A DNA stretch of 42,837 nt from a virus: positions 1 to 42,837 of the IMG/VR virus record IMGVR_UViG_3300010160_000086; one strand, written 5' to 3'. The position numbers were made by a program, and so were the translations under genes. The notes below the pieces were generated by a model. The model searched no databases, had not been told where the DNA came from, and was given only the letters and a program-made list of their open reading frames with translations. Shown here piece by piece: positions 1-42,837 of the stretch (positions are counted from its first letter, which is position 1; each line of letters begins with the position of its first letter).

Positions 1-231
1 CATATAAGATTTGGCCATCAATAACGAAAATGCTGTCTTAAAATGCTTGGATGGACCAGCCCACATTGTAAGACCTGGAGTTAGACCACCATCTAACTTA
101 CCAGAAAGTGCCACATTAATAATTGGCACAGCCGTTTGAATCATATCTTTGTTGTTAAAGAATTTTGATTTCGCCAGAATAGCCGAATCTTTGATTGAAC
201 TATTCTTTTTAATTTTTTCAAGTATACTCAT
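1..231 (-). CDS. uvsX: UvsX recombinase, N-terminal part (runs off left edge)
   Basis: T4 UvsX-type RecA-family strand-exchange protein that coats ssDNA during recombination-dependent replication. Only the first 77 codons lie in the window; the rest is beyond the left edge. Seen: the N-terminus contains SKFFNNKDMIQT and an IALSG-like segment (INVALSG), followed by the Walker A variant AGPSKHFKT. This corresponds closely to the T4 UvsX segments SKFFNEKD, NIALSG and AGPSKSFKS. Its ATG overlaps the stop of the upstream membrane-protein gene as ATGA, so the two are probably translationally coupled. It is the downstream member of the gp43 / membrane protein / uvsX run. Confidence 0.93.
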   Translation of the reverse strand, partial: MSILEKIKKNSSIKDSAILAKSKFFNNKDMIQTAVPIINVALSGKLDGGLTPGLTMWAGPSKHFKTAFSLLMAKSYM

Positions 232-1256
232 TTATTTTCCTTTTTACGAAATGCCAATTCAGCATCATCTACATACATACTATCTATCTTACTTTTACGG
301 TTGGGAAATCCACGTTTCTTAGATGAACCTTCAGTCTCATCAAATTCTTCAGTTGTTATCTGAACTCCTGGTGATTGACCAAGTGGAGGAATTGTTTCAC
401 CATTAACATTATCAATAACAATAGGTTGTGGTTCTTCAATTCTTGTAATGTTTTCAGCAGCCACTCTTATTGTATCTTCTTTCGTTTTGGGTATATCTTG
501 TTTAGGTTCTTCTACAAAGACAGGAATATCATATGGTGTTTCAACTACTTTTTCGGGTTCTTGTTTAACTTCAACAACCGTATCAATAATTTCTTCCTTC
601 GGTTTCATGTTCATATTAGCAGCAATCAATAATAACACAGCTAATGGGTCAAATACAACCATTATTAACATGATTACCAAACGAACTGCTTTATCTATGG
701 CATTATCATCTTCTACACCATAAATCATATCACCCACATATTTGATTGGTCCAACTTCAGCAATCAATTTGTTAGATTCTTTTAATAGTGGTAATTTTTT
801 CTTGGTAATTTCATTCAGTTCTTTTTGTGTGTCCTGAATTTGCTTATCTAATCTATTACTTGCCGTTGATGGATCCTTGGCTCGCAATAATAAGTATTCC
901 AATCTTTCTTTAGTAATCTTCTCTTGTGCATTAAGAGTTTTCACCTCAACTGTATTTGCACCAGAATCTAATGTTGAATCAATATGTGCTTTAGAAAGAA
1001 AACCAAAAATACCCATACTTGTAATTAACATTAGAATTACAACAGATGTAGTGAGATATGTTTTTAATAGAAATGGGCAGGTCTTCCAATTACGATATAA
1101 CCATGATGTAGTGACCAATTTACTGGCCTCAAGAACACTGCCCATAAAAACGATTGGCCAAAATGCACCAGTAAATATAGCTGCCAATCCAATAATAGAA
1201 TAGTAGGCAGCAATACCTGAAAGTGCTAAGGCACAAAGTAATGTTAGAAATGTCAT
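228..1256 (-). CDS. Membrane protein with coiled coil, unknown function
   Basis: 342 residues, family not recognised by name. Seen: an N-terminal hydrophobic segment (about residues 2-20), a second (about 25-40), a third (about 68-88, VVILMLITSMGIFGFL), then a Lys/Glu-rich predicted coiled coil (about 105-165), a further strongly hydrophobic segment (about 190-215, VRLVIMLIMVVFDPLAVLLL), and a long acidic, Pro-rich hydrophilic tail ending in Lys/Arg. This suggests an inner-membrane protein with a large cytoplasmic tail. Its start overlaps the gp43 stop (ATGA) and its stop overlaps the uvsX start, so it sits inside a coupled replication operon. A role in anchoring or regulating the replisome is only a guess. 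Confidence 0.85.
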   Translation of the reverse strand: MTFLTLLCALALSGIAAYYSIIGLAAIFTGAFWPIVFMGSVLEASKLVTTSWLYRNWKTCPFLLKTYLTTSVVILMLITSMGIFGFLSKAHIDSTLDSGANTVEVKTLNAQEKITKERLEYLLLRAKDPSTASNRLDKQIQDTQKELNEITKKKLPLLKESNKLIAEVGPIKYVGDMIYGVEDDNAIDKAVRLVIMLIMVVFDPLAVLLLIAANMNMKPKEEIIDTVVEVKQEPEKVVETPYDIPVFVEEPKQDIPKTKEDTIRVAAENITRIEEPQPIVIDNVNGETIPPLGQSPGVQITTEEFDETEGSSKKRGFPNRKSKIDSMYVDDAELAFRKKENK

Positions 1257-3790
1257 GCGAAAAAGTCCTCTAATGTACTTACCTTCTCAGTTGTCCATTG
1301 CATACAATCCAAGATAACTTTAATAGGTTCCAAAAATGCTTTGTCGAATTGTAAATCATAATCAATGAAGTTGTCAAGCCCAAGCTCTGTGGGTAGTCTT
1401 GTTGGATAAGAAATAACGGTATCTTTAAATGGATTTGGCATCTTCAGGTAGGTAAACTTAATCTTTTCACCTTCTTGGATGAGTTGGTACTTCTTGGTGA
1501 GACCGTTTTGTTTTAAAAAATTGTTATATAGAATGGCACCCTTGACATGAATTGGAGTACCTAATTTATATAAAGTTAGAGCATCGGAGTATTTATTTAA
1601 ACCATTCAAGCCCCGTGGAAAAGAGATGTCTTCTGGTGGTAATTTTCTAAAGTCTTCTCTAAATTTACTAATGAAATTATGGATATCATTTTCTGTGCCA
1701 TTCACCATAAGCTGAATCGCTTCTTTCATCTTTTCACGGATAGCGGCAGGTGTAGAGGACTTAATCATCTCTAAACCCATCACCTTCATCTGTGGTTCTT
1801 TATATTGAACGCCTTCATTATTATATACGTTTAGAATGTATCGTTTCTTGGCAGTCCAGATACCCTTATCAGAAAGACCTTCACGTTTCATTTCCATCTT
1901 TTGTTGATAGGCGTGAACATAAACAGCCAGCTCCTCATACGATTTGTCAATATAAGGTTGTAGTTTATCTTCACAGATTTTATCCATGAGTGAGATTACC
2001 TTTTGTTTGTCTGAGGTATCTTTGATGAATTTATTGACCAATTCTCCCATACGGAGATAGATTGAATCTGTATCGGAAGCAACGACATAATCTTTGTCAC
2101 TTGTATCCAATAACTTATTCATGTATTCGTTTATCTTATTTTCAATCCACCTAATAGACAACTGGCCAGCAGTAGTAACGCCAAGAGCCATTCGTAAATC
2201 ATAAAAGCGGAAATACTGGCTACCAAGAGCACCATAAGCAGAATTAAGAGAAACCTTCTTTGCAAGTTGTATGTTGTTATACTTGGCAATTCGTTTTTCA
2301 ATTTCATATTTTTTCGATTCGTCTGTTTCATCTTCATACGTCTGCTTTGCTCGCAACATCATCTTCTTGAATTTGCTACGGTCAGTATACATTTCTTCCA
2401 TCATCTTAGGTAAGAAACCTTGCATATCAGTGCGAAAGAATTGGCCGTTAGGTGTAAGTGTAACATTGGCCAGCCCCGAAGTATCTACTTGGCGCATTAA
2501 TAGTTTCTCAACCGAAACACCAGAAGAAAGTACCTCACGCATTTCATCTGTGTAATCTTGTGGATCAATCAATGTCTCAGGTGAAATGTTATACTGCATC
2601 ATCAGATGTGGATACAAACTATTTAAGTCAAACGATGCAACCCAATCGTGTTTACCGACCTGTACATCTTTGACATAGGCACCTTCAAATGCCGAATCTT
2701 TCTCTTTGATTTCTCTTGGTGGTACAATGATACCTTTCTCAAACAGATAGGCATAAGTAAGTGAATCCCACATACGAGTTTGTGCAAAAATATCTTCAAA
2801 GTTTGTTTTGGTGTCATACGCAAGAGTCACACCCAACTCAATTAACTTTAACTTATCTTCCAGTTTAATAATCAGTTCAACGTCTTTGATGTTATACTCA
2901 ATAAACTTTTGATAATTCAAACGATAGAGTGCATGAAGGTTATCATATTCATCATATGAAATCTTGCCTTCACCGAGTTCTACTTGTGCAATAGCATCCA
3001 AACGATAACTCTCTTGTGACTTTCCACCAGGAGCATACCATTTGTATAGTTCAATATAGTCTAGTGATTCAACACCCATAATGTTATAGGCAATCATCTG
3101 ACGGCCATTAATTACAGTCTTACGTTCACCAATATAATTCCAGGGTGACAGTTTCTTGGCTTCATCTTCACCAATGATTTTACGAAAACGATTAATCAAA
3201 TAAGGTTCATCAAAGAACTTGGTATTCCAACCAGTTAGAATATCAGGACATTTCTTAGTCCATAATGCCATGAATTGTTTACATAGAGAATGTTCATCTC
3301 TACACTTAACATAGATTTCTTTACCTTGTGTAACATAGTCACCACAACCAAACACATAAATTGGACCATTCAAATACTTAATAGCAATGGCAGTAATTGG
3401 TTCATTCGCAAGATATGGATCAGGGAAACCATTCTCTGAACCAACCTCAATGTCAACTACAGCAACTGAAATTCTATCGAAATCATAGTCAACCATACCC
3501 TTATGTTGGTCTGCAATGAAGGCATATTCGAATCTAGTTTGGCCATAGATTTTTGGTGCATTGGATACTTCATCAAATTGCTTGATGTAGTCTTTGGCTG
3601 AACGAATATCACCAAAGATTTTCTGGTCGAGATAGTCACCGTCAAGTGAGGTGAAATTGGTTAGTTTTTTGGAAGGTAAATAGAGTGAAGGAGAATATTC
3701 AATTCTCTGCTTCACCTTCTTGCCGTCTAAGATGCCTCGGTATAATATGTTGTTACCGAAACTTTGTACGTTTGTATAAAATGAACTCAA
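1253..3790 (-). CDS. 43: DNA polymerase gp43 (family B)
   Basis: Replicative DNA polymerase with 3'-5' proofreading. 845 residues against about 898 in T4. Seen in order: T4-like N-terminus (GNNI near residue 13), Exo I acidic pair DIE (113-115), Exo III around Y299/D303 (YNIKDVE), polymerase motif A DLNSLYPH (388-395), motif B K511...NSAYG (516-520), motif C DTDS (573-576), and KKRY (648-651) as in T4. The C-terminal STLEDFFA resembles the T4 SLDFLFG tail that binds the sliding clamp, here gp45 at 14.9 kb. All catalytic residues are present and the frame is intact. It is co-directional with the Sm-like gene upstream (1 nt gap) and coupled to the membrane protein downstream. Confidence 0.98.
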   Translation of the reverse strand: MSSFYTNVQSFGNNILYRGILDGKKVKQRIEYSPSLYLPSKKLTNFTSLDGDYLDQKIFGDIRSAKDYIKQFDEVSNAPKIYGQTRFEYAFIADQHKGMVDYDFDRISVAVVDIEVGSENGFPDPYLANEPITAIAIKYLNGPIYVFGCGDYVTQGKEIYVKCRDEHSLCKQFMALWTKKCPDILTGWNTKFFDEPYLINRFRKIIGEDEAKKLSPWNYIGERKTVINGRQMIAYNIMGVESLDYIELYKWYAPGGKSQESYRLDAIAQVELGEGKISYDEYDNLHALYRLNYQKFIEYNIKDVELIIKLEDKLKLIELGVTLAYDTKTNFEDIFAQTRMWDSLTYAYLFEKGIIVPPREIKEKDSAFEGAYVKDVQVGKHDWVASFDLNSLYPHLMMQYNISPETLIDPQDYTDEMREVLSSGVSVEKLLMRQVDTSGLANVTLTPNGQFFRTDMQGFLPKMMEEMYTDRSKFKKMMLRAKQTYEDETDESKKYEIEKRIAKYNNIQLAKKVSLNSAYGALGSQYFRFYDLRMALGVTTAGQLSIRWIENKINEYMNKLLDTSDKDYVVASDTDSIYLRMGELVNKFIKDTSDKQKVISLMDKICEDKLQPYIDKSYEELAVYVHAYQQKMEMKREGLSDKGIWTAKKRYILNVYNNEGVQYKEPQMKVMGLEMIKSSTPAAIREKMKEAIQLMVNGTENDIHNFISKFREDFRKLPPEDISFPRGLNGLNKYSDALTLYKLGTPIHVKGAILYNNFLKQNGLTKKYQLIQEGEKIKFTYLKMPNPFKDTVISYPTRLPTELGLDNFIDYDLQFDKAFLEPIKVILDCMQWTTEKVSTLEDFFA

Positions 3791-3791
3791 T

Positions 3792-4106
3792 TTAGCCTGT
3801 AATTAAAGTTTTTTGTGGTGGAATAATGATGCCAGAACCAAAGATACTATTGTAGTTGTCTACAAAGTCTTTTGCTGGTTCATAGGAGTATAACACAGAA
3901 TCACGGTCTATGTCAACCGTCCGGTCCTTCTTTTCCGTATCTGAGTATACTGGCCAAGGTGCAAATCCGATATTGGGTTTACCATCTCGGTCACGTACAA
4001 CCGCAATACCAATAGGATTAAGAATTCGGTAACCTGTACCGGTTTCTGACACCTCACCAAGGATTTCTTCATTATTTGTCAGTTTTATTACGAGTAGATT
4101 TGTCAT
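3792..4106 (-). CDS. Small Sm-like protein, hypothetical
   Basis: 104 residues from the chosen ATG at 4106, which is preceded by an AAGGA ribosome site; an in-frame TTG 15 nt upstream lacks one. Seen: an N-terminal pattern of beta-strand type, VIKLTNNEEILGEVSE followed by YRILNPIGI, which resembles the Sm/Lsm-like fold of small phage proteins. The rest is acidic and ends in a hydrophobic IIIPPQKTLITG. A second protein with a similar start (IIKLQNGTDLIANV) is at 22557-22943. First gene of the gp43 operon, 1 nt from gp43. An RNA- or protein-binding role is inference from the fold pattern only. Confidence 0.8.
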   Translation of the reverse strand: MTNLLVIKLTNNEEILGEVSETGTGYRILNPIGIAVVRDRDGKPNIGFAPWPVYSDTEKKDRTVDIDRDSVLYSYEPAKDFVDNYNSIFGSGIIIPPQKTLITG

Positions 4107-4126
4107 TTTGATCCTTATCAAGAGTT

Positions 4127-4134
4127 TATAAATA
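4127..4134 (+). promoter_or_regulatory. T4-type late promoter TATAAATA
   Basis: Exact TATAAATA on the plus strand, about 95 nt before the only confident plus-strand gene (4229-5011). This is the gp55/gp33/gp45-dependent late promoter consensus of T4. A hairpin, AGATAC/GTATCT around 4161-4177, lies in the predicted leader. Confidence 0.8.
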
Positions 4135-4141
4135 ATAGTAT

Positions 4142-4170
4142 ATTATATATGACTTCGTTTAGATACGCAA
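4142..4170 (-). promoter_or_regulatory. Probable sigma70-type promoter for the gp43 operon
   Basis: Minus strand: TTGCGT (4170-4165), 17 bp, TATAAT (4147-4142), about 36 nt before the Sm-like gene start at 4106. The -10 is perfect and the -35 matches TTG only. It is divergent from, and overlaps the leader of, the plus-strand late transcript. Confidence 0.5.
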
Positions 4171-4228
4171 TGTATCTGTGTTAGTGTTATGTCTGCCAAC
4201 GTTTTCATGTACTCCACGACTATATTAA

Positions 4229-5011
4229 ATGGATCCAATTACCCTATTTGCGATGGCCAATGCCGCTGTTTCTGCGGTTAAAGCTGGTTGTAAATTATAC
4301 AAAGATATTAAAGGTGCCGCAGGAGAAGTTAAAGACGTTCTCAAGGATCTTGACGAGCAATTTCAAAAGTTACATCCACCAGAAAAACCAGCGACAACAG
4401 AACAACGTAATCAATACATTAAGCAAAAGAATGAAGTAATTGAGTTAAACAAAAAAGCGGAATCAGGACAACACACTGGTGTGTATCAGGAAATTGGTGA
4501 ACATCTTGGTGCATACTATGACAATCTTAATAAATGTATTGCAATATTTGAAGAAGAGGAAAGAAAAAGCAAAACTGAAATATACACAGGTGATGCTTCT
4601 TTAGGTAAACGTGCTCTTCAACGTGTACTGATGCGTAAGCAGTTAGAACAAATGGGTACAGAGTTACAAGAAATAATGATTTATCAAAGTCCTCCAGAAT
4701 TGGGTGCTCTTTGGACTGAAGTTAATGAAATGATGGAGAAAATGGGTGAACAACAAAAAGCCTTAATTGTTACCCAAATGAAAAGAAAAGAAGTTGCGGA
4801 AAAAAGAAGAGCCGCAAGAAGAAGACAAATGAATGAACAAGCAATATGGGGTGTTCTCATCATCGTCATAATGATAACAATGGCTGGATTGTTTATGTGG
4901 ATAGCTTATGATAGACAACAAAAATATCCACAGTATGGTGATGGTTTAATACCTAAAACTGAGCGGCAACGTAGAGAAGAAGCTCAACCGCAAATATATG
5001 TGGGTAGATAA
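4229..5011 (+). CDS. Conserved phage protein with C-terminal membrane anchor
   Basis: 260 residues, the only confident gene on the plus strand. Seen: a small-residue-rich hydrophobic N-terminus (FAMANAAVSAVKAGCKLYKDI), a long charged helical middle (about 25-200) with coiled-coil character and a KRRAARRRQ basic patch (about 190-200), one transmembrane helix (about 205-227, WGVLIIVIMITMAGLFMWIAY) and a short basic C-terminus. Proteins with this start and a single C-terminal anchor are common in marine T4-like phages, but no function is known to me. An exact late promoter at 4127-4134 implies late expression; no good Shine-Dalgarno is visible before the ATG. It ends 4 nt before the minus-strand tRNA-Met, so the transcripts converge. 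Confidence 0.85.
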   Translation: MDPITLFAMANAAVSAVKAGCKLYKDIKGAAGEVKDVLKDLDEQFQKLHPPEKPATTEQRNQYIKQKNEVIELNKKAESGQHTGVYQEIGEHLGAYYDNLNKCIAIFEEEERKSKTEIYTGDASLGKRALQRVLMRKQLEQMGTELQEIMIYQSPPELGALWTEVNEMMEKMGEQQKALIVTQMKRKEVAEKRRAARRRQMNEQAIWGVLIIVIMITMAGLFMWIAYDRQQKYPQYGDGLIPKTERQRREEAQPQIYVGR

Positions 5012-5015
5012 ATTA

Positions 5016-5089
5016 TGGTTGCGGGACCTGGAATCGAACCAAGAACTGAGGATTATGAGTCCTCTGTAATACCGTTTTACTATCCCGCT
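5016..5089 (-). tRNA. tRNA-Met (CAT)
   Basis: Anticodon arm GAGGA/CTCATAA/TCCTC gives CAT. The D arm (GTAA/TTAC) and T arm (CTTGG/TTCGATT/CCAGG) are normal, and CCA is encoded. Position 1-72 is an A-A mismatch, which recalls initiator tRNAs, but the anticodon stem lacks the three G-C pairs of initiators. An Ile(CAT, lysidine-modified) identity cannot be excluded. Last tRNA of the short Gly / Gly-like / rubredoxin / Met unit. Confidence 0.9.
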
Positions 5090-5090
5090 A

Positions 5091-5246
5091 TTAAACTGAA
5101 TACCAGAGGTCTATTTTGTAGTCTTCTTTAAATGTGCCGCATACAGGACAAATAAAGTTGTCGGATAATTCTTCCCAAACACCTTCTTTTTCCTCATTAT
5201 GTATATGTTCACAAGTCGTACATATATGATTAAGTTCAACAGACAT
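5091..5246 (-). CDS. Rubredoxin-like protein
   Basis: 51 residues from the ATG at 5246, preceded by AGAGG at good spacing; a longer reading from 5273 would run into the tRNA-like gene and is less likely. Seen: two metal-ligand knuckles, C9-T-T-C12 and C33-P-V-C36-G, 20 residues apart, with W24 and F31 between them. This matches the rubredoxin/rubrerythrin iron (or zinc) ribbon CxxC...CPxCG at nearly the usual length of about 52. A one-electron carrier or a zinc ribbon is possible; no partner is visible. It lies inside a tRNA unit, 1 nt from tRNA-Met, downstream of the 5423-5451 promoter. Confidence 0.82.
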   Translation of the reverse strand: MSVELNHICTTCEHIHNEEKEGVWEELSDNFICPVCGTFKEDYKIDLWYSV

Positions 5247-5262
5247 AATAGTACCTCTAAAA

Positions 5263-5330
5263 TGGAGCGGCAAGACTGATTCCCACAGCCGTCACAAGAG
5301 GGTATCTTGTGATGTTATTACATTTGCCGC
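5263..5330 (-). ncRNA. Aberrant tRNA-Gly-like RNA (ACC loop)
   Basis: 68 nt including an encoded CCA. Seen on the minus strand: a perfect 7 bp acceptor GCGGCAA/TTGCCGC, discriminator T, then CCA. The anticodon arm ACAAG/ATACCCT/CTTGT can extend to 7 bp with a smaller loop; read with T33 it shows ACC. A 5 bp T stem GGCTG/CAGTC carries loop TGGGAAT instead of TTCRANT. The D arm is reduced to ATGT/AATA/ACAT without the GG pair. G1-C72, C2-G71, G3-C70, C35, C36 and U73 are all glycine identity elements. It lies between the rubredoxin-like gene and a normal tRNA-Gly with a similar acceptor. It could be a decaying tRNA or a specialised non-ribosomal tRNA. Confidence 0.65.
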
Positions 5331-5338
5331 ATAAAACT

Positions 5339-5412
5339 TGGAGCGGAATGCCAGAATCGAACTGACAACAGGAGATTGGAAATCTCCAGTTTTACCATTA
5401 AACTAATTCCGC
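5339..5412 (-). tRNA. tRNA-Gly (TCC)
   Basis: Acceptor GCGGAAT/ATTCCGC, D arm GTTT/AAAC, anticodon arm GGAGA/TTTCCAA/TCTCC giving TCC, T loop TTCGATT, discriminator T and encoded CCA. A normal, complete tRNA-Gly, 8 nt from the tRNA-like gene and first in the unit driven by the promoter at 5423-5451. Confidence 0.95.
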
Positions 5413-5422
5413 TGATGTATAT

Positions 5423-5451
5423 ATTATATATGATGTTTATTCTAAAGTCAA
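5423..5451 (-). promoter_or_regulatory. Sigma70-type promoter for the Gly/rubredoxin/Met unit
   Basis: Minus strand TTGACT (5451-5446), exactly 17 bp, TATAAT (5428-5423), ending 10 nt before tRNA-Gly. Near-perfect host consensus. A 14 nt palindrome AAAGGTATACCTTT (5461-5474) lies 9 nt upstream of the -35 and overlaps the phosphoesterase stop codon. Confidence 0.82.
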
Positions 5452-5472
5452 GGCCTTTTGAAAGGTATACCT

Positions 5473-6048
5473 TTACATAGCGGGGCCGTTTCCATTTTTG
5501 AAACCAATCTCACCACCTTCTTCTTTGATTCGTTTGATAACATCTTCAAATAGTATTGGTCTATAATCCGTTTGCTCAACACAAACACAATGATATCTTG
5601 GATCAATTTCCCATTTGCCCCATATTTCAGCCATCACACGATTTGCGTGGAGATGGCCGTGGATGTTTGTACCAAAACGACCAAGACTTTCTGGATGAAT
5701 TGGTATATGTGATAGAATCATTCCGTTCATTACATGATATGCTCTGAGCTCACGGAAGTATTGTCTATATTCATCATCACGGAAGATATCATGGTTACCA
5801 CGAATCAATACCTTGTCACCATTCAGGCGACCTAAGGTTTTCAATGCTTTGCGGTTGATAACAACATCACCAAGATGGTATACTTTATCGTTAGGCCGAA
5901 CTGTTTCGTTCCAACGCTTTACCATTTCTTCATCCATCTCATCGGCATTATCCCATGGACGTAACTTAGTTACTCCGTCATTACGCATAAATCGACACAC
6001 ACCAGTATGGCCAAAATGTGTGTCTGATACTAAAAATATTGCTGGCAT
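5473..6048 (-). CDS. Calcineurin-like metallophosphoesterase
   Basis: 191 residues. Seen: all blocks of the metallophosphoesterase fold, D9-T-H11 (SDTHFGH), HLGDVV (about 58-63), RGNHD (about 84-88), LSHIPIH (about 112-118) and HGHLH (about 130-134), which ligate two metal ions. Substrate unknown; similar small phosphoesterases occur in aquatic T4-like phages and could hydrolyse cyclic or RNA phosphates. The start has AGGAGA at 7 nt. It sits between tRNA-Arg and the next tRNA-unit promoter, so it is probably co-transcribed with the larger tRNA cluster. Confidence 0.92.
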   Translation of the reverse strand: MPAIFLVSDTHFGHTGVCRFMRNDGVTKLRPWDNADEMDEEMVKRWNETVRPNDKVYHLGDVVINRKALKTLGRLNGDKVLIRGNHDIFRDDEYRQYFRELRAYHVMNGMILSHIPIHPESLGRFGTNIHGHLHANRVMAEIWGKWEIDPRYHCVCVEQTDYRPILFEDVIKRIKEEGGEIGFKNGNGPAM

Positions 6049-6070
6049 AATGTCTCCTATTCTTTACAAT

Positions 6071-6096
6071 AACCATCATTTTTGTAAATAATGGTT
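6071..6096. other. Hairpin between tRNA-Arg and phosphoesterase gene
   Basis: AACCAT...ATGGTT, with inner ATTT/AAAT across one mismatch and a small loop, in the spacer between the tRNA-Arg CCA end and the phosphoesterase start. It lacks a T run, so an RNA-processing site is more likely than a terminator. Confidence 0.4.
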
Positions 6097-6104
6097 TACA
6101 TATT

Positions 6105-6179
6105 TGGTCCGGCGTAGTGGAATCGAACCACTATTGATAGCTTAGAAGGCTACTGTATTATCCATTATACTAACGCCAG
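6105..6179 (-). tRNA. tRNA-Arg (TCT)
   Basis: Anticodon arm GTAGC/CTTCTAA/GCTAT gives TCT. Acceptor CTGGCGT/ACGCCGG includes one T-G pair; discriminator A and encoded CCA. Complete. Reads AGA/AGG, the Arg codons favoured by AT-rich phages. Confidence 0.93.
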
Positions 6180-6192
6180 ATAAATATTACAT

Positions 6193-6414
6193 ATGGCAAC
6201 AATTCAAAAAACAGTAGACCTCGAACTATGGAAAATTGCACAACAACTTCCATATATAGAACATAAATTCTCTACAACAACGAGAGAATTTACTTCATCT
6301 TTTACAAAAACAGAAAAACATTTTATATTAGATGAAATGTTATCTGTGGGCAGAAGTAAGGGGATTGAACCCTTGATATCGGAATCACAATCCGAGGTTT
6401 TACCACTAAACTAA
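6193..6414 (+). CDS. Doubtful plus-strand ORF ending inside tRNA-His
   Basis: 73 codons. The first 50 or so fill the 167 nt spacer between tRNA-Arg and tRNA-His; the rest reads antisense through tRNA-His, so the C-terminus cannot be natural family sequence. A late-promoter-like GATAAATA (6179-6186) ends 6 nt before the ATG, but it overlaps the tRNA-Arg 5' end by one base and there is no Shine-Dalgarno. The spacer also holds a perfect 9 bp hairpin (6265-6273 with 6283-6291). It may be a truncated gene remnant or only an open spacer. Confidence 0.25.
   Translation: MATIQKTVDLELWKIAQQLPYIEHKFSTTTREFTSSFTKTEKHFILDEMLSVGRSKGIEPLISESQSEVLPLN
6265..6291. other. Perfect 9 bp hairpin in tRNA spacer
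   Basis: AAATTCTCT (6265-6273) and AGAGAATTT (6283-6291) around a 9 nt loop, midway between tRNA-Arg and tRNA-His. No T run follows on either strand. Possible RNase processing site in the tRNA precursor. Confidence 0.5.
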
Positions 6415-6421
6415 CTTCTGC
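6347..6421 (-). tRNA. tRNA-His (GTG)
   Basis: Anticodon arm TCGGA/TTGTGAT/TCCGA gives GTG. It has the histidine signature of an extra 5' G(-1) facing C73, acceptor CAGAAGT/ACTTCTG, a TTCAATC T loop and encoded CCA. Confidence 0.95.
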
Positions 6422-6424
6422 ATT

Positions 6425-6500
6425 TGGCTCCCCGAGATGGTCTTGAACCACCGACACACGGATTAACAGTCCGTTGCTCTACCAACTGAGCTATCGGGGA
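6425..6500 (-). tRNA. tRNA-Asn (GTT)
   Basis: Acceptor TCCCCGA/TCGGGGA, discriminator G, anticodon arm ACGGA/CTGTTAA/TCCGT giving GTT, encoded CCA. Canonical D and T arms; 3 nt from tRNA-His. Confidence 0.96.
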
Positions 6501-6507
6501 ATAAATT

Positions 6508-6581
6508 TGGCACGGGAACCAGGACTTGAACCTAGAATAACAGAGTCAAAGTCTGTGGTGTTACCATTACACTATTCCCGA
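6508..6581 (-). tRNA. tRNA-Gln (TTG)
   Basis: Anticodon arm ACAGA/CTTTGAC/TCTGT gives TTG. Discriminator G, encoded CCA and T loop TTCAAGT are present. Position 1-72 is a U-U mismatch; an open 1-72 pair suits glutaminyl-tRNA synthetase. Confidence 0.93.
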
Positions 6582-6850
6582 ATAATGCTCTGACGTTCCT
6601 CGGCGGTAATTATAGAGCATTGAGTGATAGTCTTTCCACTACACACCGCAACTTGCGCTCCCTCCACCCGCTTCCCGACACAGGAACCGTTCTCGTATTG
6701 CTAACGCCGGTTTGGTTTAACCGCTACTTTCGTAGAGACAGATTCCCTTATGAATGTTACTAAACATAAGTCCTTGTCTGAACCACCCGTGGGTAATTAA
6801 TCCACTTCTCATCCTGCGGGTCACAGTAGCCACTATCACATGGCACGGCT
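6582..6850 (-). ncRNA. Structured spacer RNA between tRNA-Asp and tRNA-Gln
   Basis: 269 nt with no credible ORF. Seen: an outer 8 bp pairing GTGATAGT/ACTATCAC (6624-6631 with 6832-6839). Inside it are AGACA..TGTCT enclosing CTTATG..CATAAG, a CTAC-GAAA-GTAG hairpin with a GNRA loop (minus strand, about 6723-6734), CGGTT..AACCG and CGCA..TGCG. A separate hairpin AATGCTCT/AGAGCATT (6584-6591 with 6614-6621) abuts tRNA-Gln. Probably a stable RNA processed from the tRNA transcript, by position comparable to T4 RNA C and RNA D, which also lie in a tRNA cluster. Strand is inferred from the flanking tRNAs. Confidence 0.5.
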
Positions 6851-6925
6851 TGGCGGTCCCAAGGAGAATTGAACTCCTATCAACGGCGTGACAAGCCGCT
6901 ATACTGACCATTATACTATGGGACC
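6851..6925 (-). tRNA. tRNA-Asp (GTC)
   Basis: Acceptor GGTCCCA/TGGGACC, discriminator G, anticodon arm GCGGC/TTGTCAC/GCCGT giving GTC, encoded CCA. Complete. Confidence 0.95.
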
Positions 6926-6954
6926 AAATCTGGTGTAAAAATTTTTATATAAAC

Positions 6955-7104
6955 CATTTGTTTAGTGTTATCGTGCCGATTTGCCAAAAATATAGCTAGT
7001 ACTGGCGAGCGAGTGGCGGTTATTTCAGACAGTGTTGGTCGCACCCTTACTGTCGAGTAGTTTATAACGTCTATAAACAATACCCTGATAACACTAAACA
7101 AATG
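6955..7104 (-). ncRNA. Structured RNA closed by a perfect 18 bp stem
   Basis: A perfect 18 bp inverted repeat (6955-6972 with 7087-7104) encloses 114 nt without a credible ORF. Internal hairpins on the minus strand: GTTTATA-GACGT-TATAAAC (7 bp) near the 5' side, then GACAGT...ACTGTC (6 bp). It lies between tRNA-Glu and tRNA-Asp and directly abuts a second element of the same design. Candidate stable RNA released from the tRNA precursor, with the long stem as a possible RNase III substrate. A MITE-like DNA element would show the same repeats and is not excluded. Confidence 0.6.
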
Positions 7105-7105
7105 A

Positions 7106-7321
7106 TACCATATTAAAATACATTAGGGTGTGATTGTCGTTCCAGAACTTCATCTGGCTTCTCACGGCTTCGTCTGCCGATAAGACAATCTCCACATTAC
7201 AGGCCAATTTGTTTTCCAGCACCGTCGGATGGCTTCATGTAAACTTAGCGAGATGATGCGGCCATCACGTGCTCCTAAGTCACCTACTGGAATTGGTAAC
7301 CCAATGTATTTTAATATGGTA
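7106..7321 (-). ncRNA. Structured RNA closed by a 19 bp stem that includes the tRNA-Glu 3' end
   Basis: A perfect 19 bp inverted repeat (7106-7124 with 7303-7321) encloses 178 nt. On the minus strand its first bases are the last acceptor base, discriminator and CCA of tRNA-Glu, so the mature tRNA and the intact stem cannot coexist. Internal structure: GATTGTC/GACAATC closing a three-way junction with CCAGA/TCTGG and CGGC/GCCG hairpins, plus TGATG-CGGC-CATCA and a long-range CCAAT..TCCAG with CTGGAATTGG pairing. No credible ORF. Candidate processed stable RNA, or a folding switch for tRNA-Glu maturation. Confidence 0.6.
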
Positions 7322-7392
7322 CTCGGTGGGGGAATCGAACCCCTCCTTACTGCCGTGAAAGGGCAGTGTCCTAACCGATAGACGAACCGAGC
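7317..7392 (-). tRNA. tRNA-Glu (TTC)
   Basis: Anticodon arm CTGCC/CTTTCAC/GGCAG gives TTC. Acceptor GCTCGGT/ACCGAGT (G-U at 1-72), discriminator A, encoded CCA. First tRNA after the duplicated promoters. Its 3' end is shared with the stem of the following structured RNA. Confidence 0.94.
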
Positions 7393-7422
7393 ATCTGAAT
7401 CGATTTCTCAATTCATGGATGA

Positions 7423-7450
7423 ATTATAACACAACTGGAAGACTTGTCAA
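7423..7450 (-). promoter_or_regulatory. Sigma70 promoter A, tRNA cluster (proximal)
   Basis: Perfect TTGACA (7450-7445), 16 bp, perfect TATAAT (7428-7423) on the minus strand, about 30 nt before tRNA-Glu. The palindrome GTTGTAAGATTACAAC (7458-7473) starts 8 nt upstream of the -35, a possible operator. Confidence 0.9.
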
Positions 7451-7509
7451 CCAGACTGTTGTAAGATTACAACAATTTTTTATGTACTGATTTCTCAATT
7501 CATGAATGA

Positions 7510-7538
7510 ATTATAAGTCATTTCATACACCTTGTCAA
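7510..7538 (-). promoter_or_regulatory. Sigma70 promoter B, tRNA cluster (distal)
   Basis: Perfect TTGACA (7538-7533), 17 bp, perfect TATAAT (7515-7510) on the minus strand. Copy of promoter A; palindrome GTTGTAAAAATACAAC at 7546-7561 has the same offset from the -35. Confidence 0.9.
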
Positions 7539-7581
7539 CCAGTTTGTTGTAAAAATACAACGTATACTTTAGTACTAACTT

Positions 7582-7657
7582 TGGAGTACGTGACAGGATT
7601 CGAACCTGCATTATACGGATTTGCAATCCGCTCCCTAGCCATTCGGGTCACACGTAC
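7582..7657 (-). tRNA. tRNA-Cys (GCA)
   Basis: Acceptor GTACGTG/CACGTAC, discriminator T (typical of Cys), anticodon arm GCGGA/TTGCAAA/TCCGT giving GCA, encoded CCA. Confidence 0.94.
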
Positions 7658-7663
7658 ATAAAT

Positions 7664-7740
7664 TGGTCGGAGTAGTAGGATTCAAACCTACGACCCTCTG
7701 GTCCCAAACCAGATGCGCTATCAGACTGCGCTATACTCCG
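7664..7740 (-). tRNA. tRNA-Pro (TGG)
   Basis: Acceptor CGGAGTA/TACTCCG, discriminator A, anticodon arm TCTGG/TTTGGGA/CCAGA giving TGG, encoded CCA. Confidence 0.95.
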
Positions 7741-7747
7741 AATAATT

Positions 7748-7821
7748 TGGCATTCCGCTACGGAATCGAACCGCAACTAAGAGTTTTGGAGACTCTTGTG
7801 CTACCACTACACCAGCGGAAA
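7748..7821 (-). tRNA. tRNA-Trp (CCA)
   Basis: Anticodon arm AGAGT/CTCCAAA/ACTCT gives CCA. Acceptor TTTCCGC/GCGGAAT leaves a U-U mismatch at 1-72; discriminator G and encoded CCA. D arm GTG/CAC. Confidence 0.92.
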
Positions 7822-7825
7822 TTAA

Positions 7826-7856
7826 AAAACCCTAGATTTTTTAGGTCTAGGGTTTT
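7826..7856 (-). terminator. Hairpin terminator, possibly bidirectional
   Basis: Perfect 11 bp stem AAAACCCTAGA (7826-7836) / TCTAGGGTTTT (7846-7856), loop 9 nt. On the minus strand the stem runs into TTTTTTAATTT, a good U tract; on the plus strand it runs into TTTTGTGTTT. It would end the 30-residue ORF / metallopeptidase transcript ahead of tRNA-Trp. Confidence 0.88.
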
Positions 7857-7886
7857 GTGTTTAGAATTTGTTAGAACTTTTTTTAG

Positions 7887-7979
7887 TTACTTTTCCTTTA
7901 CACAAAACCTGGTCGACCATGACTCATCACAATTGTGATAGCACGGTGTTGTCGGTAATGTGTTATTAAATTTTGTCAT
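7887..7979 (-). CDS. Possible 30-residue Cys-rich peptide
   Basis: Short ORF starting ATG ACA AAA, ending TAA. Seen: CYHNC then W and a third Cys (C13, C17, W21, C26) with H15 nearby, a metal-knuckle-like spacing; three cysteines plus His could bind zinc. A perfect late promoter TATAAATA ends 5 nt before its ATG, so the transcript would start almost at the ATG (leaderless); no Shine-Dalgarno is seen. A terminator follows 31 nt after the stop. A 14 nt palindrome ATCACAATTGTGAT (7926-7939) lies inside it. Not recognised; may not be translated. Confidence 0.4.
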   Translation of the reverse strand: MTKFNNTLPTTPCYHNCDESWSTRFCVKEK

Positions 7980-7984
7980 ACTTT

Positions 7985-7992
7985 TATTTATA
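7985..7992 (-). promoter_or_regulatory. T4-type late promoter TATAAATA
   Basis: Exact match on the minus strand; it overlaps the stop codon of the metallopeptidase gene (7988-7990) and points to the 30-residue ORF and the terminator at 7826-7856. Confidence 0.7.
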
Positions 7993-8497
7993 TTTTCCAA
8001 CCTAATGGTTGTCCTTGAATCGCTAGTGCTGGATTTTTAAAGCCATCAAATACTTCCCATAGATTTTCCAAGATTGCAAACTTGGTAACTAAACCAATTT
8101 CACGACCATGTGCGTCTATTTCCCATGGATGTATCCAGTAATCAATTTCATCCGAGTTTATTTTTCTACCAAGCCAATGTGATAATTCATCATTGGTCTC
8201 ATTATTTATATGTTGTTTCACATGAACCATTTCATGTGCTATTGTTTCTATGATTGTCCTGGCACCAATTCCTGGATGAACTTCAATTAGAAATTCTCTT
8301 GGTTGTTTTTTTGTATTGTAATCTTCAACAGTACAAGAACCGTAATCATTAATTGTATCATTAAATTTGATTTGAATGAAACAATTTTTTCTAACTCTTT
8401 TGTTCGTAATTAGTTCTTTGGCGAAAAAGTGGACCGCACGTTCAACGTAAGGCTTAAAAATCTTTTTATCCGGACAACCAACTATACTGAGTTGCAT
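7988..8497 (-). CDS. Zinc metallopeptidase-like protein (HExxH, SprT/gluzincin type)
   Basis: 169 residues. Seen: AHEMVHVKQH with zinc-site H88-E89-x-x-H92 and a later PWEIDAHGRE (E126) that fits a third, glutamate ligand as in gluzincins. The preceding strand FLIEVHPG is also typical. Family-level assignment only; the substrate is unknown. It could be a host-protein protease or a DNA-protein-crosslink protease like SprT. A perfect sigma70 promoter (8574-8602) and a CATAAATA late-type box (8518-8525) both precede it, so it may be expressed early and late. Ribosome site AGGAGA is near the start. Confidence 0.8.
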   Translation of the reverse strand: MQLSIVGCPDKKIFKPYVERAVHFFAKELITNKRVRKNCFIQIKFNDTINDYGSCTVEDYNTKKQPREFLIEVHPGIGARTIIETIAHEMVHVKQHINNETNDELSHWLGRKINSDEIDYWIHPWEIDAHGREIGLVTKFAILENLWEVFDGFKNPALAIQGQPLGWKI

Positions 8498-8517
8498 CTT
8501 AGGTCTCCTTTTAAAGG

Positions 8518-8525
8518 TATTTATG
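8518..8525 (-). promoter_or_regulatory. Late-promoter variant CATAAATA
   Basis: Minus-strand CATAAATA, 7 of 8 to the T4 late consensus, 21 nt before the metallopeptidase start. Confidence 0.5.
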
Positions 8526-8551
8526 GATTAATACATTTTTACCATGTGAAA

Positions 8552-9013
8552 TTAATCATTCACTTGGTTCACTATTATACCACATTTCTCCAAGAATGTC
8601 AAGCCGTCAGTATTCCTATAATTAGAACGAAAGTATACATTTTTTATACCAGCGGTATAGATTTGTTTGGCACAGTCCATACAAGGAGCGTGCGTCAGGA
8701 ACATTACCGAATCTTTACCAGATTCCGAACTCTTGGCCAATTTGGCAATGGCATTTGCCTCTGCATGAATAACTTCTGGTTTAGTTTTTAGTTCTTTAGT
8801 GAAATGGTTGTAGTTATATCTTGCATCATTTGGATTAACATTAACTACTTCTTCACACTCATTTGTCCAACCAGCTGGCATACCATTATAACCAATAGAA
8901 ATGATCCTGTCATCTTTTACAATAATAGCGCCCACCTGTAACCGTCTTGCACTAGATAACCGTGCAAATCGATGAGCTACATCCATATATGCATCAATGA
9001 ACTTCTGTTTCAT
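8552..9013 (-). CDS. cd: dCMP deaminase
   Basis: 153 residues. Converts dCMP to dUMP for dTMP synthesis. Seen: zinc-site HAE (83-85, E85 the proton shuttle) and PCMDC (C111, C114), the deoxycytidylate deaminase signature, with a GYNGMPAGW substrate-side motif (41-49). Length fits the phage enzymes (T4 Cd is about 190 with an extra insert). Its start overlaps the 3' end of the epimerase gene by 20 nt. The sigma70 promoter for the next gene lies in its 3' end. Confidence 0.93.
   Translation of the reverse strand: MKQKFIDAYMDVAHRFARLSSARRLQVGAIIVKDDRIISIGYNGMPAGWTNECEEVVNVNPNDARYNYNHFTKELKTKPEVIHAEANAIAKLAKSSESGKDSVMFLTHAPCMDCAKQIYTAGIKNVYFRSNYRNTDGLTFLEKCGIIVNQVND
8574..8602 (-). promoter_or_regulatory. 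Sigma70 promoter for metallopeptidase gene
   Basis: Perfect TTGACA (8602-8597), 17 bp, perfect TATAAT (8579-8574) on the minus strand, inside the 3' end of the dCMP deaminase gene and about 77 nt before the metallopeptidase start. Confidence 0.85.
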
Positions 9014-9788
9014 ATAATGTCCTATTTGTGTTTGTCATATCGGCACAGGTGTATTTTTGATAAGAATTTTCAAGTTCTTTTGGCATTGCAACAAATTCTA
9101 TGATGGATGGATGTCTTTGTGCAATTGTTTTACCAACCTCCAAAAAAGACATAGTGGAACCTGTGCCAAAATTCCAAGTTCCTGATTCTTTGACGTTTAG
9201 AAATCTAAGATGAAAATCAACTATCTGACTGACATGAATAAAATCTCTCTGATACAAGTTACTACCATCAAAAATTTGAATTTTTCCAGCACCAGTTTTG
9301 GCCTGTTTTGTGAATTTGTAGAATGGACTGGCTTGGTTACCTTTGTGTTCTTCGCCTTCAGGTCCATACACATTGAAATACCTAAACATTTGAGTAATGT
9401 TGCCGCCCATATGTCTATTAATATTGCGCTCGCATAGATACTTAGACCATGCATAAGGCGTTCTAGGATCGACAGGGGCATCTTCTTTAAATGAACTCAC
9501 TAAACCATATACTGATGCAGAACTGGAGAACTGGAAGTTTACTCCATAAGTTTTGCAAGCGTTATATAATTGTGTGGTGAAGTCTACGTTTTGTCGCATG
9601 ACTTTTTCCACATCTTTTTCGGTTGTGGAACTAATTGCACCAACATGGATTACCCAATCTTGTTCCATGATACTAGGCATATTGCCATCATCCCACTCAT
9701 AAGTGGATACATTATGACCGTTTTCTTCTAACGCTTTGAGTAGGTGTGAACCAATAAATCCACGATGACCCGTTAGTAAGATATTCAT
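8994..9788 (-). CDS. hldD: ADP-heptose 6-epimerase (HldD/RfaD-like)
   Basis: 264 residues, extended SDR family. Interconverts ADP-D-glycero- and ADP-L-glycero-manno-heptose, an LPS inner-core precursor. Seen: NAD-binding GHRGFIG (7-13), SSTTE (53-57) as in HldD, S89/S90, catalytic Y112xxxK116, RYFNVYGPEGEEHKG, QRDFIHV, WNFGTG and YTCADMTNTN, each with a close counterpart in E. coli HldD. It lacks about 40 C-terminal residues of the E. coli enzyme, so it ends soon after the TNTN motif. It overlaps the cupin gene by 4 nt; kinase and adenylyltransferase genes of the same pathway follow upstream. Confidence 0.85.
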   Translation of the reverse strand: MNILLTGHRGFIGSHLLKALEENGHNVSTYEWDDGNMPSIMEQDWVIHVGAISSTTEKDVEKVMRQNVDFTTQLYNACKTYGVNFQFSSSASVYGLVSSFKEDAPVDPRTPYAWSKYLCERNINRHMGGNITQMFRYFNVYGPEGEEHKGNQASPFYKFTKQAKTGAGKIQIFDGSNLYQRDFIHVSQIVDFHLRFLNVKESGTWNFGTGSTMSFLEVGKTIAQRHPSIIEFVAMPKELENSYQKYTCADMTNTNRTLYETEVH

Positions 9789-10141
9789 TTTTGACTATCG
9801 CCTTTCATAACACGATAGTTATCTTCTACTGAATCTGGTGTACTCACTTCAATAATTGTTCCTTCTTCCAAACAAATTACTTGATGAGGTTGCATTGGTC
9901 TATTACGCCAGACGCCGCCAGGTTTTAAAACAACATCATGTATCGATGCATCTTTTGTTTCGATGAATACAATTTTAAATAGTCCATCTAACACATACCA
10001 ACTCTCATCCTTTTCGGCATGAAAGTGCATACTGAATTTTGCGTCTTTGTTAAACTTCATTAACTTGCCACAATACTTGTCGTTAGTAGCCCAAATAAAT
10101 TCAGACCCCCAACCTTTTTCTACAAATCCTTCAAGGCGCAT
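9785..10141 (-). CDS. Cupin-domain protein
   Basis: 118 residues, a single cupin barrel. Seen: motif 1 with H39/H41 (SMHFHAEKDESWYVLDG) and a later PHQV motif 2 histidine, giving a metal site like that of mannose-6-phosphate isomerase-type cupins. It lies between epimerase and kinase with overlaps on both sides (ATGA with hldD, 11 nt with the kinase), so it very likely acts in the same sugar-nucleotide pathway, perhaps as a sugar isomerase/epimerase. The exact reaction is not known. Confidence 0.8.
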   Translation of the reverse strand: MRLEGFVEKGWGSEFIWATNDKYCGKLMKFNKDAKFSMHFHAEKDESWYVLDGLFKIVFIETKDASIHDVVLKPGGVWRNRPMQPHQVICLEEGTIIEVSTPDSVEDNYRVMKGDSQK

Positions 10142-10892
10142 TTATTTCTCCTAAATCTGGTGCATAGACACCTATGTGTTGAACAGTTATTTCAGATGCC
10201 CTTATTGCAAAAGGTATTGAATATTGCATATCGTTGGTTAACAAATACTGATATGCAAGTGCCGATAAGAATGTATCTCCTGCACCACACACATCAGCAA
10301 CTTCTACTCTCATTGTTGGATATCTTGTGCCATCATAGTAAGCACCTTCTGCGCCAGCAGTAACAATTAAATTACTACACGCTGAGGTTATTTTGGAGTA
10401 TTCTAATGTGTTTATTTTGACAAAACAACCTTCTAAACGGATTAAATCGGTTTTCTTTGTGTCAACAAAAATTGGATTGTCGAATTCTTTACGCAAGCTT
10501 TCAATCAACTCATAACTTACTGTACCTTTATTATAATCACTAATCACAATAGCATCGTATCCTTGAGGAATAACTGTTTGAAATACAATAGGGTCTGATA
10601 ACACATCTTCATCGATACGAACAATATGTTGTTTGCTACGTTTATCAATTAATCTTGTTTTAATAGAAGTTTCACCGTGCAAATAAGTAACATCACAACC
10701 TAAGGCCTTTAAATTTTCACAAACATTACCTGCCATACCTGGTTTTATCACATGATTTTGTTGAAGAAAAACAGGAACAGGAGCTTCTGGACTTATTCTG
10801 TCAACAATACCATATTGATATACATCATCACAATGGTCACCTATTAATAATATTTTGAATTGTTTTTGTTGTTGAGTGTTCGGTTTTATCAT
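10131..10892 (-). CDS. hldA: Heptose-phosphate kinase (HldE N-domain/HldA-like, PfkB family)
   Basis: 253 residues. Phosphorylates D-glycero-beta-D-manno-heptose 7-phosphate at C1 in the ADP-heptose pathway. Seen: VDRISPEAPVPV (30-41) and GMAGNVCENLKALG (52-65), both characteristic of the RfaE kinase domain, a TKxRL-like segment (78-81), VRIDED, and the PfkB anion-hole/catalytic GAGD (203-206, base D206). It is somewhat shorter than the about 318-residue E. coli kinase domain. The start has AGAGGTGA 7 nt upstream although it lies 56 nt inside the adenylyltransferase gene, so the two domains that are fused in E. coli HldE are separate overlapping genes here. Confidence 0.85.
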   Translation of the reverse strand: MIKPNTQQQKQFKILLIGDHCDDVYQYGIVDRISPEAPVPVFLQQNHVIKPGMAGNVCENLKALGCDVTYLHGETSIKTRLIDKRSKQHIVRIDEDVLSDPIVFQTVIPQGYDAIVISDYNKGTVSYELIESLRKEFDNPIFVDTKKTDLIRLEGCFVKINTLEYSKITSACSNLIVTAGAEGAYYDGTRYPTMRVEVADVCGAGDTFLSALAYQYLLTNDMQYSIPFAIRASEITVQHIGVYAPDLGEINAP

Positions 10893-11241
10893 AAAAAATC
10901 ACCTCTTTACATAACGATTGTCCGACTATTGATTTACCTTTGTAGTCGGATCCTTTTACCATAACATCTGGTTGATACAATTTGATTTGTTCAATCAGCT
11001 TTTCTTTTGTATCGAATACCCAAACCATATCAACACATCTTAACGCACATAACATTCTGATACGGTCGTATTGATTATTGATTGGTCGTGATTCGCCTTT
11101 GAGTTCTTTTACTCGTCTATCACTATCTATACACACCAATAATTGGTCACCAAGACTTCTAGCATATTCTAAAAGCGCAATGTGACCAACGTGAAGTATA
11201 TCAAATGTGCCATTGACAATTATTTTTTTACCAATCGCCAT
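10837..11241 (-). CDS. hldC: Heptose-1-phosphate adenylyltransferase (HldE C-domain/HldC-like)
   Basis: 134 residues from ATG 11241 (an in-frame TTG is 6 nt upstream). Nucleotidyltransferase that makes ADP-heptose from heptose-1-phosphate and ATP. Seen: NGTFDILHVGH with the HxGH signature (17-20), ESRPINNQYDR, and VKGSDYKGKSIVG near the C-terminus with a terminal EHSTTKTI matching the ISTT-type motif of the family. Complete domain. It overlaps the small upstream gene by 14 nt and the kinase gene by 56 nt. Confidence 0.87.
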   Translation of the reverse strand: MAIGKKIIVNGTFDILHVGHIALLEYARSLGDQLLVCIDSDRRVKELKGESRPINNQYDRIRMLCALRCVDMVWVFDTKEKLIEQIKLYQPDVMVKGSDYKGKSIVGQSLCKEVIFYDKTEHSTTKTIQNIINR

Positions 11242-11401
11242 TGTCAAACCATACCCGTACCGTGATTGGTAAAAGTTCTAAAACAAAAGCGTCTACTTCC
11301 CATACATCGTTGGTTCTATTGTAAGCGCAACTAATTCTCCAATGAAATGGATTTAATTTAAGTGTAATGTTACAACCAGAGTATCTTAACCATTTAATCA
11401 T
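11228..11401 (-). CDS. Small conserved hypothetical, Trp-rich
   Basis: 57 residues, ATG at 11401 overlapping the stop of the preceding gene as ATGA, and ending 14 nt inside the adenylyltransferase gene. Seen: no transmembrane helix or Cys motif beyond two isolated cysteines; aromatic-rich segments LNPFHWRISCAY, NDVWEVDAFV and VRVWFDNGDW. Small proteins with an LNPFHWR-type segment and a terminal D-G-x-W are familiar to me from aquatic T4-like phages, but have no known function. The tight overlaps on both sides argue that it is real. Confidence 0.75.
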   Translation of the reverse strand: MIKWLRYSGCNITLKLNPFHWRISCAYNRTNDVWEVDAFVLELLPITVRVWFDNGDW

Positions 11402-11607
11402 TTAACATTTTCCAAAGAATCTTTACGTAGGTAATGGAGCTGCTGAGTCCTGTCTTGGGTCGGCATACTCTTAGTTACAGGCACAAAGGCGACACCATCA
11501 ATTTCATGTGGGTCCCAATGTGAGTATGTATAGAAAATATCTCCGTTACCATTACGGACACGGAACTTCTTTAGTACAGGTTTGAATAGAGATTTAGTAT
11601 TTTTCAT
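11398..11607 (-). CDS. Small hypothetical protein
   Basis: 69 residues from ATG 11607. Basic N-terminus (KNTKSLFKPVLKKFRVRNG), then IFYTYSHWDPHEIDGVAFVPV, no recognised domain. It starts directly after a combined terminator/promoter (11617-11651); if that promoter is used the leader would be only about 3 nt. No strong Shine-Dalgarno. An in-frame TTG at 11625 would fall inside the -10 element and is rejected. Coupled by ATGA to the next small gene. Confidence 0.7.
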   Translation of the reverse strand: MKNTKSLFKPVLKKFRVRNGNGDIFYTYSHWDPHEIDGVAFVPVTKSMPTQDRTQQLHYLRKDSLENVK

Positions 11608-11616
11608 AATGAATCC

Positions 11617-11645
11617 ATCATACAAAAAAGAAAGGGCTCTGTCAA
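11617..11645 (-). promoter_or_regulatory. Sigma70 promoter embedded in the hsp20 terminator
   Basis: Minus strand: perfect TTGACA (11645-11640) in the terminator loop, 17 bp spacer formed by the descending stem and its T run, then TATGAT (11622-11617). It directs transcription into the small genes and the ADP-heptose operon. Confidence 0.7.
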
Positions 11646-11651
11646 GAGCCC
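11624..11651 (-). terminator. Hairpin terminator after hsp20
   Basis: Stem GGGCTCT (11651-11645) / AGAGCCC (11640-11634) with a 4 nt loop, followed on the minus strand by TTTCTTTTTT. About 30 nt after the hsp20 stop. Strong intrinsic terminator. Confidence 0.92.
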
Positions 11652-11680
11652 CTTAGGTTATTTACCGTTTTGTTGGAACT

Positions 11681-12130
11681 TTATTTCACGGCAATCTTTT
11701 TGACTGCATCTTGAACCTTTACCATATTTTCCAACCAGACTTTCAACATACCATTTGCAATTTCGGCATCCTTGATTTCAATCTTGTCAGCCAATGTAAA
11801 TGTACGTTCAAAGTTACGGCCAGCAATACCTTTGAAGATATAACTTTCTGGCAGTTCATCATCTTTGGCTGCGCCTTTGATGACTAGTTTGTTACCTTCC
11901 AAAGTAACTTCAATATCAGTTTTGGCAAAGCCAGCAACTGCCATTTCAATGACATACTTATTGTCTTTGATTTGTTTGATATTGTATGGGGGATATGATG
12001 GAATGTTTTTAGCCACGGTCTTAGAGACTTCCTGCATCTGGTTTAGAATGTCATCAAAACCAACAGTAAAAGGATCCAAAGACTTATGGATAGATTCCCA
12101 TTGTGGAAATAGAGATATTGTGCTTGTCAT
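11681..12130 (-). CDS. hsp20: Small heat-shock protein Hsp20
   Basis: 149 residues, ATP-independent holdase chaperone of the alpha-crystallin family, common in aquatic T4-like phages. Seen: PPYNIKQIKDNKYVIEMAVAGFAKTDIEVTLEGNKLVIKG (alpha-crystallin core start, about 47-87), GRNFERTFTLADKIEI, and the closing GMLKVWLE strand. Short C-terminal tail without an obvious IxI motif. AAGGAG lies 7-12 nt before the ATG. Isolated transcription unit with a composite early/late promoter (12189-12217) and its own terminator (11624-11651). Confidence 0.95.
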   Translation of the reverse strand: MTSTISLFPQWESIHKSLDPFTVGFDDILNQMQEVSKTVAKNIPSYPPYNIKQIKDNKYVIEMAVAGFAKTDIEVTLEGNKLVIKGAAKDDELPESYIFKGIAGRNFERTFTLADKIEIKDAEIANGMLKVWLENMVKVQDAVKKIAVK

Positions 12131-12188
12131 AGATTTCTCCTTATTAAGCGAGTTTAAAAAATTGCCGTCTCAAAGAGCCCAGCACATA

Positions 12189-12217
12189 ATTATACTAGTA
12201 TTTATACTAGTTGTCAA
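12189..12217 (-). promoter_or_regulatory. Composite sigma70 plus late promoter of hsp20
   Basis: Minus strand TTGACA (12217-12212), 17 bp, TATAAT (12194-12189), both perfect. Within the spacer lies a perfect T4 late box TATAAATA (12206-12199), which is also the centre of an 18 nt palindrome (12194-12211, arms ACTAGTAT/ATACTAGT). The -35 overlaps the regA stop codon. One DNA segment thus appears to serve host sigma70 and phage gp55 polymerase. Confidence 0.85.
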
Positions 12218-12621
12218 GTATTTTGTGGTTTTTTACCAATATTATACTTGGCTGTAAGTTCCCAGTCATTCTTCTCCTTGTGAGACAGAATCTTAATTTG
12301 AGATAGGAAGATAGGTGGTGGTTCCTCGACTTGTCTGGTGTTGACAATCTTTACCAGTCCCCAATCAGAAAGTAACTTGGTGATGGCATTTCTACGAGAC
12401 AAATCGTTCTCGCTAATGTCTGTAGGTTTACCATCCAAAGCAAATAATTCTTTGAAATGAACAATATAATACTTACCTTGTTTATGTAAAATATGACAAG
12501 ACTGGTATAAAATTCTATCTTTTTTGGAAGCTACACCGATTCGGGTTAATGTCTCACGAACTTTTAAAAAATCATCTTTCTCATCTAGTGTAACTTCAAC
12601 TAAATCATTAATTGAAATCAT
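12214..12621 (-). CDS. regA: RegA translational repressor
   Basis: 135 residues (T4: 122). Binds early phage mRNAs at start sites and blocks translation. Seen: FLKVRETLTRIGVASKKDRILYQSCHILHKQGKYYIVHFKELFALDG, which is almost residue-for-residue the T4 RegA block (LYQSCHIL, KQGKYYIVHFKE), then a WGLVKIV segment and a C-terminal YNIGKK like T4 YTIGN. Order gp44 / insert / gp62 / regA is as in T4 except for the insert; its ATG overlaps the gp62 stop. Confidence 0.97.
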   Translation of the reverse strand: MISINDLVEVTLDEKDDFLKVRETLTRIGVASKKDRILYQSCHILHKQGKYYIVHFKELFALDGKPTDISENDLSRRNAITKLLSDWGLVKIVNTRQVEEPPPIFLSQIKILSHKEKNDWELTAKYNIGKKPQNT

Positions 12622-13010
12622 TATTTGTTCACTCCGCCTTTATTTGTTTTTGCTTTTATTTCAGCGATTTGCTCATCATTTAGAATTCGTAATGCTTCTT
12701 TAGCTTTTGCATTAGAAAAACCAAAATATAACTTAACAGATTCTATATCTCTATCAACCTCTGATTTCTGCCACGGTTGAAATTTCCGTTTCATAGGTCT
12801 AATGGTATTTAGAAGATACTGATATTGCATATCCGAATCAAGGCCGGAATGAACATTCATTTCATTGGCATAACCAACACAATCCATATGATAAGACAGA
12901 GCACGATTGACCACAAATGGTTTATAATCTTTATAATCATAATTATCTTGGAAGACAGATTTCTTAGTTTGTAAGATTGAAGGTACAATCTCTTTGAATA
13001 AATCCGGCAT
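12621..13010 (-). CDS. 62: Clamp-loader small subunit gp62
   Basis: 129 residues, shorter than T4 gp62 (187) but like the cyanophage form. Forms the gp44/62 ATP-dependent loader of the gp45 clamp. Seen: YKPFVVNRALSYHMDCVGYANEMN, LDSDMQYQYLLNTIRPMKRKFQPW, segments corresponding to T4 MVENALSQFP and FNYLMAAVPRGKRYGKW. Assignment also rests on its place next to gp44 and regA. Nearly contiguous with both neighbours. Confidence 0.9.
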   Translation of the reverse strand: MPDLFKEIVPSILQTKKSVFQDNYDYKDYKPFVVNRALSYHMDCVGYANEMNVHSGLDSDMQYQYLLNTIRPMKRKFQPWQKSEVDRDIESVKLYFGFSNAKAKEALRILNDEQIAEIKAKTNKGGVNK

Positions 13011-13011
13011 A

Positions 13012-13467
13012 TCAATACTCCGAGACGGTGTACTTCTGGAGTTCTCTTGCTTCTTCGTCAGACATTTTCTTAACAGGAATCAAAGCAGGTTGTTCACGAT
13101 TAATTAAAATCATTTCACGGCCATCTTTGGTTCTATATGTTGTGGTAACAAAGTTCTTTGGTTCTACTCTGAAAATCCAACCAGCCCATTTGTCAGTATG
13201 GCGAGGTGCTGGTACAGAAACGAAATAAAGAACATCAACGGAACGGCATTTGCGTAGTTGATTTGGTTTAAATGTAAAAGAATTTTTCATAATAAATGGA
13301 ACTTGAGTTTTAACCTCAACCTTATATTGTCCATCTACCATCAAGTCTTTCTCTGAATCATATTTGTTGATTGAAGATTCAATTCTACAACCTTCACCAC
13401 TCAACATATTGATTACAATCTTTTCACCAGCAAGACCTAGCTCATTCATCAATTCTTCTTTGGTCAT
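13012..13467 (-). CDS. PD-(D/E)XK nuclease-like protein inserted between gp44 and gp62
   Basis: 151 residues. Seen: helical N-terminus LAGEKIVINMLSGEG, then D40-L-M-V-D-G followed by VEVKTQ, giving an acidic residue and an E-x-K pair as in PD-(D/E)XK nucleases (restriction and Holliday-type folds), then FTFKPNQLRKCRSVDVLYFVSVPAP. These features suggest a small endonuclease, but catalysis is not proven. It separates gp44 and gp62, which are adjacent in T4, and overlaps the gp44 stop by 4 nt. It could be a repair or resolvase-like partner of the replisome, or a domesticated selfish nuclease. Confidence 0.65.
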   Translation of the reverse strand: MTKEELMNELGLAGEKIVINMLSGEGCRIESSINKYDSEKDLMVDGQYKVEVKTQVPFIMKNSFTFKPNQLRKCRSVDVLYFVSVPAPRHTDKWAGWIFRVEPKNFVTTTYRTKDGREMILINREQPALIPVKKMSDEEARELQKYTVSEY

Positions 13468-14396
13468 TTGAACTCACAATCCATCATAATTTCTGTAAGG
13501 CAGGCAATCATGTTAATTTCATGGTCTGCCACGAAAGCGGCTTGATATTGATATCTAGCCAAAATTACAACCATCTGTGGAACAGATTGTGATTTCAATG
13601 ATTCATATAACGAATCATAAAGTTTACGATAAATCTTAACTGGGTCATTGTCTAAGTTGTTGGTGACCCACTTACGAGCGGCTGCAAAGTCTTTCTCTTT
13701 CAAACCTTTTGTAAGTTCACCTAACTGGACATCGGACACAGAGGTGAGAATACCTTTGTCAATAGTACCAGATACACTATAACGCTGCAACTCATTAAGA
13801 ATGCGGCGATTATCAGGGAAATGTTTAGTAATAACTGCGGCCACGACCTCTTTATCATAGGTGACTCCTTCTTCTTTTAAGACCCACTCAATACGTTTAA
13901 ATAATTGTGAGGCCATCTTGGCCTTAGAACCATTGATTTTAAAGTCAACAACGGCACAACGAGAATGTATGGGGTCAATGATACGGTTCTTAAAATTACA
14001 GGTGAATATAAAAGAACAGTTTAAGGAGAACTCCTCAATTGCACCACGCAACGCAGGTTGGGTGGAATTAGGATTTAGATAGTCTGCTTCGTCTATAATA
14101 ATGACCTTACGGCCACCAGTGAAACTTACAGATGAAGCATAGTTTTTAATTTTATTACGCAGAACATCAATACCAGACTCATCTGAACCATTGATAACGA
14201 TATAATCACAACCAACTTCTTCACAGAGAGCTCTTGCAATTGTAGTCTTGCCCACTCCAGCCGAACCAGAGAGTAATAAATTTGGTATCTCTTTTCTATT
14301 GACATATTCTAAAAATGTATTTTTGATTGATTCAGGTAGAATACAATCTTCCACGGTCTTTGGCCGATACTTCTCGGTCCACAATAGATGTTCCAT
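13464..14396 (-). CDS. 44: Clamp-loader large subunit gp44 (AAA+)
   Basis: 310 residues (T4: 319). AAA+ ATPase that loads gp45 on primer-template. Seen: WTEKYRPKTVEDCILP N-terminal box, Walker A GSAGVGKTT (44-52), Walker B IIIDEAD (99-105), sensor-1 region FTCN (131-134) and the RFC arginine finger SRC (145-147). Intact. Downstream are the nuclease-like gene, gp62 and regA. Confidence 0.97.
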   Translation of the reverse strand: MEHLLWTEKYRPKTVEDCILPESIKNTFLEYVNRKEIPNLLLSGSAGVGKTTIARALCEEVGCDYIVINGSDESGIDVLRNKIKNYASSVSFTGGRKVIIIDEADYLNPNSTQPALRGAIEEFSLNCSFIFTCNFKNRIIDPIHSRCAVVDFKINGSKAKMASQLFKRIEWVLKEEGVTYDKEVVAAVITKHFPDNRRILNELQRYSVSGTIDKGILTSVSDVQLGELTKGLKEKDFAAARKWVTNNLDNDPVKIYRKLYDSLYESLKSQSVPQMVVILARYQYQAAFVADHEINMIACLTEIMMDCEFK

Positions 14397-14428
14397 AATT
14401 CACTTCTTTCATAATATAATATAATTGA

Positions 14429-14704
14429 TTACTTAATTTCAGTAATACTTTCAAATAAGGCTTCAAACTCTTTTGATTCAGCCACATCAGTTTGGAATGA
14501 ATTCTTATGTTGTGTCTTTGCCATACGTTTAAGAATCTTTTTAGGAATCTTCAGTTCGTCATGTGCAATGTCTACAATATCTTTGATGGCTTGGTTGTTA
14601 CCATCATTTCTGTGCATATGAAGTACAACTTCATCCACATAACCTTTCAGTTTCTTCAAATCGTCCTCGTCATAAGAACCGAATAGTGTGTTTACTTTAG
14701 TCAT
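14429..14704 (-). CDS. dsbA: DsbA-like late-transcription dsDNA-binding protein
   Basis: 91 residues (T4 DsbA: 89). In T4, DsbA binds dsDNA and affects late transcription. Seen: IKDIVDIAHDELKIPKKILKRMAKTQHKNSF aligns with T4 IKDIRIRAKDELGVDGKMFNRLLALYHKDN, and both proteins end in an acidic helix with an F near the end. Remaining doubt: a gp33-like role is possible because the gene sits beside gp45. Its start overlaps the upstream small gene by 8 nt. Confidence 0.72.
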   Translation of the reverse strand: MTKVNTLFGSYDEDDLKKLKGYVDEVVLHMHRNDGNNQAIKDIVDIAHDELKIPKKILKRMAKTQHKNSFQTDVAESKEFEALFESITEIK

Positions 14705-14891
14705 CTAATTGTCCTTGTATCATACCAACAGCTTCAAGTTGACTTTCTTCAATCAAAAATGAACCGTTTATCATAGAAATAACCGTCTTACCATTATTCT
14801 TTTCATCGGAGGCAATAAAAACTCCGACAACATATTCAGGATTGATAGCAAATTTATTTTTAGTTACATCATCTGTAAAATATATTAACAA
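14697..14891 (-). CDS. Small hypothetical protein next to gp45
   Basis: 64 residues. Not assigned. Seen: short beta-rich pattern, FAINPEYVVGVFIA and KTVISMINGSFLIEES followed by a helix, reminiscent of the FlbD family of about 60-residue proteins (loop, strand, INGxxxxVxES). Similarity is only in pattern. Located between gp45 and the DsbA-like gene with 2 nt and 8 nt junctions, so it belongs to the replication/late-transcription operon. Confidence 0.8.
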   Translation of the reverse strand: MLIYFTDDVTKNKFAINPEYVVGVFIASDEKNNGKTVISMINGSFLIEESQLEAVGMIQGQLDD

Positions 14892-14893
14892 AA

Positions 14894-15565
14894 TTAAGCT
14901 CCTGTCTTAGATTCTTTAGCTTCAAAAGCAATCCAATATTGAATGTCATCTTTAGTATTTTGGAAGTGGCCAATACCTTTGAACGAAATCTTTACTGAAT
15001 ATGTTCCAGAGATAAGTTTGATATTATCTGTTTTGAAAACAATTTTATATTTCTTGCCGTTACCCTCACCAACTTCAATTGTGTTTGTGTGTGCAGCAGG
15101 ATTAGAGGCATCAAATGTAATTAATTCAATCAAGTCGCCTTCTGATTGTACAGAAATATTTGGTGAAGACATTACACTAGCGGCCTTCATCAAAGATTCA
15201 TAGTCTTCGGCAGATAATGTGAATTCACAATCAACAGAAGGAAGTGTGATTTCTTTTTCTGGTGGAATTACAATCATATTTGAAGGTGTCTTGTAATAAT
15301 TACCTTTATGTTTACCATTCTTAAAAATGATATGTGTATCTGTGAAATTAATCTCAGAATCTTTATACAGACTATGTACAGACAAGAACTCATTCAAGTC
15401 ATATACACAAAATTCTTGTGGAAATTCATCTTTAAGATTGGCTTGAGCCAATACAGTTTTACTGGAAGATACAGTAGTTAGTTTCTTCCCTTTCTTGAAT
15501 TGAATTCCTTGGTTGATTGCCGAAAAATTCTTCAACACCATTAGTGTTTCATTTGATAGTTTCAT
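14894..15565 (-). CDS. 45: Sliding clamp gp45
   Basis: 223 residues (T4: 228). Trimeric processivity clamp for gp43 and the mobile activator of late transcription with gp55. Seen: MKLSNETLMVLKNFSAINQGI, matching T4 MKLSKDTTALLKNFATINSGI, then YDLNEFLSVHSL (T4 YDLNGFLGILSL) and the C-terminal GTYSVKISFKG...YWIAFEA. Complete. It overlaps the upstream pyrophosphohydrolase gene by 17 nt. Confidence 0.97.
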   Translation of the reverse strand: MKLSNETLMVLKNFSAINQGIQFKKGKKLTTVSSSKTVLAQANLKDEFPQEFCVYDLNEFLSVHSLYKDSEINFTDTHIIFKNGKHKGNYYKTPSNMIVIPPEKEITLPSVDCEFTLSAEDYESLMKAASVMSSPNISVQSEGDLIELITFDASNPAAHTNTIEVGEGNGKKYKIVFKTDNIKLISGTYSVKISFKGIGHFQNTKDDIQYWIAFEAKESKTGA

Positions 15566-15908
15566 TCACTTCTCCATTATTTAAAAAATCAATTGTATCA
15601 TGTTCATACAAAAACATCAAGCAGCACATGGCGTGTGCTAAGTGATTCTTACCAGACTCATCATCATTTTGTTCACCGCTATGCCAAGCCCATAGATGAC
15701 GCATCATTGCATCAAAATATCTACGCTTGGCATCTGGTACTTTTTTCCAATTACCTGGTTCATACTTCTGAGCACCAAAAGTTAAAATTTCTACTGTTGC
15801 TTTTAGTGCTTCTGGTGGAAGCAAACCATATTGTAATTTCCCTCCATCAAATTTTCTACCGCCTGTATTGGCAGTTTGTGATGCTTTAACAACATCTTGC
15901 ATTGTCAT
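15549..15908 (-). CDS. dATP/dGTP pyrophosphohydrolase-like (DUF5664)
   Basis: 119 residues from ATG 15908, which overlaps the glycosyltransferase stop as ATGA. Seen: GGRKFDGGKLQYGLLPPEAL (N-terminal signature of the family), YEPGNWKKV, HLWAWHSGEQNDDESGKNHLAHAMCCLMFLYEHD with the E-x-D/E and H-x-x-H-A acidic/histidine helices of MazG-like all-alpha NTP pyrophosphatases. Probably hydrolyses purine dNTPs and adjusts the pool; the exact substrate is not provable here. Upstream of gp45. Confidence 0.82.
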   Translation of the reverse strand: MTMQDVVKASQTANTGGRKFDGGKLQYGLLPPEALKATVEILTFGAQKYEPGNWKKVPDAKRRYFDAMMRHLWAWHSGEQNDDESGKNHLAHAMCCLMFLYEHDTIDFLNNGEVNETIK

Positions 15909-16726
15909 CACATCTCTCCAACATAATTAGCAACAGCTGGCATATCTCCTTGGAAATGATAGGTGCCGATATGTGATGTTTTCATCCATGGACAGAGGTG
16001 GATTTGTCCACCAATCTTTCGCCACATTTGACAGAACATATAATCTTCTGAAAGATAACGGTCAGAACCGCCACCAGTAATTGATTCTTTGCTATCAATT
16101 ACAGTATCAAAGAAGGCATGAATGTATCGTGTACCATCAAAGTGTGCTTGACCTACATGGTCAGGTTTGTAACGAATGGAGGGATATGCTTCTTCCATTT
16201 TCTTAAATACACCACGTTTAATCATCATAAAACCAGTGCCAATTTCCATAACTTCTAATGGTTCAGTAACTTGAAATTGTGCTGTGCCTTTAACTGGATT
16301 AAAAACGTAATCGCCAGTAACTTTCTCCAATATACCAGCTTCAATATCTGGATTCTTTTGCATAGCCTTCTTAACAGATGACCATTTAATTGCTTTCTTG
16401 GGATAGGGACCACCAGACACTTCTTTATCCATTGCCAACAAAGCAATTACATCTTGTGGATTGAAGTGAATGTCCGAATCAATAAACAACATATGTGTAC
16501 AATCGGAACGATGGAGATATTCGTCAACGAGATAGTTTCTCGCTCGAGTAATTAGGGACTCATTGAATAGAAATGAGAATTTGACTTGAATACCATATTG
16601 CATACAAAGGCCTTGTAAGTCCAAACAAGCCTTCATGTATAGACCGTGGTTCATACCGCCATACATTGGTGTTGCTACAAACAGACTCTTTGTTTGTAAA
16701 TCTTCTTTTTTAATTGATATTTCCAT
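15908..16726 (-). CDS. Glycosyltransferase-like protein (GT-A type)
   Basis: 272 residues. Seen: a nucleotide-sugar fold start LFVATPMYGGMNHGLYMKACLDL, an arginine-rich LITRARNYLVDEYL, the metal-binding DSDIHF (DxD, about residues 89-94), GPYPKKAIKW, EIGTGFMMIKR and SEDYMFCQMWRKIGG. This order is typical of phage glycosyltransferases that modify DNA, capsid or host surface. Acceptor unknown. GGAGC precedes the start. It begins right after the terminator of the winged-helix gene. Confidence 0.8.
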   Translation of the reverse strand: MEISIKKEDLQTKSLFVATPMYGGMNHGLYMKACLDLQGLCMQYGIQVKFSFLFNESLITRARNYLVDEYLHRSDCTHMLFIDSDIHFNPQDVIALLAMDKEVSGGPYPKKAIKWSSVKKAMQKNPDIEAGILEKVTGDYVFNPVKGTAQFQVTEPLEVMEIGTGFMMIKRGVFKKMEEAYPSIRYKPDHVGQAHFDGTRYIHAFFDTVIDSKESITGGGSDRYLSEDYMFCQMWRKIGGQIHLCPWMKTSHIGTYHFQGDMPAVANYVGEM

Positions 16727-16741
16727 TTGTGCTCCGATTAG

Positions 16742-16777
16742 AAAAAAAAGGGAGTACCACTATTACGGTGGTCTCCC
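16742..16777 (-). terminator. Hairpin terminator after winged-helix gene
   Basis: Minus strand GGGAGACCAC...GTGGTACTCCC (16777-16750, one bulged A) followed by eight T's. Strong intrinsic terminator, 12 nt after the stop of the winged-helix gene. Confidence 0.94.
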
Positions 16778-16788
16778 TAATAAGCGGT

Positions 16789-17055
16789 TTAAGCTAAGCT
16801 GTAACCGGCTTCAAGTGCTGTGCGCACCATGGATTTAGTTGGCTTACCAATGCGGTAAGAAGCAACTTTAACACCGTCAGCGTTGTACTTGGTGTTAGTG
16901 TAGATAACGTGACCTTCTTGGCGAAGTTCATCGATACGAGCAGACACATTGGTAATACCAAAGCGGCGGCGAGCTTGCTCGACTGTGAAGGTATTGTAAC
17001 CTTCTGGTTTGCTCAAAGCATTCAACATACGTTGTTTTGCGGATAGTTTAGTCAT
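16789..17055 (-). CDS. Small winged-helix DNA-binding protein
   Basis: 88 residues, basic. Seen: QRMLNALSKPEGYNTFTVEQARRRFGITNVSARIDELRQEGHVIYTNTKY: a helix-turn-helix with recognition helix around SARIDELRQEG and a beta wing with VIYTN...ASYRIGKP, as in winged-helix regulators of phage and archaeal type. Good ribosome site GGAGA. Monocistronic, with its own sigma70 promoter (17106-17135), a GAAA-loop hairpin in its leader (17086-17099) and a strong terminator. Probably an early-expressed transcription regulator. GC content looks higher than in its neighbours. Confidence 0.85.
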   Translation of the reverse strand: MTKLSAKQRMLNALSKPEGYNTFTVEQARRRFGITNVSARIDELRQEGHVIYTNTKYNADGVKVASYRIGKPTKSMVRTALEAGYSLA

Positions 17056-17085
17056 AATTTTCTCCTAATGACAAAGTTTCAAAGT

Positions 17086-17099
17086 CTTGCTTTCGCAAG
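17086..17099 (-). promoter_or_regulatory. Leader hairpin with GAAA tetraloop
   Basis: CTTGC-GAAA-GCAAG in the 5' untranslated leader of the winged-helix gene, about 30 nt before the ATG. May stabilise the 5' end or act as a control element. Confidence 0.6.
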
Positions 17100-17105
17100 T
17101 TACAC

Positions 17106-17135
17106 ATCATATCATTATATATGTGTGTGTGTCAA
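17106..17135 (-). promoter_or_regulatory. Sigma70 promoter of the winged-helix gene
   Basis: Perfect TTGACA (17135-17130), 18 bp containing a (CA) repeat, TATGAT (17111-17106) on the minus strand. Confidence 0.75.
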
Positions 17136-17139
17136 GCGT

Positions 17140-18408
17140 TTATCGACCAACTTGTGGTAAATATTTCGCTTTCGTGTCTTCCCATGATAGATAAATTAAA
17201 TCATCATAGAAAAGATTCTCATACGATACGTTGTTTTTCTTCTTCAACATTGAAATACGGCCTTTGGCGTACTTGGTTTTCCAAATCTCCGTCAACGTAT
17301 CGGTACTGGTATCAAATGATTTTACCAATTCGTTATCTTTAATTTTTTTACAAAGAAACTCATTAGTATTGTTATACAACGGACTAAAATAAATGCCACG
17401 TTGATGTTCTGTTCTTGTTAATGCTTTTGGTATGCCAAGTTTTGGATAAGCAAAATGTAAAGAACGATTCTTATGGTCACGTTTTAAAGGTAGACCTTGT
17501 TTGTTTTTGGCTTCCCACCACTCAAAGTATTTACGAGTATGTTCTTCTTTCAGCCATTCGAAAATCATCTTCTTTGTGGAACGGGAAGGTTCGAAAGCAA
17601 CTGAACCAGAAGAAAATCCCATCTTATTCCAATGTTCCAAACCATCATACTGAGAAAGACCACCGGACTTTGTGTTACCATAAAGTGAAGTAGTAGTAAC
17701 ACCAACAAGTGTATCTCCATATTTTTCTTTCCAATCTTTCTGAACGGTGTCAGATAAACATAACAAGGCAAGCAACTTGCCACCCATATAATTATAACCA
17801 AGTGGTTGTAATGGAACAATAGTAGAACCAATGGCAGTATGATTAATCATACCCTCTGAGGTCTTTACAGTTCTATCCCAACCAATCGATTTATCTCTTG
17901 GAGTCAAGTCCAAGAAATCGGAAGATATACAAATAACACCTAGATAATTTTTTGTAATCTCGTCTTCAATGGTATAAAATAAATTACGGCCAATATTACT
18001 ATTGTTCTTCATCGTGGAAGAAAAAGTACGAATAGCATTCCAAGTTTCTGCTAACTCACCATTATGTAATTTCAATACAGGTTTAAGTTTGGCATAATCA
18101 TCTGGCTCTTTTGGCATCCAGAACTTGGATTTAACTTTCTTAATAAGTAATTCTTGTTCTGGGTTTTCCCACTCAAAGGTCTGGTCACCAAACACATCCA
18201 TACGCATCTCACCAGGATATCTCTCTTTCACTTCACACCACTTTTGGTATAAGGTATACTCTCGGACATCCATCTTAGAGGCATAGGTTAAATCTTCTGT
18301 TAAGAATTTAACCAACTCATCTTTGTCTATATGTTTAAATGTATCAGGCGGGTTGGATTCAGACCAAACTCTCCATTGTTCTTCTACAAACTCAACAGGT
18401 GTCGCCAT
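17140..18408 (-). CDS. DruA/DUF4338-like protein, function unknown
   Basis: 422 residues. Seen: NYLGVICISSDFLDL followed by RDKSIGWD, then GYNYMGGKLLALLCLSDTVQKDWKEKYGD, LVGVTTTSLYG and YDGLEHWNKMGFSSGS. The run 'LGVI.S...RD..IGW', 'nylgsKlLal', 'DW..kYG' and 'W...G' follows the DUF4338 layout of the Druantia defence protein DruA, at a distance. The rest (first about 130 and last about 120 residues) I do not recognise. Similar genes occur in aquatic T4-like phages. Overlaps the deformylase start by 1 nt. A defence or counter-defence role is inference from the family name only. Confidence 0.55.
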   Translation of the reverse strand: MATPVEFVEEQWRVWSESNPPDTFKHIDKDELVKFLTEDLTYASKMDVREYTLYQKWCEVKERYPGEMRMDVFGDQTFEWENPEQELLIKKVKSKFWMPKEPDDYAKLKPVLKLHNGELAETWNAIRTFSSTMKNNSNIGRNLFYTIEDEITKNYLGVICISSDFLDLTPRDKSIGWDRTVKTSEGMINHTAIGSTIVPLQPLGYNYMGGKLLALLCLSDTVQKDWKEKYGDTLVGVTTTSLYGNTKSGGLSQYDGLEHWNKMGFSSGSVAFEPSRSTKKMIFEWLKEEHTRKYFEWWEAKNKQGLPLKRDHKNRSLHFAYPKLGIPKALTRTEHQRGIYFSPLYNNTNEFLCKKIKDNELVKSFDTSTDTLTEIWKTKYAKGRISMLKKKNNVSYENLFYDDLIYLSWEDTKAKYLPQVGR

Positions 18409-18986
18409 TATATCAATCTCAATTTCTTCAAAGTTTTATGCCGTTTTTTCATACCATAATCTAATGCTAACGGTTTCGCCTTATCAGTATACAATATTCC
18501 GTTCATATGGTCAAGCTCATGGAGAAAACAACGAGCAGAAACACCAATGTATGTGGCATTTCTAGTAACACCATTGAAGTCTTGGTATTCCACATCAACT
18601 TCTTTTGCTCTGGTAATTTTTAATCCTAGAAAAGGAAAGGACAAACAACCTTCTGTCATATGTGTTTCATCTCTGGTTGCAATAACTTTTGGATTAAAAA
18701 ATGCCACATATTCTTCTCCGGCACCCATTACAAATACACGATATGGTAATCCACATTGATTTGCCGATAGACCAATACCGTGGTGATGTTTACAGGTATC
18801 TACCAAGGCAGAAGCCAATTCATTTGGATTAATTGGTGGATTTTTCCAATCAAATTCAGCCAATACTTCTCTTAATAGAGGATGACTTTCATTTACCAAA
18901 CGAAGAAAATTCTTTGGTTGGTCTACAACTTTGGATTGTTTTACGGAATCCTCCGTATTATATACAAATATGTCACTTGCACTCAT
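18408..18986 (-). CDS. def: Peptide deformylase
   Basis: 192 residues. Removes the N-formyl group from nascent proteins using a metal ion. Seen: all three motifs, GIGLSANQ (70-77; usual GxGLAAxQ), EGCLS (112-116; metal ligand C114) and HELDH (156-160; ligands H156, H160, base E157). About 40 extra N-terminal residues compared with minimal phage deformylases, but all catalytic residues are present. Phage deformylases are known in aquatic T4-like phages. It overlaps the gp46 stop by 4 nt, inside the recombination operon. Confidence 0.95.
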   Translation of the reverse strand: MSASDIFVYNTEDSVKQSKVVDQPKNFLRLVNESHPLLREVLAEFDWKNPPINPNELASALVDTCKHHHGIGLSANQCGLPYRVFVMGAGEEYVAFFNPKVIATRDETHMTEGCLSFPFLGLKITRAKEVDVEYQDFNGVTRNATYIGVSARCFLHELDHMNGILYTDKAKPLALDYGMKKRHKTLKKLRLI

Positions 18987-20698
18987 TTTGCCACCTGTGA
19001 AAAATTATTTTTCTTTTGAAATTTAATAATAGACCTAAACTTATCAAAAAGTTGGTCTCCCTTGTGAGAGATAACAAAGATGTTGGTATCGGTACCCATC
19101 TCATGTATCAATTTTAAAAATTCTTCTGTACCTACACCATCCAAAGATGAATCAAATACCTCATCTAGTATCAATAGGTTTGTATTAGTAGAGTTCTTTA
19201 ACTTGGCAATCTGTCTCCATGTAAAAAGGAGTGCTAAGTCTATACGCATCTTCTCACCTTCAGAGAAATTGGCATAAGAGAATTCATCACGGTGTCTACT
19301 CTTAATTGTTTCTTCAAAGGACTCATTAATATTAAAGTTAACAAAGAAGTCCATAGCAGTTAAGTACTTGTTAATTAACTTATTCATAATTGGTAAATAC
19401 TGACGAATAATCTTTGTTTTAATACCAGTATCTTTTAATAGTGAACTGGCAAATTCATAATATTGTTTCTCTACTGCCAGTTCTTCTTGTTTGGTTACCA
19501 ACTCAAACAGTTGTGTTTTCAAATCCAAAAGCTTGGTGTTTTCTTCTTCCAAATTATCTTTACGATTGGATAATTCAGTAATCTCTTTTTGTAACTTACC
19601 AACATATTCATTAACAGCAGATATGGTAGAGTTGTGTTTTACAATCTCATTATTATGACCACCAATATGTCTGATAATATCTTGTATCTGTTCTATACGT
19701 TGATTGGTTTGAGAAATCTGAGTTGCAATTTCTTTAAGTCCTTGACGTTGTGTATCAACCTTGGTCCTACTCTCAGTCACTTGTGTATCTTTAAACTCAC
19801 CAACAATGGTTTGTTTACAAGTAGGACAGTTATCATGTTCTTCATAAAAGGCAATATCTTTTTCATTCTTTTTGATATTGGTTTCAATCTTGGATTCTAA
19901 TTGTAATAGTTTCTTACTCTTAGTTTCCATGGACATTTTGTCTTGAATCTTCTTCTGAAGAATATCAATATGTTTCTGTATCAGTACAATATCTTTAGAT
20001 AGTTTATCAATTTGTTTTTGACTGTTGGTAATCTCAACATTCTTTTTAACTATTTCTTCGTCATTACGGTTCTTATGGTCTTCAATATTTTGTTTCAGGA
20101 AACCAATCTTCTCTGAAGTTAGGTTCATTTCATACTTGTACTTTAAAGAATTATCTTTTATAGTTGTCATTCTCTCTTTTACCACGGCATTCATAGAAGA
20201 AAAGATTTGAATGTCTAACAGGTCTTCAATGATTGCTCTACGGTCGGCAGGAGACAATTGCATGAATGGTACAAAAGAAGCTGAACCAAGGATGACTACT
20301 TGCGTGAAAGACTTATAATTTAATTTGAGAATAAACTTCTCTAGGTGTTCTTGATAGTCTTTTGCTTTAGCATCCTGGTCAACCAATTTATCATTACAAT
20401 ATACTTCAAAAGTATTGGGTTTAATACCACGAATTACCTTGTATTGTTTTTTTCCAATAGCAAATTCAATCTCAATTACAGTCTCCTTACTGTTAATTGA
20501 ATTTACAAGTTGTGGTTTGTTAATTTTACGAAATGGTTTACCAAAGAGACCAAAACACAAGGCGTCCAGAATTGTGGATTTACCCGCACCATTGTTACCA
20601 ATGATTAATGTGTTTGGTGACCTTTGTAAATTAATTTCTGTAAATACATTGCCGGTACTTAAAAAATTCTTCCAACGGACTTTCTGAAATATAATCAT
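18983..20698 (-). CDS. 46: Recombination nuclease subunit gp46 (Rad50/SbcC-like)
   Basis: 571 residues (T4: 560). SMC-type ATPase that with gp47 resects DNA ends. Seen: Walker A IGNNGAGKST (33-42), long coiled coil either side of a zinc hook CPTC (about 295), ABC signature FSEGEKMR (about 478-485), Walker B LLILDEVFDSSLDG (about 505-518) and a switch-like VISHKG. Start overlaps the gp47 stop (ATGA). Confidence 0.97.
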   Translation of the reverse strand: MIIFQKVRWKNFLSTGNVFTEINLQRSPNTLIIGNNGAGKSTILDALCFGLFGKPFRKINKPQLVNSINSKETVIEIEFAIGKKQYKVIRGIKPNTFEVYCNDKLVDQDAKAKDYQEHLEKFILKLNYKSFTQVVILGSASFVPFMQLSPADRRAIIEDLLDIQIFSSMNAVVKERMTTIKDNSLKYKYEMNLTSEKIGFLKQNIEDHKNRNDEEIVKKNVEITNSQKQIDKLSKDIVLIQKHIDILQKKIQDKMSMETKSKKLLQLESKIETNIKKNEKDIAFYEEHDNCPTCKQTIVGEFKDTQVTESRTKVDTQRQGLKEIATQISQTNQRIEQIQDIIRHIGGHNNEIVKHNSTISAVNEYVGKLQKEITELSNRKDNLEEENTKLLDLKTQLFELVTKQEELAVEKQYYEFASSLLKDTGIKTKIIRQYLPIMNKLINKYLTAMDFFVNFNINESFEETIKSRHRDEFSYANFSEGEKMRIDLALLFTWRQIAKLKNSTNTNLLILDEVFDSSLDGVGTEEFLKLIHEMGTDTNIFVISHKGDQLFDKFRSIIKFQKKNNFSQVAK

Positions 20699-21777
20699 GC
20701 CTGTTCTAAGTTCAATGCCTCAATGTAAAGTTCTTTCAGAACCGATTTGAGTTTATCATTATCAATATGTTCTTCTTTGATACCATCAACAAATTTATTA
20801 ATGATTGATACAGTATCTTCTGCTTGATTAACTATATCATCATCTAGACCTTCTGTCAAGTCTATTATGTCTTCAGCAATGGTAATATCGACTGGATTGA
20901 CATTATAAAGGTTTGCCATAAACCTGTCAAATAGATAGGGATTGGTTTTATTCAATACCACAACCTTCACATAGGTACCGGTAAACTTACCGAGGTCTTT
21001 ACTGGTAATCTCACTTATGGTATTTTCTTTATCATCATAATACACTTTGTGAAACATCACATTGGTATTAGGTATGAATTCTAATTCTTGTGTACTTAAA
21101 TCAAATAGGTGAAATCCTCTTTGGTCATCATAATCTTGCCATGTCAATTCATATGGATTACCCAAATAGTAAATATTGTCTGAATGACTACGGTGATGGT
21201 AATGTCCAGAAAAGACCTTATCAAATTTATTAAATATATTGCGGTCATATCCTTCATAATTTGGTATACCACGATTCATAGAAAATCCAGCAATCTCTAA
21301 ATGCCCCATACAAAGTGTGGCTGGAGTATTTTTTAATTCTTCCATAGACTGTTCATAATTTTCGGTACAAATCCATGGTATCATACACACATCATGTTTC
21401 ACCTCACCATAATTTAAATGTATGGTCTGTGGAGAATCAATGATGTTAATGTTTTCATATTCACCCAATAACAAATCTACCGAGTTAACATCATTAGTAT
21501 TTTTAAAGTATGTGTCGTGGTTACCAGCCAACATATGAACTTCAATATTCATTTCTGCCAAAGTATTAAAGAACATTTCTTTGGTACGTTTCAACGTAAA
21601 GAAGTTAACATACTTTCTACGGTCAAAGGTATCACCAAGAATTAATAGTGTTTTAATTTCTTCCTTTTCTAAGGTAGGAAAGAATATCTCTTTATAAAAC
21701 TTCTCGTAATAATCTAAGAAATGTGTTGAGTCATTTCTAGCACCGAAATGTTGGTCAGTTATAATTGCTACTTTCAT
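20695..21777 (-). CDS. 47: Recombination nuclease subunit gp47 (Mre11/SbcD-like)
   Basis: 360 residues (T4: 339). Calcineurin-fold nuclease. Seen: TDQHFG (D8, H10), LGDTFDRR, AGNHDTY, GHLEIAG and GHYHHR, the complete two-metal site. Start overlaps the stop of the 53-residue gene (21774-21935); stop overlaps the gp46 start. The operon order 55 / small gene / 47 / 46 is as in aquatic T4-likes. Confidence 0.97.
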   Translation of the reverse strand: MKVAIITDQHFGARNDSTHFLDYYEKFYKEIFFPTLEKEEIKTLLILGDTFDRRKYVNFFTLKRTKEMFFNTLAEMNIEVHMLAGNHDTYFKNTNDVNSVDLLLGEYENINIIDSPQTIHLNYGEVKHDVCMIPWICTENYEQSMEELKNTPATLCMGHLEIAGFSMNRGIPNYEGYDRNIFNKFDKVFSGHYHHRSHSDNIYYLGNPYELTWQDYDDQRGFHLFDLSTQELEFIPNTNVMFHKVYYDDKENTISEITSKDLGKFTGTYVKVVVLNKTNPYLFDRFMANLYNVNPVDITIAEDIIDLTEGLDDDIVNQAEDTVSIINKFVDGIKEEHIDNDKLKSVLKELYIEALNLEQA

Positions 21778-21935
21778 GTCCTATTATCTTTTTTTGCAAC
21801 ATCTTTATTAATGTATTGTATCTGTATTACTAAATTTTTTTGTTCATTAGCAAATGTGGTTGCTTCTAATAAGGTATTAAAATGTTTGGTATCTAAACCA
21901 TACCCATTATCTTTTATGTAATAAACTCTATACAT
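21774..21935 (-). CDS. 53-residue protein between gp55 and gp47
   Basis: ATG 21935 preceded by AGGAGAG at 7 nt; TGA overlaps the gp47 ATG as ATGA. Seen: starts MYRVYYIKDN, then FNTLLEATTFANEQ and IQIQYINKD, a compact beta-alpha-beta-looking sequence without motifs. Unrecognised. The strong ribosome site and tight overlaps on both sides show that it is a real gene. Confidence 0.82.
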   Translation of the reverse strand: MYRVYYIKDNGYGLDTKHFNTLLEATTFANEQKNLVIQIQYINKDVAKKDNRT

Positions 21936-21939
21936 TATA

Positions 21940-22485
21940 TCACTCTCCTAAGAACTTTTCAATACCCTTAGGCTTCTTTACCTCTTTCTTTGCCTTTTTA
22001 GCTTCTTCATAGTTTTCAATAAACTCTGAAATATTCTCATAAAGTTCAAATTGCCTTGTGGTACCGTCTTCAAACTCTAACATTTCAAACTCATCAAGTA
22101 TACCCATTTGTTCCGTGGCTTTGTACTTCACATATAGTTGTTTCTTTTCCTTCTGTATTCTACGTAGAAAGGCATAGTAAATGATTTGAGTGAAGTAGGC
22201 AAATGGATTCTTTGATTTGGCAGGGTCAAAGTTATCAAAGTACATTAGACAATTCTCAATACCATCACTCATCATCTCATCACGATAGGTATAGTTGATA
22301 AAATTTGGCTTATGTGATAGACCTTCGGCAATCTTCATAAAGCACTCACCAATGTAGTTTGGAATAGGTGGGTCTGGAAGTTTATCCGTCTTACACCTCT
22401 TCTGTTCTGCCTTATAATCCATAAGAGCTTGAAGAAAGTCTGGGTTGTTAATATAATGTTTTTGTTTTTTAATCGTTGTTGTCAT
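21940..22485 (-). CDS. 55: Late sigma factor gp55
   Basis: 181 residues from ATG 22485 (T4: 185); a GTG 9 nt upstream is possible. Directs host RNA polymerase to TATAAATA late promoters, with gp33 and gp45. Seen: KPNFINYTYRDEMMSDGIENCLMYFDNFDPAKSKNPFAYFTQIIYYAFLRRIQKEKKQ, the T4 gp55 core almost unchanged, and a C-terminal GIEKFLGE that resembles the clamp-binding tail. The many late boxes in this window are its targets. Confidence 0.97.
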   Translation of the reverse strand: MTTTIKKQKHYINNPDFLQALMDYKAEQKRCKTDKLPDPPIPNYIGECFMKIAEGLSHKPNFINYTYRDEMMSDGIENCLMYFDNFDPAKSKNPFAYFTQIIYYAFLRRIQKEKKQLYVKYKATEQMGILDEFEMLEFEDGTTRQFELYENISEFIENYEEAKKAKKEVKKPKGIEKFLGE

Positions 22486-22556
22486 GTTTACCACATAATG
22501 TTATTGACATTCGCTTGACAAGTGTGTACAGTCGAGTATGTCCTGCTTTGAAAGTG

Positions 22557-22943
22557 TTAATGTAAAGTATCTCCATTACCAGGAAGATCCTCAAATTCAT
22601 TAATCATTTGAGTAATTTCCTCCTCGGACATTTTAGTTACTTCGTTCTTTGCCTTAATGAGTCCTTTGATTCTAGATACCGTATTGATATAATACTCACA
22701 GAACTCCTCATCTGGATCCAAAATAGAAAGAACATCTTTAGTGAATATTTCCACAGAGTTTCTTTTTACTAGTTGGACAGGCAACCAATGATTCATAATT
22801 AAACCCGTATCTTTGCTACGATAATCAATTTGGAATTCCATGGGTTCTTCCAATGTGATACGATCAAAACTAGTTGCCGATACATTGGCTATTAAGTCTG
22901 TACCATTTTGTAGTTTAATTATTTGTGTTTTATACTCAAGCAT
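22557..22943 (-). CDS. Sm-like hypothetical protein
   Basis: 128 residues. Seen: MLEYKTQIIKLQNGTDLIANVSATSFDRITLEEPMEFQID, a five-strand Sm-like opening similar in pattern to the protein at 3792-4106, then a long acidic helical C-terminus (EEEITQMINEFEDLPGNGD). Such proteins are recurrent in aquatic T4-likes, without known role. Overlaps the uvsW stop by 8 nt; gp55 follows 71 nt downstream. Confidence 0.8.
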   Translation of the reverse strand: MLEYKTQIIKLQNGTDLIANVSATSFDRITLEEPMEFQIDYRSKDTGLIMNHWLPVQLVKRNSVEIFTKDVLSILDPDEEFCEYYINTVSRIKGLIKAKNEVTKMSEEEITQMINEFEDLPGNGDTLH

Positions 22944-24465
22944 TTTTTAATCCTATCTTGTATATTTTAAAAGGGAACTGCTCATCATTATATATCTTTG
23001 TTCGTTCAACAAAATGCCGGAGTGTATAATTCATATGTTTCTTATATCTCAAATCATCTGCTATGTCATAAAGCGTTGCCATATCTTTGCCTTCATTTTG
23101 TCGTAAACCTCTTCCAATCGACTGCAAAGTTCGTATTGTTGATTTAGTCGGCATTGCAAATATAATGTTATGCAAATTCCTAATGTTAATTCCAGTAGAA
23201 AAAGTCCCAAAACTAGCCACGACAATAGCATCATTCTCAATCTCCATAATTTTACGAATGTTTTCTCTGTCCGTGGTTTCAGTACCACCATATACAAAGA
23301 ATACTTTTCTATCACCAATCTTCTCAGTGTTTCTAATCATATCATACAGTATTCTACCGTGTTTGTCAACCATTTGGAATAATACTAATGTATTTTTACC
23401 TAAGGAAACTGCAAGATTCTTAATGAATTTATTTCTAGTTTCATGTGAAATCAAGTATTCTATTTCTTCTTGGTAAGTCTTATCTTTGGCATACAAACAT
23501 TCTTCATCTGAGTGCTTGAGTACCAGACATTTAATTTCAAAGTTAGATAGTTGGTTGTTATCAATTAGTTCTTTTGTTGTTGTTACTTTCTTAACAGGAC
23601 CAAAAAGACCTTCTAACACCAACTTATGAGTTTTGGTACCATCAAGTGTACCTGTTAGACCAATACGATATTTGGCATTGACACAAGAAGTAAGTATTGT
23701 AGTAAGTGATTGTGCTTTGAATAGGTGTGCTTCGTCACCTATAATATAATCGAACTGTTCAAAGTATTCTTTAGGCAACTTGTACAAAGATTGCCATGTG
23801 GAAATTGTAAGCGGTCGGCTTGACACCTTATCTTTTCCTTGATATATTCTATGCACCAAATGTTCAACAGAATCATTGTTATAATCGGCAAAGTCTGAAT
23901 ACAATTGTTCCACTAAAGAAGTTGTTGGAACAATAACTAGACCTTTAAGATTTTGATATTTGTGTAATTGTTGGAAAATTAAATAGATAATGAGTGATTT
24001 ACCAGATGCAGTAGGAGATAATAACATTGCTCTACGTCTTTGCATGGCATGAACAAACGCAGCAATCTGATGTTCTCTTACCTCAATAGGTTCACCACGT
24101 GCGTGTATATTTAATTCTTCAATAAACTTTTTGGCGTGGTATAAAGAGAATTCGTCTTCGGTATCTAAATTGTTCTCATATTCATATGTGTAATCTCTTT
24201 CTTCACAAAACTGTTCCACATAATTTAATAGACCACGATACAAAGTAAAACTTTGAAGATTGAAAAGTCTTATCTTTCCATCCCAAATTCGATTACGATA
24301 AGCAGGAACAAATTGGTAACCAGGAACATAGAATTCAAAAAACTGGGAAAGTTCTTGTGATATATGCCGTTCACATTTTATCTTAACATATACTTCATTC
24401 ACTTTTGTTATTACTACGTGTTCTTTATTGTCCACCAATGAATTTTTCCCATGATATAAAATCAC
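22936..24465 (-). CDS. uvsW: Helicase UvsW
   Basis: 509 residues. SF2 helicase that unwinds R-loops and migrates branches, switching replication from origin to recombination mode. Seen: Walker A PTASGKS (151-157), VVPTTSLVEQ (motif Ia), DEAHLF (motif II), GLTGTL (motif III), motif V ASFGTFSTGI, and QSIGRGLRQ (motif VI). The T4-like block YQEEIEYLISHETRNKFI is present. Overlaps uvsY by 41 nt. Confidence 0.96.
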   Translation of the reverse strand: MILYHGKNSLVDNKEHVVITKVNEVYVKIKCERHISQELSQFFEFYVPGYQFVPAYRNRIWDGKIRLFNLQSFTLYRGLLNYVEQFCEERDYTYEYENNLDTEDEFSLYHAKKFIEELNIHARGEPIEVREHQIAAFVHAMQRRRAMLLSPTASGKSLIIYLIFQQLHKYQNLKGLVIVPTTSLVEQLYSDFADYNNDSVEHLVHRIYQGKDKVSSRPLTISTWQSLYKLPKEYFEQFDYIIGDEAHLFKAQSLTTILTSCVNAKYRIGLTGTLDGTKTHKLVLEGLFGPVKKVTTTKELIDNNQLSNFEIKCLVLKHSDEECLYAKDKTYQEEIEYLISHETRNKFIKNLAVSLGKNTLVLFQMVDKHGRILYDMIRNTEKIGDRKVFFVYGGTETTDRENIRKIMEIENDAIVVASFGTFSTGINIRNLHNIIFAMPTKSTIRTLQSIGRGLRQNEGKDMATLYDIADDLRYKKHMNYTLRHFVERTKIYNDEQFPFKIYKIGLKNA

Positions 24466-24859
24466 GGAGTTGCCACGTTCTCTGTTTCAATTCATTCATA
24501 ATTGATTCTATAACAGATACCGTTTCTTCGTGATATACTTTCTTCTCCAATAACTTGATTAAATCAGCATCGGCTTCCAAATAAGTATTTATGTCTGACT
24601 TTAAAGTGAACTGGAAGGGTTCCCATCCATACTCAGCCAGTTCTTCCCTTGACAGTTTACCTGTATAGTATTCCCATTTGACTTTACGCATACGTAGATA
24701 ATCAAAGTGTGCCTTTTTTGAGGCAATCTTATGCTTAGTGAGAATAGCGAGGTATTTGTTGTGTAGTGTGGGAATCTTTATCAGTTCTTTTCCAGGTTCT
24801 GTCTGGTCAATAACTGTATCACGTTCCCAATTCTTCAATACTTGTTCTAGGTTTTCCAT
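24425..24859 (-). CDS. uvsY: Recombination mediator UvsY
   Basis: 144 residues (T4: 137). Loads UvsX on gp32-coated ssDNA. Assignment rests on size, helical/charged composition, the KAHFDYLRMRKVKWEYYTGK segment that parallels T4 KARLDYYSGRG, and position directly upstream of uvsW with a shared operon. First gene after a strong sigma70 promoter. Confidence 0.88.
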   Translation of the reverse strand: MENLEQVLKNWERDTVIDQTEPGKELIKIPTLHNKYLAILTKHKIASKKAHFDYLRMRKVKWEYYTGKLSREELAEYGWEPFQFTLKSDINTYLEADADLIKLLEKKVYHEETVSVIESIMNELKQRTWQLRDFISWEKFIGGQ

Positions 24860-24885
24860 AATATAAAAGGTAACATTAAAAATAC

Positions 24886-24915
24886 ATTATAACACAACTA
24901 ATGTTATCGTGTCAA
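24886..24915 (-). promoter_or_regulatory. Sigma70 promoter for uvsY-uvsW-55-47-46
   Basis: Perfect TTGACA (24915-24910), 18 bp, perfect TATAAT (24891-24886) on the minus strand, 27 nt before the uvsY start. It shares AGTTGTGTTATAAT with tRNA promoter A. Confidence 0.88.
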
Positions 24916-24922
24916 GCCAACG

Positions 24923-25456
24923 TTAAATAGGTTCAAAATTGTGGTAATCAAATACAAAAGTGGCAGTACCATACACAATATCATCAGCACTCATTTTGGT
25001 ATCAAATTGAATATCCGATAATGATATTGGAAAGACATTAAAAAATCTAACTCGTAACACAGGGTTGTTTAAATTGTTTAGTACTGTAAGTGTTGCATCA
25101 GAATAACCTTTTGGTCCATTTCCTGATTTATACTGGTTCTGAGCATTACTTAACCTTTTACGTTCTTCGAAGCCTTCTGGAGATGCGATGGAACGAAACC
25201 AATTATGTATCTGTTGCCAGCTATCTAACGCCTCGTCAACCGCAAAATCTATATTCAATTGGTTGTATGTAATCTTATTACCTGGTGCATATATGTCCAA
25301 CATAGGAGTATTGATTGGGGCCTGTCCTATACTAACCCCTGGTATGTTTACTGACTGGCAAAAGTATTGCGTGGAACCAATCCTATCAAATGTGAGTAGG
25401 TATTTGGTTGCCTGTAAGTAATTTGGATTTTGTGGTATTCTGGTAATTGCTGTCAT
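24923..25456 (-). CDS. Tail-tube-family protein (gp19 paralogue)
   Basis: 177 residues. Seen: the tail-tube fold pattern shared with gp19 at 32168-32710: a cys/ser-rich strand then (I/L)PG-x-(S/T)IG-x-xP (FCQSVNIPGVSIGQAPI), I...GN-x-(I/F)T-x-x-x-L-x-I, a W-containing helix, and a closing IVYGTATFVFDYHNFEP. Separate from the main tube gene and located between uvsY and gp23. It could be a second tube-like, tail-completion or tube-initiator (gp3/gp54-type) protein. No ribosome site is obvious. Confidence 0.75.
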   Translation of the reverse strand: MTAITRIPQNPNYLQATKYLLTFDRIGSTQYFCQSVNIPGVSIGQAPINTPMLDIYAPGNKITYNQLNIDFAVDEALDSWQQIHNWFRSIASPEGFEERKRLSNAQNQYKSGNGPKGYSDATLTVLNNLNNPVLRVRFFNVFPISLSDIQFDTKMSADDIVYGTATFVFDYHNFEPI

Positions 25457-25464
25457 ATGATTAT

Positions 25465-25860
25465 TTAGGTCATAAGTTTAACACAAGTCCAACCTTTGTT
25501 TTGTTTAATGATACCTTTAGAGACTTTAACCATATTACCTTGGTCTATTCCGTTTTCTTTACAGAATTTTTGTAAATTTTTTATTTTCTGAGATTCTCCT
25601 TTAGGATTTGTTACAATCCATTCAGCAGATAATTTTTCAGCTACTGTTCTCTTTTGACTTTCTGGTTGCTTAAAACCTATTCTACTGAGTCTAAGTTTTT
25701 CTGCATCATATTTGCCTTGTTTCCATCTTTCTTTTTGTATTTCACTAAGGTTTTTTTTCGTTTCTTCCATGTGTGGTAGTCCTATACCCCATTTTCTTAA
25801 TGAAGGGTTATGTTCATTTATATCAAATTTCATTGTTTTCAAAGATTCAAAAATATCCAT
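25465..25860 (-). CDS. Homing-endonuclease-derived DNA-binding protein (no catalytic domain)
   Basis: 131 residues. Seen: a NUMOD3-like basic helix (MEETKKNLSEIQKERWKQGKYD, about 31-52) and a C-terminal SAEWIVTNPKGE...IKNLQKFCKENGID...GNMVKVSKGIIKQNKGWTC, the IENR/NUMOD type DNA-binding repeat found at the C-terminus of GIY-YIG and HNH homing nucleases. There is no GIY-YIG or HNH motif, so only the DNA-binding half is present. Good ribosome site (GGAG, 7 nt). Sits 83 nt after the gp23 stop, beyond the gp23 terminator. Probably a remnant or repurposed homing gene. Confidence 0.72.
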   Translation of the reverse strand: MDIFESLKTMKFDINEHNPSLRKWGIGLPHMEETKKNLSEIQKERWKQGKYDAEKLRLSRIGFKQPESQKRTVAEKLSAEWIVTNPKGESQKIKNLQKFCKENGIDQGNMVKVSKGIIKQNKGWTCVKLMT

Positions 25861-25884
25861 TAAAGAACTCCATGTAATTGGTTA

Positions 25885-25912
25885 TAAAAAGAAAGGGACC
25901 GAAGTCCCTTTC
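25885..25912 (-). terminator. Terminator after major capsid gene
   Basis: Perfect 9 bp stem GAAAGGGAC/GTCCCTTTC with a TTCG tetraloop, followed on the minus strand by TTTTTAT. A second small hairpin (GTCCT/AGGAC, 25919-25936) lies between it and the gp23 stop. Confidence 0.95.
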
Positions 25913-25943
25913 CAAATGTCCTTCTTAACGAGGACTTCAAAAA

Positions 25944-27290
25944 TCACATTAAATTTTTGACACCGAACAAACGATAGTACACGTTTCTACGAGCTTGTAA
26001 CTTGCCATCATTTGCAAATGCATCATAAGCACCGTTAGAGAATGGATTTGCAACCATGCCGTAACGAGTCTTGAAACCAATCTTTGGTTGGAATGTATAC
26101 TGGTCAACAGCACGAACCATTTGCAACGGCACGTATGGACAGTAGAACAAACCGGCATCATAAGGAGAAGAACCCTTATAACCGATTGTCACCAATTCTT
26201 GGTTAGATGTATAACCACCGAAGTATGGGTCGATATAGACCTTGATACGACCGTGTAACATACCAGCAAATGTGTTGCCTGTATCGTCAACTTGGAGATC
26301 AGCAGACAAAGCAGGAGTGTATTGTAACACGCCGGCCATAGCCATAGCAGATGCAACGTCTGAAGAAACAATCAGAACGTTACCTTTACCTCTACGAGTT
26401 TGTTTTGCAATGACGTTAGCATCACGTTCAATTTGGAAAATCAAACCTTTGAAACGCTCAACTGACCAACGGCCGTTAGAGTCTGTGTCAAGGTCGAAGA
26501 AACCAGCAGTAGTAGTACCATACTGAGCACCTGCAACGGCACAAGTATAGATAGTACGAATAACTTCACGGTTGATTTCAGCCAAGATTTCTGTTGACAG
26601 AATGTTTGACAATTCTGTTTCAGCATCCAAACCATGTATTGCCTTCAAGTCTTGAGCGAGTTCAAGTGAGTACTCGGCCTTCAGAGCACGTGACTGAGCA
26701 GTAACAGTAACTTTCTCGATAGAGAAGGCCATTTGTTGGAATGCTGCAGGACCGTTATCTTGTGTACCCAAAATCTCAGCGTTAGCTGTTGGCATACCAA
26801 TACCAGAGGTAGTTGTATTACCTGTTGGGTTTTGGAATTGACCAGAAACGTCAGATGCACGTGTACCTTGGAATCCGTAAGGATTGTTCTCAGAGAATGA
26901 ACCAGAGAAGGCAGTATTAGCTTCGTTATAGAAAGCTTCTGTGCCTGTTTGTGTAGCGTAACGAGCACGCATTGCGAAAATCAATCCTGTAGGACCAGTC
27001 ATTGGCTGAACGCCAGCAACGTCATAAGCGATTAGATTTGGCAAAGCACGGCGAACCAAGCTAATCAAGATTGGGTCAAAATTGCTTACGCCAGCGCCGG
27101 TGATGTTAGCAGGAGTTGAACCGCCTGTAGCTGCTTCGTTCAAGGCCATACGGTCTTGAGCCATAGCTTGTTGTTGATTTTCCAAAACAAGTGCTGTAAC
27201 TGAGCGCTTGTATGGATCTTTAATGGCTTCGAGTTCTGGATGATTCAGAACTGGATCCCATTTTTTTTGTAGTTCTTCGGTCAAATACAT
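25944..27290 (-). CDS. 23: Major capsid protein gp23
   Basis: 448 residues (T4: 521). Main hexameric capsid shell protein. Seen: the hallmark RRALPNLIAYDVAGVQPMTGPTGLIFAMRARY (T4: RRAIPNLIAFDICGVQPMSGPTGQVFALRAVY) and C-terminal GYKGSSPYDAGLFYCPYVPLQM..PKIGFKTRYGM. The N-terminal region has L50-N-E52 followed by AATGG, which fits the gp21 cleavage rule (I/L)xE, so maturation after E52 is predicted (T4: after E65). Ribosome site AAGGAT. A hairpin terminator follows. Confidence 0.98.
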   Translation of the reverse strand: MYLTEELQKKWDPVLNHPELEAIKDPYKRSVTALVLENQQQAMAQDRMALNEAATGGSTPANITGAGVSNFDPILISLVRRALPNLIAYDVAGVQPMTGPTGLIFAMRARYATQTGTEAFYNEANTAFSGSFSENNPYGFQGTRASDVSGQFQNPTGNTTTSGIGMPTANAEILGTQDNGPAAFQQMAFSIEKVTVTAQSRALKAEYSLELAQDLKAIHGLDAETELSNILSTEILAEINREVIRTIYTCAVAGAQYGTTTAGFFDLDTDSNGRWSVERFKGLIFQIERDANVIAKQTRRGKGNVLIVSSDVASAMAMAGVLQYTPALSADLQVDDTGNTFAGMLHGRIKVYIDPYFGGYTSNQELVTIGYKGSSPYDAGLFYCPYVPLQMVRAVDQYTFQPKIGFKTRYGMVANPFSNGAYDAFANDGKLQARRNVYYRLFGVKNLM

Positions 27291-27322
27291 TGTAATTATC
27301 CTTTTTATGTATTATCGACTAA

Positions 27323-28579
27323 TTACTTAGCCAGAGTTTGTGAAATTGCTTTTGTATAAATTTCCATTGATGGATCAGAGAATACTTGTTTCTTCTCATC
27401 TTCAACTAGAACTTCATCCAAAGCTGAATTGTCTGCAACTTTAACGTCTGCTTTGAAATACGATTCTTTCAAAGTTTCTACCTTAGTTACAAATTCTTCC
27501 TCAGTAGTGAATTCCACACCCTCTGCGAGTGATTTTAATTTTTCTACTTGAGTTTGAGTCAGGCCTTCACACGCTGTGTAGATAGCCTCAATTTTTTTCT
27601 GTTCGTTAAGTGCCTTGGTTAACTCGACACCACGGGAGATTTGTTCGTTTAATGAACCTTCAAGTTCTTCCACTTTATTGGTCAATTCTTCCACGACATT
27701 TACTTTGTCTTCTGGAATATCGATATAGTGTTCTTCGAACAAACCTTTTAGACCAACAATAAAGTCTTCTACGATTTCAGCACGTAGACCTTTTTCGATA
27801 GCCAATTGATTTTCTTTCATCCATTCTTCAACCATATAGTTGAGATAGTCATCAACTTTAGCTGCCAGTTCTTCTTTGATTTCTTCAACAGCAGTTTCAA
27901 ACTGTTCTGTCAAAGCAACTTCGGCTTCAGCAATAACTTCTTCAGCACGAGCAATAACGGCAGCTTCGAAAATGGTAGAAGCTTTTGTTACGAATTCTTC
28001 GGAGAGGTTTTCACCACCTAATAGAGCGTCTAAGTCTTCTTTCATTTTTTCTTTCTTTAACATTTTTTTAATCATGGCCTTGTCTTGTGCTGCGTCTTCG
28101 TGGCCTTCTTCTTTTTCTTCGGCAACCACTTCTTCATCAGATTCAGTTTCTTCGCCATAAGATTGGAAATTAGCACCTTTGTTCGCTTGCATTGTTTGTT
28201 TTGGTTTAGTACCAGGTTTACGGTCACGAATGGTGTCATAAGAATCTTCACCACCTTGAACATCAGGCTGGTCACCATTCTTGTCATTCTGTGGTTGTGC
28301 TGCCAACTTCTTCATTGGTTCTGAACCTACAGGAGGTGTAGCACCAGGAGGTGTAGCAGATGTTGTACCTTTTAGGTAATCTGGCAATTCATCTTTTGTT
28401 GAATTTGGTGAGGCACCAATTTTACCGGCATCTTTCATACCGTAACCAACAGATGTTGGCAACTTTGATGTACCTGTTTGACCAGAACGCTTTGCAGCGA
28501 TATTTGAGTCAAATGTTTCTTTAGATCCTTCGCCAATCAGAATTGAACTAGCGGCTTCGGATAAGTTAAATTTTTTCAT
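27323..28579 (-). CDS. 22: Prohead scaffold protein gp22
   Basis: 418 residues, longer than T4 gp22 (269). Main assembly core of the prohead, digested by gp21. Seen: strongly acidic, coiled-coil-rich sequence (about 160-340), a Pro/Gly-rich N-terminal part (about 80-130), and terminal segment IYTKAISQTLAK typical of gp22 C-termini. Position between gp21 and gp23 supports the call. Late promoter 28609-28616 lies 30 nt upstream of the start. Confidence 0.92.
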   Translation of the reverse strand: MKKFNLSEAASSILIGEGSKETFDSNIAAKRSGQTGTSKLPTSVGYGMKDAGKIGASPNSTKDELPDYLKGTTSATPPGATPPVGSEPMKKLAAQPQNDKNGDQPDVQGGEDSYDTIRDRKPGTKPKQTMQANKGANFQSYGEETESDEEVVAEEKEEGHEDAAQDKAMIKKMLKKEKMKEDLDALLGGENLSEEFVTKASTIFEAAVIARAEEVIAEAEVALTEQFETAVEEIKEELAAKVDDYLNYMVEEWMKENQLAIEKGLRAEIVEDFIVGLKGLFEEHYIDIPEDKVNVVEELTNKVEELEGSLNEQISRGVELTKALNEQKKIEAIYTACEGLTQTQVEKLKSLAEGVEFTTEEEFVTKVETLKESYFKADVKVADNSALDEVLVEDEKKQVFSDPSMEIYTKAISQTLAK

Positions 28580-28608
28580 TTTGAAAAATCTCCTTGATTT
28601 ATATTGGA

Positions 28609-28616
28609 TATTTATA
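28609..28616 (-). promoter_or_regulatory. T4-type late promoter TATAAATA (gp22-gp23)
   Basis: Exact match on the minus strand, 30-37 nt before the gp22 start, just after the gp21 stop. Good spacing for late expression of scaffold and capsid. Confidence 0.85.
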
Positions 28617-28617
28617 T

Positions 28618-29262
28618 TTAAAGTTTTTTCAGGAAGTTTTCGAATATATGTAGACTTACTTTTTCGATTTCCTTGCGTGAAACTTGGCGAATTTCTTGCT
28701 TTGCTTCTTCGTAATCTTGTTCAGTCCATCTACCATCTACTAACATCCATTCTTTGCCTTCCATAATACCTTGTACAAAAGCACCAGGTGCAGAAGGGTC
28801 TGCTACTATATCCGCCGCTGTGGCCAGATAGAAATCGGGCTGAACAACATTAACACCGTTAACGTTCTTTAATGAGCCCATGCCTCTTGAAGACACACCT
28901 AACTGAGCACCGCCTTCAATAAGACTCCTGGCGATTGCTCCCATCGGTGTATCTAAAATCTTTGCTTTACCAATCCATTGATTACCATCTTCTCTCAAAG
29001 ATACAATCATGTGTGATACACGGTCCAAATTAATGGAAGGAGTATCTGGATGTCCCAACTCACCGAATGCACGGTGCTTGTTGATATAACTTTCGGTATA
29101 ACGGTCTACTTCTTTTCTAAGTGTATTAAACTCATACAAACGACCGTTCTTATTTTTTCTTTCGGCAACGAGAAATGGTCCTTCAATATGAAGAACTTTC
29201 TTACCGTCTGAATCTTCGGTAATATAATTTACCGTTTCTGTAATTTCTTTAATGAGTTTCAT
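28618..29262 (-). CDS. 21: Prohead protease gp21
   Basis: 214 residues (T4: 212). Serine protease that cleaves gp22, gp23 and other head proteins at (I/L)xE. Seen: IEGPFLVAE, FGELGHPDTP with catalytic H71, and LGVSSRGMG with S124/S125 as the nucleophile region (T4: H85, S140). It abuts gp68 (stop and start adjacent). Confidence 0.96.
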   Translation of the reverse strand: MKLIKEITETVNYITEDSDGKKVLHIEGPFLVAERKNKNGRLYEFNTLRKEVDRYTESYINKHRAFGELGHPDTPSINLDRVSHMIVSLREDGNQWIGKAKILDTPMGAIARSLIEGGAQLGVSSRGMGSLKNVNGVNVVQPDFYLATAADIVADPSAPGAFVQGIMEGKEWMLVDGRWTEQDYEEAKQEIRQVSRKEIEKVSLHIFENFLKKL

Positions 29263-29664
29263 TTATAATCCCATTGAACTTCTTCTACGTAAGGACATTT
29301 TTCTTTTTCTTAGTGCTTGTCCTAGTTTAGCACGCCTCTTAAACTTACTCTTTCTAGCAGCCATCTTACGATTCCTACGTTCAGCAGATGACATACGAAT
29401 CATTTTTCCGCCACGCATTGTATAACCTGGAACGGCAGATACTTTTGACCGTCTTTGTACCTTACCTTTTCTAATTCTCACACGAACCAATTTGGTTCTT
29501 CCCATCTTTTGGATGTTACCTTCTTCAAGGTCAAACATCTCCAAAGCTATCTTAGCCTTTTCTTCGGTTAATCTTTCTTCGATTAACTCATCTAATTTTT
29601 CTTCCAATATTTCTCTGGCTTCTACCAGCTTATTGGCCAGAAGTTTAGAAACAAAATCTTTCAT
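29263..29664 (-). CDS. 68: Prohead core protein gp68-like
   Basis: 133 residues (T4: 141), very basic C-terminal half. Seen: an acidic helical N-terminus, then GRTKLVRVRIRKGKVQRRSKVSAVPGYTMRGGKMIRMSSAERR and a Lys/Arg-rich tail, closely matching the T4 gp68 pattern. Core component that sets head shape. Overlaps the preceding gene by 1 nt and adjoins gp21. Confidence 0.88.
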   Translation of the reverse strand: MKDFVSKLLANKLVEAREILEEKLDELIEERLTEEKAKIALEMFDLEEGNIQKMGRTKLVRVRIRKGKVQRRSKVSAVPGYTMRGGKMIRMSSAERRNRKMAARKSKFKRRAKLGQALRKRKMSLRRRSSMGL

Positions 29665-30179
29665 TACGGCTTCAGAGCGTAAGCACCATAATTAAATGCT
29701 GCTGGGTCAGTCAACTGACCTTTGTCGTAGTAACCATTATTCTTATGTAATTCAATAATAATTGTATATGCGGCATTGGCTGTCGTACCAACAGTTTTAA
29801 TTGTTACGTTACCTGTAGGACCAATTGCATTGTTTCCAATTGATGGAAACTGGTATTGAGGATTACTATCAAAAATACCTACACCAGTTGCAACGATAGT
29901 TTGTGATGTTGTTGTACCTTGCCACTTTAGTTGTAAGTGTCCAACTTCAGCATCTACAGAAGCAAGAACTCTAGAAATAGTAAACGCTGAGTTGGCCAAT
30001 CCAGCCGGTGTAGTATTACCTGTTTGATAATATTGGCCGTTGGCGTTCAATGCACCAAACAACTTCAATGGCTCAATAATGACCGTTTCATTTTCGTCTG
30101 AATCAATAATACCAATACGTTTAATAACGGTTCTAGAATTAGTATCGACTAAGGTTTGTATGCTATTTGCGATTGCCAT
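29664..30179 (-). CDS. Hypothetical virion-block protein
   Basis: 171 residues. Family not recognised. Seen: N-terminus MAIANSIQTLVDTNSRTVIKRIGIIDSDENETVIIEP, then Ser/Thr/Gly-rich, beta-type sequence and a terminal HKNNGYYDKGQLTDPAAFNYGAYALKP. No cysteines or transmembrane helix. Between prohead-core genes gp68 and gp67, so probably a head or decoration protein. An AATAAATA box (30190-30197) is only 11 nt before the start. Confidence 0.8.
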   Translation of the reverse strand: MAIANSIQTLVDTNSRTVIKRIGIIDSDENETVIIEPLKLFGALNANGQYYQTGNTTPAGLANSAFTISRVLASVDAEVGHLQLKWQGTTTSQTIVATGVGIFDSNPQYQFPSIGNNAIGPTGNVTIKTVGTTANAAYTIIIELHKNNGYYDKGQLTDPAAFNYGAYALKP

Positions 30180-30195
30180 TTTTAAGTCCTATTTA

Positions 30196-30405
30196 TTAAG
30201 TGTTTTCAGCTTCTGTATCTTGCTGTTCTTCTTGCTCACTATTATCTTCTACTTCAGGAGAGATTAAGTTTTGAGCAATTTCTTGTTTCTTAGCATCAAT
30301 ATGTGCTGTTAGTTTATCGTGTATGCTAGCATATAAGGCATTGCGAAATTCAACGCCATTATCTTCTTGTGCGTAATCGATAATTTGTCTATTATATTCT
30401 GTCAT
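30196..30405 (-). CDS. 67: Prohead core protein gp67-like
   Basis: 69 residues from ATG 30405, preceded by GGAGA; an upstream TTG at 30417 would overlap that ribosome site and is rejected. Seen: ASIHDKLTAHIDAKKQEIAQNLI followed by a Glu/Asp/Gln-rich tail, as in T4 gp67 (80 residues, very acidic C-terminus). Between gp20 and gp68/gp21 as in T4. Confidence 0.85.
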   Translation of the reverse strand: MTEYNRQIIDYAQEDNGVEFRNALYASIHDKLTAHIDAKKQEIAQNLISPEVEDNSEQEEQQDTEAENT

Positions 30406-30423
30406 TTTATTCTCCAATCAAGA

Positions 30424-30431
30424 TATTTATA
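30424..30431 (-). promoter_or_regulatory. T4-type late promoter TATAAATA (gp67)
   Basis: Exact match on the minus strand, 19 nt before the gp67 ATG, within the gp20 3' end. Confidence 0.8.
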
Positions 30432-32100
30432 ATATTTGTTTCAGTTTTAACAATGTAGCACCACTAGTTTCTTCTTTAGTTTGCTTTTGTTGTTGTTTTG
30501 CCATATTAACTTGGTGATCCTGGTCAACAGGATTCATAGGTTGTGCAGGCACTTGTGATAACATTTGTTGTTGTGCTATATCATTAGTAACACCAACTGG
30601 CAATCCAAGTCCTTCTTCTTTCTCTTTGTCAATCTCTTTCTGCATTATGCTGATTTCGTCATCGTTCAAACGTAGAACATTTCTTTGAATCCAAGATTGT
30701 GAGAAGTACCGACCTGTGTATGGGTCAACAGATGCCAATAACTGTAAACGGTTCGTCATCAGTTCGGCATCTTTGAGTTCACTAAAGTTATTATCTTTAA
30801 TGAAGTCGTAGTGAATGAAGTTTTTAAAATCGTCATATTCTTCGTTGGTACAGATACCTTTTAATACACATTGAACTCTAAGTGCTTGTTCAAAAAGGTC
30901 TGTAAAACGATTACGTAAACGGTCAACAAACTTGGCAAACTTTAATTCGTCACGGGTAATTTCATTTGTTCTACCAAGAGAGAATCCAGATGTTTCAGGA
31001 TTCAAACGAGAAACAGGAACGTTGAGTGCCTTATATAATTTCTTTTCAAAGTACTTAACATCTTCCAACTCACCTAAGTTTTGTCCACCTGGAAGTGTGG
31101 TAATTTCTGTGCCTTTACCACCTTCTCTACGTGGTAACCAAAAGTCTTCCATCATAGATAAGAACTTACGGTCATCTCTTACTTCACCTGTATTGGCATC
31201 ATATACCAACTTGTTCTTATACTTGACCATAATATCACGGAGATATTGTTCTGCTTTTAATTTTGGTAAGTTACCAACGTCAATATAGAATATACGTCTT
31301 TCAGGTGCTCTAGATATACGATAGATAACTGTAGCATCTTCAATCATTCTCAATTGATTGAGTGGCTTAATTGCCTTATGTATATACGAGAGTACTACAG
31401 CACGCCTAGAATCCATAAGACCGGAAACAACAGCAATAATGGAATCGGTAGTAATTCGAACACCAACGGGACCGAAATTAGAAGAAGAACCAGTAGTGAC
31501 TTTATCATTGAACAAATAGTATTCATTGATTACTTTCATTATCTCTACACCAGTACGCTCATCTTTGGTCTTTTTCATTTCCCGAATCTTGCGTAGTTTT
31601 CTTGGGTCTACATAACGGAGTTCTTTAATACCTTCCATAGGTTTAGTTTGGTCTACGATAACATGGTAGTACAATCTACCATCTACATAGTACCTACGGA
31701 AAATATCTTGTGCCATATTCTTGTAGTTGAGTAAACGCATTACCGTTTCAAACTCAGCCTTGATGGCATTCTTAATTTTTTCTGGCTGTTTAAGATTATC
31801 TAAAACAATTTGAATAATTTTACCGTCATCGTCTTGGCAAATAGCTTCGCCTACGATATCATCAATAGCAGACTCAATTTCTGGTTGCATTGACATTTCA
31901 CGATATCGAGAGATTAGTTCTACATCATTCTTTGCCGTACCATCTAGGTCAACATATGTACCATAGTAAGCAGCAGACGTAATCGTTAATGCGCCATCTT
32001 CATTAGCAGGAGGCGTAAAAGACTGCTGGACTTCAGCAGAATCTTCCTGCTTGTTTCTAGCAATCGTGAAGCCAAATAGAGAAAATTTATTAGCGGCCAT
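30427..32100 (-). CDS. 20: Portal protein gp20
   Basis: 557 residues (T4: 524). Dodecameric head-vertex portal for DNA packaging. Seen: YREMSMQPEIESAIDDIVGEAI, LRYVDPRKLRKIR, SYIHKAIKPLNQLRMIEDATVIYRISRAPERRIFYIDVGNLPK, GKGTEITTLPGGQNLGELEDVKYFEKKLYKALNVPVSRL, all strongly conserved portal blocks. Gln-rich C-terminal tail. Confidence 0.97.
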   Translation of the reverse strand: MAANKFSLFGFTIARNKQEDSAEVQQSFTPPANEDGALTITSAAYYGTYVDLDGTAKNDVELISRYREMSMQPEIESAIDDIVGEAICQDDDGKIIQIVLDNLKQPEKIKNAIKAEFETVMRLLNYKNMAQDIFRRYYVDGRLYYHVIVDQTKPMEGIKELRYVDPRKLRKIREMKKTKDERTGVEIMKVINEYYLFNDKVTTGSSSNFGPVGVRITTDSIIAVVSGLMDSRRAVVLSYIHKAIKPLNQLRMIEDATVIYRISRAPERRIFYIDVGNLPKLKAEQYLRDIMVKYKNKLVYDANTGEVRDDRKFLSMMEDFWLPRREGGKGTEITTLPGGQNLGELEDVKYFEKKLYKALNVPVSRLNPETSGFSLGRTNEITRDELKFAKFVDRLRNRFTDLFEQALRVQCVLKGICTNEEYDDFKNFIHYDFIKDNNFSELKDAELMTNRLQLLASVDPYTGRYFSQSWIQRNVLRLNDDEISIMQKEIDKEKEEGLGLPVGVTNDIAQQQMLSQVPAQPMNPVDQDHQVNMAKQQQKQTKEETSGATLLKLKQIL

Positions 32101-32130
32101 ATTTTTTAATCCAATTCAAAAAATCATAAT

Positions 32131-32152
32131 AGAGAGGACCAAAGCCCTCTCT
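32131..32152 (-). terminator. Possible terminator between gp19 and gp20
   Basis: Minus-strand stem AGAGAGG/CCTCTCT with an 8 nt loop, then ATTATGATTTTTTG: the T run is 7 nt away, so termination may be partial. Located between the gp19 stop and the gp20 start. Confidence 0.55.
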
Positions 32153-32167
32153 GTAAAATAAAGTATA

Positions 32168-32710
32168 TTAAGTTGTTGTGTCTGTTTCCCACCATTGATA
32201 AGCAAATGTTACTGCATATTCTTCAATAGTGTCATTTGAACCCCAATCTAAATCGATTGGTGCCAAATCTAATGGGTAAAGTCCAACAAAGTTATAGGTC
32301 TTTAACTGGTCACCAGTTTTGCCGTACTGTGTTACTTGAGCATCAACAGTATAACCTGTTGGAGCCTTAGCACCAGCTGCACGGAGATTACCACCATGAC
32401 TGTTAATTCCGTTCATCCAAGATTCAATTGACCTACGAATTGTGAAATCTTCGTCATTAATAATTTGTAGTGTCCAGTCAGTAAAGGTTCTGTTACCTGC
32501 AAATTTCAATTCACGTCCAAAATAATAAAGAGGAACAGTACCAATTGTTGAACCCGGTAGTTGTGCTGACTTAGCCAAAAATGTGGCTTTCTGTCCTGCT
32601 GTTACACCATTTGCTGCGATTGTTGGGAAGTTTAAAGTTACTTGAAATAGATTGGGACGAGCACCGTCACCAATCATATTCGCTCTAAATTCTGCTACGT
32701 TGAATGCCAT
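32168..32710 (-). CDS. 19: Tail tube protein gp19
   Basis: 180 residues (T4: 163). Stacks as hexameric rings inside the sheath. Seen: MAFNVAEFRANM...GDGARPNLFQVTLNFP, KSAQLPGSTIG, GNRTFTDWTLQIINDEDFTIRRSIESWMNGINSH, LVFxxxYPLDLAPIDLDW-type end with EYAVTFAYQWWE. Located next to gp18 as in T4; an AATAAATA box is at 32733-32740. Confidence 0.96.
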   Translation of the reverse strand: MAFNVAEFRANMIGDGARPNLFQVTLNFPTIAANGVTAGQKATFLAKSAQLPGSTIGTVPLYYFGRELKFAGNRTFTDWTLQIINDEDFTIRRSIESWMNGINSHGGNLRAAGAKAPTGYTVDAQVTQYGKTGDQLKTYNFVGLYPLDLAPIDLDWGSNDTIEEYAVTFAYQWWETDTTT

Positions 32711-32732
32711 TGTTTTCTCCTATATCGTTGTA

Positions 32733-32740
32733 TATTTATT
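32733..32740 (-). promoter_or_regulatory. Late-promoter variant AATAAATA (gp19)
   Basis: 7 of 8 to the late consensus on the minus strand, 23 nt before the gp19 start; overlaps the gp18 stop codon. Confidence 0.45.
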
Positions 32741-34448
32741 AGAATTGTCCAACGATTGTTGTGAAGTCAACACCAGTTCTTACTGCTACGAAATTCAACT
32801 GAATGAAGTTGATTGAACGAGCAGGTTTGATGTAGATATCTCCAACAAACTGATTAGAATCAATGACCTGTTGTGTATTATTTGTGGTATCACAAACAAC
32901 ACGGAAGTCATAGATACCACGGCGACCTTGAATATCTCTGAGGAATGGTGTTACCAAACCAACAAACTGCGCTCTTGTAGTTTCATCGTTAAATTCAAAC
33001 AACGAATACTTTGAAGCTTGCGCAATTGATTTTTCTAGGATAATAAACAATCTACGAACATTAATACGGTCAAATGCAGATGGTTTAGATTGTAGTGTTT
33101 TATCTCCAGCTAATACCGTGCCGTTTCCTGGGAATGTTCCGACTGGATTGATAGCCAAAGAATATAGTGTATCACGTTGAGTCTTGTTTGGATTCCACGC
33201 CACTTTAACAACGTTCTTCAAATTGCCACGGTTGAAACCGGCAGGTGAGAACCATGGGTCACGAACTGAGTCTGTGTATACACATAGACCAGCAATGTCG
33301 GCGTTCAATGGAATCCAACGATAGACGTTGTTGTATTTGTCAAACATATACTTCCAACCAGAATCAGCAACAGCATAAGATGTTGAACGGTTTAAAGATG
33401 TATTCCAACTAGCAATTAATGTAGTTTCTTGGCCAGATTTATTAACAACAGCTGACGATGGTGGTGATACGAAAGCAATACAATCTTTACGAATGAGTGC
33501 CACACTATCAATTACATATTGTTGGACAGTAGTTGAAGCGTCACCAGTCATTATCAATGAAATATCAACTTCATCCGGATTTGCAAATAAACCGTAAGCT
33601 GTTTGTTTGTCTGCGTCAGTCACAGTCTGGTCTGTTCCACCAGTTAGTGTTACTGTCTGTACACTTGAAAGGCTTGCAAAAGTTGTATTAGCTAGTGGTA
33701 GTCCCCAAGTAGCCGATGTTGTACTATACTGTGGAGGATCAATTACGTAAATATACTTAGAATTATTGAAAATATAATTCTTGTAATAATTTGAGTTGCC
33801 TAATGAATCTTTAGAATCGGAACCTTTTGACAAGAATGGGAATACTTCCAATACTGTGTTTTTTGTACCGGTAAATAAACCACCAGTATCCATGACAACA
33901 ATATGAACTTCATCGTTTGCTGAACCAGCTGCAGTAGCTTGAGCTGAAGTTCCTGGAGCACCAGTCACGTAAGAAGCAATACCAACTGAGTTAACATTCC
34001 AAGTAGTTGAATATGTGTTAGCATCAACCATGGAAATAGTTAAAGAGTTACCTACAGCACCTGGATAACGAGCAATAAATGGCCCAGCCACGTTAGCATT
34101 ATTACTAAACAAATATGATGCTTGGAAAGAATCTTCGTTTTGTATTTGTAATACGGATGCTGTATTACCGTCAGCGTTATAAGATGTATTATTTGCTGTT
34201 CTAACAACCTGTAAATTGTTACCGTACGCTAAGAAAGAAGCAGCCGTGAAGAAAGACACTGCCGAATTAGAATCTGGTTTACCAAATGTATTTGTTAAAG
34301 TGATTTCAGAATCGACTAGAATTCTTTTGTTTACTGGACCCCACATAAAAGGTCCTGCAGTTGCACCAGCGGTAGTTAAAATTGAGGGAACAACTGTTGT
34401 TAAGTCAACCTCAGAATAATTTACGCCTGGAGAGATTTGAAATGCCAT
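32739..34448 (-). CDS. 18: Tail sheath protein gp18
   Basis: 569 residues (T4: 659). Contractile sheath. Seen: N-terminal ISPGVNYSEVDLTTVVPSILTTAGATAGPFMWGP and C-terminal FNDETTRAQFVGLVTPFLRDIQGRRGIYDFRVVCDTTNNTQQVIDSNQFVGDIYIKPARSINFIQLNFVAVRTG, both diagnostic of myovirus sheath. The variable central domain is shorter than in T4. A CATAAATA late box (34502-34509) precedes it. Confidence 0.97.
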   Translation of the reverse strand: MAFQISPGVNYSEVDLTTVVPSILTTAGATAGPFMWGPVNKRILVDSEITLTNTFGKPDSNSAVSFFTAASFLAYGNNLQVVRTANNTSYNADGNTASVLQIQNEDSFQASYLFSNNANVAGPFIARYPGAVGNSLTISMVDANTYSTTWNVNSVGIASYVTGAPGTSAQATAAGSANDEVHIVVMDTGGLFTGTKNTVLEVFPFLSKGSDSKDSLGNSNYYKNYIFNNSKYIYVIDPPQYSTTSATWGLPLANTTFASLSSVQTVTLTGGTDQTVTDADKQTAYGLFANPDEVDISLIMTGDASTTVQQYVIDSVALIRKDCIAFVSPPSSAVVNKSGQETTLIASWNTSLNRSTSYAVADSGWKYMFDKYNNVYRWIPLNADIAGLCVYTDSVRDPWFSPAGFNRGNLKNVVKVAWNPNKTQRDTLYSLAINPVGTFPGNGTVLAGDKTLQSKPSAFDRINVRRLFIILEKSIAQASKYSLFEFNDETTRAQFVGLVTPFLRDIQGRRGIYDFRVVCDTTNNTQQVIDSNQFVGDIYIKPARSINFIQLNFVAVRTGVDFTTIVGQF

Positions 34449-34501
34449 TTTATTATCTCCTTGAATATGATGTTATATTGGCAATTAAGATACCATAAAG
34501 A

Positions 34502-34509
34502 TATTTATG
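34502..34509 (-). promoter_or_regulatory. Late-promoter variant CATAAATA (gp18)
   Basis: 7 of 8 match on the minus strand, 54 nt before the gp18 start, right after the gp17 stop. Confidence 0.55.
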
Positions 34510-34520
34510 ATAGGTCGTAT

Positions 34521-36200
34521 TTAGAGATTTTTCATAGCATCTCTAATTAGTCCAGAATAAATGTCTGAACCGTTGGCTGCTTCCCATATATCACCATCAA
34601 TAATTTCGAAATCACGTTCAAGTCCAGTTTCGATAATTGGAGCAGGTAAAAGTTCTTCATCTACCTGATTCATATTTTCTAACTGGATTTGTTTACGGAT
34701 ATCATGGTTCACAATGTCTTTGAAATACTTCTGACCTGTAGCCCAAGCAAACATAACAAGACCCATCACCATATCATCATTATGTCCGTCATCTGCCTTG
34801 AACGAGGTCTTATCTGCCACGAAAGTTGTTAGCTCTGAAATCGTGTCAAAGTCATTAATAATTAATTTATTATTTTCAACCAATGTTTTTAGGTTGGAAC
34901 AGCCAATTCTTTTAACGGCAACAGACATTTTGAGACCCATCTGTACACCACGACCAAATCCAGATGATAGTTGTTGTGGTTTCTTATTACCTGTAAATAT
35001 CTTAAACAGGTTTTCATACTCAAGGTCTTGGTGGATAATGTCTGCCACCGTAGGATTCATATTAATCTCAACAAGAATATAGGCATCGTTGTATTGTCGT
35101 GCCGCATTATATATTAATGTTGGAAATAACATTGGTGATATAGAAGAACTCTTATACGTAGCCACCTGTTTGTATGGGGTGGTAGAAATATCTATAACTG
35201 AGAAGGCTGAACAGTCTAAGTTACGACCTTCTGAAACGTCAACCCAGATGGCGTATAAGTGGTCCTTGGTCGTTTCATCATCGCCTTTGATAGGATATTC
35301 GTATATCTTCAACATATCATGTTCTGCCAACGGTGTCTGATATACTAACTCTTGTAGTTTCTTACCAGAAATCAACGTGTTGGAAGAACCCAAAAACTCG
35401 GTTTCAAACTCTTGTCTGAACTGGTATTCAGATGTGTTACGAATTGTTTCTTCTTTCCAAGCCTCATCACGACCTGGAACCATAGACCAATGAACCTCAA
35501 ATGGTGTATAGTTATTGTTCTTGTTGACTGCATCCGTCCAAATCTTATAGAAAAGATTCATACCATTAGGCGTAGATACAATAATAATCTTTGTTTTCGT
35601 ACCAGCAGTAATCACAGGATAGACTGAGGTAAAGAATTCTGTGGCAATGTTTCCTGGAACGAAAGCAAACTCATCCAAGAATACAATGTTAAACGAACCA
35701 GAACGAGCTGCTGAACCTGATGTAGAAGAAGCAATGATAACAGAACCATTCTCAAGTTCTACACGACCTTTGTTCCATTCAACGACACCTTGCTGTAACC
35801 ACATTGGAAGATTCTCATAGGCCAACTGGAGTTTACCTAGAATACCACGTGCAGTCTCACCACGGTTGGCAAGAACGGCAATCGATTGTGAATCTTGAAA
35901 TAGAATAGTCCAAAGAAGAAACGCTACAGTTGTGGTAGTTTTACCAACCTGACGAGGACATTTCATAATTGTAAAACGATTATTATAAAACGTTTTAATC
36001 ATCTCCTCTTGGAAGTCATACATTTTAAATGGTACAACACCATCATCTAGTGTAATAATCTTAATGTATTTTGCAAAGTAGATTGGGTCTTTAGAACACT
36101 TGATGTATTCTTCTACCTGTTCTTCAGTAAATTTAACCTGTACACCTACCCGTTTCAGTAGGGGGTTGTCACGATAGGATTCTTTATTTAACTTAGCCAT
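34521..36200 (-). CDS. 17: Terminase large subunit gp17
   Basis: 559 residues (T4: 610). DNA packaging motor and headful nuclease. Seen: Walker A CPRQVGKTT (81-89), Walker B IVFLDE (171-176), C-motif IIVSTPNG (205-212), RNase H-like nuclease start IWVDVSEG (D320) and later DGHNDDMVMGLVMFAW, in which the acidic residues belong to the nuclease site. Overlaps gp16 by 8 nt. Confidence 0.97.
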   Translation of the reverse strand: MAKLNKESYRDNPLLKRVGVQVKFTEEQVEEYIKCSKDPIYFAKYIKIITLDDGVVPFKMYDFQEEMIKTFYNNRFTIMKCPRQVGKTTTTVAFLLWTILFQDSQSIAVLANRGETARGILGKLQLAYENLPMWLQQGVVEWNKGRVELENGSVIIASSTSGSAARSGSFNIVFLDEFAFVPGNIATEFFTSVYPVITAGTKTKIIIVSTPNGMNLFYKIWTDAVNKNNNYTPFEVHWSMVPGRDEAWKEETIRNTSEYQFRQEFETEFLGSSNTLISGKKLQELVYQTPLAEHDMLKIYEYPIKGDDETTKDHLYAIWVDVSEGRNLDCSAFSVIDISTTPYKQVATYKSSSISPMLFPTLIYNAARQYNDAYILVEINMNPTVADIIHQDLEYENLFKIFTGNKKPQQLSSGFGRGVQMGLKMSVAVKRIGCSNLKTLVENNKLIINDFDTISELTTFVADKTSFKADDGHNDDMVMGLVMFAWATGQKYFKDIVNHDIRKQIQLENMNQVDEELLPAPIIETGLERDFEIIDGDIWEAANGSDIYSGLIRDAMKNL

Positions 36201-36624
36201 TCTTATTCTTTAGAAGTTTTGAAAGTTCTGATGTTGAACCTATAAAAATGGCTTTGTCAATGTTGGTACCAGCAGATTCTTTTTTGATACCTTCTAGTTC
36301 ACGTATTTGTTTCTGTATAGTTAGAAGTTCTTTGTTGGCATCTACCATGTTTTTAAGTAGTGTACCATAAACCTCGAACGCACGAGGATGCTGGCCTGCT
36401 TTTGCAATCTCTAAGATTTCTCCCATGGCTTCTTTACCTTGGTCAATAATACCTTGTAGGTTTTCTTTAGATTGTGCATAGGCATCTGTTAAGTCTTGTT
36501 GTAACTCTTGTTCTTTCTCATTGTTAACTGCCGGCAAAGTTTCTTTTTTCTTTGTCTCAATAGTTATAGGAGTTGTAGGAGTTACGTCAAAAACTTCTGC
36601 AATTGATTTTTCAAAATTATTCAT
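36193..36624 (-). CDS. 16: Terminase small subunit gp16
   Basis: 143 residues (T4: 164). DNA recognition ring that stimulates gp17. Seen: acidic N-terminus, central coiled-coil helices (LQQDLTDAYAQSKENLQGIIDQGKEAMGEILEIAKAGQHPRAFEVYGTLLKNMVDANKELL), and a C-terminal TNIDKAIFIGSTSELSKLLK. Conserved block HPRAFEVxxxLxKxxxDxN matches gp16 proteins. Confidence 0.93.
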   Translation of the reverse strand: MNNFEKSIAEVFDVTPTTPITIETKKKETLPAVNNEKEQELQQDLTDAYAQSKENLQGIIDQGKEAMGEILEIAKAGQHPRAFEVYGTLLKNMVDANKELLTIQKQIRELEGIKKESAGTNIDKAIFIGSTSELSKLLKNKNG

Positions 36625-36645
36625 AATAGTATATAGTCTTACCGA

Positions 36646-37644
36646 TTATCCTGTTATTTTAGGAAACTCTGTTATCGTAGTTGTATATGTATAAGGACCA
36701 TTGGAGTTGGCCGTAGTTGGATTAGGCACAACAATAATCTTAGATAGTTTAACTGGTTGTTGCGATACAACATTATAACCAGTGAAGTTATAGTTGGCGT
36801 TTGATATGTAACCCCAAATAGGAAGTGCTGCAGTAAAATTGCCACTGACATTTGTTAGATGTAATGTATTGTTTGTCCATACAGTAACTTTACCTGTTGC
36901 TGTTGCTTGGCCAGCAGAATAACCTTGATATACAGTTTCACCAGCTTGATACTTACCTATTCCTGGTGTTGCCATATTAAACACAACAGTATCTTCTGGT
37001 GTAATTGTACTTAGAATATTTGTAATAGATGTTTTGATTAGACCAGTTTCTGTTATCTTACCAAATATAAATCCTTTGACTGTAAAGTTCAAAGTCCAAA
37101 TAATCATACGTGTTTCGGAATCTCTATCACCTTCATAGACAATATCGGATGTAGATGAATTTAAAATAATTGGTATCTCTCTAGTGATTCCCATCTCAGG
37201 AATTAAATTCAGTTTGATAGTATAGTCTGGTGTAAAATAAGGAAGAATATGTTCAATGATTTGTGTACCATCTTCTATGTTACGTACATAGATGTATAGG
37301 TTGAAATCAAAATTATATGGAACAGGATTATATTGTGCCACTACACCACCAGTTGTTTTGGCAAACTGTTTAAAGTTGGTGTTTTGTTTCCTTGATGCAT
37401 CGTATGCAAGACCAGACATTTCAAAAGACATTCTTGGTAATGTTGTTTGAATTTTCTTACTCAAGTCTGGATCATCTTCTAAACGTTTTACATACAATTC
37501 TTTTGTTGCATATACGATAGGTACAAGAAGTCTTTCGGCCTCAGATAGGTCTGGATTGTATCGAACTAAAGTAATATCTTTAAAGAGATTACCAAATCCA
37601 ACAACGAGTTTACGTATAATTCTATTGTATGTTGTATCAGACAT
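36646..37644 (-). CDS. 15: Tail sheath stabiliser gp15 with extra domain
   Basis: 332 residues (T4: 272). Proximal tail terminator that caps the sheath and tube. Seen: gp15 core (about 1-225) with LFKDITLVRYN, VPIVYATKELYVKRL, LPRMSFEMSGLAYD, YNPVPYNFDFNLYIYVRNIEDGTQIIEHILPYFTPDYT, IIWTLNFTVKGFIFG. After it, residues about 231-290 form a separate GETVYQG...W...LHLTNVSGNF..IWGYISNA domain that also occurs in gp14. Stop is 21 nt before gp16; the start overlaps the gp14 stop. Confidence 0.94.
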   Translation of the reverse strand: MSDTTYNRIIRKLVVGFGNLFKDITLVRYNPDLSEAERLLVPIVYATKELYVKRLEDDPDLSKKIQTTLPRMSFEMSGLAYDASRKQNTNFKQFAKTTGGVVAQYNPVPYNFDFNLYIYVRNIEDGTQIIEHILPYFTPDYTIKLNLIPEMGITREIPIILNSSTSDIVYEGDRDSETRMIIWTLNFTVKGFIFGKITETGLIKTSITNILSTITPEDTVVFNMATPGIGKYQAGETVYQGYSAGQATATGKVTVWTNNTLHLTNVSGNFTAALPIWGYISNANYNFTGYNVVSQQPVKLSKIIVVPNPTTANSNGPYTYTTTITEFPKITG

Positions 37645-38534
37645 TATATGGTACCAAAAGGATTAGTCTCTGAGAGGTCGAGAATTGTATTACTTTCGGT
37701 CTCCAAAAGTTTATTACTGTATGTTTCATTGAATGCATTGTCTAATAACGGGTCATAAGTAATCAATGTGTGTTGTGCATTACTTGAAGCGCCAATGATA
37801 ACAACATTATTGGTAAATGTTCCAGCAATGTTACTGACTTTCAATTCGTTGTTTGCCGCAGACCATGTTTGAACCAAAGCGACTGCCGTGGCGTTTGCTT
37901 GTGTGGTGTCTGCCGATTGATAAACGATTTCATGTGTCTGATAATTACCAGCATTACCAGCATTTGTATTCAATATAATTTGATAAGCAGAATCATTAAC
38001 AACATGGTCAATATCTTCATTACCAGTATTGATAAATTCTTGTGAGTACTTAAATTTCTCCAATCTAAGTTCATAGAAGTAAGGTTGTTTTCTACCTAAC
38101 ATATGCATATCTTTGGCTTGTTCTGTAAATGTAATCTCATACAATTCACCAGTACCATTTAAGAAAGGTATATAAACTAAATCACCCTCACGTGGCCGAT
38201 TGAAAGTATTTTGTGGTACTCTTTGTTGGAATGAACGTCTGGACACCATAACTTTAACAACGTCTTTGATTTCAAGTCCAAACTTGGAGAAAAACTCTTG
38301 TTGACCTAGGTAATCTAATGGGTCAGAAGAAAGATACATCTCTAATGGAAAAGCACTCTGAAATTTCTTAACGGGGTCTTCACCATACAATAAGTCACGA
38401 GCAATATCATTATCATTAGGAAGATAAAAGGAATCAAATCCCATAATCTTCATAGATTCCACGATGATATCCTCTATTACTCTTTGCTCGGCATTAGAGT
38501 TGTAGTTGTTAAAATACACGGATGTGGCGCACAT
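37644..38534 (-). CDS. 14: Neck protein gp14 with extra domain
   Basis: 296 residues (T4: 256). Joins head and tail with gp13 and gp15. Seen: N-terminal FNNYNSNAEQRVIEDIIVESMKIMGFDSFYLPN, LLYGEDPVKKFQSAFPLEMYLSS, FFSKFGLEIKD, EGDLVYIPFLNGTGELYEITF. Residues about 197-262 hold the same module as gp15 (HEIVYQS...TW...LKVSNIAGTF..VIIGASSNA). Confidence 0.94.
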   Translation of the reverse strand: MCATSVYFNNYNSNAEQRVIEDIIVESMKIMGFDSFYLPNDNDIARDLLYGEDPVKKFQSAFPLEMYLSSDPLDYLGQQEFFSKFGLEIKDVVKVMVSRRSFQQRVPQNTFNRPREGDLVYIPFLNGTGELYEITFTEQAKDMHMLGRKQPYFYELRLEKFKYSQEFINTGNEDIDHVVNDSAYQIILNTNAGNAGNYQTHEIVYQSADTTQANATAVALVQTWSAANNELKVSNIAGTFTNNVVIIGASSNAQHTLITYDPLLDNAFNETYSNKLLETESNTILDLSETNPFGTI

Positions 38535-38568
38535 TTATATTATCCTAATATGGTGTTTATGTTTCATC

Positions 38569-39342
38569 TTAGTTCATTAGGAATTCTAATGGTGCTCCGT
38601 ATTGGGTTTCCATTTGTTGTTCTAATTTATCGATTTCATCTACCGCTTCTTGGTAAATTTTATCACCATTTAAAGTTACTCCACCTGGCAACTGTAGACC
38701 ATTAAATTTCTTAATGTTGTTAGCCCAACTTCTTTTGAATAGTGCTGTGGTATACTCTTTAACCCAACGGTCATTCCAAACTCGGCTATATGCTGTGGCA
38801 TCAATACAGGCATAACATTCGGCAATTACCACAGTACCAGCTGGTGCTTCGGATGCTCCCCAAGCCCAATCAATAAACAACTTTTTCATGTGACGGTTAA
38901 AACGAATAGGAACCTCTCCAGAGAACATTAACTCCAGAGAACGTAGGTGCTGTTGAGTCAAGGTATAGTTAACGTATGATGCGGAGGTAAAGTCGTAGAG
39001 TTCGTTTAGACGCAGTTGATATCTCAGATCAAACATATTAATAGTTGCCTGTGAATCTTGGACTGGAAATATTCTGGTGACACCAACAATGTCTAATGGT
39101 ACATTGGCAGAATCAAGTACATTAGATAAATCTAAGTATTTGTTATTGACATCGGTAGAAGTAGTTTTTTTGATATAATATATTTTTTGTAGACCATCAA
39201 AATGGTAGTCTTGCCAATACTGAATGGCATCATCGATTCTATCTTCTAATTGGTCATCGTCAACGTTAATTTCGATGACTGGAAAGCCTAATCTTCTAAG
39301 GCAATAATCTTTTAAAGTTGCTCTACTTGTTACAGCCGGCAT
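38569..39342 (-). CDS. 13: Neck protein gp13
   Basis: 257 residues (T4: 309). Head completion/neck protein. Seen: LKDYCLRRLGFPVIEINVDDDQLEDRIDDAIQYWQDYHFDG (N-terminal gp13 block), LLMFSGEVPIRFNRHMKKLFIDWAW-type segment and WVKEYTTALFKRSWANNIKKFNGLQLPGGVTLNGDKIYQEAVDEIDKLEQ. AGGAGG ribosome site; CATAAATA late box upstream. Confidence 0.95.
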   Translation of the reverse strand: MPAVTSRATLKDYCLRRLGFPVIEINVDDDQLEDRIDDAIQYWQDYHFDGLQKIYYIKKTTSTDVNNKYLDLSNVLDSANVPLDIVGVTRIFPVQDSQATINMFDLRYQLRLNELYDFTSASYVNYTLTQQHLRSLELMFSGEVPIRFNRHMKKLFIDWAWGASEAPAGTVVIAECYACIDATAYSRVWNDRWVKEYTTALFKRSWANNIKKFNGLQLPGGVTLNGDKIYQEAVDEIDKLEQQMETQYGAPLEFLMN

Positions 39343-39363
39343 AATAACCTCCTATTATCGGTA

Positions 39364-39371
39364 TATTTATG
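39364..39371 (-). promoter_or_regulatory. Late-promoter variant CATAAATA (gp13 operon)
   Basis: 7 of 8 match on the minus strand, 22 nt before the gp13 start, between it and the terminator at 39382-39411. Confidence 0.65.
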
Positions 39372-39381
39372 CTTTACATGG

Positions 39382-39411
39382 AAAGAAAAAACAGCGACCA
39401 AGGCCGCTGTT
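39382..39411 (-). terminator. Terminator before gp13 operon
   Basis: Minus-strand stem AACAGCG/CGCTGTT around an 8 nt loop, followed by TTTTCTTT. Intrinsic terminator separating the fibre genes from the neck genes, 15 nt after the stop of the 82-residue gene. Confidence 0.92.
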
Positions 39412-39425
39412 GATTGTATTTCATC

Positions 39426-39674
39426 TTATAATTGTTGTGCGGCTACTTGTGCTTGGTATGCGGCTATAACTCCTGCGGTCCATGCAGCGTTACATATTGC
39501 CACTACATTGGCTGGTTGACCTGTTAAGTCTTGTGCTGGTGTCAGACTTGTACGATGAAATGTTTGTGCTATCTGCTCACCATCTTTTAGGATGCGTGTT
39601 GCTTCCCGATACAAGACTATGCCGTTTTCGGTGACTGTAATTTGGTCAATGATTTTTGTTTCTGTGAGTGCCAT
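39426..39674 (-). CDS. Small hypothetical virion-associated protein
   Basis: 82 residues, AAGGA at 7 nt before ATG. Seen: TKIIDQITVTENGIVLYREATRILKDGEQIAQTFHRTSLTPAQDL, then an Ala-rich helix to the C-terminus. Small proteins with this start recur near tail-fibre genes of aquatic phages; no function known. Last gene of the fibre transcript before the terminator. Confidence 0.8.
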   Translation of the reverse strand: MALTETKIIDQITVTENGIVLYREATRILKDGEQIAQTFHRTSLTPAQDLTGQPANVVAICNAAWTAGVIAAYQAQVAAQQL

Positions 39675-39687
39675 GATTTTTCCTTAG

Positions 39688-40323
39688 TTAAGCAACCTTA
39701 TAAATGCAAGTGCCACGAATCGCTTTACTAAGCAACGCAGTATTATTTATTGCATTAGTAGTAGTTGTGTCATACAAAGTAAAAGTTGTTGCGCTAGCGT
39801 CTATTGGGGCCATTAATCCGGGTGAGTAAGAAGTGTATGAAACATTAAATGCGTTCATACCGTTACCAGTTGTAGATGTAAAAGGCAATCCACCAATTAC
39901 ATTAAGAGCAGAACCTGATGAACCGGGAAATGTTAAAGCAAAAGTAGCAAATACCATATCACCTATTTTTGTATAGTACGCACTAACACCAGTAAATGTT
40001 AAACCACTACCACTTGAATCAATAGGTGTCCAAGTCCCTTCCTCGTAATCATCCAATGTGTTTGCGTCAGATGATGCTGATTGGGTTGCGGGGAAAGTAA
40101 TACCAGAACCGCTTGTAGAAGGCGTAGCACCACCAACACCAATTGTTGATGATGATATAATATTACCAGCATATACATTACCAGAAATACCAGCACCACC
40201 AACAACTATTAAAGAACCAGTGGCTGTATTGATGGATGCATTAGACGATACTGCGCCTACAGTTAATTGTCCCTGTATATTGGCTGTTCCATATATGATT
40301 GTGTTACTTTTTAGTAATGCCAT
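39688..40323 (-). CDS. Tail-fibre-type protein
   Basis: 211 residues. Seen: repetitive beta-type N-terminus with GSLIVVGGAGISGNVYAGNI (about 37-56), then LDDYEEGTWTPIDSSGSGLTFTGVSAYYTKIGDMVFATFALTFPGSSG, a segment familiar from phage receptor-binding/fibre tips. The same GALIVQGGVGVSGNVYIG motif occurs in the gene at the right edge. A perfect late promoter lies 24 nt before the start. Confidence 0.75.
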   Translation of the reverse strand: MALLKSNTIIYGTANIQGQLTVGAVSSNASINTATGSLIVVGGAGISGNVYAGNIISSSTIGVGGATPSTSGSGITFPATQSASSDANTLDDYEEGTWTPIDSSGSGLTFTGVSAYYTKIGDMVFATFALTFPGSSGSALNVIGGLPFTSTTGNGMNAFNVSYTSYSPGLMAPIDASATTFTLYDTTTTNAINNTALLSKAIRGTCIYKVA

Positions 40324-40346
40324 TTTTTCTTTTAAGATTTATAATG

Positions 40347-40354
40347 TATTTATA
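40347..40354 (-). promoter_or_regulatory. T4-type late promoter TATAAATA (fibre gene)
   Basis: Exact match on the minus strand, 24 nt before the 211-residue fibre gene. Confidence 0.8.
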
Positions 40355-40372
40355 ATTAAATTCCAGTTATGT

Positions 40373-41920
40373 TTAATAATTGACTTCATCAAAATAACCA
40401 GAAACACTTAAAACTCCATTGGATGATATTCGTCTAGCTACTGGAATACCATTATATGTTAACGTTGTTATTTCGTCTAAAGTATTGGCAACTTGATAAC
40501 CACTAGAATCATTTCCTAAACCTAAAGTCACTTCATCAAAATAGGTGGATGTTTTTAAAACTCCATTTTTAGTAATTTTAACACCACCTCTTATACGTTC
40601 TGCCGCCAATAAAGCAAGAATTGCAGCAAAATTCCACCCAATATTGTTGCCAAGATTGATTGAGTTTGTGCCTGCGTACCAAGCAGCACCGCCTGTGGCA
40701 TTTGAATAACTAATAGATAAATAGTCTGCGTTCACAGTACCACTTGATTTAGATAAAGTGTGAGTAGAAGCGGTATTTGAACTGACTGTAATTAAATTAC
40801 CAGCAGTTCCTAAAAGATTAAAATTATTAAATGTGTTTGTTGTTCCAGCTTCAAAAAATACATTTGCTGGTTGAACTGTGTTTGTAATATTATTAAAAGT
40901 GTTATTACCAGAAATAATCAAATTAGCTGTACCACCTTGATTTATAGTACAATTATAAACAGATCCTCCACCAATAAAAGTTTTAGAACCTGTGTTTGCT
41001 GTTAATGAGATTGTTCCTGTTCCTGTACCCGCTGTTGTGGTAAATCCTGTTGAATTGGCATTGTTAAATGTTGTTGTGTTATTACTAGTAAGTAATAATG
41101 TTCCACCATTAAATGTTATATTTTTTGTATTACTTGTTCCTGTAACAAAATTACTAGCATTAACAGTTAATGTAAATCCATTTAAGTCCAATGTACCGCT
41201 GTTTAATGTAATTGGTCTTGTTGCGGCGGTTCCTGCATTTAAATTATCTAATAATCTATAAGTAGCATTTCCAGAAAATGTCAATGGACTAGCAATAATA
41301 GTTCCATTAGTTGTTATAGTTTGTGTTCCACTTGTAGCAGCAAAAACTTTTGCTAAGGTGCCACCACCAGTACTCATACCTGGTTTAAGTGTTACATCAC
41401 CATATATTGTGAGACTTAAACTGTTTGTCCATGAACCTGAAAATGTTCCACTAGTAGTAAAATTTCTACAAGTTCCGGTCAAATTGATTTGATTATTACC
41501 TTGTGTGACAATAAAACTTATTGAATTTGCTTCTGTTACACCAGTGCCAGCACTAATTGTTCGTGAGGAACCAGTATTAGCAGTTAAAATAATCCTTGCA
41601 TTATTATTGCCCGTGACAGTATATGTGCTTGCACCAACAAAAACGCCTCCTCCAGTTTGACTAATGTAAACATTACTTGTACTACCAAATGCTAATGTTC
41701 CTTTGTATCCTGTCAAAGTCAAGGTTGAACATAATGCGCTAGATCCAATTGTTATAATTCCAATGCCTGAATTGGCATCTATAAATGCGTTGTCAGCAGA
41801 ACTAATACTATAATAGTTGGCAAGGCCACCGGTGTTTGCCGCCCAACATCTATTACCATTGGTTGAATTAAATATTCCGGTTCCTGTACCACTATCACCA
41901 ACCCAATAATAATTAGCCAT
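40373..41920 (-). CDS. Beta-helix-type adhesin / tail protein
   Basis: 515 residues. Seen: N-terminus YYWVGDSGTGTGIFNSTNGNRCWAANTGG, a motif I know from phage and bacterial adhesin-like proteins, then long Thr/Asn/Gly-rich imperfect repeats (about 40-400) consistent with a beta-solenoid, and a C-terminal tandem pair of NGVLK(T)ST-YFDEV and NGVLSVSGYFDEV modules (about 455-515). Host-binding role inferred from location among fibre genes and composition. Complete; stop 49 nt before the next gene. Confidence 0.75.
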   Translation of the reverse strand: MANYYWVGDSGTGTGIFNSTNGNRCWAANTGGLANYYSISSADNAFIDANSGIGIITIGSSALCSTLTLTGYKGTLAFGSTSNVYISQTGGGVFVGASTYTVTGNNNARIILTANTGSSRTISAGTGVTEANSISFIVTQGNNQINLTGTCRNFTTSGTFSGSWTNSLSLTIYGDVTLKPGMSTGGGTLAKVFAATSGTQTITTNGTIIASPLTFSGNATYRLLDNLNAGTAATRPITLNSGTLDLNGFTLTVNASNFVTGTSNTKNITFNGGTLLLTSNNTTTFNNANSTGFTTTAGTGTGTISLTANTGSKTFIGGGSVYNCTINQGGTANLIISGNNTFNNITNTVQPANVFFEAGTTNTFNNFNLLGTAGNLITVSSNTASTHTLSKSSGTVNADYLSISYSNATGGAAWYAGTNSINLGNNIGWNFAAILALLAAERIRGGVKITKNGVLKTSTYFDEVTLGLGNDSSGYQVANTLDEITTLTYNGIPVARRISSNGVLSVSGYFDEVNY

Positions 41921-41926
41921 TATTCA

Positions 41927-42837
41927 TCATCCAAAAATTGTATCTAAACTATTGTTAGCTGCATTATAAACCTGATATACAACACTAATACTTGCTGCAT
42001 TAGCAAAACCTAAAACGCCGCTAGCACCAATATACACATTACCAGAAACACCAACACCACCTTGTACGATTAAAGCACCAGTACCATTTGATATTGATGG
42101 TGTTGAGTTTGCAACTATTAACTGATTTGTAATTGTACCACCAGAGAACCCACCAGTCGTAGCAAATGTTATTGTGTTACTTGTACCTACTGTGGTAATT
42201 GTCATACCAGAACCAGCAACAAGAGTTAATGGTGAATTAGCAATATTAGCAATAGCATCTGGTTGACCAGAAATAATAACTCTGGAGAACGCTGTGGTTG
42301 GCGCAACAGTGATTGCGGTGTTGGTTATGGATGTGATACGACCATTAGCAGCTAGTGTTACAACAGGAACAAATGTTGAATTACCGTATACTCCAGCGGA
42401 TGCTGTTAGTGTTGTATAGTCTGTGTTCGCCAAAGTTTGCACAGAAATAATGTTAGCATTCTGAGCATTGTTGACCGCTTGCAAGTATACTGTATTAGCG
42501 TTGGCTGTATTAAGACCACCTTGTAAATATACGGTGTTAGCTACAGAGGAACCGGCGGTTGTCTGAACGGTACCATCAGCAAAGGTAATACCATTACCTG
42601 TACCTGTAATGTATACGTTGCTTGAATATAAATTGCCTGTAATGTTTGTGGAACCTACAACAGTTAAAACATTACCATTAATACCTACAGCACTTGAAAT
42701 TGAGAATAAATTACCTGAGTTACCACTAAACATTAATGTGCCATCGTTGGCAGTCAATGCTGTCATAGTAATTGTTTGAGCGTTTACTGAACTGTTGGCG
42801 GCTAGAAAACGAATATTAGGCGCAGCAGATTGGCCAA
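41927..42837 (-). CDS. Tail-fibre-type protein, N-terminus beyond right edge
   Basis: At least 303 residues; the frame is open to the window edge, so the true start is outside and the internal ATG at 42766 is unlikely to be the start. Seen: GNLYSSNVYITGTGNGITFADGTVQT, a repeated ANTVYLQ motif (NTVYLQGGLNTANANTVYLQ) with heptad-like spacing, and GALIVQGGVGVSGNVYIG, shared with the 211-residue gene. Ser/Thr/Asn/Gly-rich, low in charge, consistent with a trimeric fibre shaft. Confidence 0.75.
   Translation of the reverse strand, partial: GQSAAPNIRFLAANSSVNAQTITMTALTANDGTLMFSGNSGNLFSISSAVGINGNVLTVVGSTNITGNLYSSNVYITGTGNGITFADGTVQTTAGSSVANTVYLQGGLNTANANTVYLQAVNNAQNANIISVQTLANTDYTTLTASAGVYGNSTFVPVVTLAANGRITSITNTAITVAPTTAFSRVIISGQPDAIANIANSPLTLVAGSGMTITTVGTSNTITFATTGGFSGGTITNQLIVANSTPSISNGTGALIVQGGVGVSGNVYIGASGVLGFANAASISVVYQVYNAANNSLDTIFG

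Follow-up and report, generated by a model that had tools for sequence, protein, structure and literature searches.

A tRNA-Gly-like RNA within the tRNA array of the phage

The window, by which we mean the whole 42,837-nucleotide stretch of viral DNA that was analyzed (IMG/VR record IMGVR_UViG_3300010160_000086), contains an array of 11 tRNAs called by ARAGORN. Within this array a tRNA-Gly-like RNA lies 8 nt 3' of an ordinary tRNA-Gly(UCC) (Table 1), which is its probable ancestor via tandem duplication. The RNA is encoded on the minus strand, which an earlier note on this DNA had left unspecified, and reads GCGGCAA-ATGTAATAACATC-ACAAG-ATACCCT-CTTGT-GAC-GGCTG-TGGGAAT-CAGTC-TTGCCGC-TCCA from 5330 to 5263. 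Its acceptor helix is a perfect 7 bp and its anticodon is ACC. The cloverleaf was the minimum free energy fold (-25.1 kcal/mol, z = -3.9), equaled by one of 200 shuffled sequences. The structure described in the earlier note, with a 7-bp acceptor, U73, CCA, no GG in the D arm, and a TGGGAAT T loop, was right on every point. Directly 3' of the RNA, and before a tRNA-Met, the window encodes a rubredoxin-like Zn-ribbon protein of 50 aa (5091-5243).

The RNA was called neither by ARAGORN nor by Rfam, even at E <= 10, where the Rfam matches were noise. It lacks several marks of a canonical elongator tRNA (RF00005), namely a covariance model or ARAGORN call, G18G19 in the D loop, and a TTCRA T loop. 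The bacterial glycine identity set consists of U73, G1-C72, C2-G71, G3-C70, C35, and C36 (PMC9976931), and every one of these elements is present in the RNA.

Table 1. Features of the window discussed in the text, with the arms of the tRNA-Gly-like RNA listed separately.
Feature	Position	Strand	Description	Evidence
tRNA-Gly-like RNA	5263..5330	-	68 nt; G1 at 5330, CCA at 5265-5263	Sequence, fold; covariance model R1, 70.9 bits
Acceptor 5' strand GCGGCAA	5324..5330	-	G1-C72, C2-G71, G3-C70 identity pairs	Pairs 1-4 invariant and pairs 5-7 covarying in the family
Mini D hairpin ATGT-AATA-ACAT	5312..5323	-	Without GG	Three D pairs, each changed on both sides in the family
Anticodon arm ACAAG-ATACCCT-CTTGT	5294..5310	-	Base 34 at 5303, C35/C36 at 5302-5301; 32-38 paired, giving a 5-nt loop	
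T arm GGCTG-TGGGAAT-CAGTC	5274..5290	-	T54 and A58 retained; 55-56 are GG, not TC	T stem 99.7% paired in the family
Acceptor 3' strand TTGCCGC, U73, encoded CCA	5263..5273	-		Sequence
Ordinary tRNA-Gly(UCC)	5339..5412	-	Directly 5' of the RNA; comparison copy	
DruA/DUF4338 (PF14236) protein	17140..18408	-	GNAT-fold protein of 422 aa; candidate enzyme for using the charged RNA	Pfam E=1.4e-18; AlphaFold2 pLDDT 88

The RNA belongs to a conserved family

The window RNA belongs to a new conserved family, missed by ARAGORN and Rfam, of which viral contigs and prophages contain more than 100 distinct representatives. Two pattern scans of viral contigs and one of bacterial genomes gave 123 distinct family sequences after a pairing filter, and reading 3' of each tRNA-Gly(UCC) in relatives of the window's phage provided further members. 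ARAGORN called none of the 86 family sites. A covariance model built on seven ungapped members scored AT-rich phage members at 45 bits or more, against at most 43 for ordinary tRNA-Gly, and GC-rich prophage members at 30-42. Searching isolate phages by blastn with the RNA and 28 concatenated members as the query gave no match; the covariance model later found Psychrobacter phage vB_PmaS_Y8A.

Several other sequences were noted during these searches. The cyanophage candidate S-SCSM2R 180924 proved to be an ordinary tRNA-Gly, and weak pattern matches in Streptomyces, Nocardia, and others were dropped, their helices being broken. Genes of 74-77 nt resembling tRNA-Gly (L232 3399-3472, L247 2363-2436, L177 7076-7151 and 8129-8204, L198 3313-3388, and L191 1024-1100) have a normal D stem and a TGNRA T loop, and several have no D-loop GG; these genes, some of which adjoin DruA or Mom, are possibly less reduced relatives of the family. 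Candidate members, some with irregular stems, were also seen in Bacillota/Clostridia assemblies (L327 2608-2676 and 6741-6809, L283 2266-2333, L307 4087-4155, and L328 2313-2381). In a 190-kb viral contig, ARAGORN called a tmRNA (L021 2822-3207, tag ANDEMFALAA) adjoining tRNA-Gly genes.

Compensatory changes maintain the fold

Compensatory changes across relatives, which the earlier note had named as the check on function, were present in all four helices. Among 79 distinct sequences, in an alignment fitted to the model, 94.5% of base-pair cells were standard and 16 of the 21 pairs were changed on both sides; double-change cells numbered 469 against a shuffled mean of 133, and slid controls gave 38-53%. 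Because of that fitting, a second count without the pairing filter was added, on 47 distinct sequences of at most 71 nt whose sole selection criterion was GCGG...CCGCTCCA in the vicinity of a DruA or Mom gene. In this unfiltered set, acceptor pair 5 was kept in 47/47 sequences, pair 6 in 45/47, and the T stem pairs in 43-47 of 47, each with several pair types, and pair 7-66 was often mismatched (G.A). Pairs 1-3 were invariant in the 79 distinct rows, partly fixed by the search pattern, and the identity elements were also kept in Y8A and in members that synteny or the model, not the pattern, had turned up. The Y8A RNA starts with GCGU, so that only the first three acceptor pairs are common to the family as a whole. 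The earlier note's observation that the glycine identity elements are retained thus extends from the window sequence to the family.

The simple alternative raised in the earlier note, that the RNA is a decaying duplicate of the neighboring tRNA-Gly, draws on the adjacency of the two genes and their common acceptor start GCGG. It is rejected because of the compensatory changes in relatives, which span a deep family; one diverged copy at the same place (L050), for example, has the acceptor GCGGTGT/ACACCGC. In addition, the RNA is 100% identical in four IMG/VR contigs, two of which differ from the window in flanking coding sequence. With the covariation refuting it, we give decay virtually no chance.

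The features of decoding are not maintained

The elbow elements that the earlier note had reported lost from the window RNA, the D-loop GG and the TTC of the T loop, are lost in the family: D-loop G18G19 is gone, and the T loop has the consensus [T/A]GNRA, usually TGNRA, with T54 or A54 and with A58. In 78 of the 79 distinct rows, the bases at positions 32 and 38 make a standard pair, which may be UA, AU, GC, or CG. Since ordinary tRNA-Gly has U32-A38, this pairing alone is unremarkable, whereas the free exchange of pair types is unusual. In the unfiltered set of 47, positions 33/37 were mostly U/C or G/A (23 and 17 sequences), about one-third lacked U33, and base 34 varied freely (T26 C11 A8 G2); the window RNA itself has U33. 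Two contigs (L004 and L008) have a 6-nt anticodon loop.

These features bear on whether the RNA is a minimal yet ordinary tRNA-Gly that serves translation at glycine codons. Its anticodons do have the NCC form of glycine, and in many large phages it is part of a tRNA array, next to tRNA-Gly at 29 of the 86 sites. However, the free base 34, the frequent G at position 33, the 6-nt loops, the use of all four Watson-Crick types at 32-38, and the loss of elbow contacts argue against decoding, the RNA is often the sole tRNA at its locus and then adjoins DruA or Mom, and the window already has an ordinary tRNA-Gly(UCC) alongside. A translational role is accordingly very unlikely. A role outside translation, as the earlier note had suggested, is the best reading of the free base 34, the frequent loss of U33, and the missing elbow, and the pattern of conservation suggests that the RNA is probably a charged but nondecoding tRNA-Gly, as expected if selection acts on charging rather than on decoding.

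The RNA is linked to Mom genes

A Mom gene (PF25680) is adjacent to the RNA in 18/18 Sphingomonad prophage loci, where the adjacent gene matches PF25680 at E about 1e-65 and phrog_1384, "Mom-like DNA modification protein." Mom was also found alongside the RNA in L321 (Bradyrhizobium), L341, L368, L216, L198, L191, and L177, the last with two RNA-Mom units, and some of these RNAs are 72-77 nt long. In the isolate phage Y8A (OQ059336.1), two RNAs lie in tandem directly 3' of Mom (7125-7778), one at 7786-7853 and the other at 7858-7926 (L491 2114-2181 and 2186-2254). The Y8A publication reported zero tRNA genes and listed another Mom ORF elsewhere in the genome (PMC10434257). Independent replication of the linkage between the RNA and modification genes comes from these separate Mom lineages and from Y8A.

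The RNA-linked partners pass the PF25680 cut-off and have the fold of phage Mu Mom, which carries out adenine carbamoylmethylation: a structure model matched the Mu Mom crystal (PDB 8bv8) at E 5e-28 with 46% identity. Mu, unlike these phages, has no such RNA, and the RNA was absent from 10 of the 11 Mom isolate phages examined, Mu included. The RNA is therefore not obligatory for Mom, and if the RNA is a glycine donor for Mom, as proposed below, host Gly-tRNA would have to serve in those phages. Only 3 of 385 alphaproteobacterial genomes had PF25680 above the cut-off, indicating that the gene is mainly mobile. The window had no match to PF25680; its own protein is not a Mom, only a probably related GNAT.

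The RNA is linked to DruA/DUF4338 genes

Clustering of all ORFs near the RNAs revealed PF14236 (DruA/DUF4338) as the second recurring partner. The window DruA scored 67.5 bits against a curated cut-off of 27. Of the 86 sites, 28 lie no more than 200 nt from DruA at loci without other tRNAs, 29 adjoin tRNA-Gly, 10 adjoin another tRNA, and 19 do neither; the DruA-adjacent and tRNA-adjacent classes never coincide. In the DruA-adjacent class, the RNA lies 20-140 nt 3' of the PF14236 gene on the same strand. The window is of the tRNA-array class. A search with covariance model R1 of the 2 kb around the closest DruA relatives gave no RNA, because in this clade the RNA is about 12 kb away.

Among T4-like relatives, which were chosen by neighboring genes regardless of the RNA, DruA (PF14236) was present in 10/10 RNA-bearing records and in 2/17 records without the RNA (Fisher p=8e-6, which overstates independence, since the compared records are related). 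In the reverse direction, the RNA was present in 10/12 DruA records of at least 40 kb. Neither family was detected by Pfam in at least six RNA-bearing records (L228, L238, L244, L207, L336, and L222). The nearest named phages by DruA, the Pelagibacter phages Mosig (58%) and HTVC008M (51%), have DruA and no recognized RNA. At the corresponding place, HTVC008M (L486 4130-4190) and Mosig (L485 4655-4715) have a common intergenic block, AGTAGAACA, and a GCTGTGCGA..TGACGCA hairpin, which is perhaps a further reduced version of the RNA. The phage has another DruA paralogue, shorter at 370 aa, which is encoded beyond the window end and was seen on an identical contig (L082 9410-10519); most related records have both. 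The neighbors of the window DruA that were scanned are deformylase, SMC-like, and dGTPase-type genes, and no Druantia operon was seen.

The best PDB matches of the window DruA model were GNAT acetyltransferases, with probability up to 0.99 and E of only about 0.01, and DUF4338 has independently been called a GNAT domain (PMC10853773). An alphaproteobacterial protein matched PF14236 (1.8e-16) and PF25680 (5e-4) on overlapping residues; an alignment-to-alignment profile comparison of Mom with DruA was not significant. These results suggest that DruA and Mom are probably related, and phage DruA may likewise modify DNA.

The place of the RNA relative to its partner gene raises the alternative that it is a tRNA-like element within an mRNA, which would act as a processing signal or as a 3' cap for the upstream modification gene and would need no charging. 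Such an element would fit the fixed distance and common strand of the DruA-adjacent class. However, glycine identity is kept at separate sites (the acceptor, the discriminator, and C35/C36) that processing does not read, the RNA occurs in tandem copies, and in the window's clade it is located in a tRNA array far from the gene; we regard this explanation as quite unlikely.

The linkage is silent on the direction of use, and the charged RNA might instead serve as a target or as a decoy, with the partner GNAT acting on Gly-tRNA as the TacT and AtaT2 toxins do when they acetylate it, and the phage RNA titrating or tuning this activity. Both U73 and G71, which TacT reads, are kept in the RNA (PMC9976931), and the GNAT structures matched by the DruA model include one of TacT, at rank 48. 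On the other hand, several lineages have Mom as the partner, which modifies DNA and is not a tRNA-acetylating toxin, and the RNA comes after the gene as a cofactor might, often twice in tandem. We therefore consider a target or decoy role unlikely.

A proposed glycine donor for DNA modification

We think it somewhat more probable than not that the RNA, charged by host glycyl-tRNA synthetase, is a dedicated nondecoding glycine donor for GNAT-fold Mom or DruA enzymes that modify phage DNA. The more general proposal, that Mom and DruA/DUF4338 take glycine from charged tRNA and that many phages supply a purpose-built nondecoding tRNA-Gly, we hold at barely better than even odds. Host glycyl-tRNA synthetase would charge the RNA because every bacterial glycine identity element is kept. 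The small D hairpin, altered T loop, and stiff 5-nt anticodon loop would make it a poor substrate for EF-Tu and the ribosome, so that its glycine would stay free for a phage GNAT-fold acyltransferase, Mom in some phages and the DruA/DUF4338 protein in the window's phage. The acyltransferase would then move glycine from the RNA to adenine N6 of phage DNA, giving N6-glycyl-adenine, and the modified DNA would withstand host restriction.

The Mom product, alpha-N-(purin-6-yl)glycinamide or N6-carbamoylmethyl-adenine, carries a glycine-derived group on adenine. N6-glycyl-adenine (C7H8N6O) is an isomer of this product, and a rearrangement, in which the glycine amine attacks C6 via a five-membered intermediate, could convert one to the other. 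FemX and Leu/Phe-tRNA-protein transferase are precedents for enzymes with a GNAT-like fold whose donor is a charged tRNA; their acceptors are a cell-wall precursor or protein, not DNA. The Mom donor has only been predicted, as an acyl-CoA such as glycyl-CoA (PMC7824862), in a literature coverage that may miss recent or subscription work. A literature search outside subscription papers and preprints found no paper joining Mom or DUF4338 with tRNA.

The nonproteinogenic tRNA-Gly of Staphylococcus, which serves the peptidoglycan interpeptide, is a precedent for glycine diverted from translation. Like the phage RNA, for which such diversion is proposed, it keeps glycine identity and has altered D-loop GG and T-loop elements; unlike the phage RNA, which has a mini D hairpin of 3-4 bp, an anticodon pentaloop, and linkage to Mom and DruA GNAT proteins, it has a D arm of normal size and feeds FemX/A/B. 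This precedent would also suit donation of glycine to another nonribosomal acceptor, such as peptidoglycan, a lipid, a protein, or a small peptide. Yet the recurring functional neighbors are Mom and DruA, and clustering of neighboring ORFs found no Fem-like, ligase, or peptide-synthesis gene recurring near the RNA, making such an acceptor highly improbable. The peptidoglycan analogy drawn in the earlier note consequently did not hold for the partner, which belongs to the Mom or DruA families of GNAT-fold acyltransferases and is not a FemX-like transferase.

The proposed donor can be set beside two further systems. Minimal mitochondrial tRNAs with a reduced D arm share with the phage RNA a short D arm and a weak elbow, but they decode via dedicated elongation factors, whereas in the phage family U33 and base 34 are not conserved. 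DruA is known as a component of the Druantia type I defense system, where it accompanies DruBCDE, whereas the window protein, although a PF14236 member, is encoded by an apparently stand-alone phage gene paired with a tRNA-like RNA.

We know of no example of a tRNA devoted to DNA modification, which would join translation with epigenetic chemistry. Standard tRNA finders miss the family, as illustrated by Y8A, which was published without tRNA genes and has two copies beside one mom gene, and the RNA may be a marker for finding hypermodified phage genomes. If true, the proposed mechanism would answer the question of the Mom donor, predict a chemistry for the DruA family, and suggest a function for DUF4338.
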